Shown here in pieces: positions 1 to 64,000 of a DNA stretch of 64,000 nt. Below the pieces are notes generated by a model. That model searched no databases. It saw only the letters and a program-made list of their open reading frames with translations, and was not told the DNA's origin. The stretch is from an uncultured Eubacteriales bacterium (GTDB lineage: Bacteria; Bacillota; Clostridia; Oscillospirales; Oscillospiraceae): contig ONEB01000007.1 of the NCBI GenBank assembly GCA_900316745.1, positions 1 to 64,000 on the forward strand. Direction: 5' to 3'. Numbering within the stretch: the first letter of the stretch is position 1; every line of letters begins with the position of its first letter. A program made the translations under genes and the position numbers.

Positions 1-27
1 TTTTCACACCTACAGCTTAACGCAAAA

Positions 28-71
28 AGAAGCACCAGCCAAGCCCTTTCGGGCATGACTGGTGCTTTTTT
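28..71. terminator. Bidirectional intrinsic terminator
   Basis: A nine-base stem (AAGCACCAG / CTGGTGCTT) closes around an inner CCC..GGG helix. A T-run follows it on the plus strand, and CTTTTTG follows it on the minus strand. It ends the minus-strand dtdA operon and probably also a plus-strand transcript that enters from outside the window. Confidence 0.85.
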
Positions 72-107
72 GCTGCGCGTTATTTTGCAACGTGCCCATG
101 ATTTCAT

Positions 108-1052
108 TTATTTGCTCTTTCTGAATTCCATCGTCTCCGGGTTTCTGAGTCTCTGGTGCTTGTAGATCGGCACATCGTAGTGCGCGCCGAGTTTTCGCAC
201 GAGATCCTTGTAGCAGCCTTTCATCTTATCATGGAACACGATCGCCTCGATGCCGCCCGCAATGGATTCCACGCATTTGCAGGCGCGCTCAAAGCCAGAA
301 TCGGTCTCGTATTCGCCGGACACCAGCCACTGATTGGCAAGGCAGTGCGTGACGCCGAACGCCTCATCGCCCCAGCTCGTGAGGGCGGCTTCGGCGAAGT
401 TCGGCTCGAAGTGCACGCCGCCGACGCACAGGAGATTGTGAACGGTCTTTCCGTCATCGTCAAAGACATGCGTCAGCGTGCGGGCGAGCGCGCGGCAGGC
501 GGCGGCGTCGTCCCAACTCACGGGCGCGCTGCCGACCTCGATATCGACCATCGGCACGGGAAAGTCCAGCAGCAGCGTCGGATCGCCGTGTCCGTCGTGG
601 ACGCCGGACCAGTGCGTCGCCTCGGTCGCAACGTGGTAGGCGTCCAGACCGAGCTCCACGCGGCTGCGCTCAAAGGCGAGCAGGAGGTTTCGCATATAGC
701 GCGGATTTGCCCTGCCGAAATTGCCGGACGCCATATCGCCGAGGGAATGCACGGTCAGGACGTTGTCGGGCGCGTTGCCGCCCTCGTGCCATGTGATCAT
801 GCCGGACATGTCGGCGTCGGCAAAATGCGCGTTCATCTCCGGGAGAAAGCGCGGATAATCAAGACACAGTGCAATGTCCGTCGGGACAAAGAAATACTCG
901 TTGCCGCCCGATTCATAGCGCTTGACGTCCTGTCCGCAGAACGTCAAGTGCGCGCTCTCATCCAGAAAGCCCTCTTCCGCGAGGAGATCCCAGACGCGGA
1001 ACGAGACGTGGCCCCAATCATGGTTGTTGCAGATAAAATACACAGCTTTCAT
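108..1052 (-). CDS. dtdA: DtdA/GEK1-type D-aminoacyl-tRNA deacylase
   Basis: A 314-residue protein predicted to hydrolyse D-amino acids mis-attached to tRNA, keeping them out of protein. Family blocks can be read in order: TVHSLG..ASGNFGRA, ATEATHWSG (archaeal EATHHGP), VDIEVGS..SW (archaeal IEIGSS..EW), GGVHFEPNFAEAAL (archaeal GGHYAP) and a C-terminal EAIVFHDKMKG block. These match the archaeal and plant DtdA/GEK1 family, not the usual bacterial Dtd fold. The start was taken at MKAVYF. An in-frame ATG two codons upstream (1058) sits 4 bases from a GAGAG site and is possible. It is the last gene of galM-nitrilase-dtdA, 66 bases after the nitrilase. The substrate is assigned from the family only. 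Confidence 0.8.
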   Translation of the reverse strand: MKAVYFICNNHDWGHVSFRVWDLLAEEGFLDESAHLTFCGQDVKRYESGGNEYFFVPTDIALCLDYPRFLPEMNAHFADADMSGMITWHEGGNAPDNVLTVHSLGDMASGNFGRANPRYMRNLLLAFERSRVELGLDAYHVATEATHWSGVHDGHGDPTLLLDFPVPMVDIEVGSAPVSWDDAAACRALARTLTHVFDDDGKTVHNLLCVGGVHFEPNFAEAALTSWGDEAFGVTHCLANQWLVSGEYETDSGFERACKCVESIAGGIEAIVFHDKMKGCYKDLVRKLGAHYDVPIYKHQRLRNPETMEFRKSK

Positions 1053-1118
1053 ACGCATGCATCTCTCACTTTCACGAATTGCTGTGTTGATTATACCTTC
1101 CGTTTTCAGGAGCGTCAA

Positions 1119-1937
1119 TCATTTTTTGTATTCCAGTGTATAGAGATCCAGCCGCCTGCCGGAGAGGATCGGGATCTGCGTGCGGATGGCGTCGGCGTAA
1201 GAGAGATCGAGCTCCTGCACGAGCATCCCCTGCTCCGCGTCCCGTCGGCCGAGCACGGTGCCCCACGGATCGGAGACGAGGGAATTGCCGTAAGAGACAT
1301 ACGACGCCTTCTCATCCCGCGCGGGCGCGCAGCCGGCGACAAAACACTGGTTGTCCACGGCGCGCATGCGCAGGCTCAGCTCCCAGTGCGCGGGGCCGGT
1401 CGTCATGTTGAACGCGCCCGGGACGAGGATGAGCTTTGCCCCCTCCAGCGACAGCATCCGAAACCACTCGGCAAAGCGGATATCAAAGCAGATCGCGACG
1501 CCGATCCTGCCCCACGGCGTATCAAACAGCGTCAGGCTGTCCCCCGGCGTGAACGTATCGGACTCCATGAAGCGCTGACCGCCCGGGACGTCGATATCGA
1601 ACAGGTGCACCTTTCGGTGTCTGGCCAGCTGCTCGCCCTCCGGGGAGAACACATAGCAGGTGTTATACAGCCGCTCGCCCGCGCGCTCTGGGACGGAGCC
1701 GCCGACGAGATAGACATTATGCTCTCTGGCGGCGCTTTGCAGGCATTTCCACGTCTCGCCGCCCTCGGCCTCGGCGTATCGCGGAAACGCGGCGTTGTCA
1801 TAGGGGCACGCCCACATTTCCGGCAGACATACGATCTGCGCGCCCTGTTCGGCTGCGCGGCGGACATAAGAGCGCATCGTTTCCTGATTGCTTTGCAGCG
1901 ACGCCGTGACGGGCGTCTGACAGAGTGCGAGCTTCAT
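1119..1937 (-). CDS. Carbon-nitrogen hydrolase (nitrilase superfamily, omega-amidase-like)
   Basis: A 272-residue cytosolic amidase. The Glu-Lys-Cys triad of the superfamily is visible at E40 (CLPEMW), K109 (RKVHLFD) and C150 (GVAICFDIRF). The C-terminal RRLDLYTL resembles omega-amidase/Nit2 members, which hydrolyse alpha-ketoglutaramate or alpha-ketosuccinamate, so omega-amidase is the best guess, but substrate cannot be read from sequence alone. Its start overlaps the galM stop by four bases (ATGA), implying translational coupling. The family's usual length is 260-290 residues. Confidence 0.85.
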   Translation of the reverse strand: MKLALCQTPVTASLQSNQETMRSYVRRAAEQGAQIVCLPEMWACPYDNAAFPRYAEAEGGETWKCLQSAAREHNVYLVGGSVPERAGERLYNTCYVFSPEGEQLARHRKVHLFDIDVPGGQRFMESDTFTPGDSLTLFDTPWGRIGVAICFDIRFAEWFRMLSLEGAKLILVPGAFNMTTGPAHWELSLRMRAVDNQCFVAGCAPARDEKASYVSYGNSLVSDPWGTVLGRRDAEQGMLVQELDLSYADAIRTQIPILSGRRLDLYTLEYKK

Positions 1938-2977
1938 GAGCCAAACTCCTTTCCGATGATGCCGAAGGTGCAGCTTGTCGTGCTCTCAAACCGCTCTCCG
2001 CAGCGCAAAACGGCGGAGGGAAACGCGGTGTGGTGCGGCGCGTCCGGAAACGCCTGCGTCTCGAGGCAGAAGCCGCCGAACTGAGGATAGCGCGCGCCGC
2101 CCTTTCCCGCCGGCGTGCTTCCGAGGAAATTGCCCGTATAGAGCTGGACGCCGGGACGGTCCGTCGTAAGGCAGAGCGTGATGCCGGTGTCGTCCGACCA
2201 CGCCCTGGCACAGTCGGGGCGGTCGGGGATATAGTTATGATCATAGCCGCCCGCGACCTCCAGCGCCTTATATGCCTGCCGGATGCGCGCGCCGATCGGC
2301 GTGGGCACGGAGAAATCCATCGGCGTGCCGGAGACCGGGGCGATCTCCCCCGTCGGGATCAGCGCGGCGTCCGTCGGCGTATAAGAGGATGCGTCAAGCT
2401 GCAGCACCTGACGCAGGACGTTGCCGCTGTCGTGACCGGCAAGATTCCAGTAGGCGTGATTCGTGAGGCTGCATAGCGTGTCCCGGTCGGAGACTGCGTC
2501 GTAGTGTATGGCAAGGCTCCCGCCGGAGAGCGCATACGTCACGCGCACATCCATCGTGCCGGGGTAGCCCATCTCCCCGTCCGGGCTGCGGTAAAAGAGC
2601 GTGACGGCGTTCCTGTCCAGCCGCTCAATCGTCCACAGAACGCGGTCGAATCCGTCCGGGCCGCCGTGTAGATGGTTGTCACCGTTGTTGCACGGGAGAC
2701 GATAGTCTTCGCCGCAGAGCGAAAAGGCGCCGCCCGCGATCCGGTTTGCAAAGCGTCCGATCGTGCCGCCGAAGTGCGCGTCATGCGCGATATAGTCCTC
2801 GATCCGATCAAAGCCGAGGACGATATCCGTCGGTTTTCCGTTTCTGTCCGGAACGACAAGACTGCGCAGCGTCGCGCCCCAGGTGAGCACCTCGCACGAC
2901 AGCGCGCCGTCCGCAAGACGAATGCACGAAACCTCCCGTCCGTCCGGGAGAATGCCGAAATTCCGCGTCTGATCCAC
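1934..2977 (-). CDS. galM: Aldose 1-epimerase (galactose mutarotase)
   Basis: A 347-residue cytosolic enzyme that interconverts alpha and beta anomers of galactose or glucose. It shows the GalM signatures: an early NRIAGG segment, catalytic His in TNHAYWNLAGH near residue 177, and a C-terminal GGFCLETQAFPDAPHH carrying the catalytic Glu. The start codon is GTG, with GGAGGG seven bases upstream. It is the first gene of a three-gene minus-strand operon with a nitrilase and dtdA. No galK or galT lies nearby, so the sugar pathway is not evident from context. Confidence 0.92.
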   Translation of the reverse strand: MDQTRNFGILPDGREVSCIRLADGALSCEVLTWGATLRSLVVPDRNGKPTDIVLGFDRIEDYIAHDAHFGGTIGRFANRIAGGAFSLCGEDYRLPCNNGDNHLHGGPDGFDRVLWTIERLDRNAVTLFYRSPDGEMGYPGTMDVRVTYALSGGSLAIHYDAVSDRDTLCSLTNHAYWNLAGHDSGNVLRQVLQLDASSYTPTDAALIPTGEIAPVSGTPMDFSVPTPIGARIRQAYKALEVAGGYDHNYIPDRPDCARAWSDDTGITLCLTTDRPGVQLYTGNFLGSTPAGKGGARYPQFGGFCLETQAFPDAPHHTAFPSAVLRCGERFESTTSCTFGIIGKEFGS

Positions 2978-3010
2978 AGCCGCTCCCTCCAGTCATCCGG
3001 TAATACTCTG

Positions 3011-3039
3011 ATTATATCGGCCGGGCAGTCATCCGTCAA
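3011..3039 (-). promoter_or_regulatory. Promoter of galM operon
   Basis: TTGACG, a 17-base spacer, and a perfect TATAAT on the minus strand. It lies back-to-back with the abrB promoter, leaving only seven bases between the two -35 boxes. Confidence 0.8.
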
Positions 3040-3046
3040 CTTCTGC

Positions 3047-3075
3047 TTGACTCTTTCGTTGTTTCGTAGTATGAT
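3047..3075 (+). promoter_or_regulatory. Promoter of abrB-ABC transporter operon
   Basis: TTGACT, 17 bases, TATGAT. Transcription should start near 3082, about 37 bases before the first gene. Confidence 0.8.
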
Positions 3076-3118
3076 TAGTTATACAAATCATACTATTCAG
3101 ACTTTGGAGGCTCAGATC

Positions 3119-3334
3119 ATGAAACGACCAAAGGGAAAATACGCATGGACCGTGACGGTCGGAACGAAAGGACAGATCGTCATTCCGAAAGAGGCAAGGG
3201 ACCTGTTCGGCATTGCGCCGGGGGACGCGATCATTCTGCTGGCGGACGAAAAACGCGGCATCGCGATCCCGCCGAAGGACAGCTTCAACTCGCTGATGGC
3301 AAAGGTCTTTCCGGCGACGGAGGATTCACAATGA
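3119..3334 (+). CDS. AbrB/MazE/SpoVT-type DNA-binding regulator
   Basis: A 71-residue swapped-hairpin DNA-binding protein. Residues 10-45 carry the family pattern: VGTKGQIVIPKEARDLFGI, then PGD and a hydrophobic strand. ATG 3119 was chosen because GGAGG lies nine bases upstream and a sigma-A promoter just before it; longer in-frame extensions have no start signals. It is the first gene of an operon with an ABC ATPase and permease and overlaps the ATPase start by four bases, so it is the likely local regulator, in the place a GntR repressor often takes in similar clostridial operons. It could also be an orphan antitoxin-like protein, but no toxin gene is present. Confidence 0.85.
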   Translation: MKRPKGKYAWTVTVGTKGQIVIPKEARDLFGIAPGDAIILLADEKRGIAIPPKDSFNSLMAKVFPATEDSQ

Positions 3335-4032
3335 GCATATTATCTGTAAACGGACTGTACAAGCGCTATCCGTCCTTTTCGCTGGAGGACGTAAGCTTCT
3401 GCGTGGAAAGCGGTTCCATCATGGGGTTTATCGGGCGCAACGGCGCGGGTAAGACCACGACGCTGAAGTCGATTCTCGGACTCGTGCACCCGGACGCCGG
3501 TACGATCCGGTATTTCGGCATGGACTTTTCCGAACACGAGGCCGAGATCAAGCAGCGCATCGGTTACGTCGTGAGCGCGTCAGGGCATTATAAAAAGAAA
3601 AAAATCCGCACGATCACGGACGTGACGCGGCGGTTTTACCCCAACTGGAGCGAAGCGGATTACAGGCATTATCTGGAGGTCTTTCATCTTGACGAGGACA
3701 AGACGCCCGATCAGCTCTCCGAGGGCATGAAGCTCAAATACAGCATCTCCCTCGCCCTGTCGCACGCCGCGGAGCTTCTGATCCTCGACGAGCCGACGAG
3801 CGGGCTCGATCCCGTGTCGCGCGAGGAGCTGCTCGACGTGTTCACGCAGCTGCGCGGCAGGGGCACGGCCATCCTGTTTTCCACACACATCACATCGGAT
3901 CTGGAAAAGTGCGCCGACGCGATCACCTACATCAAATCCGGAAAGCTCCTGTTCACGGGTCCGAAGAAGGATCTCGGCTGCGGCGTGGAGGAATACATGA
4001 TCCGAAACGAAAAGGAGGATCTGCATGTCTGA
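3331..4032 (+). CDS. ABC transporter ATP-binding protein
   Basis: A 233-residue ATPase with Walker A GRNGAGKTT near residue 35, a degenerate signature LSEGMKLK in place of LSGGQ, Walker B LLILDEPTSGLD, and the switch His in FSTHI. The degenerate signature and short length fit the BcrA/YtrB-like exporter group. The start overlaps the abrB stop and has GGAGG upstream. It pairs with the membrane protein that overlaps its end by eight bases. The transported substrate is unknown; neighbours suggest a self-regulated exporter or a stress transporter. Confidence 0.9.
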   Translation: MSILSVNGLYKRYPSFSLEDVSFCVESGSIMGFIGRNGAGKTTTLKSILGLVHPDAGTIRYFGMDFSEHEAEIKQRIGYVVSASGHYKKKKIRTITDVTRRFYPNWSEADYRHYLEVFHLDEDKTPDQLSEGMKLKYSISLALSHAAELLILDEPTSGLDPVSREELLDVFTQLRGRGTAILFSTHITSDLEKCADAITYIKSGKLLFTGPKKDLGCGVEEYMIRNEKEDLHV

Positions 4033-4678
4033 GCTGCTGAAAAAGGAATTCCGGCTTGCCGCCTCTCCCCTGAGCTATTGGTTTCTCGCATTCGCGCTGA
4101 TGACGATGATCCCCGGCTATCCGATTCTTGTCGGCGGCTTCTTCGTCTGCCTCGGGCTGTTTCAGTCCTACCAGAACGCGCGTGAGCAGAACGACGTGAT
4201 CTATACGGCGCTGCTGCCGGTCCGGAAAACCGACATCGTGCGCGCAAAGATCGGCTTCACCGTGCTGATCGAATGCGCCGCATGGGTGCTCTGCGCCGTG
4301 CTGACGCTCGTTCGCATGCTGCTCATGAGCAGCGCCGGCGTTTATACCGCCAATGCGATGATGAACGCAAACCTCGTCTATCTCGGCTGGCTTGCCGTCC
4401 TCTATGGGCTGTTCAATGTCATTTTCGTGCGCGGCTATTTCAAAACAGTCTATAAAATCGGAAAGCCGTTCGTCATCTTCACGATTCTCGGCTTTCTTGC
4501 CGTCGCCGTCGCGGAGGTGATGCACCATCTCCCGGGTCTTGCGTGGCTGAACAGCACGGGGTTTGACCGCTTCGGCGGACAGCTGGTGTTCCTGCTCGCC
4601 GGGATCTCGCTGTATCTGATCATGACAGGCTATACGCTCAACGCCTCCGTGCGCAGCATGGAGCGGCTGGATCTCTGA
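4025..4678 (+). CDS. ABC-2 type transporter permease
   Basis: A 217-residue membrane protein with about six hydrophobic segments (for example around residues 17-45, 75-100, 115-135, 148-165 and 185-205). The order is ATPase then permease, with overlapping reading frames, as in two-gene ABC-2 exporters. The short first loop with QNAREQNDV..TALLPVRKTDIVRAK is typical of the ABC-2 permease group in which this motif faces the ATPase. No substrate-binding protein is encoded, which fits export. It ends just before a strong terminator. Confidence 0.85.
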   Translation: MSELLKKEFRLAASPLSYWFLAFALMTMIPGYPILVGGFFVCLGLFQSYQNAREQNDVIYTALLPVRKTDIVRAKIGFTVLIECAAWVLCAVLTLVRMLLMSSAGVYTANAMMNANLVYLGWLAVLYGLFNVIFVRGYFKTVYKIGKPFVIFTILGFLAVAVAEVMHHLPGLAWLNSTGFDRFGGQLVFLLAGISLYLIMTGYTLNASVRSMERLDL

Positions 4679-4684
4679 GCGGGA

Positions 4685-4713
4685 TTGACGAAGCCAAAGC
4701 GAACCATTATAAT
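4685..4713 (+). promoter_or_regulatory. Promoter of NUDIX gene
   Basis: TTGACG, 17 bases, perfect TATAAT. It lies inside the end of the ABC operon, and its expected start (about 4720) falls within the terminator hairpin of that operon. Confidence 0.75.
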
Positions 4714-4714
4714 A

Positions 4715-4751
4715 GGGATCGTTCCGAACACCTCGGGACGATCCCTTTTTG
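4715..4751 (+). terminator. Terminator of abrB-ABC operon
   Basis: A 13-base-pair stem (GGGATCGTTCCGA with TCGGGACGATCCC, one G-U pair), loop ACACC-like, followed by TTTTTGT. It overlaps the start point of the NUDIX promoter. Confidence 0.9.
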
Positions 4752-4767
4752 TCAGAAGGTAACAACT

Positions 4768-5271
4768 ATGGAAATGAACTATTGCATGCAGTGCGGCACG
4801 CGTCTGCATCTGAAGCACCACCACTTCGAAGGCGAGGTGCCCTACTGCGACACCTGCGGCGAATATCGCTGGCCGGTATACAACACGGCCGTGAGCATGA
4901 TCGTGATGAACGAGGAGAAAGACAAGGTCATCCTGATCCGGCAGCATCACAAGCCGGTGTATGTGCTCGTCGCCGGGTACGTCAACCGCGGCGAGGACGC
5001 CGAGGACGCGGCGCGGCGCGAGGTGATGGAGGAAATGGGGCTCACGGTACAGAGCGTGCACTTCAACCGCAGCCACTTCTATCCCCCGACCAACACGCTG
5101 ATGCTGAATTTCACCGTGACGGTCAAAGAGCATGAGGCGCACCCGAACTGGGAGGTGGACAGCTGGCGCTGGTTTACGATCGACGAGGCGCGCGCGAATA
5201 TCAAGCCGGACAGCGTCGCGCAGGGCTTCTTAAACGGATACTTCACCGGGGAATACAGATTTCCGTTTTAA
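4768..5271 (+). CDS. NUDIX hydrolase with N-terminal zinc ribbon (NudC-like)
   Basis: A 167-residue hydrolase. Residues 6-31 carry a CxxC...CxxC zinc ribbon (CMQCG and CDTCG), followed by a NUDIX domain with the full box GYVNRGEDAEDAARREVMEEMG near residues 71-93. A zinc ribbon joined to NUDIX is characteristic of NudC-type NADH pyrophosphatases, which cleave NADH or remove NAD caps from RNA. The NudC-specific motif after the box is not obvious, and the protein is shorter than NudC (about 260 residues), so this may be a broader ribbon-NUDIX clade. It is monocistronic, with its own promoter and terminator. Confidence 0.85.
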   Translation: MEMNYCMQCGTRLHLKHHHFEGEVPYCDTCGEYRWPVYNTAVSMIVMNEEKDKVILIRQHHKPVYVLVAGYVNRGEDAEDAARREVMEEMGLTVQSVHFNRSHFYPPTNTLMLNFTVTVKEHEAHPNWEVDSWRWFTIDEARANIKPDSVAQGFLNGYFTGEYRFPF

Positions 5272-5276
5272 TGACA

Positions 5277-5303
5277 AAGGACGCACCCGTTTGGGTGCGT
5301 CCT
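5277..5303. terminator. Bidirectional terminator
   Basis: AGGACGCACCC and GGGTGCGTCCT pair around a GTTT loop. It ends the NUDIX transcript; on the other strand it would end transcription of the small reading frame at 5326-5442. Confidence 0.8.
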
Positions 5304-5325
5304 CTGTTCTGTTTGGAATGCGGGG

Positions 5326-5442
5326 TTACTTGGAGATCGTCACGATGCTGGACGGAAACTGGATGTAGAGTACGGGCGCGAGATCGGAGCTGACGCCGGC
5401 GCAGAACATGAAGATGGTGAAAAACAATCGTATCTGAAGCAT
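5326..5442 (-). CDS. Possible small membrane or secreted peptide (38 aa)
   Basis: The frame begins MLQIRLFFTIFMFCAGV and ends QFPSSIVTISK; the N-terminal half is strongly hydrophobic with one Cys. AGGCGG precedes the ATG by about four bases, and the shared terminator at 5277-5303 follows its stop by 23 bases. No family was recognised and no good promoter is visible. It could be a real small protein or chance; conservation in relatives would decide. Confidence 0.3.
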   Translation of the reverse strand: MLQIRLFFTIFMFCAGVSSDLAPVLYIQFPSSIVTISK

Positions 5443-5618
5443 ACCGCCTGTCTCTCATTTTACACATCGCCGGAAACTGCAAGACCGCGGTAAACAGCCT
5501 CTCTGAACATGAGGGACTCTTGCGGATTTTTGCTGTCGCAGAATTGTCATACTGCACACTTTTTGAAAAGTGAAACTATATACGGTGCACAAATCCCCGA
5601 CACAAGTACCAGGTATTG

Positions 5619-5647
5619 TTGCGTTTTGACCAATTTTAGTTTATAAT
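5619..5647 (+). promoter_or_regulatory. Probable promoter of heptad-repeat gene
   Basis: TTGCGT, 17 bases, perfect TATAAT. The -35 box is weak. The inverted repeat TTTAGCAATGCTAAA begins near the start point and may be an operator. Confidence 0.5.
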
Positions 5648-5698
5648 TTGAACAGCGCTTTAGCAATGCTAAACAATATATATGACAGGAGGGGAAAA

Positions 5699-7396
5699 AT
5701 GAGTAAAGCAGTAAAAGCGCTCAGCATCATCCTGATTCTTGCGGCGTTGTTCGGTCTGGTCGGAGGCGGCATGTCTCTGAAAGACGCACTGGACAGCAAG
5801 GATTACTTCGGCAAGAAGGGCGAGGAAACGGACGCAGCGTTCACCAAACTCGAGGATGGTCTCGCGCAGCTCCAGGAAAACGAGCAGGCCTATCTCGACG
5901 GCCGCGACAAGTATGAAGACGGTCTGAAGCAGTACGAGGAAGGCAAGGCACAGTACGAAGAGGGAAAGAAAACATACGAGGACGGTCTCAAGGAATATGA
6001 GAACGGTAAGGCGCAGCTTGCCGACGCCGCCAAGCAGCTTCAGTCCGGCAGAGCAGAGCTCGCCGCCGGCAAGCAGAAGCTCGACGCCGGTGAAGCGCAG
6101 TTTGCCAACACCCTGATGCAGCAGAAGAACGAGGCTGCACAGACGGTCGCAGGTGCGGACTACAATCAGCTCCCCGCTGACGCGCAGGCACAGATCGACG
6201 CTGCCGTGAACGACAAGATCAATCAGGCAAATCAGGTCAACACCGCCGTCAAGCAGCTGATGGGACAGGGGCTGACGAAAGAGCAGGCCGTGAACGCCGT
6301 CGCAAATTCGCAGGTCGCCCAGCAGGTGGATGCCAACAACGACCAGATCGTTGCGGCTGTGACCGCCGCTGTCCGCCAGAACGTGGAGCAGCAGGTGCGC
6401 GCGGGTGCTGAGGAACTCAAGCCCGCTCTGCGTGAGCAGGCGGCGCAGGAGAACTTCGGAGCAAGCTATGATCAGCTGCCTGAGGAAGCGAAGGCCGCCA
6501 TTGACGCCGGTGTGAACGAGAAGGTCGAGGCCGGCATCCCCGCCGAGGTCGAAAAGCAGATGGCCTCCGAGCAGGTCGGAGCAATCATCGATCAGAATGT
6601 GGCCGATCAAAAAGCCCAGCTCATCGAAGCCAACATGCCCGACGCCGTCGCGCTGGTGAACACCGCCGTGACCACGACGGAGAGCATCCAGGCGCTGCAG
6701 AAAGGCCGCAGCGACTACGCGGCAGGCAGAGCCAAGCTCGCCAACGGCGAGGCGCAGTATGCCGACGGACAGAAAAAGCTCACCGATGCTGAAATGCAGC
6801 TCACCGACGGCAAGGCCGCTCTGGACGACGCCGAGCAGCAGCTCGCGGACGCCGAAAAGCAGCTGGCTGACGGCAAGGAACAGCTCAAGCAGTTCGAGGA
6901 CGGACGCGATCAGATCATCGACGGTCTGAACACCGTCATCAGCACGGAGCCTGACAACGGTCTGAAGAGCATTGCCGATCGTCTCGGCAAGGGCTTCTCG
7001 TTCATGAAGAACGACACCGATCTCGACATCGAAAAGGGTAAGGAAGTTGTCGCCGCCGGCCGTTCCTATTCCTCTGACAGCGGCGAACTGATCACGAAAG
7101 AGGTCGTGACCCGCGTTGTCGGCGCCGCTCTGGCGCTCGTCGGTTCGCTCCTCGCGCTCGTTGCCGGTTTCCTCGGTCTCGGCAGCAAGTTCAAGGGCTC
7201 CGGCGTCTCCTCCATCCTCTCCGCCGTGCTCGGCGCGGGTGGTCTCGCGGCGCTGCTGATTGCCGGCTCTCACTACTCCGAGCAGGCAGGCGCATCCGCT
7301 GTGAAGCTCGTGCTTGCAGCTGCAGGCGTGCTTGCAGTCGCGGCGCTTGCTAACGGCATCGCTTCTCTGAGCGCCAGCAAGAAGGCCAACGTGTAA
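5699..7396 (+). CDS. Heptad-repeat (XXXLXXG) membrane protein
   Basis: A 565-residue protein. It has one N-terminal membrane segment (LSIILILAALFGLVGG, residues 7-22), two blocks of seven-residue repeats of the type YxxGxxx/LxxGxxx (about residues 55-135 and 340-415), a Gln/Ala-rich coiled-coil middle, and three hydrophobic segments near the C terminus. This repeat is known from YhgE/Pip-like and related Gram-positive surface proteins; the role here is unknown. ATG 5699 was chosen because AGGAGGGG lies upstream. Strong codon bias (mostly GAG, AAG, GCC) suggests high expression. It is monocistronic. Confidence 0.8.
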   Translation: MSKAVKALSIILILAALFGLVGGGMSLKDALDSKDYFGKKGEETDAAFTKLEDGLAQLQENEQAYLDGRDKYEDGLKQYEEGKAQYEEGKKTYEDGLKEYENGKAQLADAAKQLQSGRAELAAGKQKLDAGEAQFANTLMQQKNEAAQTVAGADYNQLPADAQAQIDAAVNDKINQANQVNTAVKQLMGQGLTKEQAVNAVANSQVAQQVDANNDQIVAAVTAAVRQNVEQQVRAGAEELKPALREQAAQENFGASYDQLPEEAKAAIDAGVNEKVEAGIPAEVEKQMASEQVGAIIDQNVADQKAQLIEANMPDAVALVNTAVTTTESIQALQKGRSDYAAGRAKLANGEAQYADGQKKLTDAEMQLTDGKAALDDAEQQLADAEKQLADGKEQLKQFEDGRDQIIDGLNTVISTEPDNGLKSIADRLGKGFSFMKNDTDLDIEKGKEVVAAGRSYSSDSGELITKEVVTRVVGAALALVGSLLALVAGFLGLGSKFKGSGVSSILSAVLGAGGLAALLIAGSHYSEQAGASAVKLVLAAAGVLAVAALANGIASLSASKKANV

Positions 7397-7424
7397 GCGA
7401 TCATCAAAAACCAATTAACCAGCA

Positions 7425-7457
7425 CTCCCCCGCTCCGATCGGAGCGGGGGAGATTTT
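7425..7457 (+). terminator. Terminator of heptad-repeat gene
   Basis: A perfect 28-base palindrome (CTCCCCCGCTCCGA and its complement) followed by ATTTTAT. Confidence 0.85.
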
Positions 7458-7464
7458 ATGTGAT

Positions 7465-7498
7465 AGAAAAAGAGACCGTCTCATCCGAGACGGTCTCT
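7465..7498 (-). terminator. Terminator of cstA
   Basis: On the minus strand AGAGACCGTCTC pairs with GAGACGGTCTCT around a four-base loop, followed by TTTTTC. Confidence 0.9.
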
Positions 7499-7516
7499 TA
7501 TGGGTTTGATCAGCAA

Positions 7517-9262
7517 TCAGGCGTTCTGCTTCTTGCTCTGCTTGGCAAAGGTGGAGATACCCTCGACGACGAGGATGATTGCCAGGACGAACATCGCAGC
7601 GGCGAAGACCAGCTGGAACCAGTGGCCCCAGACAGGACCGGTGGTCGCGACGTTGGCGGCGAAGGCGCCGGAAGCAAGACCCTTCACCTTGGCGATGATG
7701 GTAATTGCGAGCTGCGTCAGCGTGGCGCAGAGCATGAAGATCATCGGGATGATGAACATCTTGTTGTTCTTGCCGACGTTGCCGAGCCAAGCGGCAACCG
7801 CCATCAGAGCAAGACCCGCGAGCAGCTGGTTGGCTGCGCCGAACAGACCCCAGATCTGGCTGAGGGACAGACCGCCGAGCGTGCAGCCGATGATGACCAT
7901 GAACAGCGTGCCGAACAGCGGATAAGCAAGCACCTTGCGGATGCCCTTGGCGTCCTTGTAGGACTTCTCGCCTTCCTTCAGGAAGAGCTCGGAGAACATG
8001 TAGCGGCTCAGACGCGTGCCGGAGTCAAGGCTGGTCAGCGCGAAGACGGAGACAGCCAGCGTCAGCAGCGCGTAGATGGTCTTGTAAACGGAGGTGGTGT
8101 CGGCACCGAACATGGTGGCGATACCGCCGGCGAACGCAGCGGACGGAGAACCGAACGGGTTGTCAGCGCCGGTCCACTTGTCGAAGACCATGCCGACAGC
8201 GATCAGGGAGATGATGCCGAGGGCGGACTCGATGAGCATGGCGCCGTAGCCGATGGGTCTGGCGTGCGCTTCGTTGTCAAGCTGCTTGGAGCTGGTGCCG
8301 GACGCGATCAGGCTGTGGAAGCCGGAGCAGGCGCCGCAGGCGACGGTAATGAACAGAGCCGGGAACAGGGTGCTGCCGTTGGCGAGCTTCCAGCCGGTGA
8401 ATGCCGGGACCTGGAACGTGGCGCTCTTGGTGACGGCGGAGAGGATGATGCCGAAAACGGCAATGAGCATCATCGCATAGAGCAGATAGCTCGACAGGTA
8501 GTCACGGGGCTGCAGCAGGATCCACACAGGAACCAGAGAAGCGACCGTGATATACACGCCGATGAGGACGATCCAGGTGGTGCGGTTGAACGCAAGACCG
8601 ACCTTCAGGCCGAAGAAGACGACGGCGACGATGCCGATCAGACCGAGGATCGTGGCGGGCACGGTGCCCATGCCGGCGCGGTTCGTGAGCAGACCGTAGA
8701 TGATGGCCAGCACGATGAAGAGCATGGAGATCATCGCGGTGGAATCATTACCGGTGACGTTGGCGCCCGTGGTGATGACGGAGGCAGCCTCGTTATCCAT
8801 GAACGTACCCGCAACGACGTTGACGAAGGACGCGATGACAAGGATCAGAACGAGCAGCGCAAAGATGAGGAAGAGGGTCTTGGCTCTCTTGCCCATCGTG
8901 TCGCCAATGACGTCGCCGACGGACTTGCCGCCGTGACGGACGGAAGCGAACAGCGCGCCGAAGTCATGCACGCCGCCGACAAAGATACCGCCAAGGATGC
9001 ACCACAGGAAAACAGGAACCCAACCGAACACAGCAGCCTGGATGGGGCCGTTGATCGGGCCTGCGCCCGCGATGGACGAGAAGTGGTGGCCCATGAGGAC
9101 CGCCGGCTTTGCCGCGACGTAGTCAACGCCGTCGGACATGGTGTGTGCAGGGGTCGGACGCTTCGGATCGACACCCCACTGCTTGGCCAGCCATGCACCG
9201 TAAGTGACATAGCCGATCACGAGCAGGACGATAGCTGCAAGAATAATCAGTACAGCAGTCAT
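7517..9262 (-). CDS. cstA: Carbon starvation protein CstA family transporter
   Basis: A 581-residue inner-membrane protein with about 16 hydrophobic segments. The CstA signature GHHFSSIAGAGPINGP is at residues 58-73, followed by WVPVFLWCILGGIFVGGVHDF. The family imports peptides or pyruvate during carbon limitation; which applies here cannot be told. ATG 9262 was preferred to an in-frame GTG three codons upstream because the AGGAG site would touch the GTG. It follows a 165-residue hypothetical gene by 24 bases, probably in one transcript. Confidence 0.93.
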   Translation of the reverse strand: MTAVLIILAAIVLLVIGYVTYGAWLAKQWGVDPKRPTPAHTMSDGVDYVAAKPAVLMGHHFSSIAGAGPINGPIQAAVFGWVPVFLWCILGGIFVGGVHDFGALFASVRHGGKSVGDVIGDTMGKRAKTLFLIFALLVLILVIASFVNVVAGTFMDNEAASVITTGANVTGNDSTAMISMLFIVLAIIYGLLTNRAGMGTVPATILGLIGIVAVVFFGLKVGLAFNRTTWIVLIGVYITVASLVPVWILLQPRDYLSSYLLYAMMLIAVFGIILSAVTKSATFQVPAFTGWKLANGSTLFPALFITVACGACSGFHSLIASGTSSKQLDNEAHARPIGYGAMLIESALGIISLIAVGMVFDKWTGADNPFGSPSAAFAGGIATMFGADTTSVYKTIYALLTLAVSVFALTSLDSGTRLSRYMFSELFLKEGEKSYKDAKGIRKVLAYPLFGTLFMVIIGCTLGGLSLSQIWGLFGAANQLLAGLALMAVAAWLGNVGKNNKMFIIPMIFMLCATLTQLAITIIAKVKGLASGAFAANVATTGPVWGHWFQLVFAAAMFVLAIILVVEGISTFAKQSKKQNA

Positions 9263-9286
9263 GTTTCTCACTCTCCTATTAAAGAA

Positions 9287-9784
9287 TTACGAAAGATGTA
9301 TATTGCGCAAGAGCTTCTTCAGGTCTGCTCCATGGCGGTTTGTGGAGACCGTTCCATCGGAAAGCTCGATCGCACCAAGACGTAAGTTGCTCCAGCCATG
9401 CATCCCGTGATGATAGCTTTGGGAGCGGTGAAAGCGCTTGAGCGCCTTGCGGGTCTCGCGGCTGAGCGTCTGCGCGAGAATGACGATCGTGACGTCGGAG
9501 TTGCGGTGAGAGGCGCTCGGCTGCACCTGCGGCATGGCGTCGTCCCATGCTTCTTCAACGCAGGCATTGAGCTGCTCATCAGAGAGCGTATCGGCGGTGA
9601 GGAAATAGACGAATTCGTTGCTCTCCATCTCCCACATCTTCGCCGCGCGAACGAGGAGATACCCCTCGCCGCGGCTGTAAAACCGCGCGGTCGCGGCAAA
9701 CAAGCCGTGCTGCTCATGCGACACGTCGTAATACCGCTGATAGGACGGGAGCAGCTGCTCCAGAGCCTCGTTCGGCGTGATCAT
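9287..9784 (-). CDS. Conserved-looking hypothetical protein upstream of cstA
   Basis: A 165-residue soluble protein, not recognised. No membrane segment or signal peptide is visible. Notable stretches are LVRAAKMWEMESNEFVYFLTA, a basic segment SRETRKALKRFHRSQSYHHG, and a C-terminal KKLLRNIHL. A strong GGAGG precedes the ATG. It shares a promoter with cstA and ends 24 bases before it, so a role in control or assembly of the transporter is possible, but nothing in the sequence proves it. Confidence 0.7.
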   Translation of the reverse strand: MITPNEALEQLLPSYQRYYDVSHEQHGLFAATARFYSRGEGYLLVRAAKMWEMESNEFVYFLTADTLSDEQLNACVEEAWDDAMPQVQPSASHRNSDVTIVILAQTLSRETRKALKRFHRSQSYHHGMHGWSNLRLGAIELSDGTVSTNRHGADLKKLLRNIHLS

Positions 9785-9811
9785 AGACTGTTCCCTCCTC
9801 TTACCTGCAAT

Positions 9812-9840
9812 ATTTTAGTCCTCTGCGCCTGAGATTTCAA
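9812..9840 (-). promoter_or_regulatory. Promoter of hypothetical-cstA operon
   Basis: TTGAAA, 17 bases, TAAAAT on the minus strand. An A/T-rich TTGACAAAAAATGCGCAAAAAA segment just upstream could hold a further control site. Confidence 0.7.
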
Positions 9841-9911
9841 GCCTTTTTTGCGCATTTTTTGTCAAATCATGAAATCTTATGCCAAAAACATAACGCTTAA
9901 AAACTTTTATG

Positions 9912-10310
9912 TTATACATGCCGGATCGCGCTTTTCTGCTTCGGATCGCGGACATAGCCGCTCGCGGCATTCGGGCAGGCGGTCTCCAGCGCGGCGAGCA
10001 GCGCCTTGGACATGCGCTCGGTCTGCGTCCGGATCTGGACAAGCTCCTGTTCGGCTTCGCCGCAGAGCACGACGCTCTCCATCGGCAGACCGTTGTTGCA
10101 GCAGCCCATGCGGGCGTTCACGATCTCGACACGGCGAAACACGCGCGTGATCTGATCGAGCGGCAGATAGCAGGTACGAAAGCCGGACTTGAAGAACAGA
10201 TGCCTGGTCCCGATGCGCGCGGGCGCGAAATCCTCGGCGGCGGCATATTCCGTTTTGAGCGCTTCCGGATCCGAGACGGTGAAGCTCGGCAGAGCGGGCT
10301 GGAATTTCAT
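9912..10310 (-). CDS. Hypothetical protein, possible PH-like fold
   Basis: A 132-residue soluble protein of unknown function. The core GTRHLFFKSGFRTCYLPLDQITRVFRRVE has the alternating-strand look of small bacterial PH-like (YdjM/PH_2) domains, followed by a Cys pair (GCCNNG) and a C-terminal helix. This fold guess is inference. It stands alone on the minus strand with AAGGGA upstream of the ATG and an A/T-rich region containing a TATAAT-like box before it. No partner gene is evident. Confidence 0.65.
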   Translation of the reverse strand: MKFQPALPSFTVSDPEALKTEYAAAEDFAPARIGTRHLFFKSGFRTCYLPLDQITRVFRRVEIVNARMGCCNNGLPMESVVLCGEAEQELVQIRTQTERMSKALLAALETACPNAASGYVRDPKQKSAIRHV

Positions 10311-10471
10311 TGCAGTCCCTTCTTCCTATTATATAGATATTATCTTAACACCATTTTCACCCATTTACAATATGTTCATATTTCGTTGTTTTCATTAAAT
10401 ATATCATGTTTATTAATATTATGACGGGATTTGGACAAATTGGCAGCATCTGTCCGTTCGATTCAAATTTG

Positions 10472-10500
10472 TTGACAAGGGCAATTTCATTCGGTATACT
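10472..10500 (+). promoter_or_regulatory. Promoter of exonuclease gene
   Basis: Perfect TTGACA, 17 bases, TATACT. The start should be near 10507, leaving a 20-base leader. Confidence 0.85.
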
Positions 10501-10527
10501 AAGAGACTGCTGAAAGGAATGGTCGCA

Positions 10528-11520
10528 ATGCATTATGTTGTGATGGATCTGGAGTGGAACCAGGCCATGAGCTCCAAATCCTCTGTTTTCAATAAACTGC
10601 CCATCCGCCTGAGAGGCGAAATCATAGAGATCGGCGCCGTGAAGCTCAACGAGGACATGACGCCCGGCGAAGAGTTTCAGATCGACGTGAAGCCCGTTTA
10701 CTTCAAGCGTATGCACCACAAAGTGAAAAAGCTCACAGGGTTTGACCGCGAGCGGCTCTCTAAGGGCGCGGAGTTTCCCGCCGCTCTGCAGCAGTTCCGC
10801 GAGTGGTGCGGCGACGACGTAACGTTCCTCACCTGGGGCTGCGACGATCAGGGCATTCTCGAGCAGAACATCATCATCCACGATCTCGACTGGGACTGGA
10901 TCGCCGGCTGGGTGAATCTGCAGGTGATCTACAATCTCCAGACCGACGGCGACCGGAACCAGAAATCCCTCGCCACGGCGATGGAGCACTTCGCCATCGA
11001 GCAGACCCGGATCGCGCACGACGCTTTGGGCGACGCCTACAACACGGCGCTTGTCTGCACGCATCTGAATCTGGAAGAAGGGCTGAAGCAATACAGCGCC
11101 GCCTCTCATCAGCTCTCCACACACGCCGGCGGCGCAAAGCAGTCCAACGGTCCCGAACCCATCGAGCATGTGGCCTCCGACACCTACAACACCAAGGCCG
11201 AGGCATTTCAGGATGAGGCGTTCATCCATCCCCTCTGCCCCGTGTGCAAGGCGGAGATGGAATATGCCAAGTGGGTCAATCAGGGCGATCAGCGCTACAT
11301 GTCCCTCGCGCAATGCCCGGAGCACGGCAGCATGCTCGTGCGATTGAAGCTGCACAAGTCCGACTTAAACGAGTGGAGCACCACGCGGCTGATCTATGAC
11401 GCCACCGAGAGCATGGAGAGCTATTACAAGCAGAAAGCCGCCCAGCCGCGCAAGCGGGGCCGCAGCCATGCCAGACGCAGAAAACAAGCGAATACCGCAG
11501 CGCAGACAGGAACGGCTTGA
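10528..11520 (+). CDS. 3'-5' exonuclease of the DnaQ-like (DEDD) superfamily
   Basis: A 330-residue nuclease. The DEDDh acidic residues can be seen: D and E in VVMDLEWNQ (Exo I), the conserved Asp in TWGCDDQGILEQN (Exo II), and AHDALGDAYNTALV (Exo III His and Asp). The YFKRMHHKVKKLTGF segment matches the exonuclease group sometimes annotated as KapD/inhibitor-of-KinA-like. ATG 10528 has AAGGA nine bases upstream; the earlier ATG at 10519 does not. The C-terminal 100 residues hold four Cys (CPVCK...C) that may form a zinc site, and a basic tail (RKRGRSHARRRK). The substrate is unknown. Confidence 0.82.
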   Translation: MHYVVMDLEWNQAMSSKSSVFNKLPIRLRGEIIEIGAVKLNEDMTPGEEFQIDVKPVYFKRMHHKVKKLTGFDRERLSKGAEFPAALQQFREWCGDDVTFLTWGCDDQGILEQNIIIHDLDWDWIAGWVNLQVIYNLQTDGDRNQKSLATAMEHFAIEQTRIAHDALGDAYNTALVCTHLNLEEGLKQYSAASHQLSTHAGGAKQSNGPEPIEHVASDTYNTKAEAFQDEAFIHPLCPVCKAEMEYAKWVNQGDQRYMSLAQCPEHGSMLVRLKLHKSDLNEWSTTRLIYDATESMESYYKQKAAQPRKRGRSHARRRKQANTAAQTGTA

Positions 11521-11546
11521 GCCAACGCCCGCCAGTTCCGAGCGCA

Positions 11547-11582
11547 CAAAAAACCGACCCGGCTGATTCACAGCCGGGTCGG
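11547..11582 (-). terminator. Terminator of tsaE-tsaB-upp operon
   Basis: CCGACCCGGCTG and CAGCCGGGTCGG pair around a short loop; the minus strand continues TTTTTTG. It may also slow plus-strand transcripts from the exonuclease gene. Confidence 0.88.
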
Positions 11583-11600
11583 GGTCGTTTAATCTGGTTG

Positions 11601-12230
11601 TTACTTGGTGCCGAAGATGCGGTCGCCGGCGTCGCCGAGACCGGGGACGATATAGCCATGCTCGTTGAGGTGGTCATCCAGAGCGGCGACATAGATATCG
11701 ACGTCGGGATGCGCCTCCTGCATCGCCTTCACGCCCTCGGGCGCGCCGATGATGCACATGAGCTTGATGTGCTTAACGCCGACTTCCTTCAGAAACTGCA
11801 CCGCCGCGACGGCGCTGCCGCCGGTGGCGAGCATCGGGTCGACGATGATGACGTCACGCTCGGAGATATCGGGCGGCATTTTGAAATAGTACTTCACCGG
11901 CTCGAGCGTATCGGGGTCGCGGAACAGGCCGACGTGACCGACCTTGACGTTCGGCATCATGGTGACCATGCCGTCCACCATGCCGAGACCGGCGCGGAGG
12001 ATGGGGACCACGGCGAGCTTCTTGCCAGCGATGGTGCGGCACTTGGCGACGGCGACGGGCGTCTCCACTTCGACCTCTTTCAGCGGGAGGTCGCGCGTGG
12101 CCTCAAAGCACATGAGCATGGCGATCTCGCTGATCAGCTCACGGAACTCCTTGACGCTGGTATTCTTGTCGCGCAGGATCGACAGCTTGTGCTGAATCAG
12201 CGGATGGTCGAATACATGGACGTTACTCAT
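11601..12230 (-). CDS. upp: Uracil phosphoribosyltransferase
   Basis: A 209-residue enzyme converting uracil and PRPP to UMP. The PRPP loop [14 protein letters not shown] lies near residues 125-138, and the C terminus [16 protein letters not shown] binds uracil. The length equals the family norm. The start ATG has AGGAG eleven bases upstream. It follows tsaB by 43 bases and is probably the last gene of the tsaE-tsaB-upp transcript. Confidence 0.96.
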
Positions 12231-12273
12231 AGCAAGTTTTCTCCTTTTTCTATCAATAATCTGGAATACTCTG

Positions 12274-12969
12274 TTATCTGGCCATGCGCGCCTGGCGCTC
12301 ACGCTCTGCCTGAGACAGGCGGAGATACACCGGCTGAAGCTCAGCCCCCGGGCGCGGCTCCACGGAGCCTGCCGCCATGGCGACGCCCCACGCGCTCTGC
12401 TGCACGAGGTTCGAGGGCGCAAGCACGCACCTCAGCCCGTTCTCCGAAAAGATATTATAGCACATCGCAGCGCCGTCGCCAACCAAAAAGAGCGGTTTTT
12501 CATATTTTTTCAGCTCCGGCAAAAGCGTCTCGATCGCAATCGCGCGATCCGGCAGGAGCCGCTCGGGCCTGCCGCCGCGGATCTCAAACAGGGCGTTGTA
12601 GATCTGCGCTCTTCTCGCGTCCATGCAGCAGCAGACGAGCGCGCCCTCCCCGGCAGCCAGGCCGTGGTACGCCATGGCTTCGAGCGTGGAGACGCCGACG
12701 GCGGGCTTTTCCGCCGCCCAGGCAAGCCCCTTAACGGCAGACACGCCGATGCGGATGCCGGTGAACGAGCCGGGGCCCTGCGCCACGGCAAGGCAGTCCA
12801 CATCCGCTATCTTTACGCCTGCCGCGTCCAGAACGCCCTCCGCCATGGGCAGAAGCGTGCGGCTGTGCGTCAGACCGCTGCACGAAAACGACTGCGCAAG
12901 CAGCTCGCCGTCGCGCACCAGAGCCGCAGACGCGCTCTTGGCGCTGGATTCCATTGCAAGGATCAGCAT
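12274..12969 (-). CDS. tsaB: tRNA threonylcarbamoyladenosine biosynthesis protein TsaB
   Basis: A 231-residue ASKHA-fold protein. TsaB signatures are the N-terminal [26 protein letters not shown] and the invariant [14 protein letters not shown] near residues 63-77. It forms the TsaBDE complex that makes t6A37 in ANN-decoding tRNAs. It overlaps tsaE by seven bases; tsaD is not in the window. Confidence 0.95.
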
Positions 12970-13391
12970 GCGGCGTTCCCTCCCTCGATGATGATGCGGC
13001 GATCCTGCTCCCCGGTCTTCTCAAACCGGACGATGATCTCCTCGCCGGTGAACGCGTCCTCGACGTTTTCGCTCCACTCCACGGCGCAGACCGCGCCGCG
13101 CGCGAGGTAGTCCTCCCAGCCGATATCAAACAGCTCGTCGCCTGAGGCGAGCCGGTACATATCAAAATGAAACAGCTCCCGCTCGCCCTCGTACTCGTTC
13201 ACGATCGTGAACGTGGGGCTGGAGACGCGGCACTTGAGCCCCATGCCGCGCGCCATGCCGCGCACGAAGGCGGTCTTGCCGGAGCCCAGCTCCCCGTAAA
13301 AGGCGACGACCGTGCCGCCGGGGAGGTTTTCGGCAAACGCCGCGCCGACCTGCTCGGTCTCGGCCTCGCTGTGCGTTTCAAAGATCTGCAC
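12963..13391 (-). CDS. tsaE: tRNA threonylcarbamoyladenosine biosynthesis ATPase TsaE
   Basis: A 142-residue P-loop ATPase with Walker A GELGSGKTAFVRG near residues 33-45, SSPTFTIVNEYEG, the Walker B-like LFHFDMYRL, and a conserved EW (AVEWSEN). It drives turnover of the TsaBD complex in t6A synthesis. The start codon is GTG with GGAAG upstream. It is the first gene of the operon. Confidence 0.95.
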   Translation of the reverse strand: MQIFETHSEAETEQVGAAFAENLPGGTVVAFYGELGSGKTAFVRGMARGMGLKCRVSSPTFTIVNEYEGERELFHFDMYRLASGDELFDIGWEDYLARGAVCAVEWSENVEDAFTGEEIIVRFEKTGEQDRRIIIEGGNAAC

Positions 13392-13420
13392 ACGATCACT
13401 TCCAATTCTTTAGTCGACAT

Positions 13421-13449
13421 AGTATACCACACAATCCGGCGTTGCGTAA
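13421..13449 (-). promoter_or_regulatory. Probable promoter of tsaE operon
   Basis: TATACT with a weak TTACGC 17 bases upstream on the minus strand. Its -35 box overlaps the -35 box of the rodA promoter, so the two may compete. Confidence 0.55.
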
Positions 13450-13470
13450 AGTGAAAATGTGTGATATAAT
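13442..13470 (+). promoter_or_regulatory. Promoter of rodA
   Basis: TTGCGT, 17 bases, perfect TATAAT; the leader is about 30 bases. Confidence 0.7.
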
Positions 13471-13507
13471 CAAATGCCTTATCCCAATCTGAAAGGAGGA
13501 ATAGCCT

Positions 13508-14656
13508 GTGAAACGAGCCATGGAGCTGCTGCGCGAATTCTTCAGACGCGCGGACATGCTGCTCTTTACGCTCTCCATCATCTGCGCCGTGTTCGGCATC
13601 GTGGTCATCACGAGCGCCTCGGCCTCCTACGTAAGCCCGGCGAAATATGTGATCGTGCAGGCGTTCTCCATGATCCTCGGGATCGGCGCTTTCATCGTGA
13701 TGACGCTGCTCGACATCGACATTCTCGCCGACCGCTGGCTCGCGCTGAGCATCTTCAACGCGGCGTTTCTGCTGCTGCTGATCCCGTTCGGCGTGGACGA
13801 CGGCACCGGCAACAAGGGCTGGCTGCGCTTTTTCGGCATCGGCGTGCAGCCGACCGAGATCGTAAAGCTGACGTTCATCATCGTTCTGGCAAAGCAGATT
13901 GACACGCTCAAGCGCTCCCCGCGCGGCCTGAGCGCGCCGATGTCCGCCATTCAGCTGATGGTGCACTTCCTGTTGATCTTCGGCATGATCCTCGTGATCA
14001 CGAAGGACCTCGGCTCGGCGCTGATCTTCTTCTTCATCTTCCTCGTGATGCTGTTTGCGGCGGGCTTTGCGCTCTACTGGTTTGCGATCGGCTTTGCGCT
14101 TGTGGCGGCGATGATCCCGCTGATCTGGAACGTGATCCTGAAGCCCTATCAGAAGCAGCGCATCCTCGCGCCATACGATCCCACGATCGACCCGACCAAC
14201 ACCGGCATCAACTGGCAGCCGCACCAGAGCAAGGTGGCGCTCGCCTCCGGCAGACTCACGGGCACGGGGCTCTTCCACGGCACGCAGAGCCAGTCCAACG
14301 CGTTCCCGGAAAAGCACACGGACTTCATCTACGGCGTCATCGGTGAGGAGCTCGGCATGATCGCCTGCATTCTCGTGATCCTGCTGCTCACGGCGATCAT
14401 CATCCGCTGCGTGGTCGTCGGCGTCCGCTCCGGCAACACCGTGAGCGCGCTCGTCTGCTACGGCGTCGCGGCGTTCATGACGTTCCAGACCTTTGAGAAC
14501 ATCGGCATGTGTATCGGCATCACGCCGGTCATCGGCATCACGCTTCCGTTTTTCAGCTACGGCGGCTCTTCCCTGCTCGCGACGTTCATCGCGATGGGCA
14601 TGGTCTCGGGCGTACACTTCCGCCCCAAGCAGCGACGAAGCAAAACCTACTATTAA
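13508..14656 (+). CDS. rodA: SEDS-family peptidoglycan polymerase (RodA/FtsW)
   Basis: A 382-residue integral membrane glycosyltransferase with about ten membrane segments, which polymerises lipid II with a class B PBP. SEDS motifs are visible: NKGWLRFFGIGVQPTEIVKLTFI near 108, KDLGSALIFF near 165, and the C-terminal GITLPFFSYGGSSLLATF near 345. The catalytic Asp region is in KHTDFIYGVIGEELG near 270. The GTG start has GGAGG nine bases upstream. RodA rather than FtsW is chosen from the linker-lacking, short N terminus; the distinction is moderate. It is monocistronic. Confidence 0.9.
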   Translation: MKRAMELLREFFRRADMLLFTLSIICAVFGIVVITSASASYVSPAKYVIVQAFSMILGIGAFIVMTLLDIDILADRWLALSIFNAAFLLLLIPFGVDDGTGNKGWLRFFGIGVQPTEIVKLTFIIVLAKQIDTLKRSPRGLSAPMSAIQLMVHFLLIFGMILVITKDLGSALIFFFIFLVMLFAAGFALYWFAIGFALVAAMIPLIWNVILKPYQKQRILAPYDPTIDPTNTGINWQPHQSKVALASGRLTGTGLFHGTQSQSNAFPEKHTDFIYGVIGEELGMIACILVILLLTAIIIRCVVVGVRSGNTVSALVCYGVAAFMTFQTFENIGMCIGITPVIGITLPFFSYGGSSLLATFIAMGMVSGVHFRPKQRRSKTYY

Positions 14657-14661
14657 GACAC

Positions 14662-14692
14662 AAAAAGGACGCATCGAAATGCGTCCTTTTTC
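14662..14692. terminator. Bidirectional terminator between rodA and rrf2
   Basis: AAAAAGGACGCAT and ATGCGTCCTTTTT pair around CGAA, giving a T-run on either strand. Confidence 0.92.
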
Positions 14693-15112
14693 TTATATAT
14701 TGCCGTCCAGCACGTCCTGCACGGTGACGCCGGACAGGAAGTCATCCATGATGGTATCGAGCTTGCGCCAGAGCGGAAGCGTGAGACAGTGGCTCGCGCG
14801 CTCGCAGACGGCGTTTCCCTGCGCGTCCAGCTCCAGACAGGCAACGGCGGCGAGGCTGCCCTCCGCGCTGTGGAGCACGTCGGCGACGGTGATCTCATCC
14901 GCGCCGCGCGCCAGACGATAGCCGCCCTCCTTGCCGCGCTGGCTGACGACGAGTCCCGCGCGGTTGAGATGCGCGGCGATGGCCTCCATATATTTGATCG
15001 AAATATCCTGCCGCTGGGCAATGGATTTCAGTGAGATGTAGCTCTCGGGCTCCTGCTGCGCCAGATCCAGCATCATGCGCAGAGCATATCTGCCCTTTGT
15101 GGAAATGACCAC
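14693..15112 (-). CDS. Rrf2/IscR-family transcriptional regulator
   Basis: A 139-residue winged-helix regulator. The GTG start at 15112 gives the canonical N terminus VISTKGRYALRMMLDLAQ and has GGAGG eight bases upstream; a 23-residue upstream extension is therefore rejected. The recognition helix SLKSIAQRQDISIKYMEAIAAHL follows. Three Cys (ACLELD, VCERASHC) with the ERASHC block match Fe-S-binding or Cys-responsive members. Genes of Fe-S or cysteine metabolism are not adjacent, so the regulon is unknown. Confidence 0.9.
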   Translation of the reverse strand: MVISTKGRYALRMMLDLAQQEPESYISLKSIAQRQDISIKYMEAIAAHLNRAGLVVSQRGKEGGYRLARGADEITVADVLHSAEGSLAAVACLELDAQGNAVCERASHCLTLPLWRKLDTIMDDFLSGVTVQDVLDGNI

Positions 15113-15152
15113 GGTGTTCGCCTCCAAATGCGCCCGGATGGGCTTTTTGGCT

Positions 15153-15181
15153 ATTTTACCACCAATTTGACAGGAATTCAA
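15153..15181 (-). promoter_or_regulatory. Promoter of Rrf2 regulator
   Basis: TTGAAT, 17 bases, TAAAAT on the minus strand. The -35 box overlaps the stop codon of the DUF975 gene. Confidence 0.7.
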
Positions 15182-15975
15182 GCGTCCGGCAGATCGGTAT
15201 AATCTCCCTCTGCAAAGGGCTTGCCGTCGGGCGTGGTGCGCGGGCCGGTCAGAATGGTATAGTAGCGGGCATAAGTGACCGCCATATACGGCATCACCCA
15301 GATTCCGAGGATCGTGCCGGCGATCGGAATGAGGTTTTGCAGGATCACCCAGCCGAGAAACGAGAGATCCAGCACAAAGAGCTCCCCTTTTCGGCCTTTC
15401 ATGAGCCTGCCGCTCTCCCTGAGGCAGCGCACGGGCGAATACTCCGGGTGCTCGACCAGAAGATACAGCGCCTGCCGGTAGCGGTAGGACACGATCACGC
15501 CGGGGACGATGAACAAAAGCGAGAGCGCCAGGACGATGACCGCCTGCAGAACAAGCAGCGAGAACACGCGCCCGAAGATCGGAAACGCGTCCAGCAGATT
15601 CCCGTAGTCCGCTTTCTCGTCGCGTGCAAGGTGCAGGGCGTAGATCTGGAAGCCCGCGCGGAGCATTTCGTGCATGAGCAGCAGCAGCCCCGAGAGAACC
15701 AGCGCGATCGCGCTGGGGTGGTAGCTTTCGAAAAACGCGAGCATCTGCTCGTTCATCTGCTCCACAGCCGCCATATAGGCGTCATAGCTCGTGACCGACT
15801 CCGGCATCTCGACCGGGATATTGTTCAGCCCCAGCACGCTGGGAACCAGCATTTCCAGAACCAGAAAGATCGCCATCAGGATCATGCTCACGACGATGGC
15901 GTTCGGTCTGGAGCGTGCGATGCGCGTTTTCGCATCGAGCTTGAGATACGGACGATTGATCGGCAAAGGTTTCAT
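15178..15975 (-). CDS. DUF975-family integral membrane protein
   Basis: A 265-residue protein with six hydrophobic segments. The layout and the C-terminal YRYRQALYLLVEHPEYSPVRCLRESGRLMKG block are typical of DUF975, whose function is not known. The start is uncertain: ATG 15975 has a GGAG immediately before it, and TTG 15981 is also possible. It ends three codons into the promoter of the Rrf2 gene. Confidence 0.8.
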   Translation of the reverse strand: MKPLPINRPYLKLDAKTRIARSRPNAIVVSMILMAIFLVLEMLVPSVLGLNNIPVEMPESVTSYDAYMAAVEQMNEQMLAFFESYHPSAIALVLSGLLLLMHEMLRAGFQIYALHLARDEKADYGNLLDAFPIFGRVFSLLVLQAVIVLALSLLFIVPGVIVSYRYRQALYLLVEHPEYSPVRCLRESGRLMKGRKGELFVLDLSFLGWVILQNLIPIAGTILGIWVMPYMAVTYARYYTILTGPRTTPDGKPFAEGDYTDLPDA

Positions 15976-16004
15976 CTCCAAACAATTACAGTTGCGTGAC
16001 CATT

Positions 16005-16033
16005 ATTATAGCAGATTTTTGCCGGTGTGAACA
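16005..16033 (-). promoter_or_regulatory. Probable promoter of DUF975 gene
   Basis: Perfect TATAAT with a weak TGTTCA 17 bases upstream on the minus strand. Confidence 0.5.
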
Positions 16034-16081
16034 GATGCATTCTCTGTTTGGGCGAAAAATAAAAAATTTGTAAATAGACTC

Positions 16082-16110
16082 TTGACATTCTGTCCGGCAG
16101 ATGGTATGAT
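16082..16110 (+). promoter_or_regulatory. Promoter of tRNA-Leu
   Basis: Perfect TTGACA, 17 bases, TATGAT, ending 17 bases before the mature tRNA. Confidence 0.88.
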
Positions 16111-16127
16111 AATCAAGCTTTCGACAT

Positions 16128-16215
16128 GCGCGAGTGGTGGAATTGGCAGACTCGCTAGATTCAGGTTCTAGTGCTCACTCCGGGCGTGCGGGTTCAAGTC
16201 CCGCCTCGCGCACCA
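16128..16215 (+). tRNA. tRNA-Leu (anticodon CAG)
   Basis: The acceptor stem GCGCGAG pairs with CTCGCGC. The anticodon stem CTAGA/TCTAG holds the loop TTCAGGT (anticodon CAG). A long variable arm, GGTTCAAGTCC T-arm and an encoded CCA are present, as expected for a class II leucine tRNA. Confidence 0.96.
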
Positions 16216-16221
16216 AAGCTG

Positions 16222-16254
16222 AAACCCCGAAACCGAATGGCTTCGGGGTTTTGC
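16222..16254 (+). terminator. Terminator of tRNA-Leu
   Basis: AAACCCCGAA and TTCGGGGTTT pair, followed by TTGCTTTTCT. Confidence 0.88.
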
Positions 16255-16293
16255 TTTTCTCAGAACCGAAAAGCTTGAAAGCGAGTGTCAAAC

Positions 16294-17208
16294 ATGAAAT
16301 GCTTAACACCCCGAGACTATGAACAGCAGTTTTCCGATCGCAGCGCAGCGGACGCCGCAGTGATGGTTACCGAGGCCTCCGACCTGCATCTGCCCGCGCG
16401 CGAGAAGCGCAGTCACAAGTATTCCAACGGACGGGCGCTGATTATCGCCGGCGCGGAGGGTTACTCCGGCGCGCCGGTGCTTGCGGCGAACGCCTGCGAG
16501 CGCAGCGGCGCGGGGCTCACGCGCCTGATCGTGCCGCGCAGCATCTATTCCATCGCCGCTGTAAAATGTGACGGCGCGGTGGTGACGCCGCTGGACGCAG
16601 ACAGAAGCGGCGCCTTATCCGGCAGAGCGACCGAGGCGCTCCTCCCCTATCTGAACAGCGCGACCGCCTGCCTGATCGGTCCCGGGCTGGGTCTCGGCGA
16701 GGGCGCAAGAGCGCTCGTCTCTTATGCGCTGCACGAGACGTCGTCTCCGCTCATTCTGGACGCGGACGCGCTCACGGTCGTGGGAAAATATCCATGGATG
16801 CTGGAAAAATGCCACGAGCCCATGATTCTGACGCCGCACGAGGGCGAATTTGAACGGCTCGGCGGCGATCTCTCAAACGGTCGACTGGCGGGAGCGCTGG
16901 CGTTTTCCGAAGCGCACGAAAGCATCATTCTCGTGCTCAAAGGACACGGCACGCTGGTCTGTCAGGGCGGGCAGGCTTTTGTGAACCCCACCGGCTCCCC
17001 CGCGCTCGCCAAGGGCGGCACGGGCGATGTGCTTGCGGGCATTCTCTGCGCGCTGCTGGCGCAGGGTATCGAGCCGCTTGAGGCCGCGCGCTCTGCTGTC
17101 TATCTGCACGGTCTTGCAGGCGACCTCGCAGAAGCGGAGACGGGCCCCTATTCTCTGACTCCGTCGGACGTAATCCGATATCTCCCGAAAGCATTCTGTT
17201 CGATCTGA
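16294..17208 (+). CDS. nnrD: ADP-dependent NAD(P)H-hydrate dehydratase (single-domain)
   Basis: A 304-residue repair enzyme that restores NAD(P)H from its hydrate. It shows the ribokinase-like fold signatures of the family: KYSNGRALIIAG near 43-54, LDADAL near 157, TPHEGEFERL near 177, and NPTGSPALAKGGTGDVLAG near 231-249. Only the dehydratase domain is present; the epimerase (NnrE) half of the common fusion is missing and not in the window. ATG 16294 was chosen over an upstream GTG (16285); neither has a good ribosome site. It lies right behind the tRNA-Leu terminator. Confidence 0.9.
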   Translation: MKCLTPRDYEQQFSDRSAADAAVMVTEASDLHLPAREKRSHKYSNGRALIIAGAEGYSGAPVLAANACERSGAGLTRLIVPRSIYSIAAVKCDGAVVTPLDADRSGALSGRATEALLPYLNSATACLIGPGLGLGEGARALVSYALHETSSPLILDADALTVVGKYPWMLEKCHEPMILTPHEGEFERLGGDLSNGRLAGALAFSEAHESIILVLKGHGTLVCQGGQAFVNPTGSPALAKGGTGDVLAGILCALLAQGIEPLEAARSAVYLHGLAGDLAEAETGPYSLTPSDVIRYLPKAFCSI

Positions 17209-17217
17209 AAAGAATCT

Positions 17218-17256
17218 GCCCACCGACAAGAGGCTTCCTGTCGGTGGGCTTTTTTA
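17218..17256 (+). terminator. Terminator of nnrD
   Basis: GCCCACCGACA and TGTCGGTGGGC pair around an AGAGGCTTCC loop, followed by seven T. It abuts the metY stop, so the metA-metY transcript may also end here. Confidence 0.92.
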
Positions 17257-18531
17257 TCAAATCGCATCAAGCGCCTGACGGATGTCCTCTACAAGATCCT
17301 CCGCACTCTCCAGCCCACAGCTGATGCGCACGAGACCTGCCGGGACGCCGGCGGCGGCAAGCTGCTCGTCTGTCATCTGGCGGTGCGTGCTCGTCGCGGG
17401 GTTCAGGCAGCAGGTGCGCGCATCCGCTACATGGGTCTCGATGGCAGCGACCTTCAGCGCCTTCATGAATGCCTCTGCTGCCGCACGGCCGCCCTTGAGT
17501 TCAAAGCTCACGACGCCGCAGGACCCGTTCGGCAGATACTTCTGCGCGCGGTCGTAATACTTGTCGCCCGGAAGGCTCGGATAGCTCACATGCGCGACCT
17601 TTTCCCGTTTCGCAAGGAAGGACGCAACAGCGAGACCGTTTTCACAGTGACGCGGCATCCGCACATGCAAGCTCTCCAGACCGAGGTTCAGGTAGAACGC
17701 GTTCTGCGGGGACTGGATGGAACCGAGATCCCGCATGAGCTGAGAGGTACACTTCGTGATGAACGCCCCTTCCCTGCCGAACTTCTCTGCGTAAACGATG
17801 CCGTGATAGCTCTCGTCGGGCGTGCAGAGCCCCGGAAACTTCTCCGCGTGCGCCATCCAGTCGAAGCGGCCGCTGTCCACGATCGCGCCGCCCACTGCGA
17901 CGCCGTGACCGTCCATATATTTTGTAGTCGAATGCGTGACGATGTCCGCGCCCCATTCAAACGGACGGCAGTTGATCGGTGTGGCAAAAGTGTTGTCCAC
18001 AATCAGCGGGACGCCATGCGCGTGAGCAGCGACGGCAAAGCGCTCGATATCAAGCACCGTCAGCGCGGGGTTTGCGATAGTCTCGCCGAAAACAGCTTTT
18101 GTATTCTCTCGAAACGCCGCTTCCAGCTCTTCATCCGTACAGTCGGGAGAGACGAACGTTGCGCGGATCCCCATCTTCGCCATAGTCGTCTGGATGAGGT
18201 TGAACGTGCCGCCGTAGATGCTCGACGACGCCACGATGTGGTCGCCGCAGGAGCAGAGGTTGAACAGCGCAAAGAAGTTTGCAGCCTGTCCGGAACTCGT
18301 GAGCATGGCGGCCGTGCCGCCCTCCAGCGCACAGATCTTCGCCGCAACAGCGTCGTTCGTCGGGTTCTGCAGACGGCTGTAGAAATACCCGCTCGCCTCA
18401 AGATCGAAGAGCTTGCCCATGTCCTCGCTCGTCTCATAGCGGAACGTGGTGGACTGGATGATCGGAAGCTGACGCGGCTCGCCGTTGCCTGGGGTATAGC
18501 CGCCCTGGATACAGATGGTCTCGGGTTTCAT
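17257..18531 (-). CDS. metY: O-acetylhomoserine aminocarboxypropyltransferase (sulfhydrylase)
   Basis: A 424-residue PLP enzyme of the Cys/Met metabolism family. It makes homocysteine from O-acetylhomoserine and sulfide. The PLP lysine is in THSTTKYMDGHG near residue 204, with the upstream VDNTFATPINCRPFEWGAD and the C-terminal NPATSTHRQM signature. Length and motifs fit MetY rather than MetB/MetC. It lies 31 bases after metA, with AGGAGG upstream, so both are made from one transcript. The pairing with an E111-type MetA is consistent with the O-acetyl route. Confidence 0.93.
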   Translation of the reverse strand: MKPETICIQGGYTPGNGEPRQLPIIQSTTFRYETSEDMGKLFDLEASGYFYSRLQNPTNDAVAAKICALEGGTAAMLTSSGQAANFFALFNLCSCGDHIVASSSIYGGTFNLIQTTMAKMGIRATFVSPDCTDEELEAAFRENTKAVFGETIANPALTVLDIERFAVAAHAHGVPLIVDNTFATPINCRPFEWGADIVTHSTTKYMDGHGVAVGGAIVDSGRFDWMAHAEKFPGLCTPDESYHGIVYAEKFGREGAFITKCTSQLMRDLGSIQSPQNAFYLNLGLESLHVRMPRHCENGLAVASFLAKREKVAHVSYPSLPGDKYYDRAQKYLPNGSCGVVSFELKGGRAAAEAFMKALKVAAIETHVADARTCCLNPATSTHRQMTDEQLAAAGVPAGLVRISCGLESAEDLVEDIRQALDAI

Positions 18532-18562
18532 GGTATGTCCTCCTCACATTTATGAAATCAAA

Positions 18563-19489
18563 TCATGCAATGGGCTCGATCGCCTGAATGTCATAGGGCG
18601 ATTCCTGATAGACGAAATAGTTCAGCCAGTTGGAAAACAGCAGATTTGCACTGGAGCGCCAGCGGTTGACGGGCTCACGGCTGTCATCGTCGTTCGGGTA
18701 GTAGTTTTCCGGAACGTGGATGGGTTTTCCTGCTCGTTTGTCACGCAGATACTCACTCTCCAGCGTTCGGGTGTCATACTCCGAATGGCCGGTGATAAAG
18801 ATCTGGCGCCCGCCGTCCGTGCTCGCGGCGTAGATGCCAGCGCGGTCGCTCCGGGCGAGAATCTTCAGTTTCGGCTCCGCTTCGATCCCTGCGGGGTCGG
18901 ACTCGGTGTGGCGCGAGTGCGGCACGAGGAACGTATCGTCAAACCCGCGGAACAGGATCGAGCCTGGATGCGTGACGCGGTGCTCGAAGACGCCGAAGAG
19001 CTTTTCCGGCATCTGGTGTTTCGGGATGCCATAGTGATAATACAGCCCCGCCTGCGCACCGTAGCAGATGTGCAGTGTGCTCTGGACATGGGACTTGCTC
19101 CACTCCATGATCCGGCAGAGCTCCTCCCAATAATCCGCCTGCTCAAAGGGCAGATGCTCGATCGGCGCGCCGGTGATGATGAGTCCGTCGAAATTGCGGT
19201 GCTTGATCTGCTCGAACGTCTTGTAAAACGTAAGCATATGCTCCTGCGAGGTGTTCTTGGAGGTATGACTGTCAAACGCCATCAGCTCCACCTCCACCTG
19301 GATCGGCGTATTGCCGAGCAGACGCACGAACTGCGTTTCGGTGGCGATCTTTGTCGGCATCAGATTCAGGAGCAGGATGTGCAGCATTCGGATATCCTGG
19401 CTGAGCGCACGCGGCGTGTGATAATAGAAGATGTTTTCTCGCTGCAGGGTTCCGGCTGCTGGGAGCTCCGGCGGGATGATGATAGGCAT
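18563..19489 (-). CDS. metA: Homoserine O-acetyltransferase (MetA type)
   Basis: A 308-residue enzyme that activates homoserine for methionine synthesis. The catalytic Cys is C142 ([15 protein letters not shown]), and the His-Glu pair is H235/E237 (ITGHSEYD). Residue 111 is Glu ([12 protein letters not shown]). In this family Glu111 is linked with acetyl-CoA use and Gly111 with succinyl-CoA use, so this is most likely an acetyltransferase despite its MetA ancestry. That matches the O-acetylhomoserine enzyme MetY encoded next. It is preceded by a leader peptide and terminator (19510-19741). Confidence 0.93.
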
Positions 19490-19509
19490 GACGGTTACTT
19501 CCTCTCTTT

Positions 19510-19547
19510 AATAATAAAAACGGGAGGCTCCGAAGAGCCTCCCGTTT
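19510..19547 (-). terminator. Attenuator terminator before metA
   Basis: On the minus strand a perfect 13-base-pair stem (AAACGGGAGGCTC with GAGCCTCCCGTTT, loop TTCG) is followed by TTTTTATTATT. It stands between the leader peptide stop and the metA start, so it must be read through to express metA-metY. The heptamer CTCCGAA inside the leader frame (19573-19579) is a perfect complement of the loop and right arm (19528-19534). Confidence 0.88.
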
Positions 19548-19562
19548 GAATTGACCTGTTGA

Positions 19563-19667
19563 TCACAAATTGTTCGGAGACACATCGGAGTTTCGGGCAC
19601 GACGAACCATGCACATACCCATGGGCATGCACATCATCATGTTCATCATAGACTGAAGCTGATACAC
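19563..19667 (-). CDS. Met/Cys-rich leader peptide of metA-metY
   Basis: A 34-codon frame starting GTG, with GGAGG seven bases upstream. Its peptide begins MYQLQS, then has nine Met and two Cys in the 14 codons 7-20 (MMNMMMCMPMGMCM), then VRRARNSDVSPNNL. It lies between a consensus promoter and an intrinsic terminator, directly before metA. This is the layout of an amino-acid attenuator (as in trp, his, leu operons), with methionine as the sensed amino acid. No such peptide is known to me as an independent protein; its role is inferred from position and composition. Confidence 0.8.
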   Translation of the reverse strand: MYQLQSMMNMMMCMPMGMCMVRRARNSDVSPNNL

Positions 19668-19712
19668 GATGGTTCCTCCAAAAAACAAATTGAATTCCTA
19701 TTGCTTTGACGT

Positions 19713-19741
19713 AGTATAACGCAATGAATCGAGATTGTCAA
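19713..19741 (-). promoter_or_regulatory. Promoter of the met leader-metA-metY operon
   Basis: Perfect TTGACA, 17 bases, TATACT on the minus strand. The -35 box overlaps the tag stop codon. The start should be near 19706, about 40 bases before the leader peptide. Confidence 0.88.
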
Positions 19742-20325
19742 GAGAAGTGATCCAGTGCCGCAAGCCGCTGATAGCAGAAGCATTCCGGACTGTGGGAAAA
19801 GATCACGCCGACCGCCTGCAGGTAATAATAGATGATCGTGGAGCCGACAAACTTCATGCCCCGGCGCTTAAGCTCCGCCGAGACGCGGTCGGAAAGCGCG
19901 TTCGTCGTGACCGCGGGATCGGTCTCCACGAGCACTGCCCCGTCCGTGAAGCCCCGGAGAAACGCATCAAACGAACCGAATTCGGATCGGATGTCGCGGA
20001 ATACCCGACTGTTCGTGACGGCGGATTCCAGCTTGCGGCGGTTTCGGACGATGGCGGGGTTTTGCATCAGCGCGTCGATCTTCTCCGCGTCGTAGGCGCA
20101 GACGGCGTCGAGATCGAACCCGTCAAACGCGGCGCGAAACGCCTCACGCTTATTGAGGATGATCTCCCAGCTCAGCCCCGCCTGAAAGGACTCAAGCAGG
20201 AGCATCTCATAGAGCTTTTGATCGTCGTGGCAGGCAACGCCCCACTCCTCATCGTGATAGCGCAGATAGCGGGGATTGTTCGGGTTTGCCCAGGAGCAGC
20301 GCTTCAAAGCGCGGTCGGCGCTCAA
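19738..20325 (-). CDS. tag: DNA-3-methyladenine glycosylase I
   Basis: A 195-residue base-excision enzyme that removes 3-methyladenine. The N-terminal RCSWAN plus YHDEEWGV (catalytic Glu region), LLLESFQAGLSWEIILNKREAFR, and the C-terminal His and Cys (HSPECFCY) are the Tag hallmarks, including the zinc-binding residues. The frame opens with a TTG overlapping the stop of the PASTA gene by four bases, suggesting coupling. Length matches the family (about 187). Confidence 0.93.
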   Translation of the reverse strand: MSADRALKRCSWANPNNPRYLRYHDEEWGVACHDDQKLYEMLLLESFQAGLSWEIILNKREAFRAAFDGFDLDAVCAYDAEKIDALMQNPAIVRNRRKLESAVTNSRVFRDIRSEFGSFDAFLRGFTDGAVLVETDPAVTTNALSDRVSAELKRRGMKFVGSTIIYYYLQAVGVIFSHSPECFCYQRLAALDHFS

Positions 20326-21131
20326 AAGATCACAAAGCCTTTCGACTCGCGGAACGTCACGGCGATCGAGTGGTTGCTGCTGACGTTGGAGAACTGATAG
20401 TATACGCTCGGCGTGACGCTCTGGCCGTCAACCGTGAGGCTTTCGAGCTCATAGCCGTCATTCGGGATAATGGCAAAGGACATGCTCTTCCCTGCCTCGA
20501 CCGTGACGGTGCCGCTCGGCGAGATCGAGCCGCCCGAGCCGGCGCTCGCGGTGATCGTATAGCGCACGATGCGCGGTCCGGCGGAGAGGTTGACCTGAAC
20601 CTCCGTATCCGGCGCGACCTTCGTGCCCGCGGCGGGCGTCTGCTGGCAGATGGAGCCGTAGCGGACATGGTCATCATTCACATACTCGCCGACGACGATC
20701 TTGAGCTGCAGCTTCTGGGCGGTATTTTCGGCGTTCTCCACCGTGAGACCGGAGAAGTTCGGGACGACGTTCCAGCCCTCCTGCGCGTTCGGCGCCGCCT
20801 CGGGACCGAGCGAGACCTTGATGCTCACGGTCTGGTTGTGCGTGACGCCCTCGCCCGCGGGCACGCTCTGCTCGATGACGAGATCCTTGTCCTTGTCGCT
20901 GTGGGCATAGGAAACGGAGGCGTTGCCGCCGAGCGCCTTGATGGCGTCGGTCGCAGCGGTCACGTTCTGTCCGACGAGATCGGGCATGAGATTATCGGCA
21001 GCATGATGAAAATGGAACGCGGGGTTAAACGCGGAGACAATCACCGTTACAAGCGCCAGCACACACAGCGCGAGCGTGATCCAGAGCCGGCGTTTGTACC
21101 GCGCCTCAGCGCGATCTTCTTTAGTGGCCAT
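20322..21131 (-). CDS. Membrane-anchored PASTA-domain protein
   Basis: A 269-residue protein with a short basic cytosolic N terminus, one membrane segment (residues 16-36), and an extracellular part. It contains two PASTA repeats (about 48-108, VPDLVGQ-type, and 120-186, VPNFSGLTVENAE). It ends in a Listeria-Bacteroides-like repeat (ITASAGSGGSISPSG ... NDGYELESLTVDG) of about 75 residues. PASTA repeats bind peptidoglycan or muropeptides; no kinase or PBP domain is attached, so its role may be structural or scaffolding. GGAGG is nine bases upstream. It is co-transcribed with tag, an unexpected pairing. Confidence 0.87.
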   Translation of the reverse strand: MATKEDRAEARYKRRLWITLALCVLALVTVIVSAFNPAFHFHHAADNLMPDLVGQNVTAATDAIKALGGNASVSYAHSDKDKDLVIEQSVPAGEGVTHNQTVSIKVSLGPEAAPNAQEGWNVVPNFSGLTVENAENTAQKLQLKIVVGEYVNDDHVRYGSICQQTPAAGTKVAPDTEVQVNLSAGPRIVRYTITASAGSGGSISPSGTVTVEAGKSMSFAIIPNDGYELESLTVDGQSVTPSVYYQFSNVSSNHSIAVTFRESKGFVIF

Positions 21132-21173
21132 AGCAGCGCACCTCCAAACGGCACGAAAGATAAAAAAACAGGC

Positions 21174-21202
21174 TTGGCGAGCGGGAGAAAGCGGAGTATA
21201 AT
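21174..21202 (+). promoter_or_regulatory. Promoter of FabG-like gene
   Basis: TTGGCG, 17 bases, perfect TATAAT. It faces the PASTA promoter: both start points lie between 21205 and 21225, and each transcript runs through the other promoter. Confidence 0.65.
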
Positions 21203-21227
21203 GTCCTCATGTCCCGCGATGGTACTC

Positions 21228-21256
21228 AGTATATCATATACGATTCATTTTGACAA
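21228..21256 (-). promoter_or_regulatory. Promoter of PASTA-tag operon
   Basis: TTGTCA, 17 bases, TATACT on the minus strand, with a leader of about 90 bases. Confidence 0.7.
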
Positions 21257-21284
21257 ATGTTCATTTTATTCGGAGGGAAAGAAA

Positions 21285-21989
21285 ATGGCCATTGCACTTG
21301 TGACCGGCGCTTCGCGCGGGATCGGCGCGGCGACCGCGCTCGCGCTTTCCGCGCGCGGCTGGACCGTACACGTCAATTACCTGAAAAGCGCGGACAGGGC
21401 GCGCGCCGTTGCAGAGAAGACCGGCGGACTCGCCGTGCAGGCAGACGTCTCGGATTTTAAGCAGGTCGAGGCCATGTTCCAGAAGATCGGCCCCGTGGAG
21501 CTGCTGGTGAACAACGCCGGCATCGCGCACGGCGGACTGCTGACCGATCTCTCCGGTGAGGACTGGCAGCGGCTGTTCGACGTGAACATCACGGGCGTAT
21601 TCAACTGCTGCCGCTGCGCCATCCCGCACATGGTGCATGAAAAGCGCGGACAGATCATCAGCCTCGCGTCCATTCTCGGCGTTGCGGGCGGCTCGTGCGA
21701 GGTAGCGTACTCCGCGACCAAGGGCGCTGTGATCGCCTACACCAAGGCGCTGGCAAAGGAGCTCGGCCCCTCCGGCATCCGCGTCAACTGCGTCGCGCCC
21801 GGCTGCATCGACACGGACATGACGGCAAACCTCACCAAAGAGGATTTTGACCGTCTCGCGGACGACACCGCCATGTGCCGCATCGGCAGACCCGAGGACG
21901 TCGCCGACGTGATCGCGCTGCTCGCCGACCCCGGCGCGCGCTTCGTGACCGGCCAGGTGATCGGCATTGACGGTGGACTCGTGATCTGA
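21285..21989 (+). CDS. SDR-family oxidoreductase, FabG-like (3-oxoacyl-ACP reductase)
   Basis: A 234-residue NAD(P)-dependent reductase. The TGASRGIG nucleotide motif is at residues 7-14, NNAG near 80, and the Ser-Tyr-Lys catalytic set in SLASILGVAGGSCEVAYSATKGA near 130-150. ATG 21285 has GGAGG eight bases upstream; the longer upstream frame is not translated. No other fatty-acid genes are near, so it may serve a different substrate. It ends at a strong hairpin shared with the facing TetR gene. Confidence 0.87.
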   Translation: MAIALVTGASRGIGAATALALSARGWTVHVNYLKSADRARAVAEKTGGLAVQADVSDFKQVEAMFQKIGPVELLVNNAGIAHGGLLTDLSGEDWQRLFDVNITGVFNCCRCAIPHMVHEKRGQIISLASILGVAGGSCEVAYSATKGAVIAYTKALAKELGPSGIRVNCVAPGCIDTDMTANLTKEDFDRLADDTAMCRIGRPEDVADVIALLADPGARFVTGQVIGIDGGLVI

Positions 21990-22004
21990 CCTCCCGAAAC
22001 ACGC

Positions 22005-22042
22005 AAAAACCCCGGTGACCGCACAGCGCGGTCACCGGGGTT
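22005..22042 (-). terminator. Terminator of TetR gene (and probably of FabG-like gene)
   Basis: A 15-base stem AACCCCGGTGACCGC / GCGGTCACCGGGGTT, with TTTTTGCG on the minus strand and a weaker TTCCATT on the plus strand. Confidence 0.85.
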
Positions 22043-22049
22043 CCATTCT

Positions 22050-22613
22050 TCAGAGCATACCGGCTCCGGCGTCTTCGACGGCGTGGGTCACAAAGCTCGA
22101 GAGCAGGACGCTCAGATCGTGCACCGAGACGTCCACATCGTCTTTCATCTTGTTCCACAGAAAGTGCATGAGGAAGCCGAAGAACATATAGCGCGCGAAA
22201 TCCGAGATCCGGCGGAGCTGGTTTTCGTTCAGCCGCGCGGCGTCGGGCTGTGCGCGGATCTGGCGAAGGAAAAACTGCTCCGCCTGCTCATACACATGGC
22301 GCTCAAGCTGCTCGCGCGAGAGCGAATAAAACACATGGTAGATGCGCCGCTCCTCCTGCTGCCACGTTTTCAGCATGGCCTTCATGGCAGATTCCCAGTC
22401 GGGATAGGCCCTGTCCTCCCCCAGAAAGGGCGCGATCTCGCGGCGGATCCAGACCTCCAGAAGATCGTAAATGTCACTGTAATGGTAATAAAATGTATTG
22501 TGGCTGATATCGCTGCGGCGCGTGAGCGCCGAGACTGTGATCTTGTCGAACGGCATTTCATCCAGCATCTCGCCGAATGTCTGCATAATCAGTTTTTCGG
22601 TGTAGCGTGACAT
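22050..22613 (-). CDS. TetR/AcrR-family transcriptional regulator
   Basis: A 187-residue repressor-type protein. The N-terminal helix-turn-helix reads FDKITVSALTRRSDISHNTFYYHYSDIYDLL. The C-terminal half resembles the TetR_C_8 (DhaS-like) ligand domain. ATG 22613 was preferred over an ATG six codons upstream because GAGG is nine bases before it. It is divergent from feoAB, with about 200 bases between, so it could control the feo operon, itself, or unlinked genes. Confidence 0.88.
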   Translation of the reverse strand: MSRYTEKLIMQTFGEMLDEMPFDKITVSALTRRSDISHNTFYYHYSDIYDLLEVWIRREIAPFLGEDRAYPDWESAMKAMLKTWQQEERRIYHVFYSLSREQLERHVYEQAEQFFLRQIRAQPDAARLNENQLRRISDFARYMFFGFLMHFLWNKMKDDVDVSVHDLSVLLSSFVTHAVEDAGAGML

Positions 22614-22648
22614 GCTTGAAACCTCATTCATTGTTGGAATTGTGAAAT

Positions 22649-22677
22649 ATTATAGCAATGTCGAACTCGCTTTTCAA
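22649..22677 (-). promoter_or_regulatory. Promoter of TetR gene
   Basis: TTGAAA, 17 bases, perfect TATAAT on the minus strand. Confidence 0.8.
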
Positions 22678-22737
22678 GAACGGACTATGACATTTCGGGT
22701 ATTTTGTCAAATTTTAAGAATTCTTCAGAACAAGAGG

Positions 22738-22766
22738 TTGACAGGAGCGCCTGATTCGAGTATACC
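22738..22766 (+). promoter_or_regulatory. Promoter of feoAB
   Basis: Perfect TTGACA, 17 bases, TATACC. The A/T-rich interval to the TetR promoter (22680-22737) may hold regulator sites; no clear Fur or DtxR box was recognised. Confidence 0.75.
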
Positions 22767-22815
22767 TAAACTAACCGAAAATTGTCCGAATGGATTCTAT
22801 AAGGAAGAGAACACT

Positions 22816-25164
22816 ATGATGACACTCAAGGAGCTGCCCGTCGGCGAACGGGCGGTGATCACCTCCGTCGGCGGCGAGGGCGCGCTGCGGCAGCATTTTC
22901 TGGACATGGGCGTTCTGCCCGGCACGGAAGTAACGGTCGTGAAGCTCGCGCCGCTGGGCGACCCGATGGAGCTGCGCATCCACGGCTATGAGCTGACGCT
23001 CCGCCTTGCGGACGCGGCGCAGATCACGGTCTCGCAGAAATCGGAAGCGACCGGCGAGCACAATTTCGAGCCGGAAAAACACGCGGACGCGCACCCCGGT
23101 CTCGGCGAGTCCGGCAAATTTCACCCCAAGGGAAGCGGCGATCCCCTGCCGGACGATACCCTGCTCACGTTCGCGCTCGTCGGCAACCAGAACTGCGGCA
23201 AGACGACGCTCTTTAACCAGCTCACCGGCGCAAACCAGCACGTGGGCAACTTCCCCGGCGTGACGATCGACCGCAAGAGCGGCGCGATTAAGGGTAACCC
23301 GAACACACTCGTGACGGATCTTCCCGGCATCTACTCCATGTCCCCGTACAGCAACGAGGAGGTCGTGAGCCGGAATTTTGTCCTTTTGGAGCACCCGCAC
23401 GCGATCATCAACATCGTGGATGCGACGAACATCGAGCGAAACCTGTATCTCACGATGCAGCTGCTGGAAATGAACATCCCGATGGTCGTGGCGCTGAACA
23501 TGATGGACGAGGTCACCGGAAACGGCGGCTCGGTGGACATTAACGAGATGGAAATGCTCCTCGGCGTTCCGGTCGTGCCGATCTCGGCGGCGAAAAATCA
23601 GGGCGTGGACGAGCTCGTGCGCCACGCCATCCACGTCGCGCATTATCAGGAAAAGCCCCTCCGGCAGGATTTCTGCGACGAGCAGGACCACGGCGGCGCT
23701 GTGCACCGCTGTCTGCACGCCGTGATCCATCTGATTCAGGATCACGCGGATCGCGCGGAGCTTCCTGTGCGGTTTGCAGCCTCCAAGCTCATCGAGGGCG
23801 ACACGCTCATCGAAAAGCAGCTCGAGCTCGACGAAAACGAGACGGAGCTGCTGCGGCACATCATTCTGCAGATGGAATCGGAGCGCGGGCTCGACCACAG
23901 CGCCGCGATTGCGGACATGCGCTTTGACTTCATCGGGCGCGTGTGCGTATCCGCGGTGACAAAGCCGCGCGAGAGCCGCGAGCACAAGCGCAGTCAGAAG
24001 CTCGACCGCTTCCTCACCGGCAAGTACACCGCCCTCCCGGCTTTCATCGCGATCATGTTTGCGGTGTTCTGGCTCACATTTGAAGTGATCGGCGCATGGC
24101 TGCAGGGGCTTCTGGAGACCGGCATCGGCGCGCTGACCGGCGTGGTGGACGCCGCGCTGACTGCCGCCAGCGTCAATGAGACGATCCACTCGCTGATCAT
24201 CAAAGGCATCTTCGAGGGCGTGGGAAGCGTGCTGAGCTTCCTGCCGATCATCGTGACGCTGTTTTTCTTCCTCTCGCTTCTGGAGGACAGCGGCTACATC
24301 GCCCGCGTGGCGTTTTTCATGGATAAGCTCCTGCGCAAGATCGGTCTCTCCGGGCGCAGCATCGTGCCGATGCTCATCGGCTTCGGCTGCACGGTGCCCG
24401 CCGTGATGGCGACGCGCACGCTCCCCAGCGAGCGCGACCGCAAGATGACGATCCTGCTCACGCCCTTTATGAGCTGCACGGCGAAGCTGCCGATCTACGG
24501 CTTTTTCGTGAGCGCGTTCTTCCCGGATCACAGAGCGCTGATCACGATCGGGCTGTATCTGCTCGGCATCGTGACAGGCATTCTCGCGGCGCTGCTGTAT
24601 AAGGGCACGCTCTTCAAGGGCGAGGCCGTGCCGTTCGTGATGGAGCTGCCGAACTACCGTCTGCCGGGCGCGAAAAACGTGCTGCGGCTGCTGTGGGACA
24701 AGGCAAAGGACTTTTTGCAGCGCGCGTTCTCCGTCATCCTTCTTGCGACGATCGCGATCTGGTTTTTGCAGAGCTTCGATCTCAGGCTCAACCGCGTGGA
24801 CGACCAGCAGCTGAGCATGCTGGCGGGAGCCGCGGGACTGCTCGCGCCGCTGTTTAAGCCCATCGGGCTCGGCGACTGGCGCATCTGCACGGCGCTGATC
24901 AGCGGCTTTATGGCAAAGGAGAGCGTTGTCTCCACGCTGGAGATCCTCTTCGGCGCGGGCGTGAAGACGATGCTGACCCCGCTTTCGGCGGCGGCGCTGC
25001 TCGTATTCAGCCTCCTGTATACGCCCTGTGTCGCGGCGGTCGCGTCCGTGCGGCGCGAGCTCGGCGGCAAATGGGCGGCCGGCGTGGTCGTATGGCAGTG
25101 TGTGGTTGCCTGGGTCGCGGCGCTGATCGTGCGCGGGATCTGCATCCTCTGCGGCATGGGGTAA
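22816..25164 (+). CDS. feoB: Ferrous iron transporter, FeoA-FeoB fusion
   Basis: A 782-residue Fe(II) importer. Residues 1-74 form a FeoA SH3-like domain (TLKELPVGERAVIT ... LGDPMELRIHGYELTLR). A hydrophilic linker (75-115) leads to the FeoB G-domain: G1 GNQNCGKTTLFN near 123-134, G3 DLPGIYS, and G4 as NMMD. The membrane part follows, with both Gate-type halves visible (GFGCTVPAVMATRTL; FMSCTAKLPIYG). ATG 22816 was chosen because the FeoA domain begins there; upstream in-frame sequence is A/T-rich leader. A small Cys-rich FeoB partner follows by five bases. Confidence 0.95.
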   Translation: MMTLKELPVGERAVITSVGGEGALRQHFLDMGVLPGTEVTVVKLAPLGDPMELRIHGYELTLRLADAAQITVSQKSEATGEHNFEPEKHADAHPGLGESGKFHPKGSGDPLPDDTLLTFALVGNQNCGKTTLFNQLTGANQHVGNFPGVTIDRKSGAIKGNPNTLVTDLPGIYSMSPYSNEEVVSRNFVLLEHPHAIINIVDATNIERNLYLTMQLLEMNIPMVVALNMMDEVTGNGGSVDINEMEMLLGVPVVPISAAKNQGVDELVRHAIHVAHYQEKPLRQDFCDEQDHGGAVHRCLHAVIHLIQDHADRAELPVRFAASKLIEGDTLIEKQLELDENETELLRHIILQMESERGLDHSAAIADMRFDFIGRVCVSAVTKPRESREHKRSQKLDRFLTGKYTALPAFIAIMFAVFWLTFEVIGAWLQGLLETGIGALTGVVDAALTAASVNETIHSLIIKGIFEGVGSVLSFLPIIVTLFFFLSLLEDSGYIARVAFFMDKLLRKIGLSGRSIVPMLIGFGCTVPAVMATRTLPSERDRKMTILLTPFMSCTAKLPIYGFFVSAFFPDHRALITIGLYLLGIVTGILAALLYKGTLFKGEAVPFVMELPNYRLPGAKNVLRLLWDKAKDFLQRAFSVILLATIAIWFLQSFDLRLNRVDDQQLSMLAGAAGLLAPLFKPIGLGDWRICTALISGFMAKESVVSTLEILFGAGVKTMLTPLSAAALLVFSLLYTPCVAAVASVRRELGGKWAAGVVVWQCVVAWVAALIVRGICILCGMG

Positions 25165-25168
25165 GCGT

Positions 25169-25330
25169 ATGAAGCTGATCGACATGCTGCTTTGTCTGGT
25201 GATCCTTGCCGCGGTGTGCTTCGCGGTGCGCGCCGTTGTGCGCGCGCGGAAAAACGGCGGCGGCTGCGGCGGCTGCACGGGCGACTGCGCAAGCTGCGGA
25301 AAGCCACAGGCACAGAAAAAGAACAAATGA
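25169..25330 (+). CDS. FeoB-associated Cys-rich membrane protein
   Basis: A 53-residue peptide too short for ordinary gene callers. One membrane segment (about residues 7-25) is followed by a basic turn and a Cys cluster GGCGGCTGDCASCGK, then a Lys-rich tail. This pattern defines the small FeoB-associated proteins found directly after feoB in Clostridia, thought to help iron transport. It starts five bases after the feoB stop. Confidence 0.9.
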   Translation: MKLIDMLLCLVILAAVCFAVRAVVRARKNGGGCGGCTGDCASCGKPQAQKKNK

Positions 25331-25333
25331 GCG

Positions 25334-25366
25334 AACCGCTCTGCCGGAAGGCAGAGCGGTTTTCGT
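25334..25366 (+). terminator. Terminator of feo operon
   Basis: AACCGCTCTGCC and GGCAGAGCGGTT pair around GGAA, then TTCGTT. Confidence 0.85.
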
Positions 25367-26508
25367 TACAGGTTCTTTATAAATGCTTCGAGGCGGTCCA
25401 TGCCGCGCTTGAGCGTCGGCACGTCGCAGCAATAGGAGATGCGGATGTGATCGTCCGCGCCGAAGGCCGCGCCGGGTGTGACGGCGACGCGGTGCTCGCT
25501 TAAAAGCCGCGTGCAGAACGTGGCGGAATCCATGCCGAAGCGCAGGATGGACGGGAACACATAAAACGCGCCCTGCGGCACGGTCGTCTCCAGTCCCATC
25601 TTGCTGAGCGCCTGCAGCACGATATCCCGCCGCGCGGCGTAAGCGGCAGCCATCGGCGCGGTATCGGTGTGCAGCGCCTCGATGCACGCGCGCTGAAACG
25701 GCGCAGGTGTGCTCGTGACAAGGAACTGGTGCAGCAGCTCCAGCCGCTCACGCACCGTCGGGTGCGCGATGAGATAGCCCATGCGCCAGCCCGTCATGGC
25801 CCAGGTCTTGGAAAAGCTCTGCACGAGCAGGAGCTTCTCGCGCACGTCGTCAAATTCCGCAAAGCTGCGGTAATCGTCTGTATAGCAGAGCTCGCGGTAC
25901 ACATCGTCGCAGATGACAAAGAGCTCGCGCTCCTGCGCAAGCCTGTGCACAGCCTCGAGGCTCTCGGCGTCCAGGACGCAGCCGGTGGGGTTGTTCGGGC
26001 TGTTCAAAATTATCGCCTTCGTGCGCGGCGTGACGTGGGCGCGCAGGTTCTCTTCCCGGATCTGATAGCCATCGGCGGTCAGATCCATGGGGACGAACGT
26101 CGCGCGGCAGAGCGTGATGATGCGCTCATAGAGAACAAAGGCAGGCGTCGGCACGATGACCTCGTCGCCGGGGTTCAGGATGCCGAAGAGGGCGACAAAG
26201 AGCGCCTCGTTCGCGCCGTCCGTGACGATGATATCGGAGGGGTCGCAGGCAAAGCCGTGCTTTTCGCGCTCATAGGCGCTGATGGCCTCGCGCAGGGCGT
26301 GCGTGCCGTTGTTTTCGATATAGTGGGTCTCGCCTGATCTGAGCGCCTCGGAGACAGCGGCGCAGACCGGCTCGGGCGTGGCAAGGTCCGGCTCGCCGAG
26401 CGTCAGGCGCACGCAGTCCGGCGTGCGGGCGGCAAGCTGCGAAAACGCGCGGATGGGACTGCGCTCGACATGGTAAAGCGCGATATTGAGTCTGTCATGC
26501 ATCGGCAT
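25366..26508 (-). CDS. PLP-dependent aminotransferase (class I/II, AspC-like fold)
   Basis: A 380-residue aminotransferase. Fold-type I marks are LGEPDLATPEPV near 37, NSPNNPTG near 167, and the PLP lysine in QSFSKTWAMTGWRMGY near 230-245. The final Arg that binds the alpha-carboxylate is in DDHIRISYCC. Substrate is not readable; MalY-, AspC- and aromatic-type members share these motifs. The ATG has AGGAG nine bases upstream. It lies behind the tRNA-Arg terminator as a single gene. Confidence 0.88.
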   Translation of the reverse strand: MPMHDRLNIALYHVERSPIRAFSQLAARTPDCVRLTLGEPDLATPEPVCAAVSEALRSGETHYIENNGTHALREAISAYEREKHGFACDPSDIIVTDGANEALFVALFGILNPGDEVIVPTPAFVLYERIITLCRATFVPMDLTADGYQIREENLRAHVTPRTKAIILNSPNNPTGCVLDAESLEAVHRLAQERELFVICDDVYRELCYTDDYRSFAEFDDVREKLLLVQSFSKTWAMTGWRMGYLIAHPTVRERLELLHQFLVTSTPAPFQRACIEALHTDTAPMAAAYAARRDIVLQALSKMGLETTVPQGAFYVFPSILRFGMDSATFCTRLLSEHRVAVTPGAAFGADDHIRISYCCDVPTLKRGMDRLEAFIKNL

Positions 26509-26534
26509 ATTCAGTCACTCCTGACAGATAATCG

Positions 26535-26562
26535 AAAAGGACTTGCCGAGGCAAGTCCTTTT
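26535..26562 (-). terminator. Terminator of tRNA-Arg
   Basis: AAAAGGACTTGCC and GGCAAGTCCTTTT pair around a two-base loop, two bases beyond the tRNA 3' end. Confidence 0.88.
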
Positions 26563-26563
26563 C

Positions 26564-26640
26564 TGGTACGGCTGACGGGATTCGAACCCACGACCTCCAG
26601 AGTCGGAGTCTGGCACTCTATCCAGCTGAGCTACAGCCGC
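26564..26640 (-). tRNA. tRNA-Arg (anticodon CCG)
   Basis: A 77-base tRNA with acceptor GCGGCTG/CAGCCGT (first pair G-U), D-arm AGCTCAGCTGGATAGAGT, anticodon stem CCAGA/TCTGG with loop CTCCGAC (anticodon CCG), GGTTCGAATCC T-arm and encoded CCA. The G1-U72 pair is mildly unusual. Confidence 0.95.
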
Positions 26641-26651
26641 GCGCAGATGGT

Positions 26652-26680
26652 ATTATACTCTACTCAGTGAGAATTGTAAA
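26652..26680 (-). promoter_or_regulatory. Promoter of tRNA-Arg
   Basis: TTTACA, 17 bases, perfect TATAAT on the minus strand. Confidence 0.82.
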
Positions 26681-26703
26681 GAGTAGATTTTCCCGATGAA
26701 CGC

Positions 26704-26732
26704 TTGTGTTTCGCCCAGATTCGTGCTAGAAT
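26704..26732 (+). promoter_or_regulatory. Promoter of cupin gene
   Basis: TTGTGT, 17 bases, TAGAAT, about 30 bases before the gene. Confidence 0.65.
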
Positions 26733-26763
26733 TTTTTTAGCAAACGTTTTGGAGGGTACCGTT

Positions 26764-27117
26764 ATGGGATTTAAGAGAAAGCTTCCGACCGAGCCGGTCA
26801 TGCTTGAAAACTTCAAGGGCGGCGCGGGCGCCGTGCAGAAATTTGACGTGCTCACGCCTGAAGAGATGTACAACAAGGGGCGCGTTTGCTCCGTGATGAT
26901 GCTCGAGCCCGGCAGCGAGGTCGGCAGACACCGCCACGAGGGCGACTGCGAGGTCTATCTGATTCTGTCCGGCACGGGCAAGTACCTGCTCGACGGCGAG
27001 CTTGTGGACGCCGAGCCCGGCGACATTTTCTACGCCGACGACGGCGACGAGCACTATGTGCTGAACGACGGCGGCATGCCGCTGATGATGATGGCAATCG
27101 TACTGTATTCCAAGTGA
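26764..27117 (+). CDS. Cupin-fold protein
   Basis: A 117-residue single-domain cupin. Motif 1 is EVGRHRHEGDCEVYLILSGTG (metal ligands H, H and E) and motif 2 is PGDIFYADDGDEHYVLNDG (last His). Such proteins bind a metal and small acids or sugars; the actual ligand is unknown. GGAGGG lies seven bases upstream. A strong hairpin (27123-27152) separates it from the MFS gene, which may share its transcript. Confidence 0.9.
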   Translation: MGFKRKLPTEPVMLENFKGGAGAVQKFDVLTPEEMYNKGRVCSVMMLEPGSEVGRHRHEGDCEVYLILSGTGKYLLDGELVDAEPGDIFYADDGDEHYVLNDGGMPLMMMAIVLYSK

Positions 27118-27122
27118 TCCGT

Positions 27123-27152
27123 TTCGGCGGCTCCCGCTGCGGAGCCGCCGAA
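27123..27152 (+). terminator. Hairpin between cupin and MFS genes
   Basis: TTCGGCGGCTCC and GGAGCCGCCGAA form a strong stem, but the following AAGTTCTTAT lacks a clear T-run, so termination would be partial at best. Confidence 0.45.
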
Positions 27153-27174
27153 GTTCTTATAAGGGGACTTTCAG

Positions 27175-28416
27175 ATGCAAAAGAAGCTCGACAAACGGTT
27201 CTGGGCGGCGGTGCTGATCTTCGGTCTGATGGGTCAGGTGGCATGGGTCGTCGAGAACATGTACTTCAACGTCTTCATTTACAAGATGTTCCACGCCTCG
27301 GCGGCCGACATCTCCGCGATGGTGATGGCCTCGGCGGTCGTGGCGGCGGTGACGACGGTGATCATGGGCGCAGTTTCGGACAAGGTAGGACGGCGCAAGG
27401 CGTTCATGAGCGTTGGCTATCTCATCTGGGGCGTCACGATCATCGCGTTTGCCTACGTCAGGAGCATTTTTCTCACGATCGTGATGGACTGCGTGATGAC
27501 GTTCTTCGGCTCGACGGCGAATGACGCGGCCTACAACGCGTGGCTGACCGACCGGGGCGACAGCTCCAACCGCGGTCGCATCGAGGGCGTGAACTCCATG
27601 ATGCCGCTTGTGTCCATCCTGATCGTGTTCGGCGGCTTCATGGGCTTTGATCTCGACACGCACAGCGCGTGGAAGACGATCTATTACATCATCGGCGCGG
27701 CGACGGCGGTGATCGGTCTCATGGGCTTTTTCCTGATCGAGGAGGCGCCGGGGCTGAAAAAGAGCGAGGCGCCGTTTTTCCAGACGCTCCTTTACAGCTT
27801 CCGCCCCTCCACGGCAAGAGCAAACAAGCGCCTCTACGCGGTGCTGCTCGCGTTCGCGGTGTTCGGCACGTCCATTCAGATCTTCATGCCGTATCTGATC
27901 ATCTACTACGAAAAGACGCTCGGCATGGCAAACTATGTGCTGATCCTCGCGCCGGCAATCGTGCTCTCAGCGGTCGTGACCGTGTTCTACGGCCGCGCGT
28001 ATGACCGTCTCGGCTTTCATCGCAGCATCGTGCCCGTGATGGGCATGCTCGCGGCGGGATATCTGCTGCTGTATTTCTTCCGGAGCACGGCGCCGGTCTT
28101 CATCGGCTCGCTTCTCATGATGGCGGGCTACCTCACCGGCATGAGCGTCTTCGGCGCGCAGATCCGCGACAGCATCCCGGAAAACCGCTCGGGGCAGTTC
28201 CAGGGCGTGCGCATTCTGGGACAGGTATTCGTGCCGGGGCTGATCGGTCCCGCGATCGGCGCGGCGGTGCTGAAAAACGCCGCCATGATCACAAACGGCG
28301 ACGGCACGACGAGCTTTCTGCCGAACGCGAACATCTGGATCGCGGCGCTGGCGGTGGTTGCGGTGCTGGCGGTCGTGGTCGCATGGGTGGAAAAATCGAC
28401 GACAGTGAAGCAATAA
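27175..28416 (+). CDS. MFS transporter
   Basis: A 413-residue transporter with 12 predicted membrane segments. The loop 2-3 motif GAVSDKVGRRKAFMSVGY near residues 62-79 is the MFS signature. The N-terminal GLMGQVAWVVENMYFNVFIY and the conserved AYNAWLTDRGDSSNRGRIEGVN after segment 4 are typical of a clostridial sugar/cation-type MFS clade. Substrate is unknown. AGGGG lies nine bases upstream of the ATG. The cupin just before it could be a partner that binds the same compound. Confidence 0.88.
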   Translation: MQKKLDKRFWAAVLIFGLMGQVAWVVENMYFNVFIYKMFHASAADISAMVMASAVVAAVTTVIMGAVSDKVGRRKAFMSVGYLIWGVTIIAFAYVRSIFLTIVMDCVMTFFGSTANDAAYNAWLTDRGDSSNRGRIEGVNSMMPLVSILIVFGGFMGFDLDTHSAWKTIYYIIGAATAVIGLMGFFLIEEAPGLKKSEAPFFQTLLYSFRPSTARANKRLYAVLLAFAVFGTSIQIFMPYLIIYYEKTLGMANYVLILAPAIVLSAVVTVFYGRAYDRLGFHRSIVPVMGMLAAGYLLLYFFRSTAPVFIGSLLMMAGYLTGMSVFGAQIRDSIPENRSGQFQGVRILGQVFVPGLIGPAIGAAVLKNAAMITNGDGTTSFLPNANIWIAALAVVAVLAVVVAWVEKSTTVKQ

Positions 28417-28420
28417 AATT

Positions 28421-28457
28421 CGCGCTGCCCTGCATGGATGCGGGGCAGCGCTTTTTG
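28421..28457 (+). terminator. Terminator of MFS gene
   Basis: CGCGCTGCCCTGCAT pairs with ATGCGGGGCAGCGC, followed by TTTTTGT. Confidence 0.88.
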
Positions 28458-28460
28458 TAT

Positions 28461-29423
28461 TCAGATGGTGCGGTCGCTTTTCGACTGCTCTGTTTGCGCG
28501 TCTTTGAGCGCTTCGAGCCGGTCGGAGAGCTTCGTGCTGTCGGGCATGACCTCGAGGGCCTCCTCGAGCGTTTTGATGGCGGCGGCGTAGTCCTCCTTGT
28601 TCACGTCGTCCGTGATCTGATCGAGCGTGACCGCCTCAAAGGCAGAGCCGATGGTCGCGCGCTTTTCAAGCAGCGCCGCGTCCTTGGGAACGGTCTTGAG
28701 CGCGGCGTCGATGGCGCGGATGGCCTCGGCATAGCTTCCCTTGCCGACGAGCTTGTCCACGCTGTCGCATACGGACTCGACATACAGCGTCTGCGCCTCT
28801 TTGAGCTTCTGCTGCGCCTTTTGATAAACGGAGGAATCCTCCGGCACCTTGGCGTAGGCCTGCATCGCGGCCTCGAAGTCTTCGTCCTTCAGGGCGGCGT
28901 CACCGGAGGAAAGCGCGTCGCGGGCGGCGTGATCCGCCTCGATGGCGGCCAGCTGCTTTTCCGCCTCCTTGCTCAGGCGCTTGTTTTCCTCGTCGGAGAA
29001 CGCGGTATAGAACGCCTTCGCCTCGTCATAGCTGAGCTCTCCGGCGAAATACGCCTCAGACGCCTTGCTCAGGTCATCCCTGCACAGCAGCGCCGTGAGC
29101 CAGTTTTCAAAGAAGCCGTCCCTGACCTCGGCGGAATAGACCTTGGCGGCGGTCTGGTACCCGTCGTGATCCAGCGCACGCTGCACCCGGAACGCCGGGA
29201 GGCGCAGATACGCATAGCCCGCCGCGCCGACCACGGCGGCGAGGAGCACAAGGAAGGCCACGAGCTTCCATTTCACTTTTTTCTTCGGCTTTGCCGCGCG
29301 TTCGGCGGCGGGAGCCTTTTGTTTTTTCTTCTTCAGCGGCTTTGCCTCGCGCAGCGGTCTGCCGCACTCGGAGCAGAACGGTACGTCGTCGCGCACATCT
29401 GCGCCGCAATTTGCGCATTTCAT
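28461..29423 (-). CDS. Zinc-ribbon, membrane-anchored TPR-like protein
   Basis: A 320-residue protein. A zinc ribbon (CANCGADVRDDVPFCSECGR) opens the protein, then a Lys-rich stretch, one membrane segment (VAFLVLLAAVVGAAGYAYL, near 53-71), then about 240 residues of Ala/Glu/Leu-rich helices with repeat units such as DEDFEAAMQAYAKVP, KGSYAEAIRAIDAALKTVP and KEDYAAAIKTLEEALEVMP. These are TPR-like. Zinc-ribbon membrane proteins of this sort are common in Clostridia and poorly characterised. MKCANC at 29423 is the natural start; the upstream in-frame extension has no support. Confidence 0.8.
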   Translation of the reverse strand: MKCANCGADVRDDVPFCSECGRPLREAKPLKKKKQKAPAAERAAKPKKKVKWKLVAFLVLLAAVVGAAGYAYLRLPAFRVQRALDHDGYQTAAKVYSAEVRDGFFENWLTALLCRDDLSKASEAYFAGELSYDEAKAFYTAFSDEENKRLSKEAEKQLAAIEADHAARDALSSGDAALKDEDFEAAMQAYAKVPEDSSVYQKAQQKLKEAQTLYVESVCDSVDKLVGKGSYAEAIRAIDAALKTVPKDAALLEKRATIGSAFEAVTLDQITDDVNKEDYAAAIKTLEEALEVMPDSTKLSDRLEALKDAQTEQSKSDRTI

Positions 29424-29474
29424 CGGGAATACGCACTCCTTTCCATAGGCCAAGAGCAAACGCTCTCAGCAGAG

Positions 29475-29650
29475 TTTCTTCGCTCGCAATCGAAGAAAGA
29501 ATTGCAATCCGTTTTCCCGTCGCGGCTTCGCCGTGGCGAGGAAAACACAGCTCGCGAAGCGGAGTTCTCTTTTTGCAAAAGTATCACTTTTGTCCAAGAG
29601 AACGCCGCGCAGCGCAGTCCTTCTCCATCGAAAAGCCTGCTTTTCGATGG
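29475..29650. repeat. Hairpin-rich intergenic element
   Basis: Four consecutive inverted repeats lie between two minus-strand genes: TTTCTTCG/CGAAGAAA (29475-29498), GTTTTCC...GGAAAAC (29511-29546), GTTCTCTT..CAAAAG-TATCA-CTTTTG..AAGAGAAC (29564-29603), and CCATCGAAAAGC/GCTTTTCGATGG (29625-29650). None has a proper T-run on the minus strand. The layout resembles a dispersed, non-coding repeat unit; copy number cannot be seen in this window. Confidence 0.6.
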
Positions 29651-29651
29651 C

Positions 29652-32234
29652 TTAGTTCCAGCCGAGGAAGCACTTCTGGCTCTCGACCTCGGCATAGAGC
29701 ATCGCGCCGTGATCGCGGGCGTCAAAAACCTCGATGACATCGGCGATCGGCGTGTCCTTCGCCTCCGGGACAAGCTCGAGGAAGCACTCGCGGAGCTCCT
29801 TGAGCGCCTCATCGTGATATTCGCAGTCGTCCTCGTCCTGATGCAGCGCCGTGTAGAACGTGCCCGCCTCGACGAGATCCTGGAAGAAGTGGCTGCCGTA
29901 GCTGAGCTCGGGAACCAGCCCGCGCTCGTTGTAGCTGACCTCCGCCACGGAGATGAAGTGGCAGATCTCCATGAACACCACCGGCACGCCGAGACTGATC
30001 GTGCTGGTGCCCCAGCGTCCGGGGCCGAGCAGGACGGCGTTTTTGCCCTTTAAGAGGGTGTTGAGCGTGCCGACGGTGCGCGCCGTCTGGTACTTCTGCT
30101 GCGGCGTGAGATCGAGATACTCCCGCGCGCGCAGGCGCACGATCCACTCGACCGGCTGGCACATGTTGCCGCCCATGAAGTTGCCGGTGAGATCATACAG
30201 GTGCGTTTTGAGCTCCGGCGCGCGCATGGCGCTGCCGACGCCCTTGGTCTGCAGCGGGCGGCACTGCAGGAGGTTGATGCGGTAATCCGCGTCCGCGCCG
30301 GCGCGGAAGTTGCAGGCGTACTCAATGTCCACGGGGTAATCATATTTTTCGGCCAGCACCGCCATGATATGCGTCATGTCCTTTGCAAAATCCGTCTGCC
30401 AGAGGAGCTTTTTGAACGAATAGATCTCCGGCGGCATCTCACGGATGCCGAGCTCGCGGAAGCGCTGGATCGTCGCCATATCGACCTCGGTGAAGACGGA
30501 CATGTCGGCTTTGACGTCGGCGCGGCTGATCTTCGTCAGGGGGATCGTGACGAACTTGTCGTTTTTCAGGTCGATGACGTCCGCGTTGTGCTGCGAGAAT
30601 TTATACTCGTCGCCGTAAGCGCACATCAGCGGGGCGCGGGGGTTGTCGAGCGAGATGAGACGGGCGTAGTCATCGGCCTCACGGTCCACGGCGCGTGTGC
30701 CCATGCCGAACACGAGACGCAGCATGCCCTTGTTCTCAGCGCCGATGTTCTGGCGGTTGATGTAGAGATTCTTGGAGTGGCCCACGCCGCCGATGTGCGG
30801 ATAGTAGTAGTCGCCGTGGCAGTCGCCGGAGACGCGCATGACGAGCAGCGCCATCTGCTCATCGCGCTCCAGGAGATCGCGCTCGGCGCGGTACTGGATG
30901 GCGTCGTAGTTCATCATGCTGCCGTAGACGTACTTCACGGCTTCTTCAAAGTGCTTGTAGCGCTCCTCGAGCGTGCCCTGGTTGGCGCAGAAAACGCTCT
31001 CGTATTTGCCGGCGAAGGCGTTGCCGAAGCCGTCCTCCAGCAGGGACGACGAGCGCACGATGATCGGGGACTGGCCGAAGTACTCCAGCATGGAGAGGAA
31101 CTGCTCGCGCGTGCGGTCGTCGAATTTGCCGTTCAGGAGCCGCTCCTGGATCTTCGGCGCAAACGCCATGTAGTCGTCCGTTTTATGGTCCAGCTTGGAG
31201 TCCTGCATCTGCTTGCGCAGCTGCCAGCAGCCGTTGTCGACGAAGTAGGTATAGAACACGTCCGCGCCGATGTAGAACGAGTCGTGCGGCTCGATGCGCC
31301 GCTCGAAGAATTCGGGGTCGGCGGCGCGCAGGACGTGGCGCGCCAGAAGCATGCCCGCCGCCTTGCCGCCGATGCAGCCGGTGCCGATCTCGCGGCGCAT
31401 GATGCCCAGAAGCTCCCGCACGCCGAAGTATTTGCGGCAGAGCTCCAGACGCTGCGGCTCGATGCCAAGCAGGCACTGGCGGATGTTATCGATCTCGCTC
31501 TCGCTGTAACGCCCGAGGGAGAGATCCTCCACCATGCGGTCCCAGCTGTCGCGCTGCTCGCCCACCTGCACGAAGTGGCGGAAGAGATCGAAGTTATCCA
31601 CGCTCGACGTGACGGTGCTCCACGCGCCGTCCTTGTAGCAGACGGGGAAATACATCGTGGGCGTGCTGCGCCCGGAGACGTTGACGGCGTGGATATACAT
31701 CGCGCCCTCCTCGGTGCAGACGTTCAGCAGCACGGGCGCGGCATGGCGGATACGGGAGATCGTCTCGTAGGTATGCTGGGCGAACATGAGCGGGAAGTAG
31801 CCGAGAGAGTTCATCTCGTTCAAATACGGATTCGTCAGCAGGAAGAAGTTTGACACCATCAGATCGGAAAACCAGAACTTCTGCAGCTCCGTCAGGCAGT
31901 CAAAGATATACAGGACGCCTTCGCCCTCCTGCTCGATGATGCGGTGGACAAGCACCGTGAAGCTCTCAAAGCCGATGTGCGGGTCGAGCTCATACATTTT
32001 CGCGTTCGCGCCGCCGGCTGCCATGGCCTCCGCGTCCATGACCATGTCGTGTTCGCCGAAGCGGAAATAGACAATGCGCTTGCCGGTGCGCACGACGCTC
32101 ATGACAAACTGGGTCGCGACGTACATGTAGTCCGCGACGCTCTTGATCTGCCAGACGACGTTTTCGCCCGGATGCAGGAATCCGATCGCCTGATCCAGAC
32201 CGTCCAGACCGGTGCTGACAATGGTATCGTTCAT
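29652..32234 (-). CDS. KaiC-like/ATP-grasp (PPDK N-terminal) fusion protein
   Basis: An 860-residue cytosolic protein of unknown function. Residues 1-230 have the look of a RecA/KaiC fold (STGLDGLDQAIGFLHPGENVVWQIKS; RIVYFRFGEHDM; GVLYIFDCLTELQKFWFSD), but no Walker A GKT/S is present at the expected place. Residues 280-660 resemble the ATP-grasp domain of pyruvate phosphate dikinase/PEP synthase (IGGKAAGM near 290, IIVRSSSLLEDG near 395, NLLQCRPLQ near 655). The phosphohistidine and PEP-binding domains of true PPDK are absent. The last 200 residues (GPGRWGTSTISLGVPV) are unassigned. The ATG has GGGAGG upstream. Confidence 0.75.
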   Translation of the reverse strand: MNDTIVSTGLDGLDQAIGFLHPGENVVWQIKSVADYMYVATQFVMSVVRTGKRIVYFRFGEHDMVMDAEAMAAGGANAKMYELDPHIGFESFTVLVHRIIEQEGEGVLYIFDCLTELQKFWFSDLMVSNFFLLTNPYLNEMNSLGYFPLMFAQHTYETISRIRHAAPVLLNVCTEEGAMYIHAVNVSGRSTPTMYFPVCYKDGAWSTVTSSVDNFDLFRHFVQVGEQRDSWDRMVEDLSLGRYSESEIDNIRQCLLGIEPQRLELCRKYFGVRELLGIMRREIGTGCIGGKAAGMLLARHVLRAADPEFFERRIEPHDSFYIGADVFYTYFVDNGCWQLRKQMQDSKLDHKTDDYMAFAPKIQERLLNGKFDDRTREQFLSMLEYFGQSPIIVRSSSLLEDGFGNAFAGKYESVFCANQGTLEERYKHFEEAVKYVYGSMMNYDAIQYRAERDLLERDEQMALLVMRVSGDCHGDYYYPHIGGVGHSKNLYINRQNIGAENKGMLRLVFGMGTRAVDREADDYARLISLDNPRAPLMCAYGDEYKFSQHNADVIDLKNDKFVTIPLTKISRADVKADMSVFTEVDMATIQRFRELGIREMPPEIYSFKKLLWQTDFAKDMTHIMAVLAEKYDYPVDIEYACNFRAGADADYRINLLQCRPLQTKGVGSAMRAPELKTHLYDLTGNFMGGNMCQPVEWIVRLRAREYLDLTPQQKYQTARTVGTLNTLLKGKNAVLLGPGRWGTSTISLGVPVVFMEICHFISVAEVSYNERGLVPELSYGSHFFQDLVEAGTFYTALHQDEDDCEYHDEALKELRECFLELVPEAKDTPIADVIEVFDARDHGAMLYAEVESQKCFLGWN

Positions 32235-32280
32235 GCGGATGCCTCCCTTGATTTTCCGGAACATTTGAATCAGATGTTAT

Positions 32281-32309
32281 ATTTTAGCATAAAAATGCGA
32301 GACATTCAA
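32281..32309 (-). promoter_or_regulatory. Promoter of KaiC-like/ATP-grasp gene
   Basis: TTGAAT, 17 bases, TAAAAT on the minus strand. Confidence 0.72.
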
Positions 32310-32325
32310 CGCGCAGGTGCGTTTG

Positions 32326-32360
32326 TGAAAAGAAAAACCGCACCCCGGTATGGGGTGCGG
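32326..32360 (-). terminator. Terminator of ilvA
   Basis: CCGCACCCC and GGGGTGCGG pair, with TTTTTCTTTTC following on the minus strand. Confidence 0.88.
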
Positions 32361-32379
32361 ATGGTGCGTGCGGTGTGGA

Positions 32380-33576
32380 TCAGTCGAAGAGCATATAGCC
32401 GCGCTCGCGCATGTCGCGGCGAATGGCGATGATATGATCCTCGTTGCGGGTCTCGAGCGTCATCGTGACGACGCAGGAGTTGACCTCGGTCTTGGCGTCC
32501 TCGCGCTCGTGCTCAACCGAGAGGATGTTCGCGCCGGACTCCGTGACGAGCGCGAGCAGCTGCGCAAGGCTGCCGGCGCGGTCGAGAAGCTTCGTGCGGA
32601 TGCGGGCGATGCGTCCGTACTTCTGCAGGCCCTTGGTGATGATGCGCGAGAGCGTCGTGATATCGACGTTGCCGCCGGAGACGATGGCGCAGGTCTTGAG
32701 CGAGGTATCGACCTTGCCGAAGAGGAACGCGGCGACGCTCGTCGCGCCCGCGCCCTCGGCGACGGTCTTGGGTCCCTCGAGCAGGGAGACGATGGCAGCG
32801 GCGATCTCGTCCTCGGTGACCGTGACGATCTCATCGACATACTCGCGCACCATCTCGAACGTGAGGTCGCCCGGCGTGAGGACGTGGATGCCGTCGGCAA
32901 TCGTGGCGCCGTCTTTCACGGTGGTGATATAGCCGTTGCGCTCGGAGACGAACATGCTGGGCACGGTCGCCGCCTGCACGCCGATGATCTTCACATTCGG
33001 GCGCATGAGCTTGACCGCCGCGGCGACGCCGCTGATGAGTCCGCCGCCGCCGATCGGGACGATGATCTGCTCGACGTCCGGCACCTGCTCGATGATCTCG
33101 AGACCGATGGTGCCCTGACCGGCGATGACGTAAGGATCGTTAAAGGGATGGGCAAACGTGTAGCCGTGCTCCTCAGCCAGACGGGCCGCCTCCGCCGCCG
33201 CGTCGTCATAGGCGCCGGGAACGAGCACGACCTCCGCGCCGTAGCTGCGCGTGGCCTGCACCTTCAGCACCGGGGCGCCCTCGGGCATGCAGATGATGGA
33301 GCGGATGCCGAGGCGGGACGCGGAGAGCGCGACGCCCTGCGCGTGGTTGCCCGCGGAGCAGGCAATGACGCCCTTGTCCGCGTCCTCCTTGGAGAGCGTG
33401 CGGATCTTGTTGAACGCGCCGCGGATCTTGAACGAGCCGGTCTTCTGGAGGTTTTCGGATTTGATGACGAGATTTTCGCCGAGCTGGCGGCTCGTGACGA
33501 TGGGCGTGAGCTCCGCCACGCCCTGCATGGCCTCGCGCGCCTCTTTGATCATATCAAGGGTCACTTTGTTTTTCAT
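32380..33576 (-). CDS. ilvA: Threonine ammonia-lyase with one ACT domain
   Basis: A 398-residue PLP enzyme that deaminates threonine to 2-oxobutanoate. The PLP lysine is in KTGSFKIRGA near residue 48, the phosphate-binding glycines in PIGGGGLISG near 180, and a C-terminal ACT domain spans about 320-398 (RIRTKLLDRAGSLAQLLALV). This is the shorter IlvA form with a single ACT domain, found in many anaerobes. The start at MKNKVT has GGGAG upstream. No branched-chain genes lie next to it. Two stem-loops (33606-33618, 33618-33645) stand in its leader, without a T-run. Confidence 0.93.
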   Translation of the reverse strand: MKNKVTLDMIKEAREAMQGVAELTPIVTSRQLGENLVIKSENLQKTGSFKIRGAFNKIRTLSKEDADKGVIACSAGNHAQGVALSASRLGIRSIICMPEGAPVLKVQATRSYGAEVVLVPGAYDDAAAEAARLAEEHGYTFAHPFNDPYVIAGQGTIGLEIIEQVPDVEQIIVPIGGGGLISGVAAAVKLMRPNVKIIGVQAATVPSMFVSERNGYITTVKDGATIADGIHVLTPGDLTFEMVREYVDEIVTVTEDEIAAAIVSLLEGPKTVAEGAGATSVAAFLFGKVDTSLKTCAIVSGGNVDITTLSRIITKGLQKYGRIARIRTKLLDRAGSLAQLLALVTESGANILSVEHEREDAKTEVNSCVVTMTLETRNEDHIIAIRRDMRERGYMLFD

Positions 33577-33654
33577 GATGCATTCTCCCAACTGCACAGA
33601 ATCTTTGATCTCAGATCAGGCGGTTTGTCAAGCAATTAACCGCCTCGTATCTGT

Positions 33655-33683
33655 ATCGTAACACGTTCCATGGCGATTTACAA
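33655..33683 (-). promoter_or_regulatory. Probable promoter of ilvA
   Basis: TTGTAA, 17 bases, TACGAT on the minus strand; back-to-back with the promoter of the dlt-like operon. Confidence 0.55.
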
Positions 33684-33706
33684 CTAAAATTTCACAACTG
33701 TGTCAA

Positions 33707-33735
33707 TTGCAATCAGATTGGCGATATGGTATAGT
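33707..33735 (+). promoter_or_regulatory. Promoter of the dlt-like operon
   Basis: TTGCAA, 17 bases, TATAGT. The leader before the lipoprotein is about 40 bases and A/T-rich. Confidence 0.65.
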
Positions 33736-33784
33736 ATATTTTATTATAATAAGGAATTGCGGCATCTGCCGCGATGGGATCACT

Positions 33785-36700
33785 ATGGACAGAGCGAACA
33801 CAAATCAACATCGCTGCCTTTTCCGCGCCGGGAGCATACGGCTTCTGGCGCTGCTGTGCGTTTTGATGCTTCTGACAGGCTGCGTGCGCACCGGGCAGAC
33901 GCCCCTCGCGGCGGCGCCTTTCCCGCAGCGCATGGCCGAGGCCCTCACTGCGAGAGACGGCTATCACATCAAGGCCGCCGTTTTGTATGACAAGACCGGC
34001 GCCGGGCACTGGGAGACCACGCTCGGCTATCTGCGCCAGCCGCTGCTGGTCGGGCTGGAGGTCACGCTCGAGGACGCTTACGGCGACTGGGAAACGCGCG
34101 GGTATGATCTCATCTATGCCGACGCGAGCGTCGCAAACGGGCGCGCGGACAAGGATCTCGCCAAGCGCCTTACAGCCTTTGCCGAAAACGGCGGCGCGCT
34201 CTTTTGCGACAACGCGCTGTGTACCTTCCTGCCCGCACGATGCTTCGGCGGGGCGAAATTCGAAAAGCTCGACGCCTTTCCCGAGACGCTGACGCTGCCG
34301 GAGACAGACGCCGACAAAAAGCCCCTGCAGGAGCTGGTGCAGGACTTCCACGCGCTCTACACCCGCTTCGGCGATTTTGATGTGATGCGCGGTCTGGACT
34401 ACGGCTGCGGCGCCCGGGGCGCGAAGGACGCTGCGCTCGTGCGCTGCGGGGAGCTCGCGCTCTATACGCTCTGCGACGTCGGAACCGGCTGCGTGTTCCT
34501 CACCTCTCCCCTCCTGCCGAATTTCTTCGCGCAGAGCGCCTTTTCCATGAAGCCGGAGGACGACGCGCAGACCTCCTTTGCGCCGACGGCGGCAAGCTGC
34601 AACCAGCTGCTGCTGTCAGACTTTGCCTCGTACGCCGCCAAGCGCATTTACGGCTGCGCCATCGAGCGCGTTTTCGGCTGCAACGGCAGCCCCTCCATGG
34701 CGTGGGAGCTCCACTATGAGGAGATCGACGCAATCGGAAACGGCTCGCTCTATGCGTTCTCCGACCTCTGTGAGGATCAGCGCCAGATCCCGTCATTTAC
34801 CATCGTGCGCAACCCGTACCACTGGTTTACGCAGAGCGAGACCATGAGCTATCTTCTCAACGACAGCGGCAAAGCGGGAGCGCTTTCGTTCCGCATGGAT
34901 CTTAACGAAAACGCCTATTCCTCCGGCACACACATCGACAGCAGCGGATCCTGGCTGAAGCTCTGCGACTACACCGGCGCGGGCAGCTACTTCGAGACGC
35001 TGCCGGACGAGAACCTGCGTCTGACGCCCTGCGCCCTGGACTATGACGGCGACGGCGACGCGGACTTCTTCTGCGGCAGCTCCGACGGAAACGTGTACTA
35101 CTTTGAAAATCTCGGCTTCACCGGTCTGGACGGCCGACTGAGGTGCGGCGAAAAGAAGTCTGTCATCCCCGCCGGGGAGAACGCCTTTTCCGCGCCGGCT
35201 GCGGCGGACCTGGACGGGGACGGGATCACGGATCTCATCGTCGGCACGGACGACGGTGTGCTGCGCTGGTATCGCGGCGGCGGCGCGCTTTCGTTCACGC
35301 CGATGGGCAAGCTGCTCGACACCGGGTACAAGGCGCAGGCGCTGCCCGCTGCCGCCGACTGTGACGGCGACGGCGTGACCGATCTGATCGTGGGCTCGTC
35401 CTGCGGACGTCTCACGCTGTATCACGGCGCGTCCGCGGACGGTCAATGGACAGCCGGGAAGGCAGTGAAGCTCGAATCCGAGAAGCCTTTCCGGGAGCTG
35501 ATCGACGACTTTGGCTGGGTCTCGCCCTCGTGGACGGACCTTGACGCCGACGGGAGACCCGATCTCGTGCTCGGAAGCTTTGAGGGCTATGCCGCCGTGC
35601 TGACGAACGACGGCAAGGGCGGCTTCCGCTTCAAGCAGACCATCACGATGGACGAGCGCAATTACAAGGGCAACGACAGCGTGAAGCTCGGCACCTATCT
35701 CACGCCGATGCTGCTGGATCTGGACGGCGACGGCGATCTCGATCTCATGGGCGGCTATGAGGAATACGGTCTCGCCTGCCCGATCGACTCACCCTACTTC
35801 CCCTATCGCGTGCAGCTGCAGGAGCAGATCGATTATTGCAGGGAGCGCGGCTGGTACGTCAGCGCGCACTCGCTCACGACGGCCTATTCCTCCGAGGCGC
35901 GGGAGCGCTGGGAGCTCGAGGCGCACAAAAAGGCGCTGAAAAGCTACGGGCTCGACGTGACGGGGCTCGGCACGAACCAGCACACCTGGTTTGTCTCCGC
36001 GCTCGATGGCACGCAGACGCTGCGCATGCAGCGTGAGGCAGGCTATCTCTGGAACAGCGGGCTCTCCCCCGCCGGATCTACGCTTCGCTATCCGCAGAGC
36101 CAGGCGGAGAACGTGATCGCCCTGCCCTATTATCTGGACGACGGCGGCGCGCCGTTTCTGGTGCAGAACGTCTCGATCCTGCCCTATCTCGGCGCTGAGG
36201 ATCAGGCGCTGAGCGCCAAATACGGCATGCCGATGTGCGCGTATTACCACTGCGATCTCATCTTCCGCGACGGGCCGGACATGTACCGGACCGCCGTTCA
36301 GACCGTGGAGGATTTCCGCCGTGAAAACGGATACAACTTCGTGCGCGAGGATCAGCTCATGCGCGCCTCGGCAGCGGCCTGCAGCCTGACGCTTGACGTG
36401 CGCGCCGAGGACGGACGCATCCTGCTTACCCCCGGCGCAGCGGATGACACAAAGCCGCTCTATGACGCGCGCTATCAGAGCGCCTGCGGCGTGCGCATCG
36501 CGTTTGCATCCGACGTGGACGCAGCGTCCGTCACCACGGACGCGCGGGTGCTTTGGCGCGGCGAGAACACGCTGACGGCAGCGCTCGACGGCACGGTCGC
36601 GCTCTGCGTCGGCGAGAGGGCGGACAGCCGCATCGCGCGCGTGAATCTCCCGGCAGAGATCGACCCTGCCGCCGACGGCGCCGAGATCGCCTTTCTCGAC

Positions 36701-36841
36701 GGCGGACTGATGGAGGTCTGCGTCCGGGGCGACGCCGACACCGATGCTGCGGGCTGGGAGAAACAGACGCGCGGCACAGAAACGATATTCACGAAATTCG
36801 GAGACGCAGAGACCGTTCGCATCTCCTATCCGGAGGCATAA
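33785..36841 (+). CDS. Large FG-GAP/VCBS-repeat lipoprotein of the dlt-like operon
   Basis: A 1018-residue surface lipoprotein. A signal peptide ends in the lipobox LLTGC (lipid Cys at 33). Residues about 60-200 look like a glutamine-amidotransferase-type Rossmann region (YDLIYADASVA ... FAENGGALFCDNAL). Residues about 418-655 carry five calcium-binding FG-GAP/VCBS units, each with DxDGDG or DxDADG (DYDGDGDADFF, DLDGDGITDLI, DCDGDGVTDLI, DLDADGRPDLV, DLDGDGDLDLM). The C-terminal third (RERGWYVSAHSLTTAYS; LPYYLDDGG) hints at a barrel-type hydrolase fold, which is inference. ATG 33785 was chosen because the signal peptide starts there. Its stop is three bases before dltA. Confidence 0.8.
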   Translation: MDRANTNQHRCLFRAGSIRLLALLCVLMLLTGCVRTGQTPLAAAPFPQRMAEALTARDGYHIKAAVLYDKTGAGHWETTLGYLRQPLLVGLEVTLEDAYGDWETRGYDLIYADASVANGRADKDLAKRLTAFAENGGALFCDNALCTFLPARCFGGAKFEKLDAFPETLTLPETDADKKPLQELVQDFHALYTRFGDFDVMRGLDYGCGARGAKDAALVRCGELALYTLCDVGTGCVFLTSPLLPNFFAQSAFSMKPEDDAQTSFAPTAASCNQLLLSDFASYAAKRIYGCAIERVFGCNGSPSMAWELHYEEIDAIGNGSLYAFSDLCEDQRQIPSFTIVRNPYHWFTQSETMSYLLNDSGKAGALSFRMDLNENAYSSGTHIDSSGSWLKLCDYTGAGSYFETLPDENLRLTPCALDYDGDGDADFFCGSSDGNVYYFENLGFTGLDGRLRCGEKKSVIPAGENAFSAPAAADLDGDGITDLIVGTDDGVLRWYRGGGALSFTPMGKLLDTGYKAQALPAAADCDGDGVTDLIVGSSCGRLTLYHGASADGQWTAGKAVKLESEKPFRELIDDFGWVSPSWTDLDADGRPDLVLGSFEGYAAVLTNDGKGGFRFKQTITMDERNYKGNDSVKLGTYLTPMLLDLDGDGDLDLMGGYEEYGLACPIDSPYFPYRVQLQEQIDYCRERGWYVSAHSLTTAYSSEARERWELEAHKKALKSYGLDVTGLGTNQHTWFVSALDGTQTLRMQREAGYLWNSGLSPAGSTLRYPQSQAENVIALPYYLDDGGAPFLVQNVSILPYLGAEDQALSAKYGMPMCAYYHCDLIFRDGPDMYRTAVQTVEDFRRENGYNFVREDQLMRASAAACSLTLDVRAEDGRILLTPGAADDTKPLYDARYQSACGVRIAFASDVDAASVTTDARVLWRGENTLTAALDGTVALCVGERADSRIARVNLPAEIDPAADGAEIAFLDGGLMEVCVRGDADTDAAGWEKQTRGTETIFTKFGDAETVRISYPEA

Positions 36842-36844
36842 ACC

Positions 36845-38362
36845 ATGAGAAATTCCGCCGTTTGCCTGTTGGAGGCGGCTTACAGGCGGCGTCCGCAGGG
36901 CGCTGCACTGGAGGACGAGGCGCAGTGCCTGACCTACGAAGCGCTGCGCGAAAGCGCCCGCCGCGTGGGCGCGGGGCTGCTGCGCCATAGTCAGTCGAGC
37001 GCACCCGTGATGGTGTATCTGCCGAAGTCTGTCGGCATGGTGCAGGGCTTTTACGGCACGCTCTACGCCGGACGCGCCTACGTGCCCACGGACAGCGCCG
37101 CGCCGAAAGCACGGCTGGGCCGCATCCTTTCAAACCTGCGCCCCTCCGCCGTGATCACAAACGAGACGCTCTCCAAAAATCTGGAGGGACTCGACCTCGG
37201 CGGCGCGAGCGTGCTGCTGATCGACGACCTCCTGAAAAGCGAGCCCGACGACGACGCGGTAGACCGCGCGCTCGCCGGCGTCATCGACGCGGATCCCATT
37301 TACATCATGTACACGTCCGGCTCCACCGGCGAGCCGAAGGGCGTGACGATCCCGCACCGGGGCGTGCTGCACTTCGCGGACTGGGCTGCCGAGACGTTTC
37401 ACTGGGATGAGGACACCGTGATCGCAAACCAGGCGCCGCTGTACTTCGACGTGTCCGTGATGGACGTCTACGGCGCGCTGCGCTGCGCGGGAAAGCTGAT
37501 TCTGACGCCGGAGGTGCTCTTCCGCTTCCCGCTGAAGCTTCCGGAATTTCTGCGCGACAAGGACGTGACCTCGATCTACTGGGTGCCGACGGTGATGATC
37601 CGCGTCGCCAACTCCGGCGCGCTGGACGAGATCAAAATGCCGAAGCTGCGCACGGTCTGCTTCGCGGGCGAGGTGATGCCGAACCTGCAGCTGAACGTAT
37701 GGCGGCGCGCGCTGCCGCAGTGCAGCTTTGCAAACCTCTACGGCCCCACCGAGACGGACGTCTGCACCGCGTATCTCGTGGACCGCGAATTTTCGGATCA
37801 GGAGCCGCTGCCGATCGGGAGGGCGCTGCCGAACATGCGCGTCGTGCTCGTAAACGAAAAGGGCGATGTCTCCGACGAGGGCGAGATCTGCGTGAGCGCC
37901 TCCGGCATTTTGCTGGGGTATCGCGGCAATCCCGAGCTGACGGAGCGCGCGACGCTCCGGCTGGAGCTGCTGCCGGGCTGCCCGCAGCGCTTTTACCGCA
38001 CGGGCGATCTCGGCCGCTACAACGAGCGCGGGGAGCTCATGTTCCTCGGGCGCAAGGACGGGCAGATCAAGCTGCGCGGCAACCGCATTGAGCTCGGCGA
38101 GGTGGAAAACGCCGGGCGCATGATCGAGGGCGTGAAAAACGCCTGCGCGCTCTTTGACCGCGAGGCGCAGGAGATCGTGCTCTTCGCCGAGACCGACGAA
38201 GCATTTGCCGAGCGCGCGTTCCTGCGCGCGATGCGAAAGTTCATCCCCGCCTATATGATCCCGTCGCGCGCCGTATTTATGCCGGCGCTGCCCCATAACG
38301 CGAACGACAAGATCGACCGCGTGAAGCTAAAACAAATTCTGGAGGAGACACACCATGAATGA
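36845..38362 (+). CDS. dltA: DltA-like amino acid:carrier protein ligase
   Basis: A 505-residue adenylating enzyme that activates an amino acid (D-Ala in classic DltA) and loads it on DltC. Motifs: P-loop MYTSGSTGEPKG at 155-166, YFDVSVMDVYGAL, NLYGPTETDV near 298, YRTGDLGRY, RGNRIELGEVE, and catalytic Lys489 in NDKIDRVKLKQ. At the FCGE motif of Bacillus DltA, whose Cys contacts D-Ala, this protein has FAGE (A274), so the substrate may not be D-Ala. The three-base gap from the lipoprotein and seven-base overlap with dltC imply tight co-expression. Confidence 0.87.
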   Translation: MRNSAVCLLEAAYRRRPQGAALEDEAQCLTYEALRESARRVGAGLLRHSQSSAPVMVYLPKSVGMVQGFYGTLYAGRAYVPTDSAAPKARLGRILSNLRPSAVITNETLSKNLEGLDLGGASVLLIDDLLKSEPDDDAVDRALAGVIDADPIYIMYTSGSTGEPKGVTIPHRGVLHFADWAAETFHWDEDTVIANQAPLYFDVSVMDVYGALRCAGKLILTPEVLFRFPLKLPEFLRDKDVTSIYWVPTVMIRVANSGALDEIKMPKLRTVCFAGEVMPNLQLNVWRRALPQCSFANLYGPTETDVCTAYLVDREFSDQEPLPIGRALPNMRVVLVNEKGDVSDEGEICVSASGILLGYRGNPELTERATLRLELLPGCPQRFYRTGDLGRYNERGELMFLGRKDGQIKLRGNRIELGEVENAGRMIEGVKNACALFDREAQEIVLFAETDEAFAERAFLRAMRKFIPAYMIPSRAVFMPALPHNANDKIDRVKLKQILEETHHE

Positions 38363-38609
38363 GGATATCTTAAAGCGCATCAACGACTACGTCTGCCAGA
38401 CCTGCGAGATCGAGGACGATCCCGACTACGACGTGGACACGCATCTGTTCGACGCGGGCTATCTCGATTCGCTCGGCGCGGTGGAGCTGGTGCTCTTCGT
38501 CGAAAAGGAGTTCGGCATCGAGATCTCCCAAAAGGACATCGTCATGTATCCGATGAACACCGTGCGCGAGATCGCCGCGGTGGTCGAGCAAAAGCGCGCG
38601 GGAAAGTAA
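38355..38609 (+). CDS. dltC: DltC-like carrier protein
   Basis: An 84-residue acyl-carrier protein. Ser39 in GYLDSLGAVELV is the phosphopantetheine site. The acidic helices and the ending typical of carrier proteins (DIVMYPMNTVREIAAVVEQ) support the call. It overlaps dltA by eight bases and receives the activated amino acid from the DltA-like ligase. Confidence 0.93.
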   Translation: MNEDILKRINDYVCQTCEIEDDPDYDVDTHLFDAGYLDSLGAVELVLFVEKEFGIEISQKDIVMYPMNTVREIAAVVEQKRAGK

Positions 38610-38612
38610 GCC

Positions 38613-39782
38613 ATGTGGTTTTTGCAGGCGGATACCGCGCTGAAGCTCTTCGCGGCGGGAATCCTCTGGACGGCGCTGGCAGCGCTCGCGGGACGGTTCG
38701 GCGCGCAGGCAAAGCTCAACCGCTTTCTCGTGCTCGTCGATATCGCGCTCATTGCGCTCATCTCACCGGGGCTTGCCGCGTTCTACGTCGTCTATACGCT
38801 CGCGACCTACGGTCTGACGTGTCTGGCGCCGGCTGCGGCAAGGCGCAAGGAGGCCGGACGCCGGAGCGGGCAGGTGCTGTTCGTGGTGCTGAACATCCTG
38901 TGCGTAACGCCGTTTCTCTATCTCAGAGCGAGCGCGGTCTGGACGGCGCTGCCGGTGCTGCTCACGCTGGTGGGCTTTTCCTATAACATGCTCAAGGCCG
39001 TGGACGGCGTGTACTTTGCCTACTACACCGGCGAGCGGCTGGACCTTGTGATGTACGCAAACTACATGCTCTTCTTCCCCGTGCTCACGGCAGGACCGAT
39101 CATGCGCTACCGGGACTTTGTCCGCTGCATGGATTCCCCCGCGCCGATCACGGGCGAGCGGCTCGTGACGAACGTCAAGCGGCTCATACGCGGCTACTTC
39201 AAAAAGGTCGTGGTGCTCTCGCTTGTGAGCATCCTGCTGTCGCGGCTCGCGGCGCTGCCGGGGCACGTGTGGCTCTCGGTGCTGGTGTGCCTCGTAAGCT
39301 ATCTGCTGCTGTGGCTGGACATGTCCGGCTACGCCGACATCGCCATCGCGCTGGGCGGCTGCATGGGCTTCACCGTGGCGGAAAACTTCAAGCACCCGCT
39401 GCGCGCGGCCTCGTTCACGCAGTTCTGGCGCAACTGGCACGTCTCGCTCACAGACTGGATCCGGGAGCACATCTTCGTCGTGCTCAACGGCAGGCGCCTG
39501 AACAGGTATCAGGGCGCGCTGATCGGCTTCGGCACGATGATGGTGATGAACTTCTGGCACGGCATGAGTCTGACGTATCTCGCAGACGGTTTGCTGATGG
39601 GTACGCTGCTGGCTGTGGAAAATCTCACGGGGATCTCCACCGTGAACGCGCGCAAGGTGAAAAAGAGCTACCTCTTCTTCCGCTGCGCGGTCGTGACGCT
39701 CCTGTTCGCGTTCGACACGATCTTCTACACGCTGTCGCACGATGAGCTCATGAACGTGCTGCACGGCTTCGTGCATCTGTGA
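38613..39782 (+). CDS. dltB: DltB-like MBOAT acyltransferase
   Basis: A 389-residue multi-pass membrane acyltransferase with about 10-11 segments. The MBOAT catalytic His is H316 in MMVMNFWHGMSLTYLADG, and the upstream AASFTQFWRNWHVSLTDWIREHIF is the family's other hallmark. It passes the amino acid from DltC through the membrane tunnel to an outside acceptor. It begins three bases after dltC and is slightly shorter than Bacillus DltB. Confidence 0.93.
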   Translation: MWFLQADTALKLFAAGILWTALAALAGRFGAQAKLNRFLVLVDIALIALISPGLAAFYVVYTLATYGLTCLAPAAARRKEAGRRSGQVLFVVLNILCVTPFLYLRASAVWTALPVLLTLVGFSYNMLKAVDGVYFAYYTGERLDLVMYANYMLFFPVLTAGPIMRYRDFVRCMDSPAPITGERLVTNVKRLIRGYFKKVVVLSLVSILLSRLAALPGHVWLSVLVCLVSYLLLWLDMSGYADIAIALGGCMGFTVAENFKHPLRAASFTQFWRNWHVSLTDWIREHIFVVLNGRRLNRYQGALIGFGTMMVMNFWHGMSLTYLADGLLMGTLLAVENLTGISTVNARKVKKSYLFFRCAVVTLLFAFDTIFYTLSHDELMNVLHGFVHL

Positions 39783-39798
39783 GAAAGCAGGCAGAACC

Positions 39799-40683
39799 AT
39801 GAAATTTGTGAAAGTGATGAAAGCCGGCGGCTTTTTGCTCGCCGTCGCGCTGCTGTTTGTTCTTTGCGACGTGCTCTTCGGGCGCTCGACCTGGATCCGG
39901 GACTCCGGATTCTTCCCGCTCAACGACTTTGAGATCACGCAGCGCGCCCACCCGGAAAAGACCTGGGACCGCGTCGTATACGGCTCGTCGGAGCTCACCT
40001 CCTGCTATCGGGAGGATCTCTCCAAGACGCATTATGTAAACCTCGGCATGGACTACGCCACGATCGTGGATCTGGACAAAATGCTGCGGCGCGGCTGCAT
40101 CCGCATAGGCGAGGAGCTGGTGATCGCCTGCAACTGGGGTCTGCTGTGCGACACGCTCGACACAAACCCCACCTACCCCTGGCTGCGCGGCACGCTGGAG
40201 CCGCACTTCTACTTCCAGCGCGACCGTCTGGGGCCGTTTATCCAGGACACATGGAAGTACCTGCTGCATGACGGTGAGCCGCGAGAACGCGTGTGGCTCG
40301 AGCAGCAGAAGGAGCTGTACCACGGCAACATGAGCCAGCAGGAGCTCTCTGAGCGCGTCGTGTCGCTCAACGAGCGGTTCTTTGCAGACGGGCTGAACGG
40401 TTTTATGGATAATCTCGCGGCGCTGCCGCATGTATTCGAGTGGTGCAGGTCGCATGACATTGCCGTGCGGGTGCTCTGGCTGCCGGAGAATCCTGCCGCG
40501 CCGCTGGGCGACACGAACGACGCTCTGCGCGCGTCGGTGGCGGAGCTCTGCGCTGCCGATGACGTGGACTACACGGATCTTACGGACGCGCTCGGCGCCG
40601 ACTGCTTTTATGATACCGGCCATATCGACTATGAGCATGGCGCGGTCGTGTTTACGGAGGTGTTTGACGAATGGGCAAGCTGA
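39799..40683 (+). CDS. dltD: DltD-like SGNH transferase/esterase
   Basis: A 294-residue membrane-anchored extracellular protein (one segment near 8-28). It has the DltD catalytic layout: Ser in YGSSELT (S63/S64), an Asn-containing NWG near 113, and Asp272/His275 in CFYDTGHIDYEHG. DltD is thought to transfer D-Ala onto teichoic acids. At 294 residues it is about 100 shorter than Bacillus or Lactobacillus DltD. It follows dltB by 16 bases and overlaps the dltX-like gene by 13. Confidence 0.85.
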   Translation: MKFVKVMKAGGFLLAVALLFVLCDVLFGRSTWIRDSGFFPLNDFEITQRAHPEKTWDRVVYGSSELTSCYREDLSKTHYVNLGMDYATIVDLDKMLRRGCIRIGEELVIACNWGLLCDTLDTNPTYPWLRGTLEPHFYFQRDRLGPFIQDTWKYLLHDGEPRERVWLEQQKELYHGNMSQQELSERVVSLNERFFADGLNGFMDNLAALPHVFEWCRSHDIAVRVLWLPENPAAPLGDTNDALRASVAELCAADDVDYTDLTDALGADCFYDTGHIDYEHGAVVFTEVFDEWAS

Positions 40684-40814
40684 AAAAGTTCTTTCAAAAG
40701 CTGAGCGGCACGCCGCTCGGCGTCGTGCTCTCCGTGCTCGCCTACACGGCGATGATCATTCTGGTGCTCTCGTTCTTCGAGGGACACGGCGCGTTCATCT
40801 ACGAGGGATTTTAA
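40671..40814 (+). CDS. dltX: DltX-like micro-protein
   Basis: A 47-residue peptide, too short for ordinary gene callers. A basic N terminus (MGKLKKFFQK) leads to one membrane segment (about 15-35) and the C-terminal AFIYEGF. The FIYxxF ending with a conserved Tyr is the mark of DltX, the small partner of DltB thought to help pass D-Ala to DltD. In Bacilli dltX is usually the first gene of dlt; here it is last. It has GGAGG ten bases upstream. Confidence 0.85.
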   Translation: MGKLKKFFQKLSGTPLGVVLSVLAYTAMIILVLSFFEGHGAFIYEGF

Positions 40815-40824
40815 GGCGAAACGA

Positions 40825-40863
40825 ATACGCCCTGCCGAAAGATCGGCAGGGCGTATTATTTTG
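40825..40863 (+). terminator. Terminator of dlt-like operon
   Basis: AATACGCCCTGCCGA pairs with TCGGCAGGGCGTATT around a short loop, then TATTTTG. A weaker T-run on the other strand could also serve lysS. Confidence 0.92.
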
Positions 40864-40871
40864 ATGTGGAT

Positions 40872-42377
40872 TCAGTTCTGCTCCGGCTTCATCGTCGGGA
40901 AGAGGATGACGTCGCGGATGGAGGAGGCGTTGCACAGGAGCATGACGCAGCGGTCGATGCCGATGCCGAGGCCGCCCGTGGGCGGCATGCCGTACTCGAG
41001 GGCGTTGATGAAGTCCTCGTCCATCATGCCCGCCTCGTCATCGCCCTTGGCGCGCAGCTCGACCTGCTTTAAGAAGCGCTGGCGCTGGTCGATGGGATCG
41101 TTCAGCTCGGAGAAGGCATTGCCCATCTCGCTGTGGCAGATAAAGAGCTCGAAGCGCTCGGTCAGGCGCGGATCCTTGGGGCTGCGCTTGGCAAGCGGCG
41201 ACACGTCCACGGGGTGCATCGTGATGAACGTCGGCTGGATGAGCTGCTCTTCGACCTTCTGGTCGAAGCACTCATAGAGCGCATGGCCCCAGGTGGGCTC
41301 GACGCCGTCCATATCGACGCCCGCGGCCTTCGCTGCTGCGACGGCGGCCTCGTCGTCGGAAATGGCCATGAAATCGACGCCGACATACTGCTTGACGGCC
41401 TCCGCCATCGTGAGTCTCGGCCAGCCGGGCGTGAGGTCGATGTCATAGCCCTGCCACTGCACCTTGTGCGTGCCGAGGATCTCGTCGGCTGCCGAGGAGA
41501 GGAGCTCCTCAAAGAGATCCATCATGTCGTTGAAGTCGGCATAGGACTGGTAGAGCTCGACGGAGGTGAACTCCGGGTTGTGCTTGGTGTCCATGCCCTC
41601 GTTGCGGAAGATGCGGCCGATCTCATACACGCGCTCGATGCCGCCGACGATGAGGCGCTTGAGGTTCAGCTCGGTGGCGATGCGCAGGTACATGTCCATA
41701 TCGAGCGTGTTGTGGTGTGTGATGAAGGGGCGCGCCGTCGCGCCGCCGGAGATCGTGTTCAGAACGGGCGTTTCGACCTCCATGTAGCCGTGGTCGTCGA
41801 GATAGCGGCGCACATGGCGGATGAAGGCGGAGCGGATCTCGAAGTTGCGGCGGCTGTCGGCCGACATGATGAGGTCGACATAGCGCTGGCGGTACTTCAG
41901 CTCCGTGTTCGTCATGCCGTGGAACTTCTCGGGCAGCGGGCGCAGGGACTTTGCCAAAAGCGTCACCTGCGTGACGTGGACGGAAATCTCGCCCGTCTTC
42001 GTCGTGAAGACATAGCCCGACACGCCGATGATATCGCCGATGTCATACTTGCGGAAATCCGCGAATTCCTGCTCGGACACGGCGTCCTTGCGGATGTAGA
42101 GCTGGATCTGGCCCTTGTCGTCCTGGATGTGGCAGAAGATCGCCTTGCCCATGCCGCGCTTGGACATGATGCGGCCCGCGACCTCGACGGTCTTATCCTC
42201 AAAGGACGCGTAGTCGCCCTTGATCTCGGCGGACCAGGCGCTGCGGACGAAGCGTGTGCGCTGGAACGGGTCGCGGCCCTCGTCCTGCAGGGCTTTGAGC
42301 TTATCGCGGCGGATCTGCAGAAGCTCGGAGAGATCCTGCTCGGGCGCGGCGTTGGGAATCTGGTTATCTTGACTCAT
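40872..42377 (-). CDS. lysS: Lysyl-tRNA synthetase, class II
   Basis: A 501-residue enzyme. It has an N-terminal OB-fold anticodon domain (about 65-150) and the class II core: motif 1 YLDDHGYMEVETPVL, motif 2 RNEGMDTKHNPEFTSVE, motif 3 GLGIGIDRCVML near 475. Length fits the family. A short hairpin repeat and 84 bases separate it from greA upstream, so it may be transcribed with the greA-ctpA group. Confidence 0.96.
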   Translation of the reverse strand: MSQDNQIPNAAPEQDLSELLQIRRDKLKALQDEGRDPFQRTRFVRSAWSAEIKGDYASFEDKTVEVAGRIMSKRGMGKAIFCHIQDDKGQIQLYIRKDAVSEQEFADFRKYDIGDIIGVSGYVFTTKTGEISVHVTQVTLLAKSLRPLPEKFHGMTNTELKYRQRYVDLIMSADSRRNFEIRSAFIRHVRRYLDDHGYMEVETPVLNTISGGATARPFITHHNTLDMDMYLRIATELNLKRLIVGGIERVYEIGRIFRNEGMDTKHNPEFTSVELYQSYADFNDMMDLFEELLSSAADEILGTHKVQWQGYDIDLTPGWPRLTMAEAVKQYVGVDFMAISDDEAAVAAAKAAGVDMDGVEPTWGHALYECFDQKVEEQLIQPTFITMHPVDVSPLAKRSPKDPRLTERFELFICHSEMGNAFSELNDPIDQRQRFLKQVELRAKGDDEAGMMDEDFINALEYGMPPTGGLGIGIDRCVMLLCNASSIRDVILFPTMKPEQN

Positions 42378-42415
42378 AGAATTTGGTTCCTCTCTGTATC
42401 TGCGGTGCGTAATCA

Positions 42416-42440
42416 GCGGGAGGGGCGAGCCCCTCCCCTA
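42416..42440. repeat. Small GC-rich palindromic repeat
   Basis: GGGAGGGG and CCCCTCCC flank a four-base loop between greA and lysS, followed by CTACGGGG. Its form recalls the short dispersed GGGG-type repeats of many Clostridia; only one copy is in this window. Confidence 0.5.
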
Positions 42441-42461
42441 CGGGGTGCGGTGCGGGACCGT

Positions 42462-42947
42462 TCAATCATTTTCAACGGACAGGATCTTGAACTGGAGCTC
42501 GCCGACGGGGGCTTCGACCGTGACGACGTCGCCGGCGCGGTGACCCTTGAGCGCGAAGCCGAACGGGCTGTCGTCGGAGATGCGGCCCATCATGGGGTCG
42601 GCCTCCTGCGAGCCGACGATCTTGTATTCCTGCTCCTCGTTCTCCTCAACGTCAAGCACCTTGACGGCGCTGCCGATGACGATGACGCCCTCTTCGACCT
42701 CGGTCTTTTCGACGACGACGGCGTTTTCGATCAGGTTCTTCACTTCGGCGATGCGGGAGTAGAGCTTGCCCTGCTCGGTTTTCGCCTCGTCATACTCGCT
42801 GTTTTCGGAGAGGTCGCCGAAGGAGCGCGCTTCCTTGATCAGCTCCGCGACTTCCTTTTCGCGGGTGGTCTCGAGATAGTGCAGCTCGTCTTTGAGCGCG
42901 TCGAGGCGCTCCTGGCTCATTTTGTAACGGTTTTCAGTGTTGGGCAT
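42462..42947 (-). CDS. greA: Transcription elongation factor GreA
   Basis: A 161-residue protein that rescues backtracked RNA polymerase. The N-terminal coiled coil (with EARSFGDLSENSEYDEAK, the acidic tip) spans about 10-85, and the C-terminal FKBP-like part has the SPFGFALKGHRAGDVVTVEAP signature. Length and motifs match GreA. It is downstream of the S41 protease gene by 30 bases. Confidence 0.96.
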   Translation of the reverse strand: MPNTENRYKMSQERLDALKDELHYLETTREKEVAELIKEARSFGDLSENSEYDEAKTEQGKLYSRIAEVKNLIENAVVVEKTEVEEGVIVIGSAVKVLDVEENEEQEYKIVGSQEADPMMGRISDDSPFGFALKGHRAGDVVTVEAPVGELQFKILSVEND

Positions 42948-42977
42948 GTTGGTTTCCTTCTTCCTTGTATGATAACT

Positions 42978-44207
42978 CTATTTCAGAACTTTCAGTGCTT
43001 CCTCGAGCTGGAGATCGAGCTCGCTGTCCTCGGCGCCTGCCTGCGCCTCCACATCGGGCGTGAGCCCTCCCTGCTCGGAGAGATCGACGCGGTTCGGCGT
43101 GAGATAGCGCGCGCTTGACAGGTGCACGGCGCTGCCGTCATCGAGCACGATGGTCGTCTGGCTGCGGCCCTTGCCGGTGGTGGCTTCGCCGACGATCGTC
43201 GCCCAGTTGTATTCCTGGAGGGCGGCGGCGAAGTACTCCGCGGCGCTGTAAGAGCTCGCGTCCACGAGCACCGCCATCGGCACCTTGACGCAGATATTAT
43301 CGGACGTCGTGACGGTCTCCTTGCCCGACTTGTTCACGCTCACGAAGAGGTCGCCCTCGGGCAGGATGTGGTCGAGGATCGTGACGAGCTCCGTGACTCT
43401 GCCGCCGGGGTTGCCGCGCACATCGAACACGAGGGACTTTGCCCCGTCGGCGAGGAGCGAGTCGACCGCCTTGATGGCGCCCGCGCCCGCGCCGGACTCG
43501 AAGTTATTGATCTTCACATAGCCGACCTGATTCTCCAGCATCTCGAACGCGACGGGCTCGGTGTGGATGACCGTGCAGTCGACCTTTACGGTGCGGCTCT
43601 CGCCGCTCTCTGAGCGGATGGTGAACGAAATGGTCTGGTTGACCTTGGCGCGGATCTGCGCCTGCACCTCGGAGAGCGTCTTGCCGGAGACGGACACACC
43701 GTCCACATCCGTGATGCTCTCGCCCACCTTGAGCCCCGCCTTGTCCGCCGGGGACTGCGCCGCGACGCCGACGATCTTCAGGCCGTTGCTGCCCGCGCCG
43801 ACCTGCAGCGTGACGCCGATGCCGGCGTACTCGTTGGCGGAATACATCTGGTACGCCTGATATTCCTCGGGCGTCATGTAGTAGCTCCAGCGGTCGCCCG
43901 TCGCGGAGACGATGGCGGCTGCCGCGGCGTTCTGGAGCGCGGCGTCGTCCGCGTCGCCGATGTAGTTTTTATCCACAACGCGTTTGACCTCGGCGAGCTT
44001 CTTTGCCATTTTATAGTTTGCCGCGCCGCCGAAGCCTCCGCGTGACGCCAGAAGCGTGACGCCGAAAGCGATCGCTGCGCAAAGCACACACGCTATCATA
44101 GCGGTGCGCATTGAAATTTTCCTGTCGAACGCCGCGCGGAGACGGATCTTTTTTCGTTCCGGGCGCGGCTTCTTCTCGCGCTTCGGGGCGGGAGACGGTT
44201 CGTTCAT
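42978..44207 (-). CDS. S41-family C-terminal processing peptidase
   Basis: A 409-residue protease with a basic cytosolic N terminus, one membrane segment (about 35-52), a PDZ domain (about 125-205: AGIGVTLQVGAG, AGLKVGESITDVDGV), and the Ser-Lys catalytic pair in DASSYSAAEYFAAALQE (nucleophile Ser) and GEATTGKGRSQ (Lys). These are CtpA/CtpB-type serine proteases. Its place beside an M23 hydrolase and FtsEX suggests control of cell-wall hydrolysis, which is inference. Confidence 0.92.
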   Translation of the reverse strand: MNEPSPAPKREKKPRPERKKIRLRAAFDRKISMRTAMIACVLCAAIAFGVTLLASRGGFGGAANYKMAKKLAEVKRVVDKNYIGDADDAALQNAAAAAIVSATGDRWSYYMTPEEYQAYQMYSANEYAGIGVTLQVGAGSNGLKIVGVAAQSPADKAGLKVGESITDVDGVSVSGKTLSEVQAQIRAKVNQTISFTIRSESGESRTVKVDCTVIHTEPVAFEMLENQVGYVKINNFESGAGAGAIKAVDSLLADGAKSLVFDVRGNPGGRVTELVTILDHILPEGDLFVSVNKSGKETVTTSDNICVKVPMAVLVDASSYSAAEYFAAALQEYNWATIVGEATTGKGRSQTTIVLDDGSAVHLSSARYLTPNRVDLSEQGGLTPDVEAQAGAEDSELDLQLEEALKVLK

Positions 44208-44240
44208 AGCTCCCCTCCTATCAGGGATTTAACTTCACGA

Positions 44241-44266
44241 GCCGGGTGTCCGAATGGGCACCCGGC
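44241..44266. other. Stem-loop between M23 hydrolase and S41 protease genes
   Basis: GCCGGGTGTCC and GGGCACCCGGC form a stem without a T-run. It is more likely an RNA processing or partial-termination element than a full terminator. Confidence 0.45.
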
Positions 44267-44282
44267 TTGCGGATTCATGTGA

Positions 44283-45536
44283 TTACTGTGCGTAGTTCAG
44301 GGGATTGACGCGCTGGCCGTTGACCATGACCTCCCAGTGGAGGTGCGGGCCGGTGGACGCGCCGGTGGAGCCGACATAGCCGATGACCTGACCCTTGCTG
44401 ACGCTCTGGCCGGAGGACGCGACGAGCGAGCTCATGTGACCGTAGAGCGTGGTAAGGCCGTTGCCGTGGTTGATGACGATGCAGTTGCCGTAGCCGCCGT
44501 TCCAGCCGGAGAGGATGACCGTGCCGCCGTCGGCAGCGTAGACGGGCGTGCCGTAGGCAACGTTGATGTCAACGCCGGTGTGCATCTTCTGCGTGTGGTA
44601 GATCGGGTGGATGCGGTAGCCGAACGGGGACGAGATGCCGTGTCCGACGGCGGGCCACATCATGCTGCCCGAAGCGCCGACAGCCGCGGCAGCGTTGTAG
44701 GTCGCGGTGGGCGTCTGGCCGGCAGCTCTCTGCTGAGCGGCCTGCTGCTGGGCGGCCTGTCTGGCGGCCTCCTCCTGCGCGCGCAGCTCGGCGACCTTTG
44801 AGTTGATCTGGTTCTGGAGCTGCTGCTTCTGCGCCTCGGCCTGCTCATACAGGGCGGAATAGGCGTTGATATCGGATTCGAGGCTCCGGATGAGCTGCTC
44901 GGCCTCGGCGACCTGCGCCTCAAGCGCGGCCTTCTGCGTATCGAGCTCGGCCTTTTTGGCCTCCTGCTCGGCGAGCGTCTGCTCCAGCTCGGCCTTGGCG
45001 GCCTCGACCTCCTGACGCGCGGCGATGAGGGCTTCCTCCACGCGCTTGTCATAGGCGATGAGCTCGCCGACGATATCCATGCGGGAAATCAGATCGCCGA
45101 CATCCTTGGAGTCCAGAAGCAGGAGCAGCCAGGAGACTCTGCCGTTCTCCTCGATCTCGCGGACGCGGCCGCGGAACAGTCTGGCCTGCGCCTCCTCCTT
45201 GGCCTGCGCGTCCTGGAGCTCCAGCTCCTTTTCCGCGACGAGGTTGTTGTACAGTTCGATCTGCGCTTCGACGTTCGTGATCTCCTGCATCAGGAGCGCG
45301 GTCTGCTGATCGAGCGCCTGCTTCTGGCTCATCACGTCCGCCTTCTGGTCGCGCAGGGACTGGATGTTCGCCTGCTGCTGGACCTGCTGCTTCTTGATCG
45401 CTTCCTGCTGCTGCTTGAGATTGTTGATCTCAGACTGCGTGACGGCTCTCGCGGGAACGAGCACCGCAAGCAGCGAAACGACCATGAGCACTGCCAGCAT
45501 GAGACAGATTACGGCTCTGACGGTTTTGCGATTCAT
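44283..45536 (-). CDS. M23-family murein hydrolase with coiled coil (EnvC/PcsB-like)
   Basis: A 417-residue secreted protein. A signal peptide (about 1-32, ending ARA) is followed by a long Gln/Glu/Ala-rich coiled coil (about 33-270) and a C-terminal LytM/M23 domain (about 302-417). Zinc ligands are visible in HPIYHTQKMHTGVDIN and GPHLHWEV. Coiled-coil proteins beside ftsEX are activated by that complex to cut septal peptidoglycan. It follows ftsX by 28 bases, with AGGAGG before its ATG. Confidence 0.92.
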   Translation of the reverse strand: MNRKTVRAVICLMLAVLMVVSLLAVLVPARAVTQSEINNLKQQQEAIKKQQVQQQANIQSLRDQKADVMSQKQALDQQTALLMQEITNVEAQIELYNNLVAEKELELQDAQAKEEAQARLFRGRVREIEENGRVSWLLLLLDSKDVGDLISRMDIVGELIAYDKRVEEALIAARQEVEAAKAELEQTLAEQEAKKAELDTQKAALEAQVAEAEQLIRSLESDINAYSALYEQAEAQKQQLQNQINSKVAELRAQEEAARQAAQQQAAQQRAAGQTPTATYNAAAAVGASGSMMWPAVGHGISSPFGYRIHPIYHTQKMHTGVDINVAYGTPVYAADGGTVILSGWNGGYGNCIVINHGNGLTTLYGHMSSLVASSGQSVSKGQVIGYVGSTGASTGPHLHWEVMVNGQRVNPLNYAQ

Positions 45537-45564
45537 GATGTAAGACCTCCTCTGAGAGAAGCGA

Positions 45565-46443
45565 TTATACCTTGAGATAGCTGCGGATAGCGGAGACGCC
45601 GCCGATCACGCCGACGAGGATGCCGACGCCGAGGAACGCCACCAGCAGCGGCAGCATGACCGTGTGGAACGGGATCATCGTGAAGATGCCGGCGATCATC
45701 GTCGTCATGAGACGGCGCTTTGCCACTGCGTACAGACCGCCGACGATGAGATAGGCGATCCCGCCGCCGACCGCGCCGAGGATCAGGCCCTCGATCACGA
45801 ACGGGAAGCGGATGAAGCGGTTCGTCGCGCCGACGATCTTCATGATGGCGATCTCATCCTTGCGGTTGAACGTGGCGAGCTTGATGGTGTTCGTCATGAT
45901 AAAGAGGCTCACCAACACCATCACGCCGACCAGGATGAGCGACACGATGGACACGATGTTGCGGAACGTCACGAACTTCTGCGCGTAATCCAGATGCGCG
46001 TTCACGTCCGCGATCCCGTCGATGGCGGAGATGGCGGCCTGCGTCTCCTTCATCTGGGTGAGGTCATCGAGCGTGATGACATAGCGATGGCGGAAGACAG
46101 ACGGGTCGATGGTCTCGAACAGCTCATCGTCATAGTCCGCCTCGAAGTTCTCCATCGCCTGCTCGCGCGTGACGAACTCGATGGAGCCCACGTTCGCGGC
46201 CTCGGCGATCTTGTCCTGCAGCGCGCGCGCCTGATCCTCGTCGTAGCTTTCATCGACGTAGGCGATGATCTTGTTCTGGTTCTGCATCTCCTCGATCATG
46301 GCGTTGATGTTCCAGGTGATGAGGCTCATCGCACCCATGATGACGAGGCACGCCGTGATGACGGCGACGGAGGCAAACGACATGAAGCCGTGGGTGAAGA
46401 TGTTCTTCACGCCCTGCCAGAGAAGATAAAAGAAGCGGCTCAT
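45565..46443 (-). CDS. ftsX: Cell division ABC-like membrane protein FtsX
   Basis: A 292-residue protein with four membrane segments (about 20-42, 165-190, 217-240 and 265-285) and an extracellular domain between the first two. The KDEIAIMKIVGATNRFIRFPF coupling segment near 200-215 is the FtsX hallmark. With FtsE it passes cytosolic ATP hydrolysis to the outside hydrolase. It overlaps ftsE by four bases. Confidence 0.95.
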   Translation of the reverse strand: MSRFFYLLWQGVKNIFTHGFMSFASVAVITACLVIMGAMSLITWNINAMIEEMQNQNKIIAYVDESYDEDQARALQDKIAEAANVGSIEFVTREQAMENFEADYDDELFETIDPSVFRHRYVITLDDLTQMKETQAAISAIDGIADVNAHLDYAQKFVTFRNIVSIVSLILVGVMVLVSLFIMTNTIKLATFNRKDEIAIMKIVGATNRFIRFPFVIEGLILGAVGGGIAYLIVGGLYAVAKRRLMTTMIAGIFTMIPFHTVMLPLLVAFLGVGILVGVIGGVSAIRSYLKV

Positions 46444-47171
46444 GCGTGCACCTCCTCTTCGGTATCGATCTGGGGCTCGGTCTCGTGCTCATAGCCGTAG
46501 TAACCGTCCATGCCGTCGCCGATGATCTTGCCGTCCTCCAGGGAGATGACGCGCTTGTCAAAGGCGTTGACGAGCTCCTTCTCGTGCGTGACAACAAGCA
46601 CGGTCGTGCCGAGCTCATTGATCTTTTCCAGCAGCAGCATCAGATCGAGACTGCGCGCCGGGTCAAGGTTGCCGGTGGGCTCGTCGGCGATGATCATGCT
46701 GGGGTTGTTCACCAGCGCGCGGGCGATCGCCACACGCTGCTGCTCGCCGCCGGAGAGCTCGGCGGGAAGACGCTTCTCGCGCCCCTCGAGACCGACGAGC
46801 TCGAGCACCTGCGGCACGCGCTTGCGGATCTCGCGGTTGGATTTGCCGACAATGCGCATGGCAAAGGCGACGTTTTCATACACCGTCATTTTGTCGATCA
46901 GGCGGAAGTCCTGAAAGATGACGCCCAGTGTGCGGCGCAGCTTCGGGAGTCTGCGGCGGCGGATCGCCATCATGTCGAAACCGTTGACGTCGATGGTGCC
47001 TTCCGTGGCCTTGACCTCGCCGGTGATGAGCTTGATGATGGTCGTTTTGCCGGAGCCCGAGGGCCCGACCAGAAAGACGAATTCGCCTTCGTTGATCGTG
47101 AAGCTCACGTCATCGAGGGCGAGCGTTTTCGAGCTTTCGTAGACCATCTTTACACCGTTCATCTGAACCAT
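46440..47171 (-). CDS. ftsE: Cell division ATP-binding protein FtsE
   Basis: A 243-residue ABC ATPase with Walker [14 protein letters not shown] near 37-49, signature [16 protein letters not shown] near 138, Walker [13 protein letters not shown], and switch His in VVTHEK. The [11 protein letters not shown]-loop is FtsE-typical. It extends about 15 residues beyond the usual end with an acidic tail. It is the first gene of the ftsEX-M23-S41 group. Confidence 0.95.
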
Positions 47172-47271
47172 AAGATGTCCTCCAATGGGAATAGAGTTGA
47201 TACAGGTCTGTGCCGCCCCGGAGTCCGGAGCGGCTCAGTTTGTATCGGTGAATATATCGGCGAAAAAGCGC

Positions 47272-48366
47272 TCAGAACTTCGTGTTGTTCTGGCTGTTCA
47301 GGTACTGCTTTACCATGACGGCAACCTTGAAGAGAATGGCGTCTTCAAACTCGCGCAGGTCGAGACCCGTGATCTTTTTCACCTTTTCCAAACGGTACAC
47401 AAGCGTGTTGCGGTGGACGTACAGCTTGCGCGCCGTCTCGGAGACGTTGAGGTTGTTTTCAAAGAATTTGTTGATCGTGTCGAGCGTGTCCTCGTCGAGC
47501 GCCTCGATCGGGTTTTTCTTGAACGCTTCGGACAGGAACATCTCGCACAGCGTCACCGGCAGCTGATAGATGATGCGGCCGATGCCGAGGTTTTCGTAGT
47601 GGATGACCGGCTTGTCGTTTTCAAAGACGCGGCCGACCTCGATGGCGACCTGCGCCTCCTTATAGCGGTCGGCGAGCTCGCGCAGATGGTACGCCGTGGT
47701 GCCGATGCCGACGACGGCGCGGATGCGCAGCTCCTGCTGGATCTGCTGCTCGATGCTCTGCGCCAGCGCGATGACCTGCTCGGAGGGCTCGTCCTCCGAA
47801 AGCTGCTTGATGACAACGATGTCCGACTCCGACACGCTGAGCACGAAGTCATGCTGGCGGTCGGGGAACAGGTTCTGCACCAGCTCCAGAACGGCGATGT
47901 CGGTCGCCTCCTGCTGGCGGATAAGAATGACGGCGCGGGGCACGTCGGTGGTGAAGTGCAGCTCCTTGGCGCGGACATAGACGTCGCCGGGAAGAATGTT
48001 ATCGGAGATGATGTTCTTCACGAAGGCTGCCTTGTTGTGCTTTTCCTCAAAGTTCGTGCTCGCCTCGTTCATGCCGACGGAGGCGAGGATGCACACGCTG
48101 CGCGCGATGGCGTCCGTGCCCTCAACGAAGACGGCGTACTCAAAGCGCGCGGTGCTGCCGGAGAGAATCTTGAACGTGCGCTCGGCGGTCGTAAAGAGCG
48201 GCTCCGGCGCGGTGCCGACAGCCTGCTGAAAATCATCCAAGCGGGAGCCGATCGTCGCAAGCTCGCTGCAGGCGATCACGAAGCCCTGTTCGTCCACGAC
48301 GCCGATGCAGCGATCGGTCGCGTCCTTCATCTGAACAATAACGCCCTGGAAAATTCTGCTCGACAT
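47272..48366 (-). CDS. CdaR/PucR-type transcriptional regulator
   Basis: A 364-residue regulator. The N-terminal sugar-diacid-recognition-like domain (SRIFQGVIVQMKDATDRCIGVVDEQGFVIACSEL) occupies about 1-130, a GGDEF-like middle follows, and the C-terminal PucR helix-turn-helix is clear (LNVSETARKLYVHRNTLVYRLEKVKKITGLDL, near 315-345). These proteins activate sugar-acid or purine genes, none of which lie nearby. ATG 48366 was chosen because the domain starts there; upstream in-frame codons overlap the leader. It is 100 bases before ftsE. Confidence 0.88.
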   Translation of the reverse strand: MSSRIFQGVIVQMKDATDRCIGVVDEQGFVIACSELATIGSRLDDFQQAVGTAPEPLFTTAERTFKILSGSTARFEYAVFVEGTDAIARSVCILASVGMNEASTNFEEKHNKAAFVKNIISDNILPGDVYVRAKELHFTTDVPRAVILIRQQEATDIAVLELVQNLFPDRQHDFVLSVSESDIVVIKQLSEDEPSEQVIALAQSIEQQIQQELRIRAVVGIGTTAYHLRELADRYKEAQVAIEVGRVFENDKPVIHYENLGIGRIIYQLPVTLCEMFLSEAFKKNPIEALDEDTLDTINKFFENNLNVSETARKLYVHRNTLVYRLEKVKKITGLDLREFEDAILFKVAVMVKQYLNSQNNTKF

Positions 48367-48467
48367 AGTTTTGAAACCTTCCTCTCTCCATTCGACGCAA
48401 ACAGACACAAAAGCCTGTCAGCATCCGGATGTTTTCCTCTTTCGTTTATGCATTTTTTCCTTTCCAC

Positions 48468-48496
48468 ATCATAGCGTATTTCTGTGCAAATTTCAA
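48468..48496 (-). promoter_or_regulatory. Promoter of CdaR-type regulator
   Basis: TTGAAA, 17 bases, TATGAT on the minus strand. The leader of about 95 bases contains an 11-codon frame (48418-48453) with an AGGA site. Confidence 0.78.
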
Positions 48497-48569
48497 TAGA
48501 GAAATGGTCTTTTTTTGTGAATAATTTTCGAATTCTTGTGATTATGTTACAAATAATTGCGGAAAATTG

Positions 48570-49292
48570 TTAATTTTGCGGCGCTCCGTCCAGAAATACC
48601 GCCTGTACCTCGGCGTCCGAAAGCTCCCGAAAGTCGCCTGGTTTCAGCATTTTGTCCAAATGCAGCGAGCCGATCGAAAGCCGTCGAAGCGTGACGACCG
48701 GCGTGCCGCAGGAAGCGAGCATCCGGCGCACCAGATGGTACTTCCCCTCCCGCACCGTGACGCGGCAGGCGGCCTGATCCGGCAGCAGCTCCAGACGCGC
48801 GGGAAGGCACTTCGTGCCGTCGGAGAGCGTGACGCCCTCGGCAAAGCGGCGCACGTCCGCCTCGTTCGGCATGCCGTCGGTCTCGGCGTAATAGACCTTC
48901 GGCACGTTGTGGCGCGGGGAGATCACGCGGTGGACATAGTCCCCGTCGTTTGTCAGCAGGAGCAGCCCCGTCGTGTCCTTGTCGAGTCTGCCCGCCGGGA
49001 CGAGCTTCAAGCGCCGGAGCTCCTCCGGCAGCAGATCCAGCACCGTCCGCTGGTCGCGGTCGGTCGTCGCGGTGAGGACGCCCGCGGGCTTGTCCATCAT
49101 GAAATAGCGATACTGCCGATACGTCAGCGCAGAGCCGCTCATCGCGACCGCACTGCGCTGCTCGTCGATTTTGAAGTCGATCTGCGTCACAACGGCGCCG
49201 TCCACCGTGACAGCGCCGGACAGGATGCGTTTTCTCGCCTCCTGCCGCGACACGCCGCCTGCAGCGGACACCAGCTTATCCAGACGGATCAT
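48570..49292 (-). CDS. RsuA-family pseudouridine synthase
   Basis: A 240-residue RNA-modifying enzyme. An S4 RNA-binding domain (about 1-60, MIRLDKLVSAAGGVSRQEARKRILSGAVTVDG) is followed by the catalytic domain with GRLDKDTTGLLLLTNDG (catalytic Asp) near 97-113. It may act on 16S or 23S rRNA (RsuA, RluB, RluE or RluF type); the site cannot be read from sequence. ATG 49292 has AGGAGG eight bases upstream. Confidence 0.92.
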   Translation of the reverse strand: MIRLDKLVSAAGGVSRQEARKRILSGAVTVDGAVVTQIDFKIDEQRSAVAMSGSALTYRQYRYFMMDKPAGVLTATTDRDQRTVLDLLPEELRRLKLVPAGRLDKDTTGLLLLTNDGDYVHRVISPRHNVPKVYYAETDGMPNEADVRRFAEGVTLSDGTKCLPARLELLPDQAACRVTVREGKYHLVRRMLASCGTPVVTLRRLSIGSLHLDKMLKPGDFRELSDAEVQAVFLDGAPQN

Positions 49293-49323
49293 CACGCGCA
49301 CCTCCTGCATCTCATATTGTTTT

Positions 49324-49352
49324 ATTATACCGCATAGGATGAAAAAAAGCAA
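49324..49352 (-). promoter_or_regulatory. Promoter of RsuA-family gene
   Basis: TTGCTT, 17 bases, perfect TATAAT on the minus strand. Confidence 0.65.
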
Positions 49353-49372
49353 AAGTTACGGGAGGCGGTACC

Positions 49373-49825
49373 ATGCAAAACGAAACGTTCCGGTTGACGC
49401 GAAAACATCTCGCGGCGCTCGTGCTCATCGCGGCGCTTGCGCTCGCGGCGGTCGTGCTTGCCTGCGGCAGCCGGGGCATTTTCTCGGCGCACTACGGCGT
49501 CGGCAGCGCCGAGGGGCGGCAGGCGTATCTGCACGCGCTCGGGTGGGAGATCGATCCGAAGTCCGAGACCGTCCGGGAGACGACCGTGCCCGAGACGTTC
49601 GACGACATGATGGCGGACTACAACGCCATGCAGCGCAAGCAGGGGTTTGATCTGACGCCCTATCAGGGAAAGAGCGTCACGGTCGTGACCTACGAGGTCA
49701 CAAACTACCCCGTCGACGACACGGTGCTCGTGCAGCTCTGGATCGCGGACGGCGTCGTGATCGCGGGAGACGTCCATTCCACGGCGATGGACGGATTTAT
49801 GCATGGGATCCTCAAAGAGGAATAA
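49373..49825 (+). CDS. DUF4830-type secreted or membrane-anchored protein
   Basis: A 150-residue protein. One N-terminal hydrophobic segment (about 13-31, with Cys31) acts as signal or anchor. The body shows the pattern I know from DUF4830 proteins: YLHALGWEID, VPETFDDMMADYNAMQRKQGFDLTPYQGKSV, YEVTNYP and ADGVVIAGDVHSTAMDGFMHG. The function is not known. GGAGG lies nine bases upstream. The match to DUF4830 is from memory of the pattern. Confidence 0.75.
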   Translation: MQNETFRLTRKHLAALVLIAALALAAVVLACGSRGIFSAHYGVGSAEGRQAYLHALGWEIDPKSETVRETTVPETFDDMMADYNAMQRKQGFDLTPYQGKSVTVVTYEVTNYPVDDTVLVQLWIADGVVIAGDVHSTAMDGFMHGILKEE

Positions 49826-49851
49826 TAATGGTAATTGAAACAATTTGTATC

Positions 49852-49880
49852 TTTACAAGCGCGGATAACTGTGTTATAAT
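49852..49880 (+). promoter_or_regulatory. Promoter with overlapping palindrome
   Basis: TTTACA, 17 bases, perfect TATAAT. The perfect inverted repeat ATAAC-TGT-GTTAT (49865-49877) lies in the spacer and touches the -10 box, where a repressor would block transcription. Confidence 0.72.
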
Positions 49881-49952
49881 ATCTTTGCAAAGTTAGATTC
49901 AATTATGTAATCTTGTTGACTAGATACTTTTAGAGAAAGGATGATTGCAAGC

Positions 49953-50342
49953 ATGTACAGCAAACCGGAGCCGACTCCGAGAGTCGCATTCGTGTTTTAT
50001 GAGACCTTCCTGGAGGCGATCAAGCTGGCGCCGAGGAAAGAGCAGAACAAGGTCCTGCGGCATCTCGTGGAGTGCGGACTGGGACAGCGGAGAGTGGAAA
50101 CGCTCCCCTATCCGAGCCGATCCATCGTGCGGCCGATGCTCACATCCATTGAAAACGCGAACCACAGATACTATGCCGCGATCCGCAGGGGCGAGACGGG
50201 CGGGCGCCCGAAGGTGGAGGTGGATCTGGATCTGGCGCAGCACCTCTACGTGGAGTGCGGCAGCTGGAAGGAGGTGGCCAAGCGGATGGATCTCTCGGAG
50301 GCGACGCTCTACCGGGCGCGGAGAATCGCCGGACAGATCTGA
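49953..50342 (+). CDS. Small protein with C-terminal helix-turn-helix, phage-replication-like
   Basis: A 129-residue protein. The N-terminal half (FVFYETFLEAIKLAPRKEQNKVLRHLVECGLG) recalls DUF6291-like domains of phage replication organisers. A GETGGRPK hinge follows, and the C-terminal 40 residues (VECGSWKEVAKRMDLSEATLYRARR) form a resolvase-type helix-turn-helix. ATG 49953 was preferred over ATG 49941, which touches the AAAGGA site. The promoter is A/T-rich and has an operator-like palindrome. After the stop, an A-rich low-complexity tract (50343-50440) follows. It may be a domesticated phage or plasmid gene. Confidence 0.6.
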   Translation: MYSKPEPTPRVAFVFYETFLEAIKLAPRKEQNKVLRHLVECGLGQRRVETLPYPSRSIVRPMLTSIENANHRYYAAIRRGETGGRPKVEVDLDLAQHLYVECGSWKEVAKRMDLSEATLYRARRIAGQI

Positions 50343-50485
50343 GAAGCGTCAAAACATTCAAAACTGTCAAAAGTCAAAACCTTAATAAGAATAAGAATAT
50401 CAAGAAAAATAAAAAGAATCATAACAATAACAATAAGAACACGCCCTGATGCGCTGCGCGCGTGAGAGAGCGTGTTCGTGAGAGA

Positions 50486-51748
50486 TTATGGTTCCTGTGT
50501 CATTCGCTGCATGAGCGCATCGTAGAAGTTCTCGACGCCGATCCGGTCGGGCGGATGGGTGCCGCCGAGGATACCGAGATGGTCATATTTCAGCGCGGGA
50601 TAGATGTTCCACTGACCCGGCCTGAGCTCGGTATGGTCGTCTGCATCTATGTGGGCGTCAAAGACGGGTGCGCCGCTCGCGTCGAGATGGTACGGACAAT
50701 AGGCGCTGACGGCGTTGACCATGCCGTCGTTTGCAAACCAGGACGCATCGATGCTCTGACGCGGAACGGAGACCGTCTGCTGCAGGTCGCCATATCCCAC
50801 GGTGAAGCGCCCGGGCGTCGTGCCGGTATAGGCGCCCATTGCGGACGCGAGGCTCCGCAGCTGGACAAGCATCGTGCCCGTCGGCACCTGCACGCCGTTT
50901 TCGTCCATCGTGCTCACGCCGTAGTAACAGAAATAATAGACGTCCGGCTGGAGCTCGATGGAGGCATTGATGGCGCAGGCGCGGTCGACCGTCATGTCGT
51001 TCAGGGCGCTGTCATAGTGCTGATAGAAGCCGAAGTCCTCCATGCGCGCTGCCGCGGCCGCCTCGGTCATGGAGGCGTCGGACGTGACGCCGAACTGCTC
51101 CAGATGCGGATCATAGCCCGCGGTGGAGGAAGAAAACGCGTCGCCGCCGCCGGAGACATCCATCGCCGTGGTGCCGTTCGAGGGCGCGGCAAGGATCGCG
51201 AGCGCATGGACCCAGCCCCTGTGTCCGCCGGTGAAGAGCGGGCTGGCGCTCTCCCCTGCCGCAGCGGTCTCCTCCGGCGCGCCGTCCACGAGCAGATCCA
51301 GCAAAAGCCGCACCGTGACGCCGCCGAAGCTGTGTCCGACGAGATTCACGGGGTGGTCTGCGTCCCATGTGAAGTCCGGGATCAGCGCCCTGCCGGTGAA
51401 GTCCATGCCGTAGCGGTCGTGTCCGCACATCCGGCTGTGCGCCGCGCCGTAGTCCGTGCGCGTGCCGGTGATCTGGGCATAGAGCTCGCAGGCGCGGTCC
51501 CAGGCGCTGGAGTGCGGCCCGACAGACGCCATGTACACGTCATAGCCGCCGTCCGTGAGGTGCTTTTCGATGTCGGCGGCGTTCATGCCGAAGTACGGAA
51601 AGTGCGCCTGCCGCGCGTCATAGCTGCCCCAGCCGCTGTAACCGTGCACGAATACCGTCGGCAGCGCAACCACCTTACCGCCGCAGCCCGAGAGCAGCGC
51701 GGCGGTCATCAAAGCAGCGAGAACGAGACAAAGCGTTTTGTATTTCAT
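50486..51748 (-). CDS. Secreted lipase lipoprotein, family I.5-like
   Basis: A 420-residue lipoprotein. The signal peptide ends in LLSGC (Cys22). The alpha/beta-hydrolase core has VFVHGYSGWG (oxyanion HG), nucleophile Ser in NLVGHSFGGVTV, and a C-terminal catalytic His in KYDHLGIL. The insert DYGAAHSRMCGHDRYG matches the zinc-binding stretch of thermoalkalophilic Geobacillus lipases, so this is a family I.5-type lipase. It probably cleaves lipids at the cell surface. It lies after the tuf terminator and has its own ATG with GGAG upstream. Confidence 0.88.
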   Translation of the reverse strand: MKYKTLCLVLAALMTAALLSGCGGKVVALPTVFVHGYSGWGSYDARQAHFPYFGMNAADIEKHLTDGGYDVYMASVGPHSSAWDRACELYAQITGTRTDYGAAHSRMCGHDRYGMDFTGRALIPDFTWDADHPVNLVGHSFGGVTVRLLLDLLVDGAPEETAAAGESASPLFTGGHRGWVHALAILAAPSNGTTAMDVSGGGDAFSSSTAGYDPHLEQFGVTSDASMTEAAAAARMEDFGFYQHYDSALNDMTVDRACAINASIELQPDVYYFCYYGVSTMDENGVQVPTGTMLVQLRSLASAMGAYTGTTPGRFTVGYGDLQQTVSVPRQSIDASWFANDGMVNAVSAYCPYHLDASGAPVFDAHIDADDHTELRPGQWNIYPALKYDHLGILGGTHPPDRIGVENFYDALMQRMTQEP

Positions 51749-51777
51749 GGAGATCCCTCCCGGGATTCAGATCATGC

Positions 51778-51811
51778 AAAAAGGACGCGCTGCTTGTGCA
51801 GCGCGCCCTGT
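51778..51811 (-). terminator. Terminator of the str operon
   Basis: GGGCGCGCTGC and GCAGCGCGTCC pair around ACAA, then TTTTTGC on the minus strand. It follows the tuf stop by 12 bases. Confidence 0.88.
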
Positions 51812-51822
51812 GGGGGTACGAA

Positions 51823-53061
51823 TTACTCGTTGATGGCGATGACAACGCCGGAACCGACGGTACGGCCGCCCTCGCGGATAGCGAAGCGCAGACCATTCTC
51901 GATGGCGATGGGGGTGATGAGCTCGACGTTCATGTCGACGTTATCACCAGGCATGCACATCTCGACGCCCTCGGGAAGGGTGATGACGCCGGTCACGTCC
52001 GTGGTACGGAAGTAGAACTGGGGACGATAGTTGTTGAAGAACGGGGTGTGACGGCCGCCCTCGTCCTTGCTCAGGACGTAGACCTGACCGGTGAACTTGG
52101 TGTGGGGGTGGATGGAGCCGGGAGCAGCCAGAACCTGGCCACGCTCGACGGACTTCTTGTCGATGCCGCGGAGCAGGCAACCGACGTTGTCGCCGGCCTC
52201 GGCGTACTCGAGGGTCTTGTGGAACATCTCGGTGCCGGTGACGACGGAGTTCTGGGTGTCCTTGATGCCGACGATCTCAACCTTATCGCCAACCTTGACG
52301 GTGCCACGCTCGACACGGCCCGTGACGACGGTGCCGCGGCCGGAGATGGTGAAGACGTCCTCGATGGGCATCAGGAAAGGCAGGTCAGCCTTGCGGTCGG
52401 GGGTCTTGATCCAGGTGTCAACAGCGTCCATCAGGCGCCAGATGCACTCGTACTCGGGAGCATGGGGATCCTTGGACTCGCTGATCAGAGCGTTCAGAGC
52501 GGAGCCGGGGATGATCGGGGTCTCGTCGCCGGGGAACTCGTAGGTGTCGAGCAGCTCACGGACTTCCATCTCGACGAGCTCAAGCAGCTCGGGGTCGTCG
52601 ACCTGGTCAACCTTGTTCAGGAAGACGAGGATATAAGGAACGTTAACCTGACGGGCGAGCAGGAGGTGCTCACGGGTCTGAGCCATCGGGCCGTCGGAGG
52701 CAGCGATGACGAGGATGCCGCCGTCCATCTGAGCAGCGCCGGTGATCATGTTCTTGATATAGTCGGCGTGGCCCGGGCAGTCGACGTGCGCATAGTGGCG
52801 GCCCTGGATCTGCTGACCGTCAAGACCGGTGCGGTCATAGGTCTGATACTCGACGTGCGCGGTGTTGATCGTGATGCCGCGGGCCTTCTCTTCGGGGGCC
52901 TTGTCGATCTGATCGTAAGCGGTGAAGTCAGCGGCCTCGGGGTCGGCGAGGGCGAGAACCTTCGTGATCGCGGCGGTGAGGGTGGTCTTACCATGGTCGA
53001 TGTGGCCGATGGTACCGATGTTGACATGAGGCTTGGTTCTGTTAAAAGTCTGCTTTGCCAT
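51823..53061 (-). CDS. tuf: Elongation factor Tu
   Basis: A 412-residue GTPase that delivers aminoacyl-tRNA. G1 GHIDHGKTT (residues 19-27), switch [14 protein letters not shown]3 DCPGH and G4 NKVD are intact. It is about 15 residues longer than common EF-Tu: after EYQTYD there is an extra loop ([11 protein letters not shown]) before [11 protein letters not shown], and a small extension at [14 protein letters not shown]. The gene closes the rpsL-rpsG-fusA-tuf order. Codon use is strongly biased, as expected for a highly expressed gene. Confidence 0.97.
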
Positions 53062-53144
53062 TACATTGTCCTCCTAGTATGATTTGTTAAATAAATTGTG
53101 TGTCGGTCTTCCTACAAAAAGCGCTTCAAAGCGCAAATTGAACG

Positions 53145-55214
<2,070 letters not shown>

Positions 55215-55241
55215 AAAAGTTTGCTCCTAGGGTTTTGAAGA

Positions 55242-55712
55242 TTACCAGCGGAAATGCGCAAAAGCCTTGTTGGACTCTGCCATCTTGTGGGTATCTTCGC
55301 GCTTTTTCACAGCTGCGCCAGTGTTGTTGCAGGCGTCCATGATCTCACCGGCCAGGCGCTCCTTCATGGTCTTCTCGCTGCGCTTGCGGGCGAACAGAGT
55401 CAGCCAGCGCAGACCCAGCGTCTGACGACGCTCGGGGCGGACCTCCATAGGAACCTGATAGGTCGCGCCGCCGACACGGCGGGCCTTGACCTCGAGGCTC
55501 GGCATGATGTTGTTCATGGCTTCGGTAAAGGCATCCAGAGGCTCTTTACCGGTCTTTTCCTTGATGATGTCAAAAGCGTCGTAAACGACCTTCTGCGCAA
55601 CACCCTTTTTGCCGTCGAGCATAATGCTGTTGATGAGCTTGGTCACCAGCACGCTGTTATACATCGGATCAGGCAAAATTTCTCTTTTGGGAACGTTACC
55701 TCTTCTGGGCAC
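55242..55712 (-). CDS. rpsG: 30S ribosomal protein S7
   Basis: A 156-residue ribosomal protein that organises the 3' major domain of 16S rRNA. The GTG start gives the canonical [16 protein letters not shown] terminus and has GGAGG eight bases upstream; a six-residue upstream extension is rejected. It is followed by fusA in the str operon. Confidence 0.97.
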
Positions 55713-55837
55713 TAATCTTCCCTCCTTCATTATAGAATGATTTCACAGGTACTCGAAGGCGTCTTTCAGCCTCCGCTGCGCCCTGAGCTAACGACCTTAT
55801 ATCGTTACCAACAGGGCAAAAATTTGCTGTTGGGAAA

Positions 55838-56260
55838 TTACTTCTTGCCAGCCTTCGGCTTCTTGGCACCGTACTTGGAACGGGCCTGCATTCTGCCGGT
55901 AACGCCCTGGGTATCGAGCGTGCCGCGAATGATGTGGTAACGGACGCCAGGCAGGTCCTTGACACGGCCGCCGCGGATCATAACGACGCTATGCTCCTGC
56001 AGGTTGTGGCCGATGCCGGGAATGTAGGCGGTCACCTCATAGCCGTTGGTCAGACGCACACGGGCGATCTTACGAAGCGCGGAGTTCGGCTTCTTGGGGG
56101 TAGAGGTACGGACTGCGGTGCAGACGCCTCTCTTCTGCGGAGCGCTCAGGTCGGTCTCGCGGCCCTTCAGGGTGTTCAGGCCCTTCTGCAGCGCGGGAGA
56201 AGTGGACTTGTAGCTCACTTTCTTTCTGCCCTTTCTCACCAACTGGTTAAATGTCGGCAT
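55838..56260 (-). CDS. rpsL: 30S ribosomal protein S12
   Basis: A 140-residue decoding-centre protein. The hallmark segments are [31 protein letters not shown] (with the Lys42-equivalent of streptomycin resistance) and [20 protein letters not shown] 56260 has GGAGG eight bases upstream. It is the first gene of the operon, with its promoter 130 bases upstream; the 125-base gap to rpsG has two possible stem-loops (CAACAG/CTGTTG and TAACGA/TCGTTA). Confidence 0.97.
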
Positions 56261-56389
56261 GGTTTTCCTCCTTTCCTCGAAAAATTGAAAATCACAAAAA
56301 TCACAAGAAAACCCTTGAAATTTCAAGGTGTTTTTGTGGTTTCTGCACATGTGCGGCGCGAAACATCGCGCAAGCCCACGCAAAATAGA

Positions 56390-56418
56390 ATACTAACATA
56401 TTGCACAAGATTCGTCAA
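56390..56418 (-). promoter_or_regulatory. Promoter of str operon
   Basis: TTGACG, 17 bases, TAGTAT on the minus strand. Confidence 0.78.
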
Positions 56419-56443
56419 GCAAATTTATGAAAATTTTTTTGCA

Positions 56444-56485
56444 AAAAATACCCCGGCATAAGGAGATTGTTTCCAAATGCCGGGG
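56444..56485 (-). terminator. Terminator of citrate synthase gene
   Basis: On the minus strand CCCCGGCAT pairs with ATGCCGGGG, followed by TATTTTTTGC. Confidence 0.85.
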
Positions 56486-56507
56486 GAATTATGCGGTTCG
56501 AATCAAT

Positions 56508-56612
56508 AGCGTCATTGCGAGGAGCGAAGCGACGTGGCAAGGCACGTCCCCTGCAGCAGGCCAAAACAGAACGAGATTGCCACGGCTCCTGACGGAGCCT
56601 CGCAATGACGCT
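56508..56612. repeat. MITE-like intergenic repeat
   Basis: A 105-base element bounded by perfect 15-base inverted ends AGCGTCATTGCGAGG and CCTCGCAATGACGCT. The inner GAGCGAAGCGACGTGGCAA pairs broadly with TTGCCACGGCTCC. This GTCATTGCGAGGAGCGAAGCGAC sequence is a widely dispersed non-coding repeat in many bacteria. No reading frame is carried. Confidence 0.8.
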
Positions 56613-56632
56613 TTGTTTCAGATGATGACAGT

Positions 56633-57991
56633 TTACCGCTCCTCCACGGGGATGTAGGCCCTGCGGATCTGGGCGGCGCGGTAGGCCGGGCGCATGATGC
56701 GCAGGCCGGTGGAGATCTCCTCCATGCGGTGGGCGCACCAGCCGGCCATGCGAGCGCTGGCGAACAGCGGCGTGAACATATCCGGCGGGATATCCAGCAT
56801 GTCATAGATCAGACCGGAGTACATATCCACGTTCGCGCACATGGCGATCGGACGCTTGCGGCGGTCCATGATCTTCTCGATGCCCATGCGCTCGATGCGG
56901 TCCATGAGCACAAGATCTCCCTCCCTGCCCTTGTGCTCGGCAAGGCTCAAGGCGTATTTCTTGATGATCACGGCGCGGGGATCCGACATCGTATACACCG
57001 CGTGGCCGAGGCCGTAGATCTTGCCGGAGCGGTCTCCCGCCTGCTTGTCGAGGATGCGGTCAAGGTAGGCCGAGAGCGCATCGTCCGTCGGGTCGGCACC
57101 GACATTTGCCTTCACATCGGTGAACATATCGAGCGCCTTGGCATTCGCGCCGCCGTGCAGAGGACCCTTCAGCGAGCCGACAGCACCCGCAATGGCGCTG
57201 TAAGTGTCCGTGCCGGAGCTGGACATGGCGCGGCAGACGAAGGTGGAGTTGTTCGACGAGTGCTCGGCGTGCAGGATCATCATCAGATCCAGCAGATGCG
57301 CCTCCTCGGGCGTGTACTGCTTATCCTTGCGCAGCATGCGCAGGAAGTTTTCTGACAGGCTCAGTCCCGGCGCGGGGTTGTGCAGGTACATGGACTTGTG
57401 CTCGTAGTAATACCGTTTGGCGCGATAGGCGTTGGCGGAAATGATCGGCACGCGCGCGATCAGCTCGACGGACTGGCGCGTGAGGTTTTCCAGCGACGTG
57501 TCATCGGGGTTGTCGTCGTATGCATAGAGATCCAGCACGCAGCGGCCGAGCTGGTTCATGATGTTCGCGCTCGGCTGGCGGAGAATGTTGTCCTCGTTGA
57601 AGCGCTCAGGCAACTCCCGCGCCTGCTCCAGAAGATGCCGGAACGCCTCGAGCTGGCGCGCCGTCGGGAGCTTGCCGATCAGGAGCAGGTACGCGACCTC
57701 CTCATACCCGAACGTGCCCGCCGCTCTGTGCGCCTCGACGATGTCCTCGACGCTGATGCCGCGGTAGTAGAGCCTGCCGGGCGCCGGCTGGCGCACGCCG
57801 TCTTCCATATAATAGCCCTGCACGCTGCCGATGTTGCTCACGCCCACGAGCACGCCCGTGCCGTCGGCGTTGCGCAGGCCGTGCTTGATGTTCGGGTCGT
57901 TCAGACACCGCTGCGGGATCACATACTGCGCGGCGAGCTTCGCGTAGAGGGAATGAATGTCCTGTTCGTAGACCGGAGAGATGGTCGCCAT
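56633..57991 (-). CDS. gltA: Citrate synthase
   Basis: A 452-residue enzyme joining oxaloacetate and acetyl-CoA. It shows the catalytic His segments MILHAEHSSNNSTFVCR and GPLHGGANAKALDMF, with GKIYGLGHAVYTMSDPRA. MATISPVY is taken as start; longer in-frame sequence overlaps the promoter. It is transcribed away from the aconitase-like and isocitrate dehydrogenase genes, and together they make 2-oxoglutarate. A 2-methylcitrate role cannot be excluded from sequence. Confidence 0.92.
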   Translation of the reverse strand: MATISPVYEQDIHSLYAKLAAQYVIPQRCLNDPNIKHGLRNADGTGVLVGVSNIGSVQGYYMEDGVRQPAPGRLYYRGISVEDIVEAHRAAGTFGYEEVAYLLLIGKLPTARQLEAFRHLLEQARELPERFNEDNILRQPSANIMNQLGRCVLDLYAYDDNPDDTSLENLTRQSVELIARVPIISANAYRAKRYYYEHKSMYLHNPAPGLSLSENFLRMLRKDKQYTPEEAHLLDLMMILHAEHSSNNSTFVCRAMSSSGTDTYSAIAGAVGSLKGPLHGGANAKALDMFTDVKANVGADPTDDALSAYLDRILDKQAGDRSGKIYGLGHAVYTMSDPRAVIIKKYALSLAEHKGREGDLVLMDRIERMGIEKIMDRRKRPIAMCANVDMYSGLIYDMLDIPPDMFTPLFASARMAGWCAHRMEEISTGLRIMRPAYRAAQIRRAYIPVEER

Positions 57992-58049
57992 GGGTCGGTT
58001 GCACTCCTTTTTTGCAATTTTTGAGATTGTAAATTTCATTTTCAGCCGT

Positions 58050-58078
58050 ATTATACCGTTCTTTTTCCGAAAATGCAA
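58050..58078 (-). promoter_or_regulatory. Promoter of citrate synthase gene
   Basis: TTGCAT, 17 bases, perfect TATAAT on the minus strand. Confidence 0.75.
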
Positions 58079-58120
58079 CTGTAATTTGCATGTTTACATT
58101 TTAACTATTGCATTTTGGGC

Positions 58121-58148
58121 TTGTGCTTTCCGAATTCTGTGGTATACT
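58121..58148 (+). promoter_or_regulatory. Promoter of aconitase-icd operon
   Basis: TTGTGC, 16 bases, TATACT; the upstream edge is about 43 bases from the citrate synthase -35 box, so one regulator could serve both. Confidence 0.65.
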
Positions 58149-58184
58149 GTGAAGCGTCAAAGAACGAAAAGAGAGGATAATCAA

Positions 58185-60413
58185 ATGATCACACTGCACA
58201 ACGCGCCCGTCATGCTGCGCGGCGGAAAGCCCGTCAGCGCGGACGAGAGCGCCAGCCGCTCCGCGACGATCGCCGACCGCATTCTAAAGGCGCACAGCAG
58301 CGCCGCGGCGCCCGGCCGCCTTTCCGTGACGTTCGACAGTCTCGTGTCGCACGACATCACCTACGTCGGCATCATCCAGACGGCGAAGGCGAGCGGCATG
58401 ACGGAGTTTCCCGTCCCCTACGCGCTCACGAACTGCCACAACAGTCTCTGCGCCGTGGGCGGCACCATCAACGAGGACGACCACATCTTCGGACTCTCGG
58501 CGGCGAAGAAGTACGGCGGCATCTACGTCCCGGCGAACCAGGCGGTCATCCACCAGTACGCGCGGGAGATGATGGCGGGCTGCGGCAGGATGATTCTGGG
58601 CTCGGACAGCCACACGCGCTACGGCGCGCTCGGCACGATGGGCGTCGGCGAGGGCGGTCCGGAGCTGGTGCGGCAGCTGCTCCGGAATACTTATGATATC
58701 GCGGAGCCGGAGCTTGTGCTCGTCTGGCTCACGGGCAGCCCCGCGCGCGGCGTCGGTCCGCACGATGTGGCGCTCGCCCTCTGCGGCGCGGTGTACAAAA
58801 ACGGCTTTGTGAAAAACAAGGTGCTGGAATTCTGCGGCCCCGGCGTAAAGAATCTCCCGATGGACTACCGCATCGGCATCGACGTGATGACGACGGAGAC
58901 GGCGTGCTTAAGCTCCATCTGGGAGACGGACGAGCGCGTGGAGGAATACCTCGCCGTGCACGGACGCGCAGACGAATATCAGCGTCTCTCCCCTCTGGAC
59001 GGCGCGCGGTATGACTGCATGATCGAAATCGACCTCAGCAAGGTCGAGCCGATGGCGGCGCTGCCGTTCCACCCGTCGGAGGCGGTTTCGATCCGGGAGC
59101 TTCTGGCAAACCCCGGCGACATTCTGCGCGAGACGGAAAAACGCGCCCTGGCCCAGTTCGGCGGCAAGGCTTCCCTGCACCTCACGGACAAGGTCGTGGA
59201 CGGCAGGCTTATGCTCGATCAGGGCTTGATCGCGGGCTGCGCCGGCGGCATGTATGACAACATCGCCGAGGCGGCGGCGATCCTGCGCGGACACGATGTG
59301 GGAAACGGGTACTTCTCCCTGTCCGTCTATCCGCCGAGCGTGCCGGTGAATCTGGAGCTGATGAAAAGAGGCGTCGCGCAGGAGCTCATGGAGGCGGGCG
59401 CGCTGATGAAAAGCTGCTTCTGCGGCCCCTGCTTTGGCGCGGGCGACGTGCCGGGCAACAACGCGCTCAGTATCCGCCACACGACGCGCAACTTCCCCAA
59501 CCGCGAGGGCTCGCGCCCCGGCGACGGGCAGCTCTCGGGCGTCATCCTCATGGACGCGAGAAGCATTGCCGCCACGGCAAGAAACCACGGCGTGCTGACT
59601 CCCGCGACGGACATTGATTACGTCCAGCCCGCGCAGGAGAAGCGCACGTTTGATCGCGGTGTGTACGCAAAGCGCGTGTACTTCGGCTTCGGCAGGGTGG
59701 ACAGGGACGCTAAGCTCCACTACGGTCCGAACATCACCGAGTGGCCGGAGATCCCGGCGCTGGCTGACAATCTCCTGCTGCGTCTCGCGGCGGTCATCCA
59801 TGACGAGGTGACGACGACGGACGAGCTGATCCCCTCCGGCGAGACGAGCTCCTACCGCTCCAACCCCATGAAGCTTGCGCAGTTCGCCCTCTCGCGGCGC
59901 GTGCCCGAATACGTGCCGCGCACCGGGAAGATCCGCGCCATCGCGGAAAGCCCCGACGAGCGCGTATTCGAAGCGCTCAAAGCAGCGGGACTGTCCGCGG
60001 ACGTCCTGCGTGACACGCACATCGGCTCTGTGATCTTCGCCTGCCGCCCCGGCGACGGCTCGGCGCGTGAGCAGGCCGCGAGCTGCCAGCGCGTGCTCGG
60101 GGGCGCTGCGAACATCTGCTATGCCTTTGCCACTAAGCGCTACCGCTCCAACTGCATCAACTGGGGCATGCTGCCCCTGACGACCGAGGAGGACAAGGGC
60201 TTCGACTATGAGCCCGGCGACTGGGTGTGGATCCCGAACGTGCGGGAGCAGATCGCGGCAGGCGCGGACGATCTCCCCGCCGTGCTGATCGGCAAAAACG
60301 GCACGGAGGACCGCGTGCTGCACTTGAACGGTCTCACGGATGATGAGCGCGAGATTCTGCTTTCGGGCTGCCTGATGAACTTTTATCGGGAAAGGAGCAA
60401 GACGCATGATTGA
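58185..60413 (+). CDS. Aconitase-family hydratase
   Basis: A 742-residue Fe-S hydratase, expected to interconvert citrate and isocitrate in this setting. Aconitase marks are LGSDSHTRYGALGTMGVGEGG near 142-162 and cluster Cys candidates in TETACLSS, GPCFGAGD and nearby, with the C-terminal swivel domain including YRSNCINWGMLPL (aconitase RRGSxNxLP position). It resembles the YbhJ/aconitase-X side of the superfamily more than AcnA or AcnB, so the call is family-level. It is followed by icd, overlapping by eight bases. Confidence 0.82.
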   Translation: MITLHNAPVMLRGGKPVSADESASRSATIADRILKAHSSAAAPGRLSVTFDSLVSHDITYVGIIQTAKASGMTEFPVPYALTNCHNSLCAVGGTINEDDHIFGLSAAKKYGGIYVPANQAVIHQYAREMMAGCGRMILGSDSHTRYGALGTMGVGEGGPELVRQLLRNTYDIAEPELVLVWLTGSPARGVGPHDVALALCGAVYKNGFVKNKVLEFCGPGVKNLPMDYRIGIDVMTTETACLSSIWETDERVEEYLAVHGRADEYQRLSPLDGARYDCMIEIDLSKVEPMAALPFHPSEAVSIRELLANPGDILRETEKRALAQFGGKASLHLTDKVVDGRLMLDQGLIAGCAGGMYDNIAEAAAILRGHDVGNGYFSLSVYPPSVPVNLELMKRGVAQELMEAGALMKSCFCGPCFGAGDVPGNNALSIRHTTRNFPNREGSRPGDGQLSGVILMDARSIAATARNHGVLTPATDIDYVQPAQEKRTFDRGVYAKRVYFGFGRVDRDAKLHYGPNITEWPEIPALADNLLLRLAAVIHDEVTTTDELIPSGETSSYRSNPMKLAQFALSRRVPEYVPRTGKIRAIAESPDERVFEALKAAGLSADVLRDTHIGSVIFACRPGDGSAREQAASCQRVLGGAANICYAFATKRYRSNCINWGMLPLTTEEDKGFDYEPGDWVWIPNVREQIAAGADDLPAVLIGKNGTEDRVLHLNGLTDDEREILLSGCLMNFYRERSKTHD

Positions 60414-61602
60414 GATGAAAAACCCCGTCGTCGAGCTCGACGGCGACGAGATGGCGCGCGTGCTCTGGGGCATGATCAAGGATACGCTTCTCAGGCCGTT
60501 CATCGACCTGAAAACGGAGTATTACGATCTGGGTCTGCCCCACCGCGACGAGACGGCGGACGCCGTGACGCTTGAAGCCGCCGAGGCGATCAGAAGACTG
60601 CATGTCGGCGTGAAATGCGCGACGATCACCCCCAACGCCAAGCGCATGGAGGAATACAGCCTCCATCAGATGTGGAAAAGCCCGAACGGGACGATCCGCG
60701 CGGCGCTCGACGGGACGGTGTTCCGCGCGCCGATCCTCACCAGCCGTATTAAGCCGCATGTGTCGAACTGGGTCAAACCCATCACGATCGCCCGCCATGC
60801 CTACGGCGACGTGTATAAGGCTGCCGAGCTGCGCGTCCCCGGTCCCGGCACGGCGACGCTCACGTTCCGCTCCGCTGACGGCGCGGAGACGACGCAGACG
60901 GTGTATGACTTCGAGTGCGCGGGCGTGCTGCAGGGACAGTACAACAAGGACAGCTCCATCGAGAGCTTTGCCCGCGCGTGCTTTTCCTACGCGCTGAGCG
61001 TCAGGCAGGACCTCTGGTTCTCCGCCAAGGACACGATCGCAAAGCAGTATGACGGCGCATTCCGCGATATCTTCCGGCGCATTTACGAGGCGGAATTCAA
61101 AGCCGCGTTCGAAGCCGCCGGCTTACGATATTTCTACACGCTCATCGACGACGCCGTGGCGCGCGTGATGCGCTCCGAGGGCGGCTTTGTCTGGGCGCTG
61201 AAGAACTACGACGGCGACGTGATGAGCGACATGGTGTCCGCCGCGTTCGGGTCGCTCGCGATGATGACGAGCGTGCTCGTAAGCCCCGACGGAAACTACG
61301 AATTTGAGGCCGCGCACGGCACGATCACGCGCCACTACTACCGGTATCTCAACGGCGAGGAGACGAGCTCCAACCCCGTGGCGATGATCTTCGCGTGGTC
61401 GGGCGCGCTCAGAAAGCGCGGCGAGCTCGACGGCACCGACGCGCTGGTCGATTTCGCCGGAAAGCTCGAAAACGCAACACTCGGCGCGATCGAGGACGGC
61501 GTCATGACCGGCGACCTCGCCTCCCTGTGCGCATGCGCGGGCGTGACGACAAAGGCGTATCTGGAGGCCGTGCGGGAACGGTTGGAAAAAAGCATGAGAT
61601 AA
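60406..61602 (+). CDS. icd: NADP-dependent isocitrate dehydrogenase
   Basis: A 398-residue enzyme oxidising isocitrate to 2-oxoglutarate and CO2. It shows NPVVELDGDEMARVLW at the start, ATITPNAKRMEEYSLHQMWKSPNGTIRA (substrate loop with Ser-Asn-Arg), and the catalytic LKNYDGDVMSDMVSAAFGSLAMM with metal-binding Asp. This is the eukaryotic-like dimeric type II IDH (about 400 residues), usually NADP-dependent. It has AGGAG upstream and overlaps the hydratase gene, so both are one operon. Confidence 0.94.
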   Translation: MIEMKNPVVELDGDEMARVLWGMIKDTLLRPFIDLKTEYYDLGLPHRDETADAVTLEAAEAIRRLHVGVKCATITPNAKRMEEYSLHQMWKSPNGTIRAALDGTVFRAPILTSRIKPHVSNWVKPITIARHAYGDVYKAAELRVPGPGTATLTFRSADGAETTQTVYDFECAGVLQGQYNKDSSIESFARACFSYALSVRQDLWFSAKDTIAKQYDGAFRDIFRRIYEAEFKAAFEAAGLRYFYTLIDDAVARVMRSEGGFVWALKNYDGDVMSDMVSAAFGSLAMMTSVLVSPDGNYEFEAAHGTITRHYYRYLNGEETSSNPVAMIFAWSGALRKRGELDGTDALVDFAGKLENATLGAIEDGVMTGDLASLCACAGVTTKAYLEAVRERLEKSMR

Positions 61603-61606
61603 AATG

Positions 61607-61640
61607 CAGGCGCACCTCAAAACGAGGTGCGCCTGGTTCT
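61607..61640. terminator. Terminator between icd and the VWA gene
   Basis: CAGGCGCACCTC and GAGGTGCGCCTG pair around AAAAC. The plus-strand tail is GTTCTTATT; the minus strand has a shorter tail TTTTATC. It probably serves both converging genes. Confidence 0.75.
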
Positions 61641-63880
61641 TATTGTACCCGTCTGCCGCATTCCGGGCAGAAGTCCGCGTCCGCGGGGATCACCGCCCCG
61701 CAGCTGCCGCAGAAGCGATGCTCCGTTTCGGCGCGGCGGCGGCGCGCCTTTCGCGTGAGCACGATGCCGAGCACGGTCAGAGCCACGATCAAAGCAGCGC
61801 CAAGCGCGACCCAGAACACCGGGAAGCCGCGCTCGTGCTCCTCCTCCGTGAGATCCACAACGCTCGGTCCGCTGGCGGTGTAGTGCTTGTCCACCTTGCC
61901 GTCGCCGTCATTGTCCACGGCGAGATCCGTCTTCACAATGCGGTTGACGCCGGTCTCGATGACGGTCTCCTGTGTGATGGGAACGTCCGCAATCTCGCGC
62001 ATGTCGGAATAGTCGCCGTTTTCATCGACATAGCCGATCTTGTAATTCATCGTCCCCTCGCCGGTGCCGGTGATGCGGATGTCATAATTCGTGACGTCCT
62101 CGCGCAGGCGCAGGATTTTCGTGCGGTCGCCAGATTCGGGGTTTTCCTCAAACGAGAGCGTGCCGAAACTCGTGCGGGTGTTGGTATTGTCCTCCGCGGA
62201 GCTGAGCGTCTCGCCGTCATAGGTCACGGACACGTCCACGGGACACTCGATGCGGACATAGACGAACGGCGTACCGTTGATATCATCCGCCATGTCTTCG
62301 AAGAAGAACCGGAGATCCTCGGCGTTTTCCACCTCATAGTGGTGTCCGTTCGACGCCATCGCCTCAAGGACGCGCTGGGGCTCGGACTTGTCGGTGAGAT
62401 CCTGGAAGAAGCCCAGCGTGTAGAGGAGGTAGCCCTGCTGCTTCAGCTCGTCGGCATAGGCGATCAGGTCATCGCCGGTCTTGCCCTCGTTCGCCTCGCC
62501 GTCTGTCATGAGCACGATGATGCGGGTCTGCTTCACAGGCGTTGCCGGGCGCTCGGTCGTCCGATCGGGCGCGAGCATGAGCGACGCCTCGCGCAGTCCG
62601 GCCTCCAGATTCGTGCCGCCGCCGGTCAGGACGTCATCCACGTAATAATCCAGATAGTCCCTGTCGGTCACGCAGCTTGCCAGCCGCTCGGCGCTTGAGG
62701 AATACCGCACGAGCCCAACCGATGTATCTTCCGGCAGCACGGTCTCGATAAACTTGTGCGCGGCAATTTTCGTTTGGTCGATCGGCTCTCCGGACATGCT
62801 GCTGGACGTGTCCAGCACCAGCACGACCTCGCGCTCAATGCCCTCGAGCTCATCGATCTTTGCCTGCACGCAGGCGGCGTACGCCGCGGCGCCTTTCGCG
62901 TTCGGGTGCATGGAATAGGCGCTCGTAACTCCGAAATCCGTCAGATCCTCATCCATCAGCTTGGGGCCGTAATAGATCGGGTTGATGTACGGATCCTCCG
63001 AGTAGGCCGCATGCCCCCGAAACGCCTCCTCGACAGAGACAAAATAGATCGGCATGCCGTCGTCATGGCATTCCTGCACCAGTTGCTCCAGGAGCTGGTT
63101 GAAGATCCGGACCGCAGAGTTGATCGCCTTCGACTCCGCGGAGACGATTCCGAGCCCGTCGATCATATTCTCCTCCAGGAGCTCCGGATAGCCCGCCACG
63201 ATGATTTTGGCGTTCGGCATCGCTTTGCTCACGCGCTCGTAAGCCGCCTTGATGCTGTCCCGCACGCCGTGCTCATCATTGAAATGCTCCAGCCTCTCCA
63301 CGAGGTAGTCATAGACCTCCGACGAGAAGAGATAGTGCGCCTTTTCCAGCACCGGCACGAAACCGAGGTCGTTGCCGCCGATCGTGAGCGTGACGTAGTC
63401 CACGTCATTGGGATCCAGCCCCTCGGTGTTCAGAATATCCAGCTGGCCGGGCAGCTTGACGAAGCCCTGATGGTTGCCCTTGTCAAAGTCCTTGATCTGT
63501 TCGCCCTCGCAGCAGGAGTCCTTTTCGTTCCACTCCCCGGTAAAGGCGATATGCTTCGTCTCCGCGCCGGAGGACGCGGCGAAATACCAGTTTTCGCCCC
63601 GGTGCTGGTTCATGTTGCCGTTCACGCCCGGAAGCGTCAGCAGGCCGCTCCATGCCTTTGTGGAGCGGTGGGCAACCCAGTCGTCTTCCGTGAGCTTTTC
63701 TTCATCGCCCTTGTCCTGCCCGTAGAAGGGCGGGATCCCCTCGCCGGAGGAATACGAATCGCCGAGCGAGACGATGATGCGGCGGTCAGTCCCGTCCGTC
63801 GCCTGCGCGCCGCTCTGCAGCGGCAGCAGCGCCGAAAGCAGCAGCACGCACATGGCAAGCGCCGTCAAACGCTTTTTCAC
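61640..63880 (-). CDS. Secreted SGNH-hydrolase/VWA membrane protein with zinc ribbon
   Basis: A 746-residue protein with an unusual order: signal peptide (about 1-25), SGNH/GDSL hydrolase (GDSYSSGEG with Ser42, IGGNDLGF, and HPNAKG with the catalytic His, to about 340), a von Willebrand A domain (VLDTSSSMSG near 357, MTDGEANEG, GFFQDL; to about 530), a beta-rich region with a DNDGDGKVD loop, one membrane segment (about 686-709), and a cytosolic CGSCG..CPECG zinc ribbon. The hydrolase and VWA parts are outside the cell. GTG start; its stop-overlap with the upstream gene shows co-transcription. The substrate is unknown. Confidence 0.85.
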   Translation of the reverse strand: MKKRLTALAMCVLLLSALLPLQSGAQATDGTDRRIIVSLGDSYSSGEGIPPFYGQDKGDEEKLTEDDWVAHRSTKAWSGLLTLPGVNGNMNQHRGENWYFAASSGAETKHIAFTGEWNEKDSCCEGEQIKDFDKGNHQGFVKLPGQLDILNTEGLDPNDVDYVTLTIGGNDLGFVPVLEKAHYLFSSEVYDYLVERLEHFNDEHGVRDSIKAAYERVSKAMPNAKIIVAGYPELLEENMIDGLGIVSAESKAINSAVRIFNQLLEQLVQECHDDGMPIYFVSVEEAFRGHAAYSEDPYINPIYYGPKLMDEDLTDFGVTSAYSMHPNAKGAAAYAACVQAKIDELEGIEREVVLVLDTSSSMSGEPIDQTKIAAHKFIETVLPEDTSVGLVRYSSSAERLASCVTDRDYLDYYVDDVLTGGGTNLEAGLREASLMLAPDRTTERPATPVKQTRIIVLMTDGEANEGKTGDDLIAYADELKQQGYLLYTLGFFQDLTDKSEPQRVLEAMASNGHHYEVENAEDLRFFFEDMADDINGTPFVYVRIECPVDVSVTYDGETLSSAEDNTNTRTSFGTLSFEENPESGDRTKILRLREDVTNYDIRITGTGEGTMNYKIGYVDENGDYSDMREIADVPITQETVIETGVNRIVKTDLAVDNDGDGKVDKHYTASGPSVVDLTEEEHERGFPVFWVALGAALIVALTVLGIVLTRKARRRRAETEHRFCGSCGAVIPADADFCPECGRRVQ

Positions 63881-64000
63881 AGGCCTGCCACCTCCCCCTC
63901 CGTCAGCTCATCCAGAAACGCGGCGTCGATCCGATCCACGACCCGGACGTCATACACCTCGGGATCGGGCGTCATCTCATAGAAGGAATCGGCCTCGCTG
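63877..64000 (-). CDS. Partial CDS, 3' end of a gene cut by the window edge
   Basis: The last 40 codons of a minus-strand frame enter at the window edge and end at TGA 63877-63879, overlapping the VWA gene start (GTGA). The visible end reads SEADSFYEMTPDPEVYDVRVV, then DRIDAAFLDELTEGEVAGL. This acidic tail is not enough to name a family. The overlap says it is in one operon with the VWA protein. Confidence 0.75.
   Translation of the reverse strand, partial: SEADSFYEMTPDPEVYDVRVVDRIDAAFLDELTEGEVAGL

Follow-up and report, generated by a model that had tools for sequence, protein, structure and literature searches.

The metA-metY genes of the window (the whole 64-kb stretch of DNA analysed here) are preceded by what is very probably, judging from sequence comparison, a transcription attenuator of the ribosome-mediated kind, with charged elongator tRNA-Met as its signal and an antiterminator directed at the terminator apex; possibly it senses tRNA-Cys as well. 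The design stands before methionine genes in ten or more genera. Since these include methionine-making and methionine-import genes, it looks like a switch that is turned on when methionine is short. A preliminary description of the locus had proposed a Met leader-peptide attenuator with the leader end as antiterminator, together with a protector pairing; comparison across genera strengthens the former and not the latter.

The leader upstream of metA-metY

All the elements lie on the minus strand, and those of the preliminary description (promoter, GGAGG, Met/Cys-rich frame, 13-bp terminator and metA) were found where it had placed them. The promoter, TTGACA-17-TATACT (19713..19741), is made of TTGACA (19741-19736), a 17-nt spacer and TATACT (19718-19713). 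It is followed by a Shine-Dalgarno sequence, GGAGG (19675..19679), a similar match being present in 32 of the 35 leaders of the data set described below, and by a Met/Cys-rich frame of 34 codons (19563..19667), which starts with GTG at 19667, stops with TGA (19565-19563), has related frames elsewhere and would encode the peptide MYQLQSMMNMMMCMPMGMCMVRRARNSDVSPNNL. Codons 7-20, MMNMMMCMPMGMCM (19608..19649), comprise nine Met and two Cys; they are the likely sensing (stall) codons, on the basis that M14, M18 and C19 are invariant, and M12 nearly so, among 17 aligned leaders. Codons 30-32 hold the putative antiterminator segment CTCCGAA (19573..19579), whose support as a class comes from shuffle and swap tests, and TTCGGAG (19534-19528) is its perfect complement. 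Also in the window leader, GTTCG (19607-19603) is able to pair with CGAAC. The intrinsic terminator (19518..19547) has a 13-bp stem and a UUCG loop, and reads AAACGGGAGGCTC-TTCG-GAGCCTCCCGTTT (19547-19518), with a T-rich stretch after the stem; its apex, the presumed antiterminator target (19527..19538), is defined as the loop plus the top 4 nt of each arm. The first gene thought to be controlled is metA (18563..19489), for homoserine O-acetyltransferase (NCBIfam NF047918 above cut-off, Pfam HTS), and the second, 31 nt further on, is metY (17257..18531), for O-acetylhomoserine sulfhydrylase (NCBIfam TIGR01326 above cut-off).

A side feature was seen by eye directly after the Met run: at 19613-19596 of the window and at equivalent places, many leaders read TGC ATG NNN NNN YGY GCN, and the resulting UGCAUG-N6-YGYGC could form a short hairpin. 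The Arg and Cys codons in this region interchange through C-T changes that preserve the hairpin pairing.

Chance levels, folding and known riboswitches

The Met run of the window leader is not a chance occurrence and lies far above background. When all six frames of the window are considered, the best stretch of 14 codons contains 9 Met and the runner-up 5. In a background of 494 295 bases taken from the metA regions of relatives (loci L004-L081, six frames, both strands), no stretch outside leaders has at least 6 Met per 14 codons and 7 stretches have 5. The 201-nt leader plus terminator folds 4.4 s.d. better than shuffles. Taken by itself, the CTCCGAA:TTCGGAG helix is equalled in 7% of shuffled window leaders, i.e. 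it is not significant in the window alone; the support for it is provided by the relatives.

The earlier impression that no S-box or T-box is visible was checked with covariance models: neither the S-box (SAM-I riboswitch, RF00162) nor the T-box (RF00230) matches the leader. At gathering score, Rfam finds two tRNAs only over the whole window and no riboswitch over the leader, for which all matches are sub-gathering (best E 0.38). The sole S-box of the source genome precedes metK (L001:1501-1595, G000:C26; metK by Pfam), so SAM and Met seem to be sensed there by different devices. The same genome has four T-box matches, two of them over the cut-off, whose downstream genes resemble, on inspection by eye, valS, a trpB-like gene, pheS and thrS. 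In 40 of the 110 metA loci scanned below (L002-L111), Rfam detects no S-box or T-box upstream of metA within the flank examined; the S-boxes of L011, L039 and L040 are downstream of metA. Other structured RNAs were encountered in these surroundings, namely THF riboswitches downstream of metA in two close relatives (L084:643-736 and L085:3476-3569) and raiA RNAs near metA in L023, L039 and L040.

Conservation among close relatives

The preliminary description had named loss of the frame or of its Met codons in close relatives, with the terminator kept, as an outcome that would refute it. Four of the five close metA relatives examined (L002, L083, L084 and L085) do not show such a loss: they keep the promoter, the Met-rich frame and the terminator before metA. 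L002 comes from a separate record (MetA identity 89%); the three others belong to genomes labelled as the source genus (G322, G379 and G289, respectively), and L084 and L003 apparently are one contig. The fifth relative, G079, also of the source genus, has before metA, as judged by eye, a degenerate frame in which internal Met number only four, and a T-run that is weak; before metN it has a strong leader. Among the eight other members of the genus that were sampled, G153 and G208 each have a metN leader in the absence of a metA match; for G252 and G353 no metA match and, at E ≤ 0.05, no leader was obtained. The source genome itself, with a completeness rated at 92.5%, contains one leader and no MetQ family match.

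Distribution of the leader

A first profile, built from six metA leaders and blind to terminators and neighbour genes, was run against 400 genomes of the source GTDB family, source genome included. It gave 15 matches at E ≤ 1e-3, five of which are training rows; the other ten all have a terminator and all lie before metN or metQ. With a second profile of 17 rows, many of them earlier matches, 26 matches at E ≤ 1e-3 were obtained in 385 family genomes (source genome included), and 26/26 are accompanied by a terminator and a Met or Cys gene: metA, metY, metN, metQ and, once, cysK. By genome labels these 26 leaders fall in ten genera, to which weaker matches add two (L170 and L174). As most genomes of the family sample are without a match, the leader is not universal in the family. 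Two leaders may occur in one genome, as in G325 (before metY and metN). Outside the family, a match at E ≤ 0.01 was found in 1 of 393 other genomes of the order sample; G695, from another family of the same order, has two leaders, before metY and before metN. The class sample likewise gave 1 of 390 genomes at E ≤ 0.01, a single weak match attributed to chance. Both the order and the class samples include some source-family genomes. Names under which the relatives are deposited include uncultured Clostridia, Ruminococcaceae and Oscillospiraceae.

Out of 30 loci of the six-row profile, 22 were examined, yielding 15 leaders and 7 loci that look like chance (L128, L129, L130, L132, L135, L139 and L140); L112-L115 are training rows, and L133 and L136-L138 were left out, as were six-row matches at E 0.038-0.5 without a locus, save places met again by the 17-row profile. 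Among the 39 matches of the latter, L169, L171 and L175 look like chance, those in G034 and G092 coincide with L128 and L129, and those in G129, G099, G171 and G102 (E 0.017-0.044) were left out of the examination. L145 is also a chance match. A scan of the surroundings of metA in 110 loci (L002-L111) retained frames with at least 5 Met, a Shine-Dalgarno sequence and a terminator. The nine lines that it produced all represent leaders (the window being L082, and the apparently single contig of L003 and L084 being among them), and it gave nothing in the remaining loci, with the limits that weaker leaders would escape such a scan and that the 1.5-kb flanks of L083-L111 may miss the start of the operon.

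The set of 35 leaders

A data set of 35 leaders, window included, was assembled and divided into 23 groups of close relatives; two of the leaders (L098 and L043) come from the Met-count scan, outside the profile search. The gene after the leader is metN in 14 cases, metQ in 8, metA in 7, metY in 5 and cysK in 1. This gene was checked by Pfam or NCBIfam for 28 of the 35; six metA assignments rest on the searches that fetched them and that of L118 on its first residues. For the import genes the best NCBIfam families are MetN and MetQ, with scores short of the curated cut-offs, and the Pfam domains NIL and NlpA pass theirs; the gene of L173 is cut and shows the ABC domain only. In the window and its 34 relatives the terminator lies between the leader frame and the first structural gene. 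A terminator score of 20 is reached automatically by 33 of the 35 leaders, as against 0 of 700 shuffled downstream stretches; the terminators of L116 and L134 were set by hand, and the T-run of L134 is weak. A sigma-70-type promoter scoring at least 9 within 80 nt upstream is present for 31 leaders, compared with 4.6% of mononucleotide-shuffled upstream sequences.

In eight leaders, a second small frame with a conserved motif occupies the interval between terminator and gene (L165, L167, L143 and L043, before metY; L116, L126, L170 and L172, before metQ). The motif is FRFGRM-like before metY, where it ends right after M in L165 and L167, and RMCPPDT-like before metQ; the DNA sequence CGAATG is common to both versions. 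It may encode another peptide with a regulatory or arrest function; inspection of the window by eye shows no counterpart.

The leaders encode mostly 26-44 amino acids (21 in L098), with 1-6 Cys each (6 in L127, a metN leader), except ahead of cysK (L131:1685-2614), where the same leader design carries a peptide with 7 Cys. Alone among the set, this cysK leader has a 13-nt match to its own left terminator arm. The composition of the peptides bears on another explanation, nascent-peptide arrest, in which Met, SAM or another sulfur metabolite would be the signal that makes the Met/Cys peptide, with its conserved tail, stall the ribosome, the terminator being controlled by this stall instead of by empty Met codons. 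It would account for the tail after the Met run, which in many rows is conserved beyond Met content (x-R/C-R/C-A). However, the tail residues swap among R, C, Q, H and S, and the tail is absent from L107, L134, L098 and L043. Furthermore, it is the cysK leader that is the richest in Cys, as codon sensing predicts, an argument that is weak because L127 comes so close. We therefore regard arrest by the peptide as rather improbable.

Pairing of the leader end with the terminator apex

Three leaders (L118, L119 and L122) repeat, by eye, the complementarity between leader end and terminator loop seen in the window. This was the source of the idea that the pairing is general, and all 35 leaders were then tested. 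A contiguous-helix score for the loop region gives a mean z of 0.75, with 6 leaders at p ≤ 0.05, and is weaker than a version based on duplex energy. For the latter, nine combinations of region and target were tried against dinucleotide shuffles: the last 40 nt of the frame, paired with the loop plus 4 nt on each side, have a group-mean z of 1.23 over shuffles (t 5.56, p 1.4e-5, 23 groups), and 12 of the 35 leaders reach p ≤ 0.05 singly. The spacer from stop codon to terminator shows no excess pairing with the apex and is slightly below shuffles (z -0.38, p 0.008).

The last result is of interest for an explanation that assigns the sensing to an RNA aptamer, riboswitch or protein-binding site of a kind not yet described, located in the leader, and that treats the frame as incidental. 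The stability of the leader RNA relative to shuffles would fit such an element, but the spacer does not pair as it might then be expected to, no Rfam family exceeds its gathering score in the leader, and the conserved feature is a frame of Met codons, which no aptamer needs. Such an element is thus extremely unlikely.

Returning to the pairing expected of a leader-peptide attenuator, terminators were swapped between groups. Leader ends bind their own apex with -10.96 kcal/mol, against -7.98 kcal/mol for cross combinations, and 0 of 20 000 permutations were as good. When a 20-nt segment is slid along the leader, the signal is strongest for the segment from -32 to -12, counted from the end of the stop codon (z -6.2; 0 of 10 000 permutations as good), its neighbours at 8-nt shifts having z -3.1 and -4.2, with |z| of 1.5 or less elsewhere. 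If the four groups that gave the idea are omitted, there are still 0 of 10 000 permutations as good (z -4.8; 26 leaders, 19 groups), and 65 ordinary gene-terminator pairs from loci L001-L081, used as a control, give no signal (z +1.0). Both halves of the apex contribute, the top of the left arm with the loop (z -4.4) and the loop with the top of the right arm (z -3.5), and no clear signal comes from the lower arms (left z -0.7, right z -1.5), which argues that the pairing is centred on the apex. The lower left arm was accordingly rejected as a trp-style antiterminator target.

The own partner is ranked fifth or better among 33-35 in 22 of the 35 leaders (4 of 33 for the window), and 20th or worse in six (L083, L117, L163, L164, L166 and L167). 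These predicted energies thus support, for the class and in most members, pairing between a leader end and the apex of its own terminator. As to the preliminary description, which had CTCCGAA pair with the loop and right arm of the terminator, the pairing itself stands as a class (the 0/10 000 permutations above), with the amendments that the signal also includes the top of the left arm and that six members lack it. Its other pairing, GTTCG with CGAAC as a protector, is not supported by the relatives: a swap test of the upstream part of the frame versus its last 40 nt gives z -0.8, and no protector (1:2) hairpin as in trp was detected by this test in the set of 35.

The divergence of the leader ends is also relevant to the idea that the frame encodes a functional Met/Cys-rich small protein, e.g. 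for metal binding, which is cotranscribed by chance, the terminator only tuning expression. The small size of most leaders and the conservation of the Met run would suit such a protein, yet in the C-terminal third the peptide sequence diverges whereas complementarity of the RNA to its own terminator apex persists. In addition, the frame is flanked by a promoter (31/35) upstream and by a terminator downstream, with a Met or Cys gene beyond it, and a Pfam search with the window peptide gives nothing at E ≤ 0.001. Taken together, this makes a small-protein function very unlikely.

A model for the switch

According to the attenuator reading, when Met-tRNA is short a ribosome would stall on the Met codons and leave the downstream segment free to pair with the apex of the emerging terminator; the terminator could then not close and metA-metY would be transcribed. 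When Met is ample, the ribosome would reach the stop codon and cover or disrupt the segment, in which case the terminator would form and transcription would end. The geometry is compatible with these steps. Measured from the last Met codon, the segment begins after a median of 17 nt (range -4 to 78), and a ribosome on that codon should leave it free. Its 3′ end lies a median of 14 nt (range 27 to 0) short of the end of the stop codon; given a ribosome footprint of the usual size, at least the 3′ part of the segment should be hidden once the stop codon is reached. With the same footprint, the segment of several leaders lies partly 5′ of the area expected to be covered, a point against the model.

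Predictions on nascent transcripts bear on the timing. With the loop and 5 nt of the right arm made, own partners are predicted to form 9.9 bp between leader and apex and swapped partners 4.6; at 8 nt the values fall to 6.4 and 1.9, and at 11 nt, where the terminator wins, to 1.9 and 0.6. Only 7 of the 35 leaders have at least 3 expected leader-apex pairs at equilibrium with 11 nt of the right arm, which suggests that the switch must act during transcription. Since no protector hairpin was found, an untranslated leader should read through. These elements could be combined into a wider proposal, that the family runs a methionine regulon on leader peptides, each, unlike trp, a two-state, single-helix apex switch thrown during terminator synthesis, without protector and ON when untranslated, with Met and Cys codons perhaps tuned to the gene, a part of the proposal that rests on one cysK leader. 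We advance it tentatively, giving it somewhat less than an even chance.

Comparison with known systems

The classical amino-acid leader-peptide attenuators are those of Proteobacteria, of the trp, his, leu, thr and phe type, for which a protector (1:2) hairpin is typical, without being universal. The leader described here resembles them by its short frame rich in codons for the end product, by a terminator before the structural genes and by an alternative pairing of the leader end. It differs in its amino acid, which is Met (with Cys), in an antiterminator directed at the apex, with no signal for the lower arms, and in that no protector hairpin was detected. If apex-directed antitermination is a compact design rule, it could be used to find attenuators without alignment.

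For methionine, a classic end product, control in Firmicutes is known to involve S-boxes, T-boxes and DNA-binding regulators, and S-box (SAM-I) or Met T-box control of met genes acts in many cases through transcription termination. The regulated pathway is the same as for the Met leader, but these are RNA-only sensors of SAM or tRNA, and neither matches the leader. In the literature searched, most subscription papers being outside it, no description of a Met leader-peptide attenuator was found; such an attenuator, if true, adds another solution to methionine control in Firmicutes. Its recurrence before biosynthesis and import genes would define a methionine regulon in little-studied, mostly uncultured Clostridia.

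Cysteine-responsive attenuation is known in mycobacteria. In Actinobacteria, as far as the accessible part of the report goes, leader frames with Cys codons occur upstream of cys operons with no terminator hairpin found, and methionine operons showed no conserved RNA structure (PMC1262725). These leaders likewise place a run of sulfur-amino-acid codons before sulfur genes, though, according to the same part of the report, the codons are for Cys instead of Met and there is no terminator. The available portion of another study describes a SAM-I riboswitch with the additional ability to bind uncharged initiator tRNA (PMC7270179). A parallel is provided by the histidine leader peptides of Firmicutes, which, from the sections available of two reports, precede hisS/hisZ and his operons and replace T-boxes in some lineages (PMC2965389, PMC9413887). 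As far as those sections describe them, they and the Met leader would both work by leader-peptide attenuation, with different amino acids and different operons.
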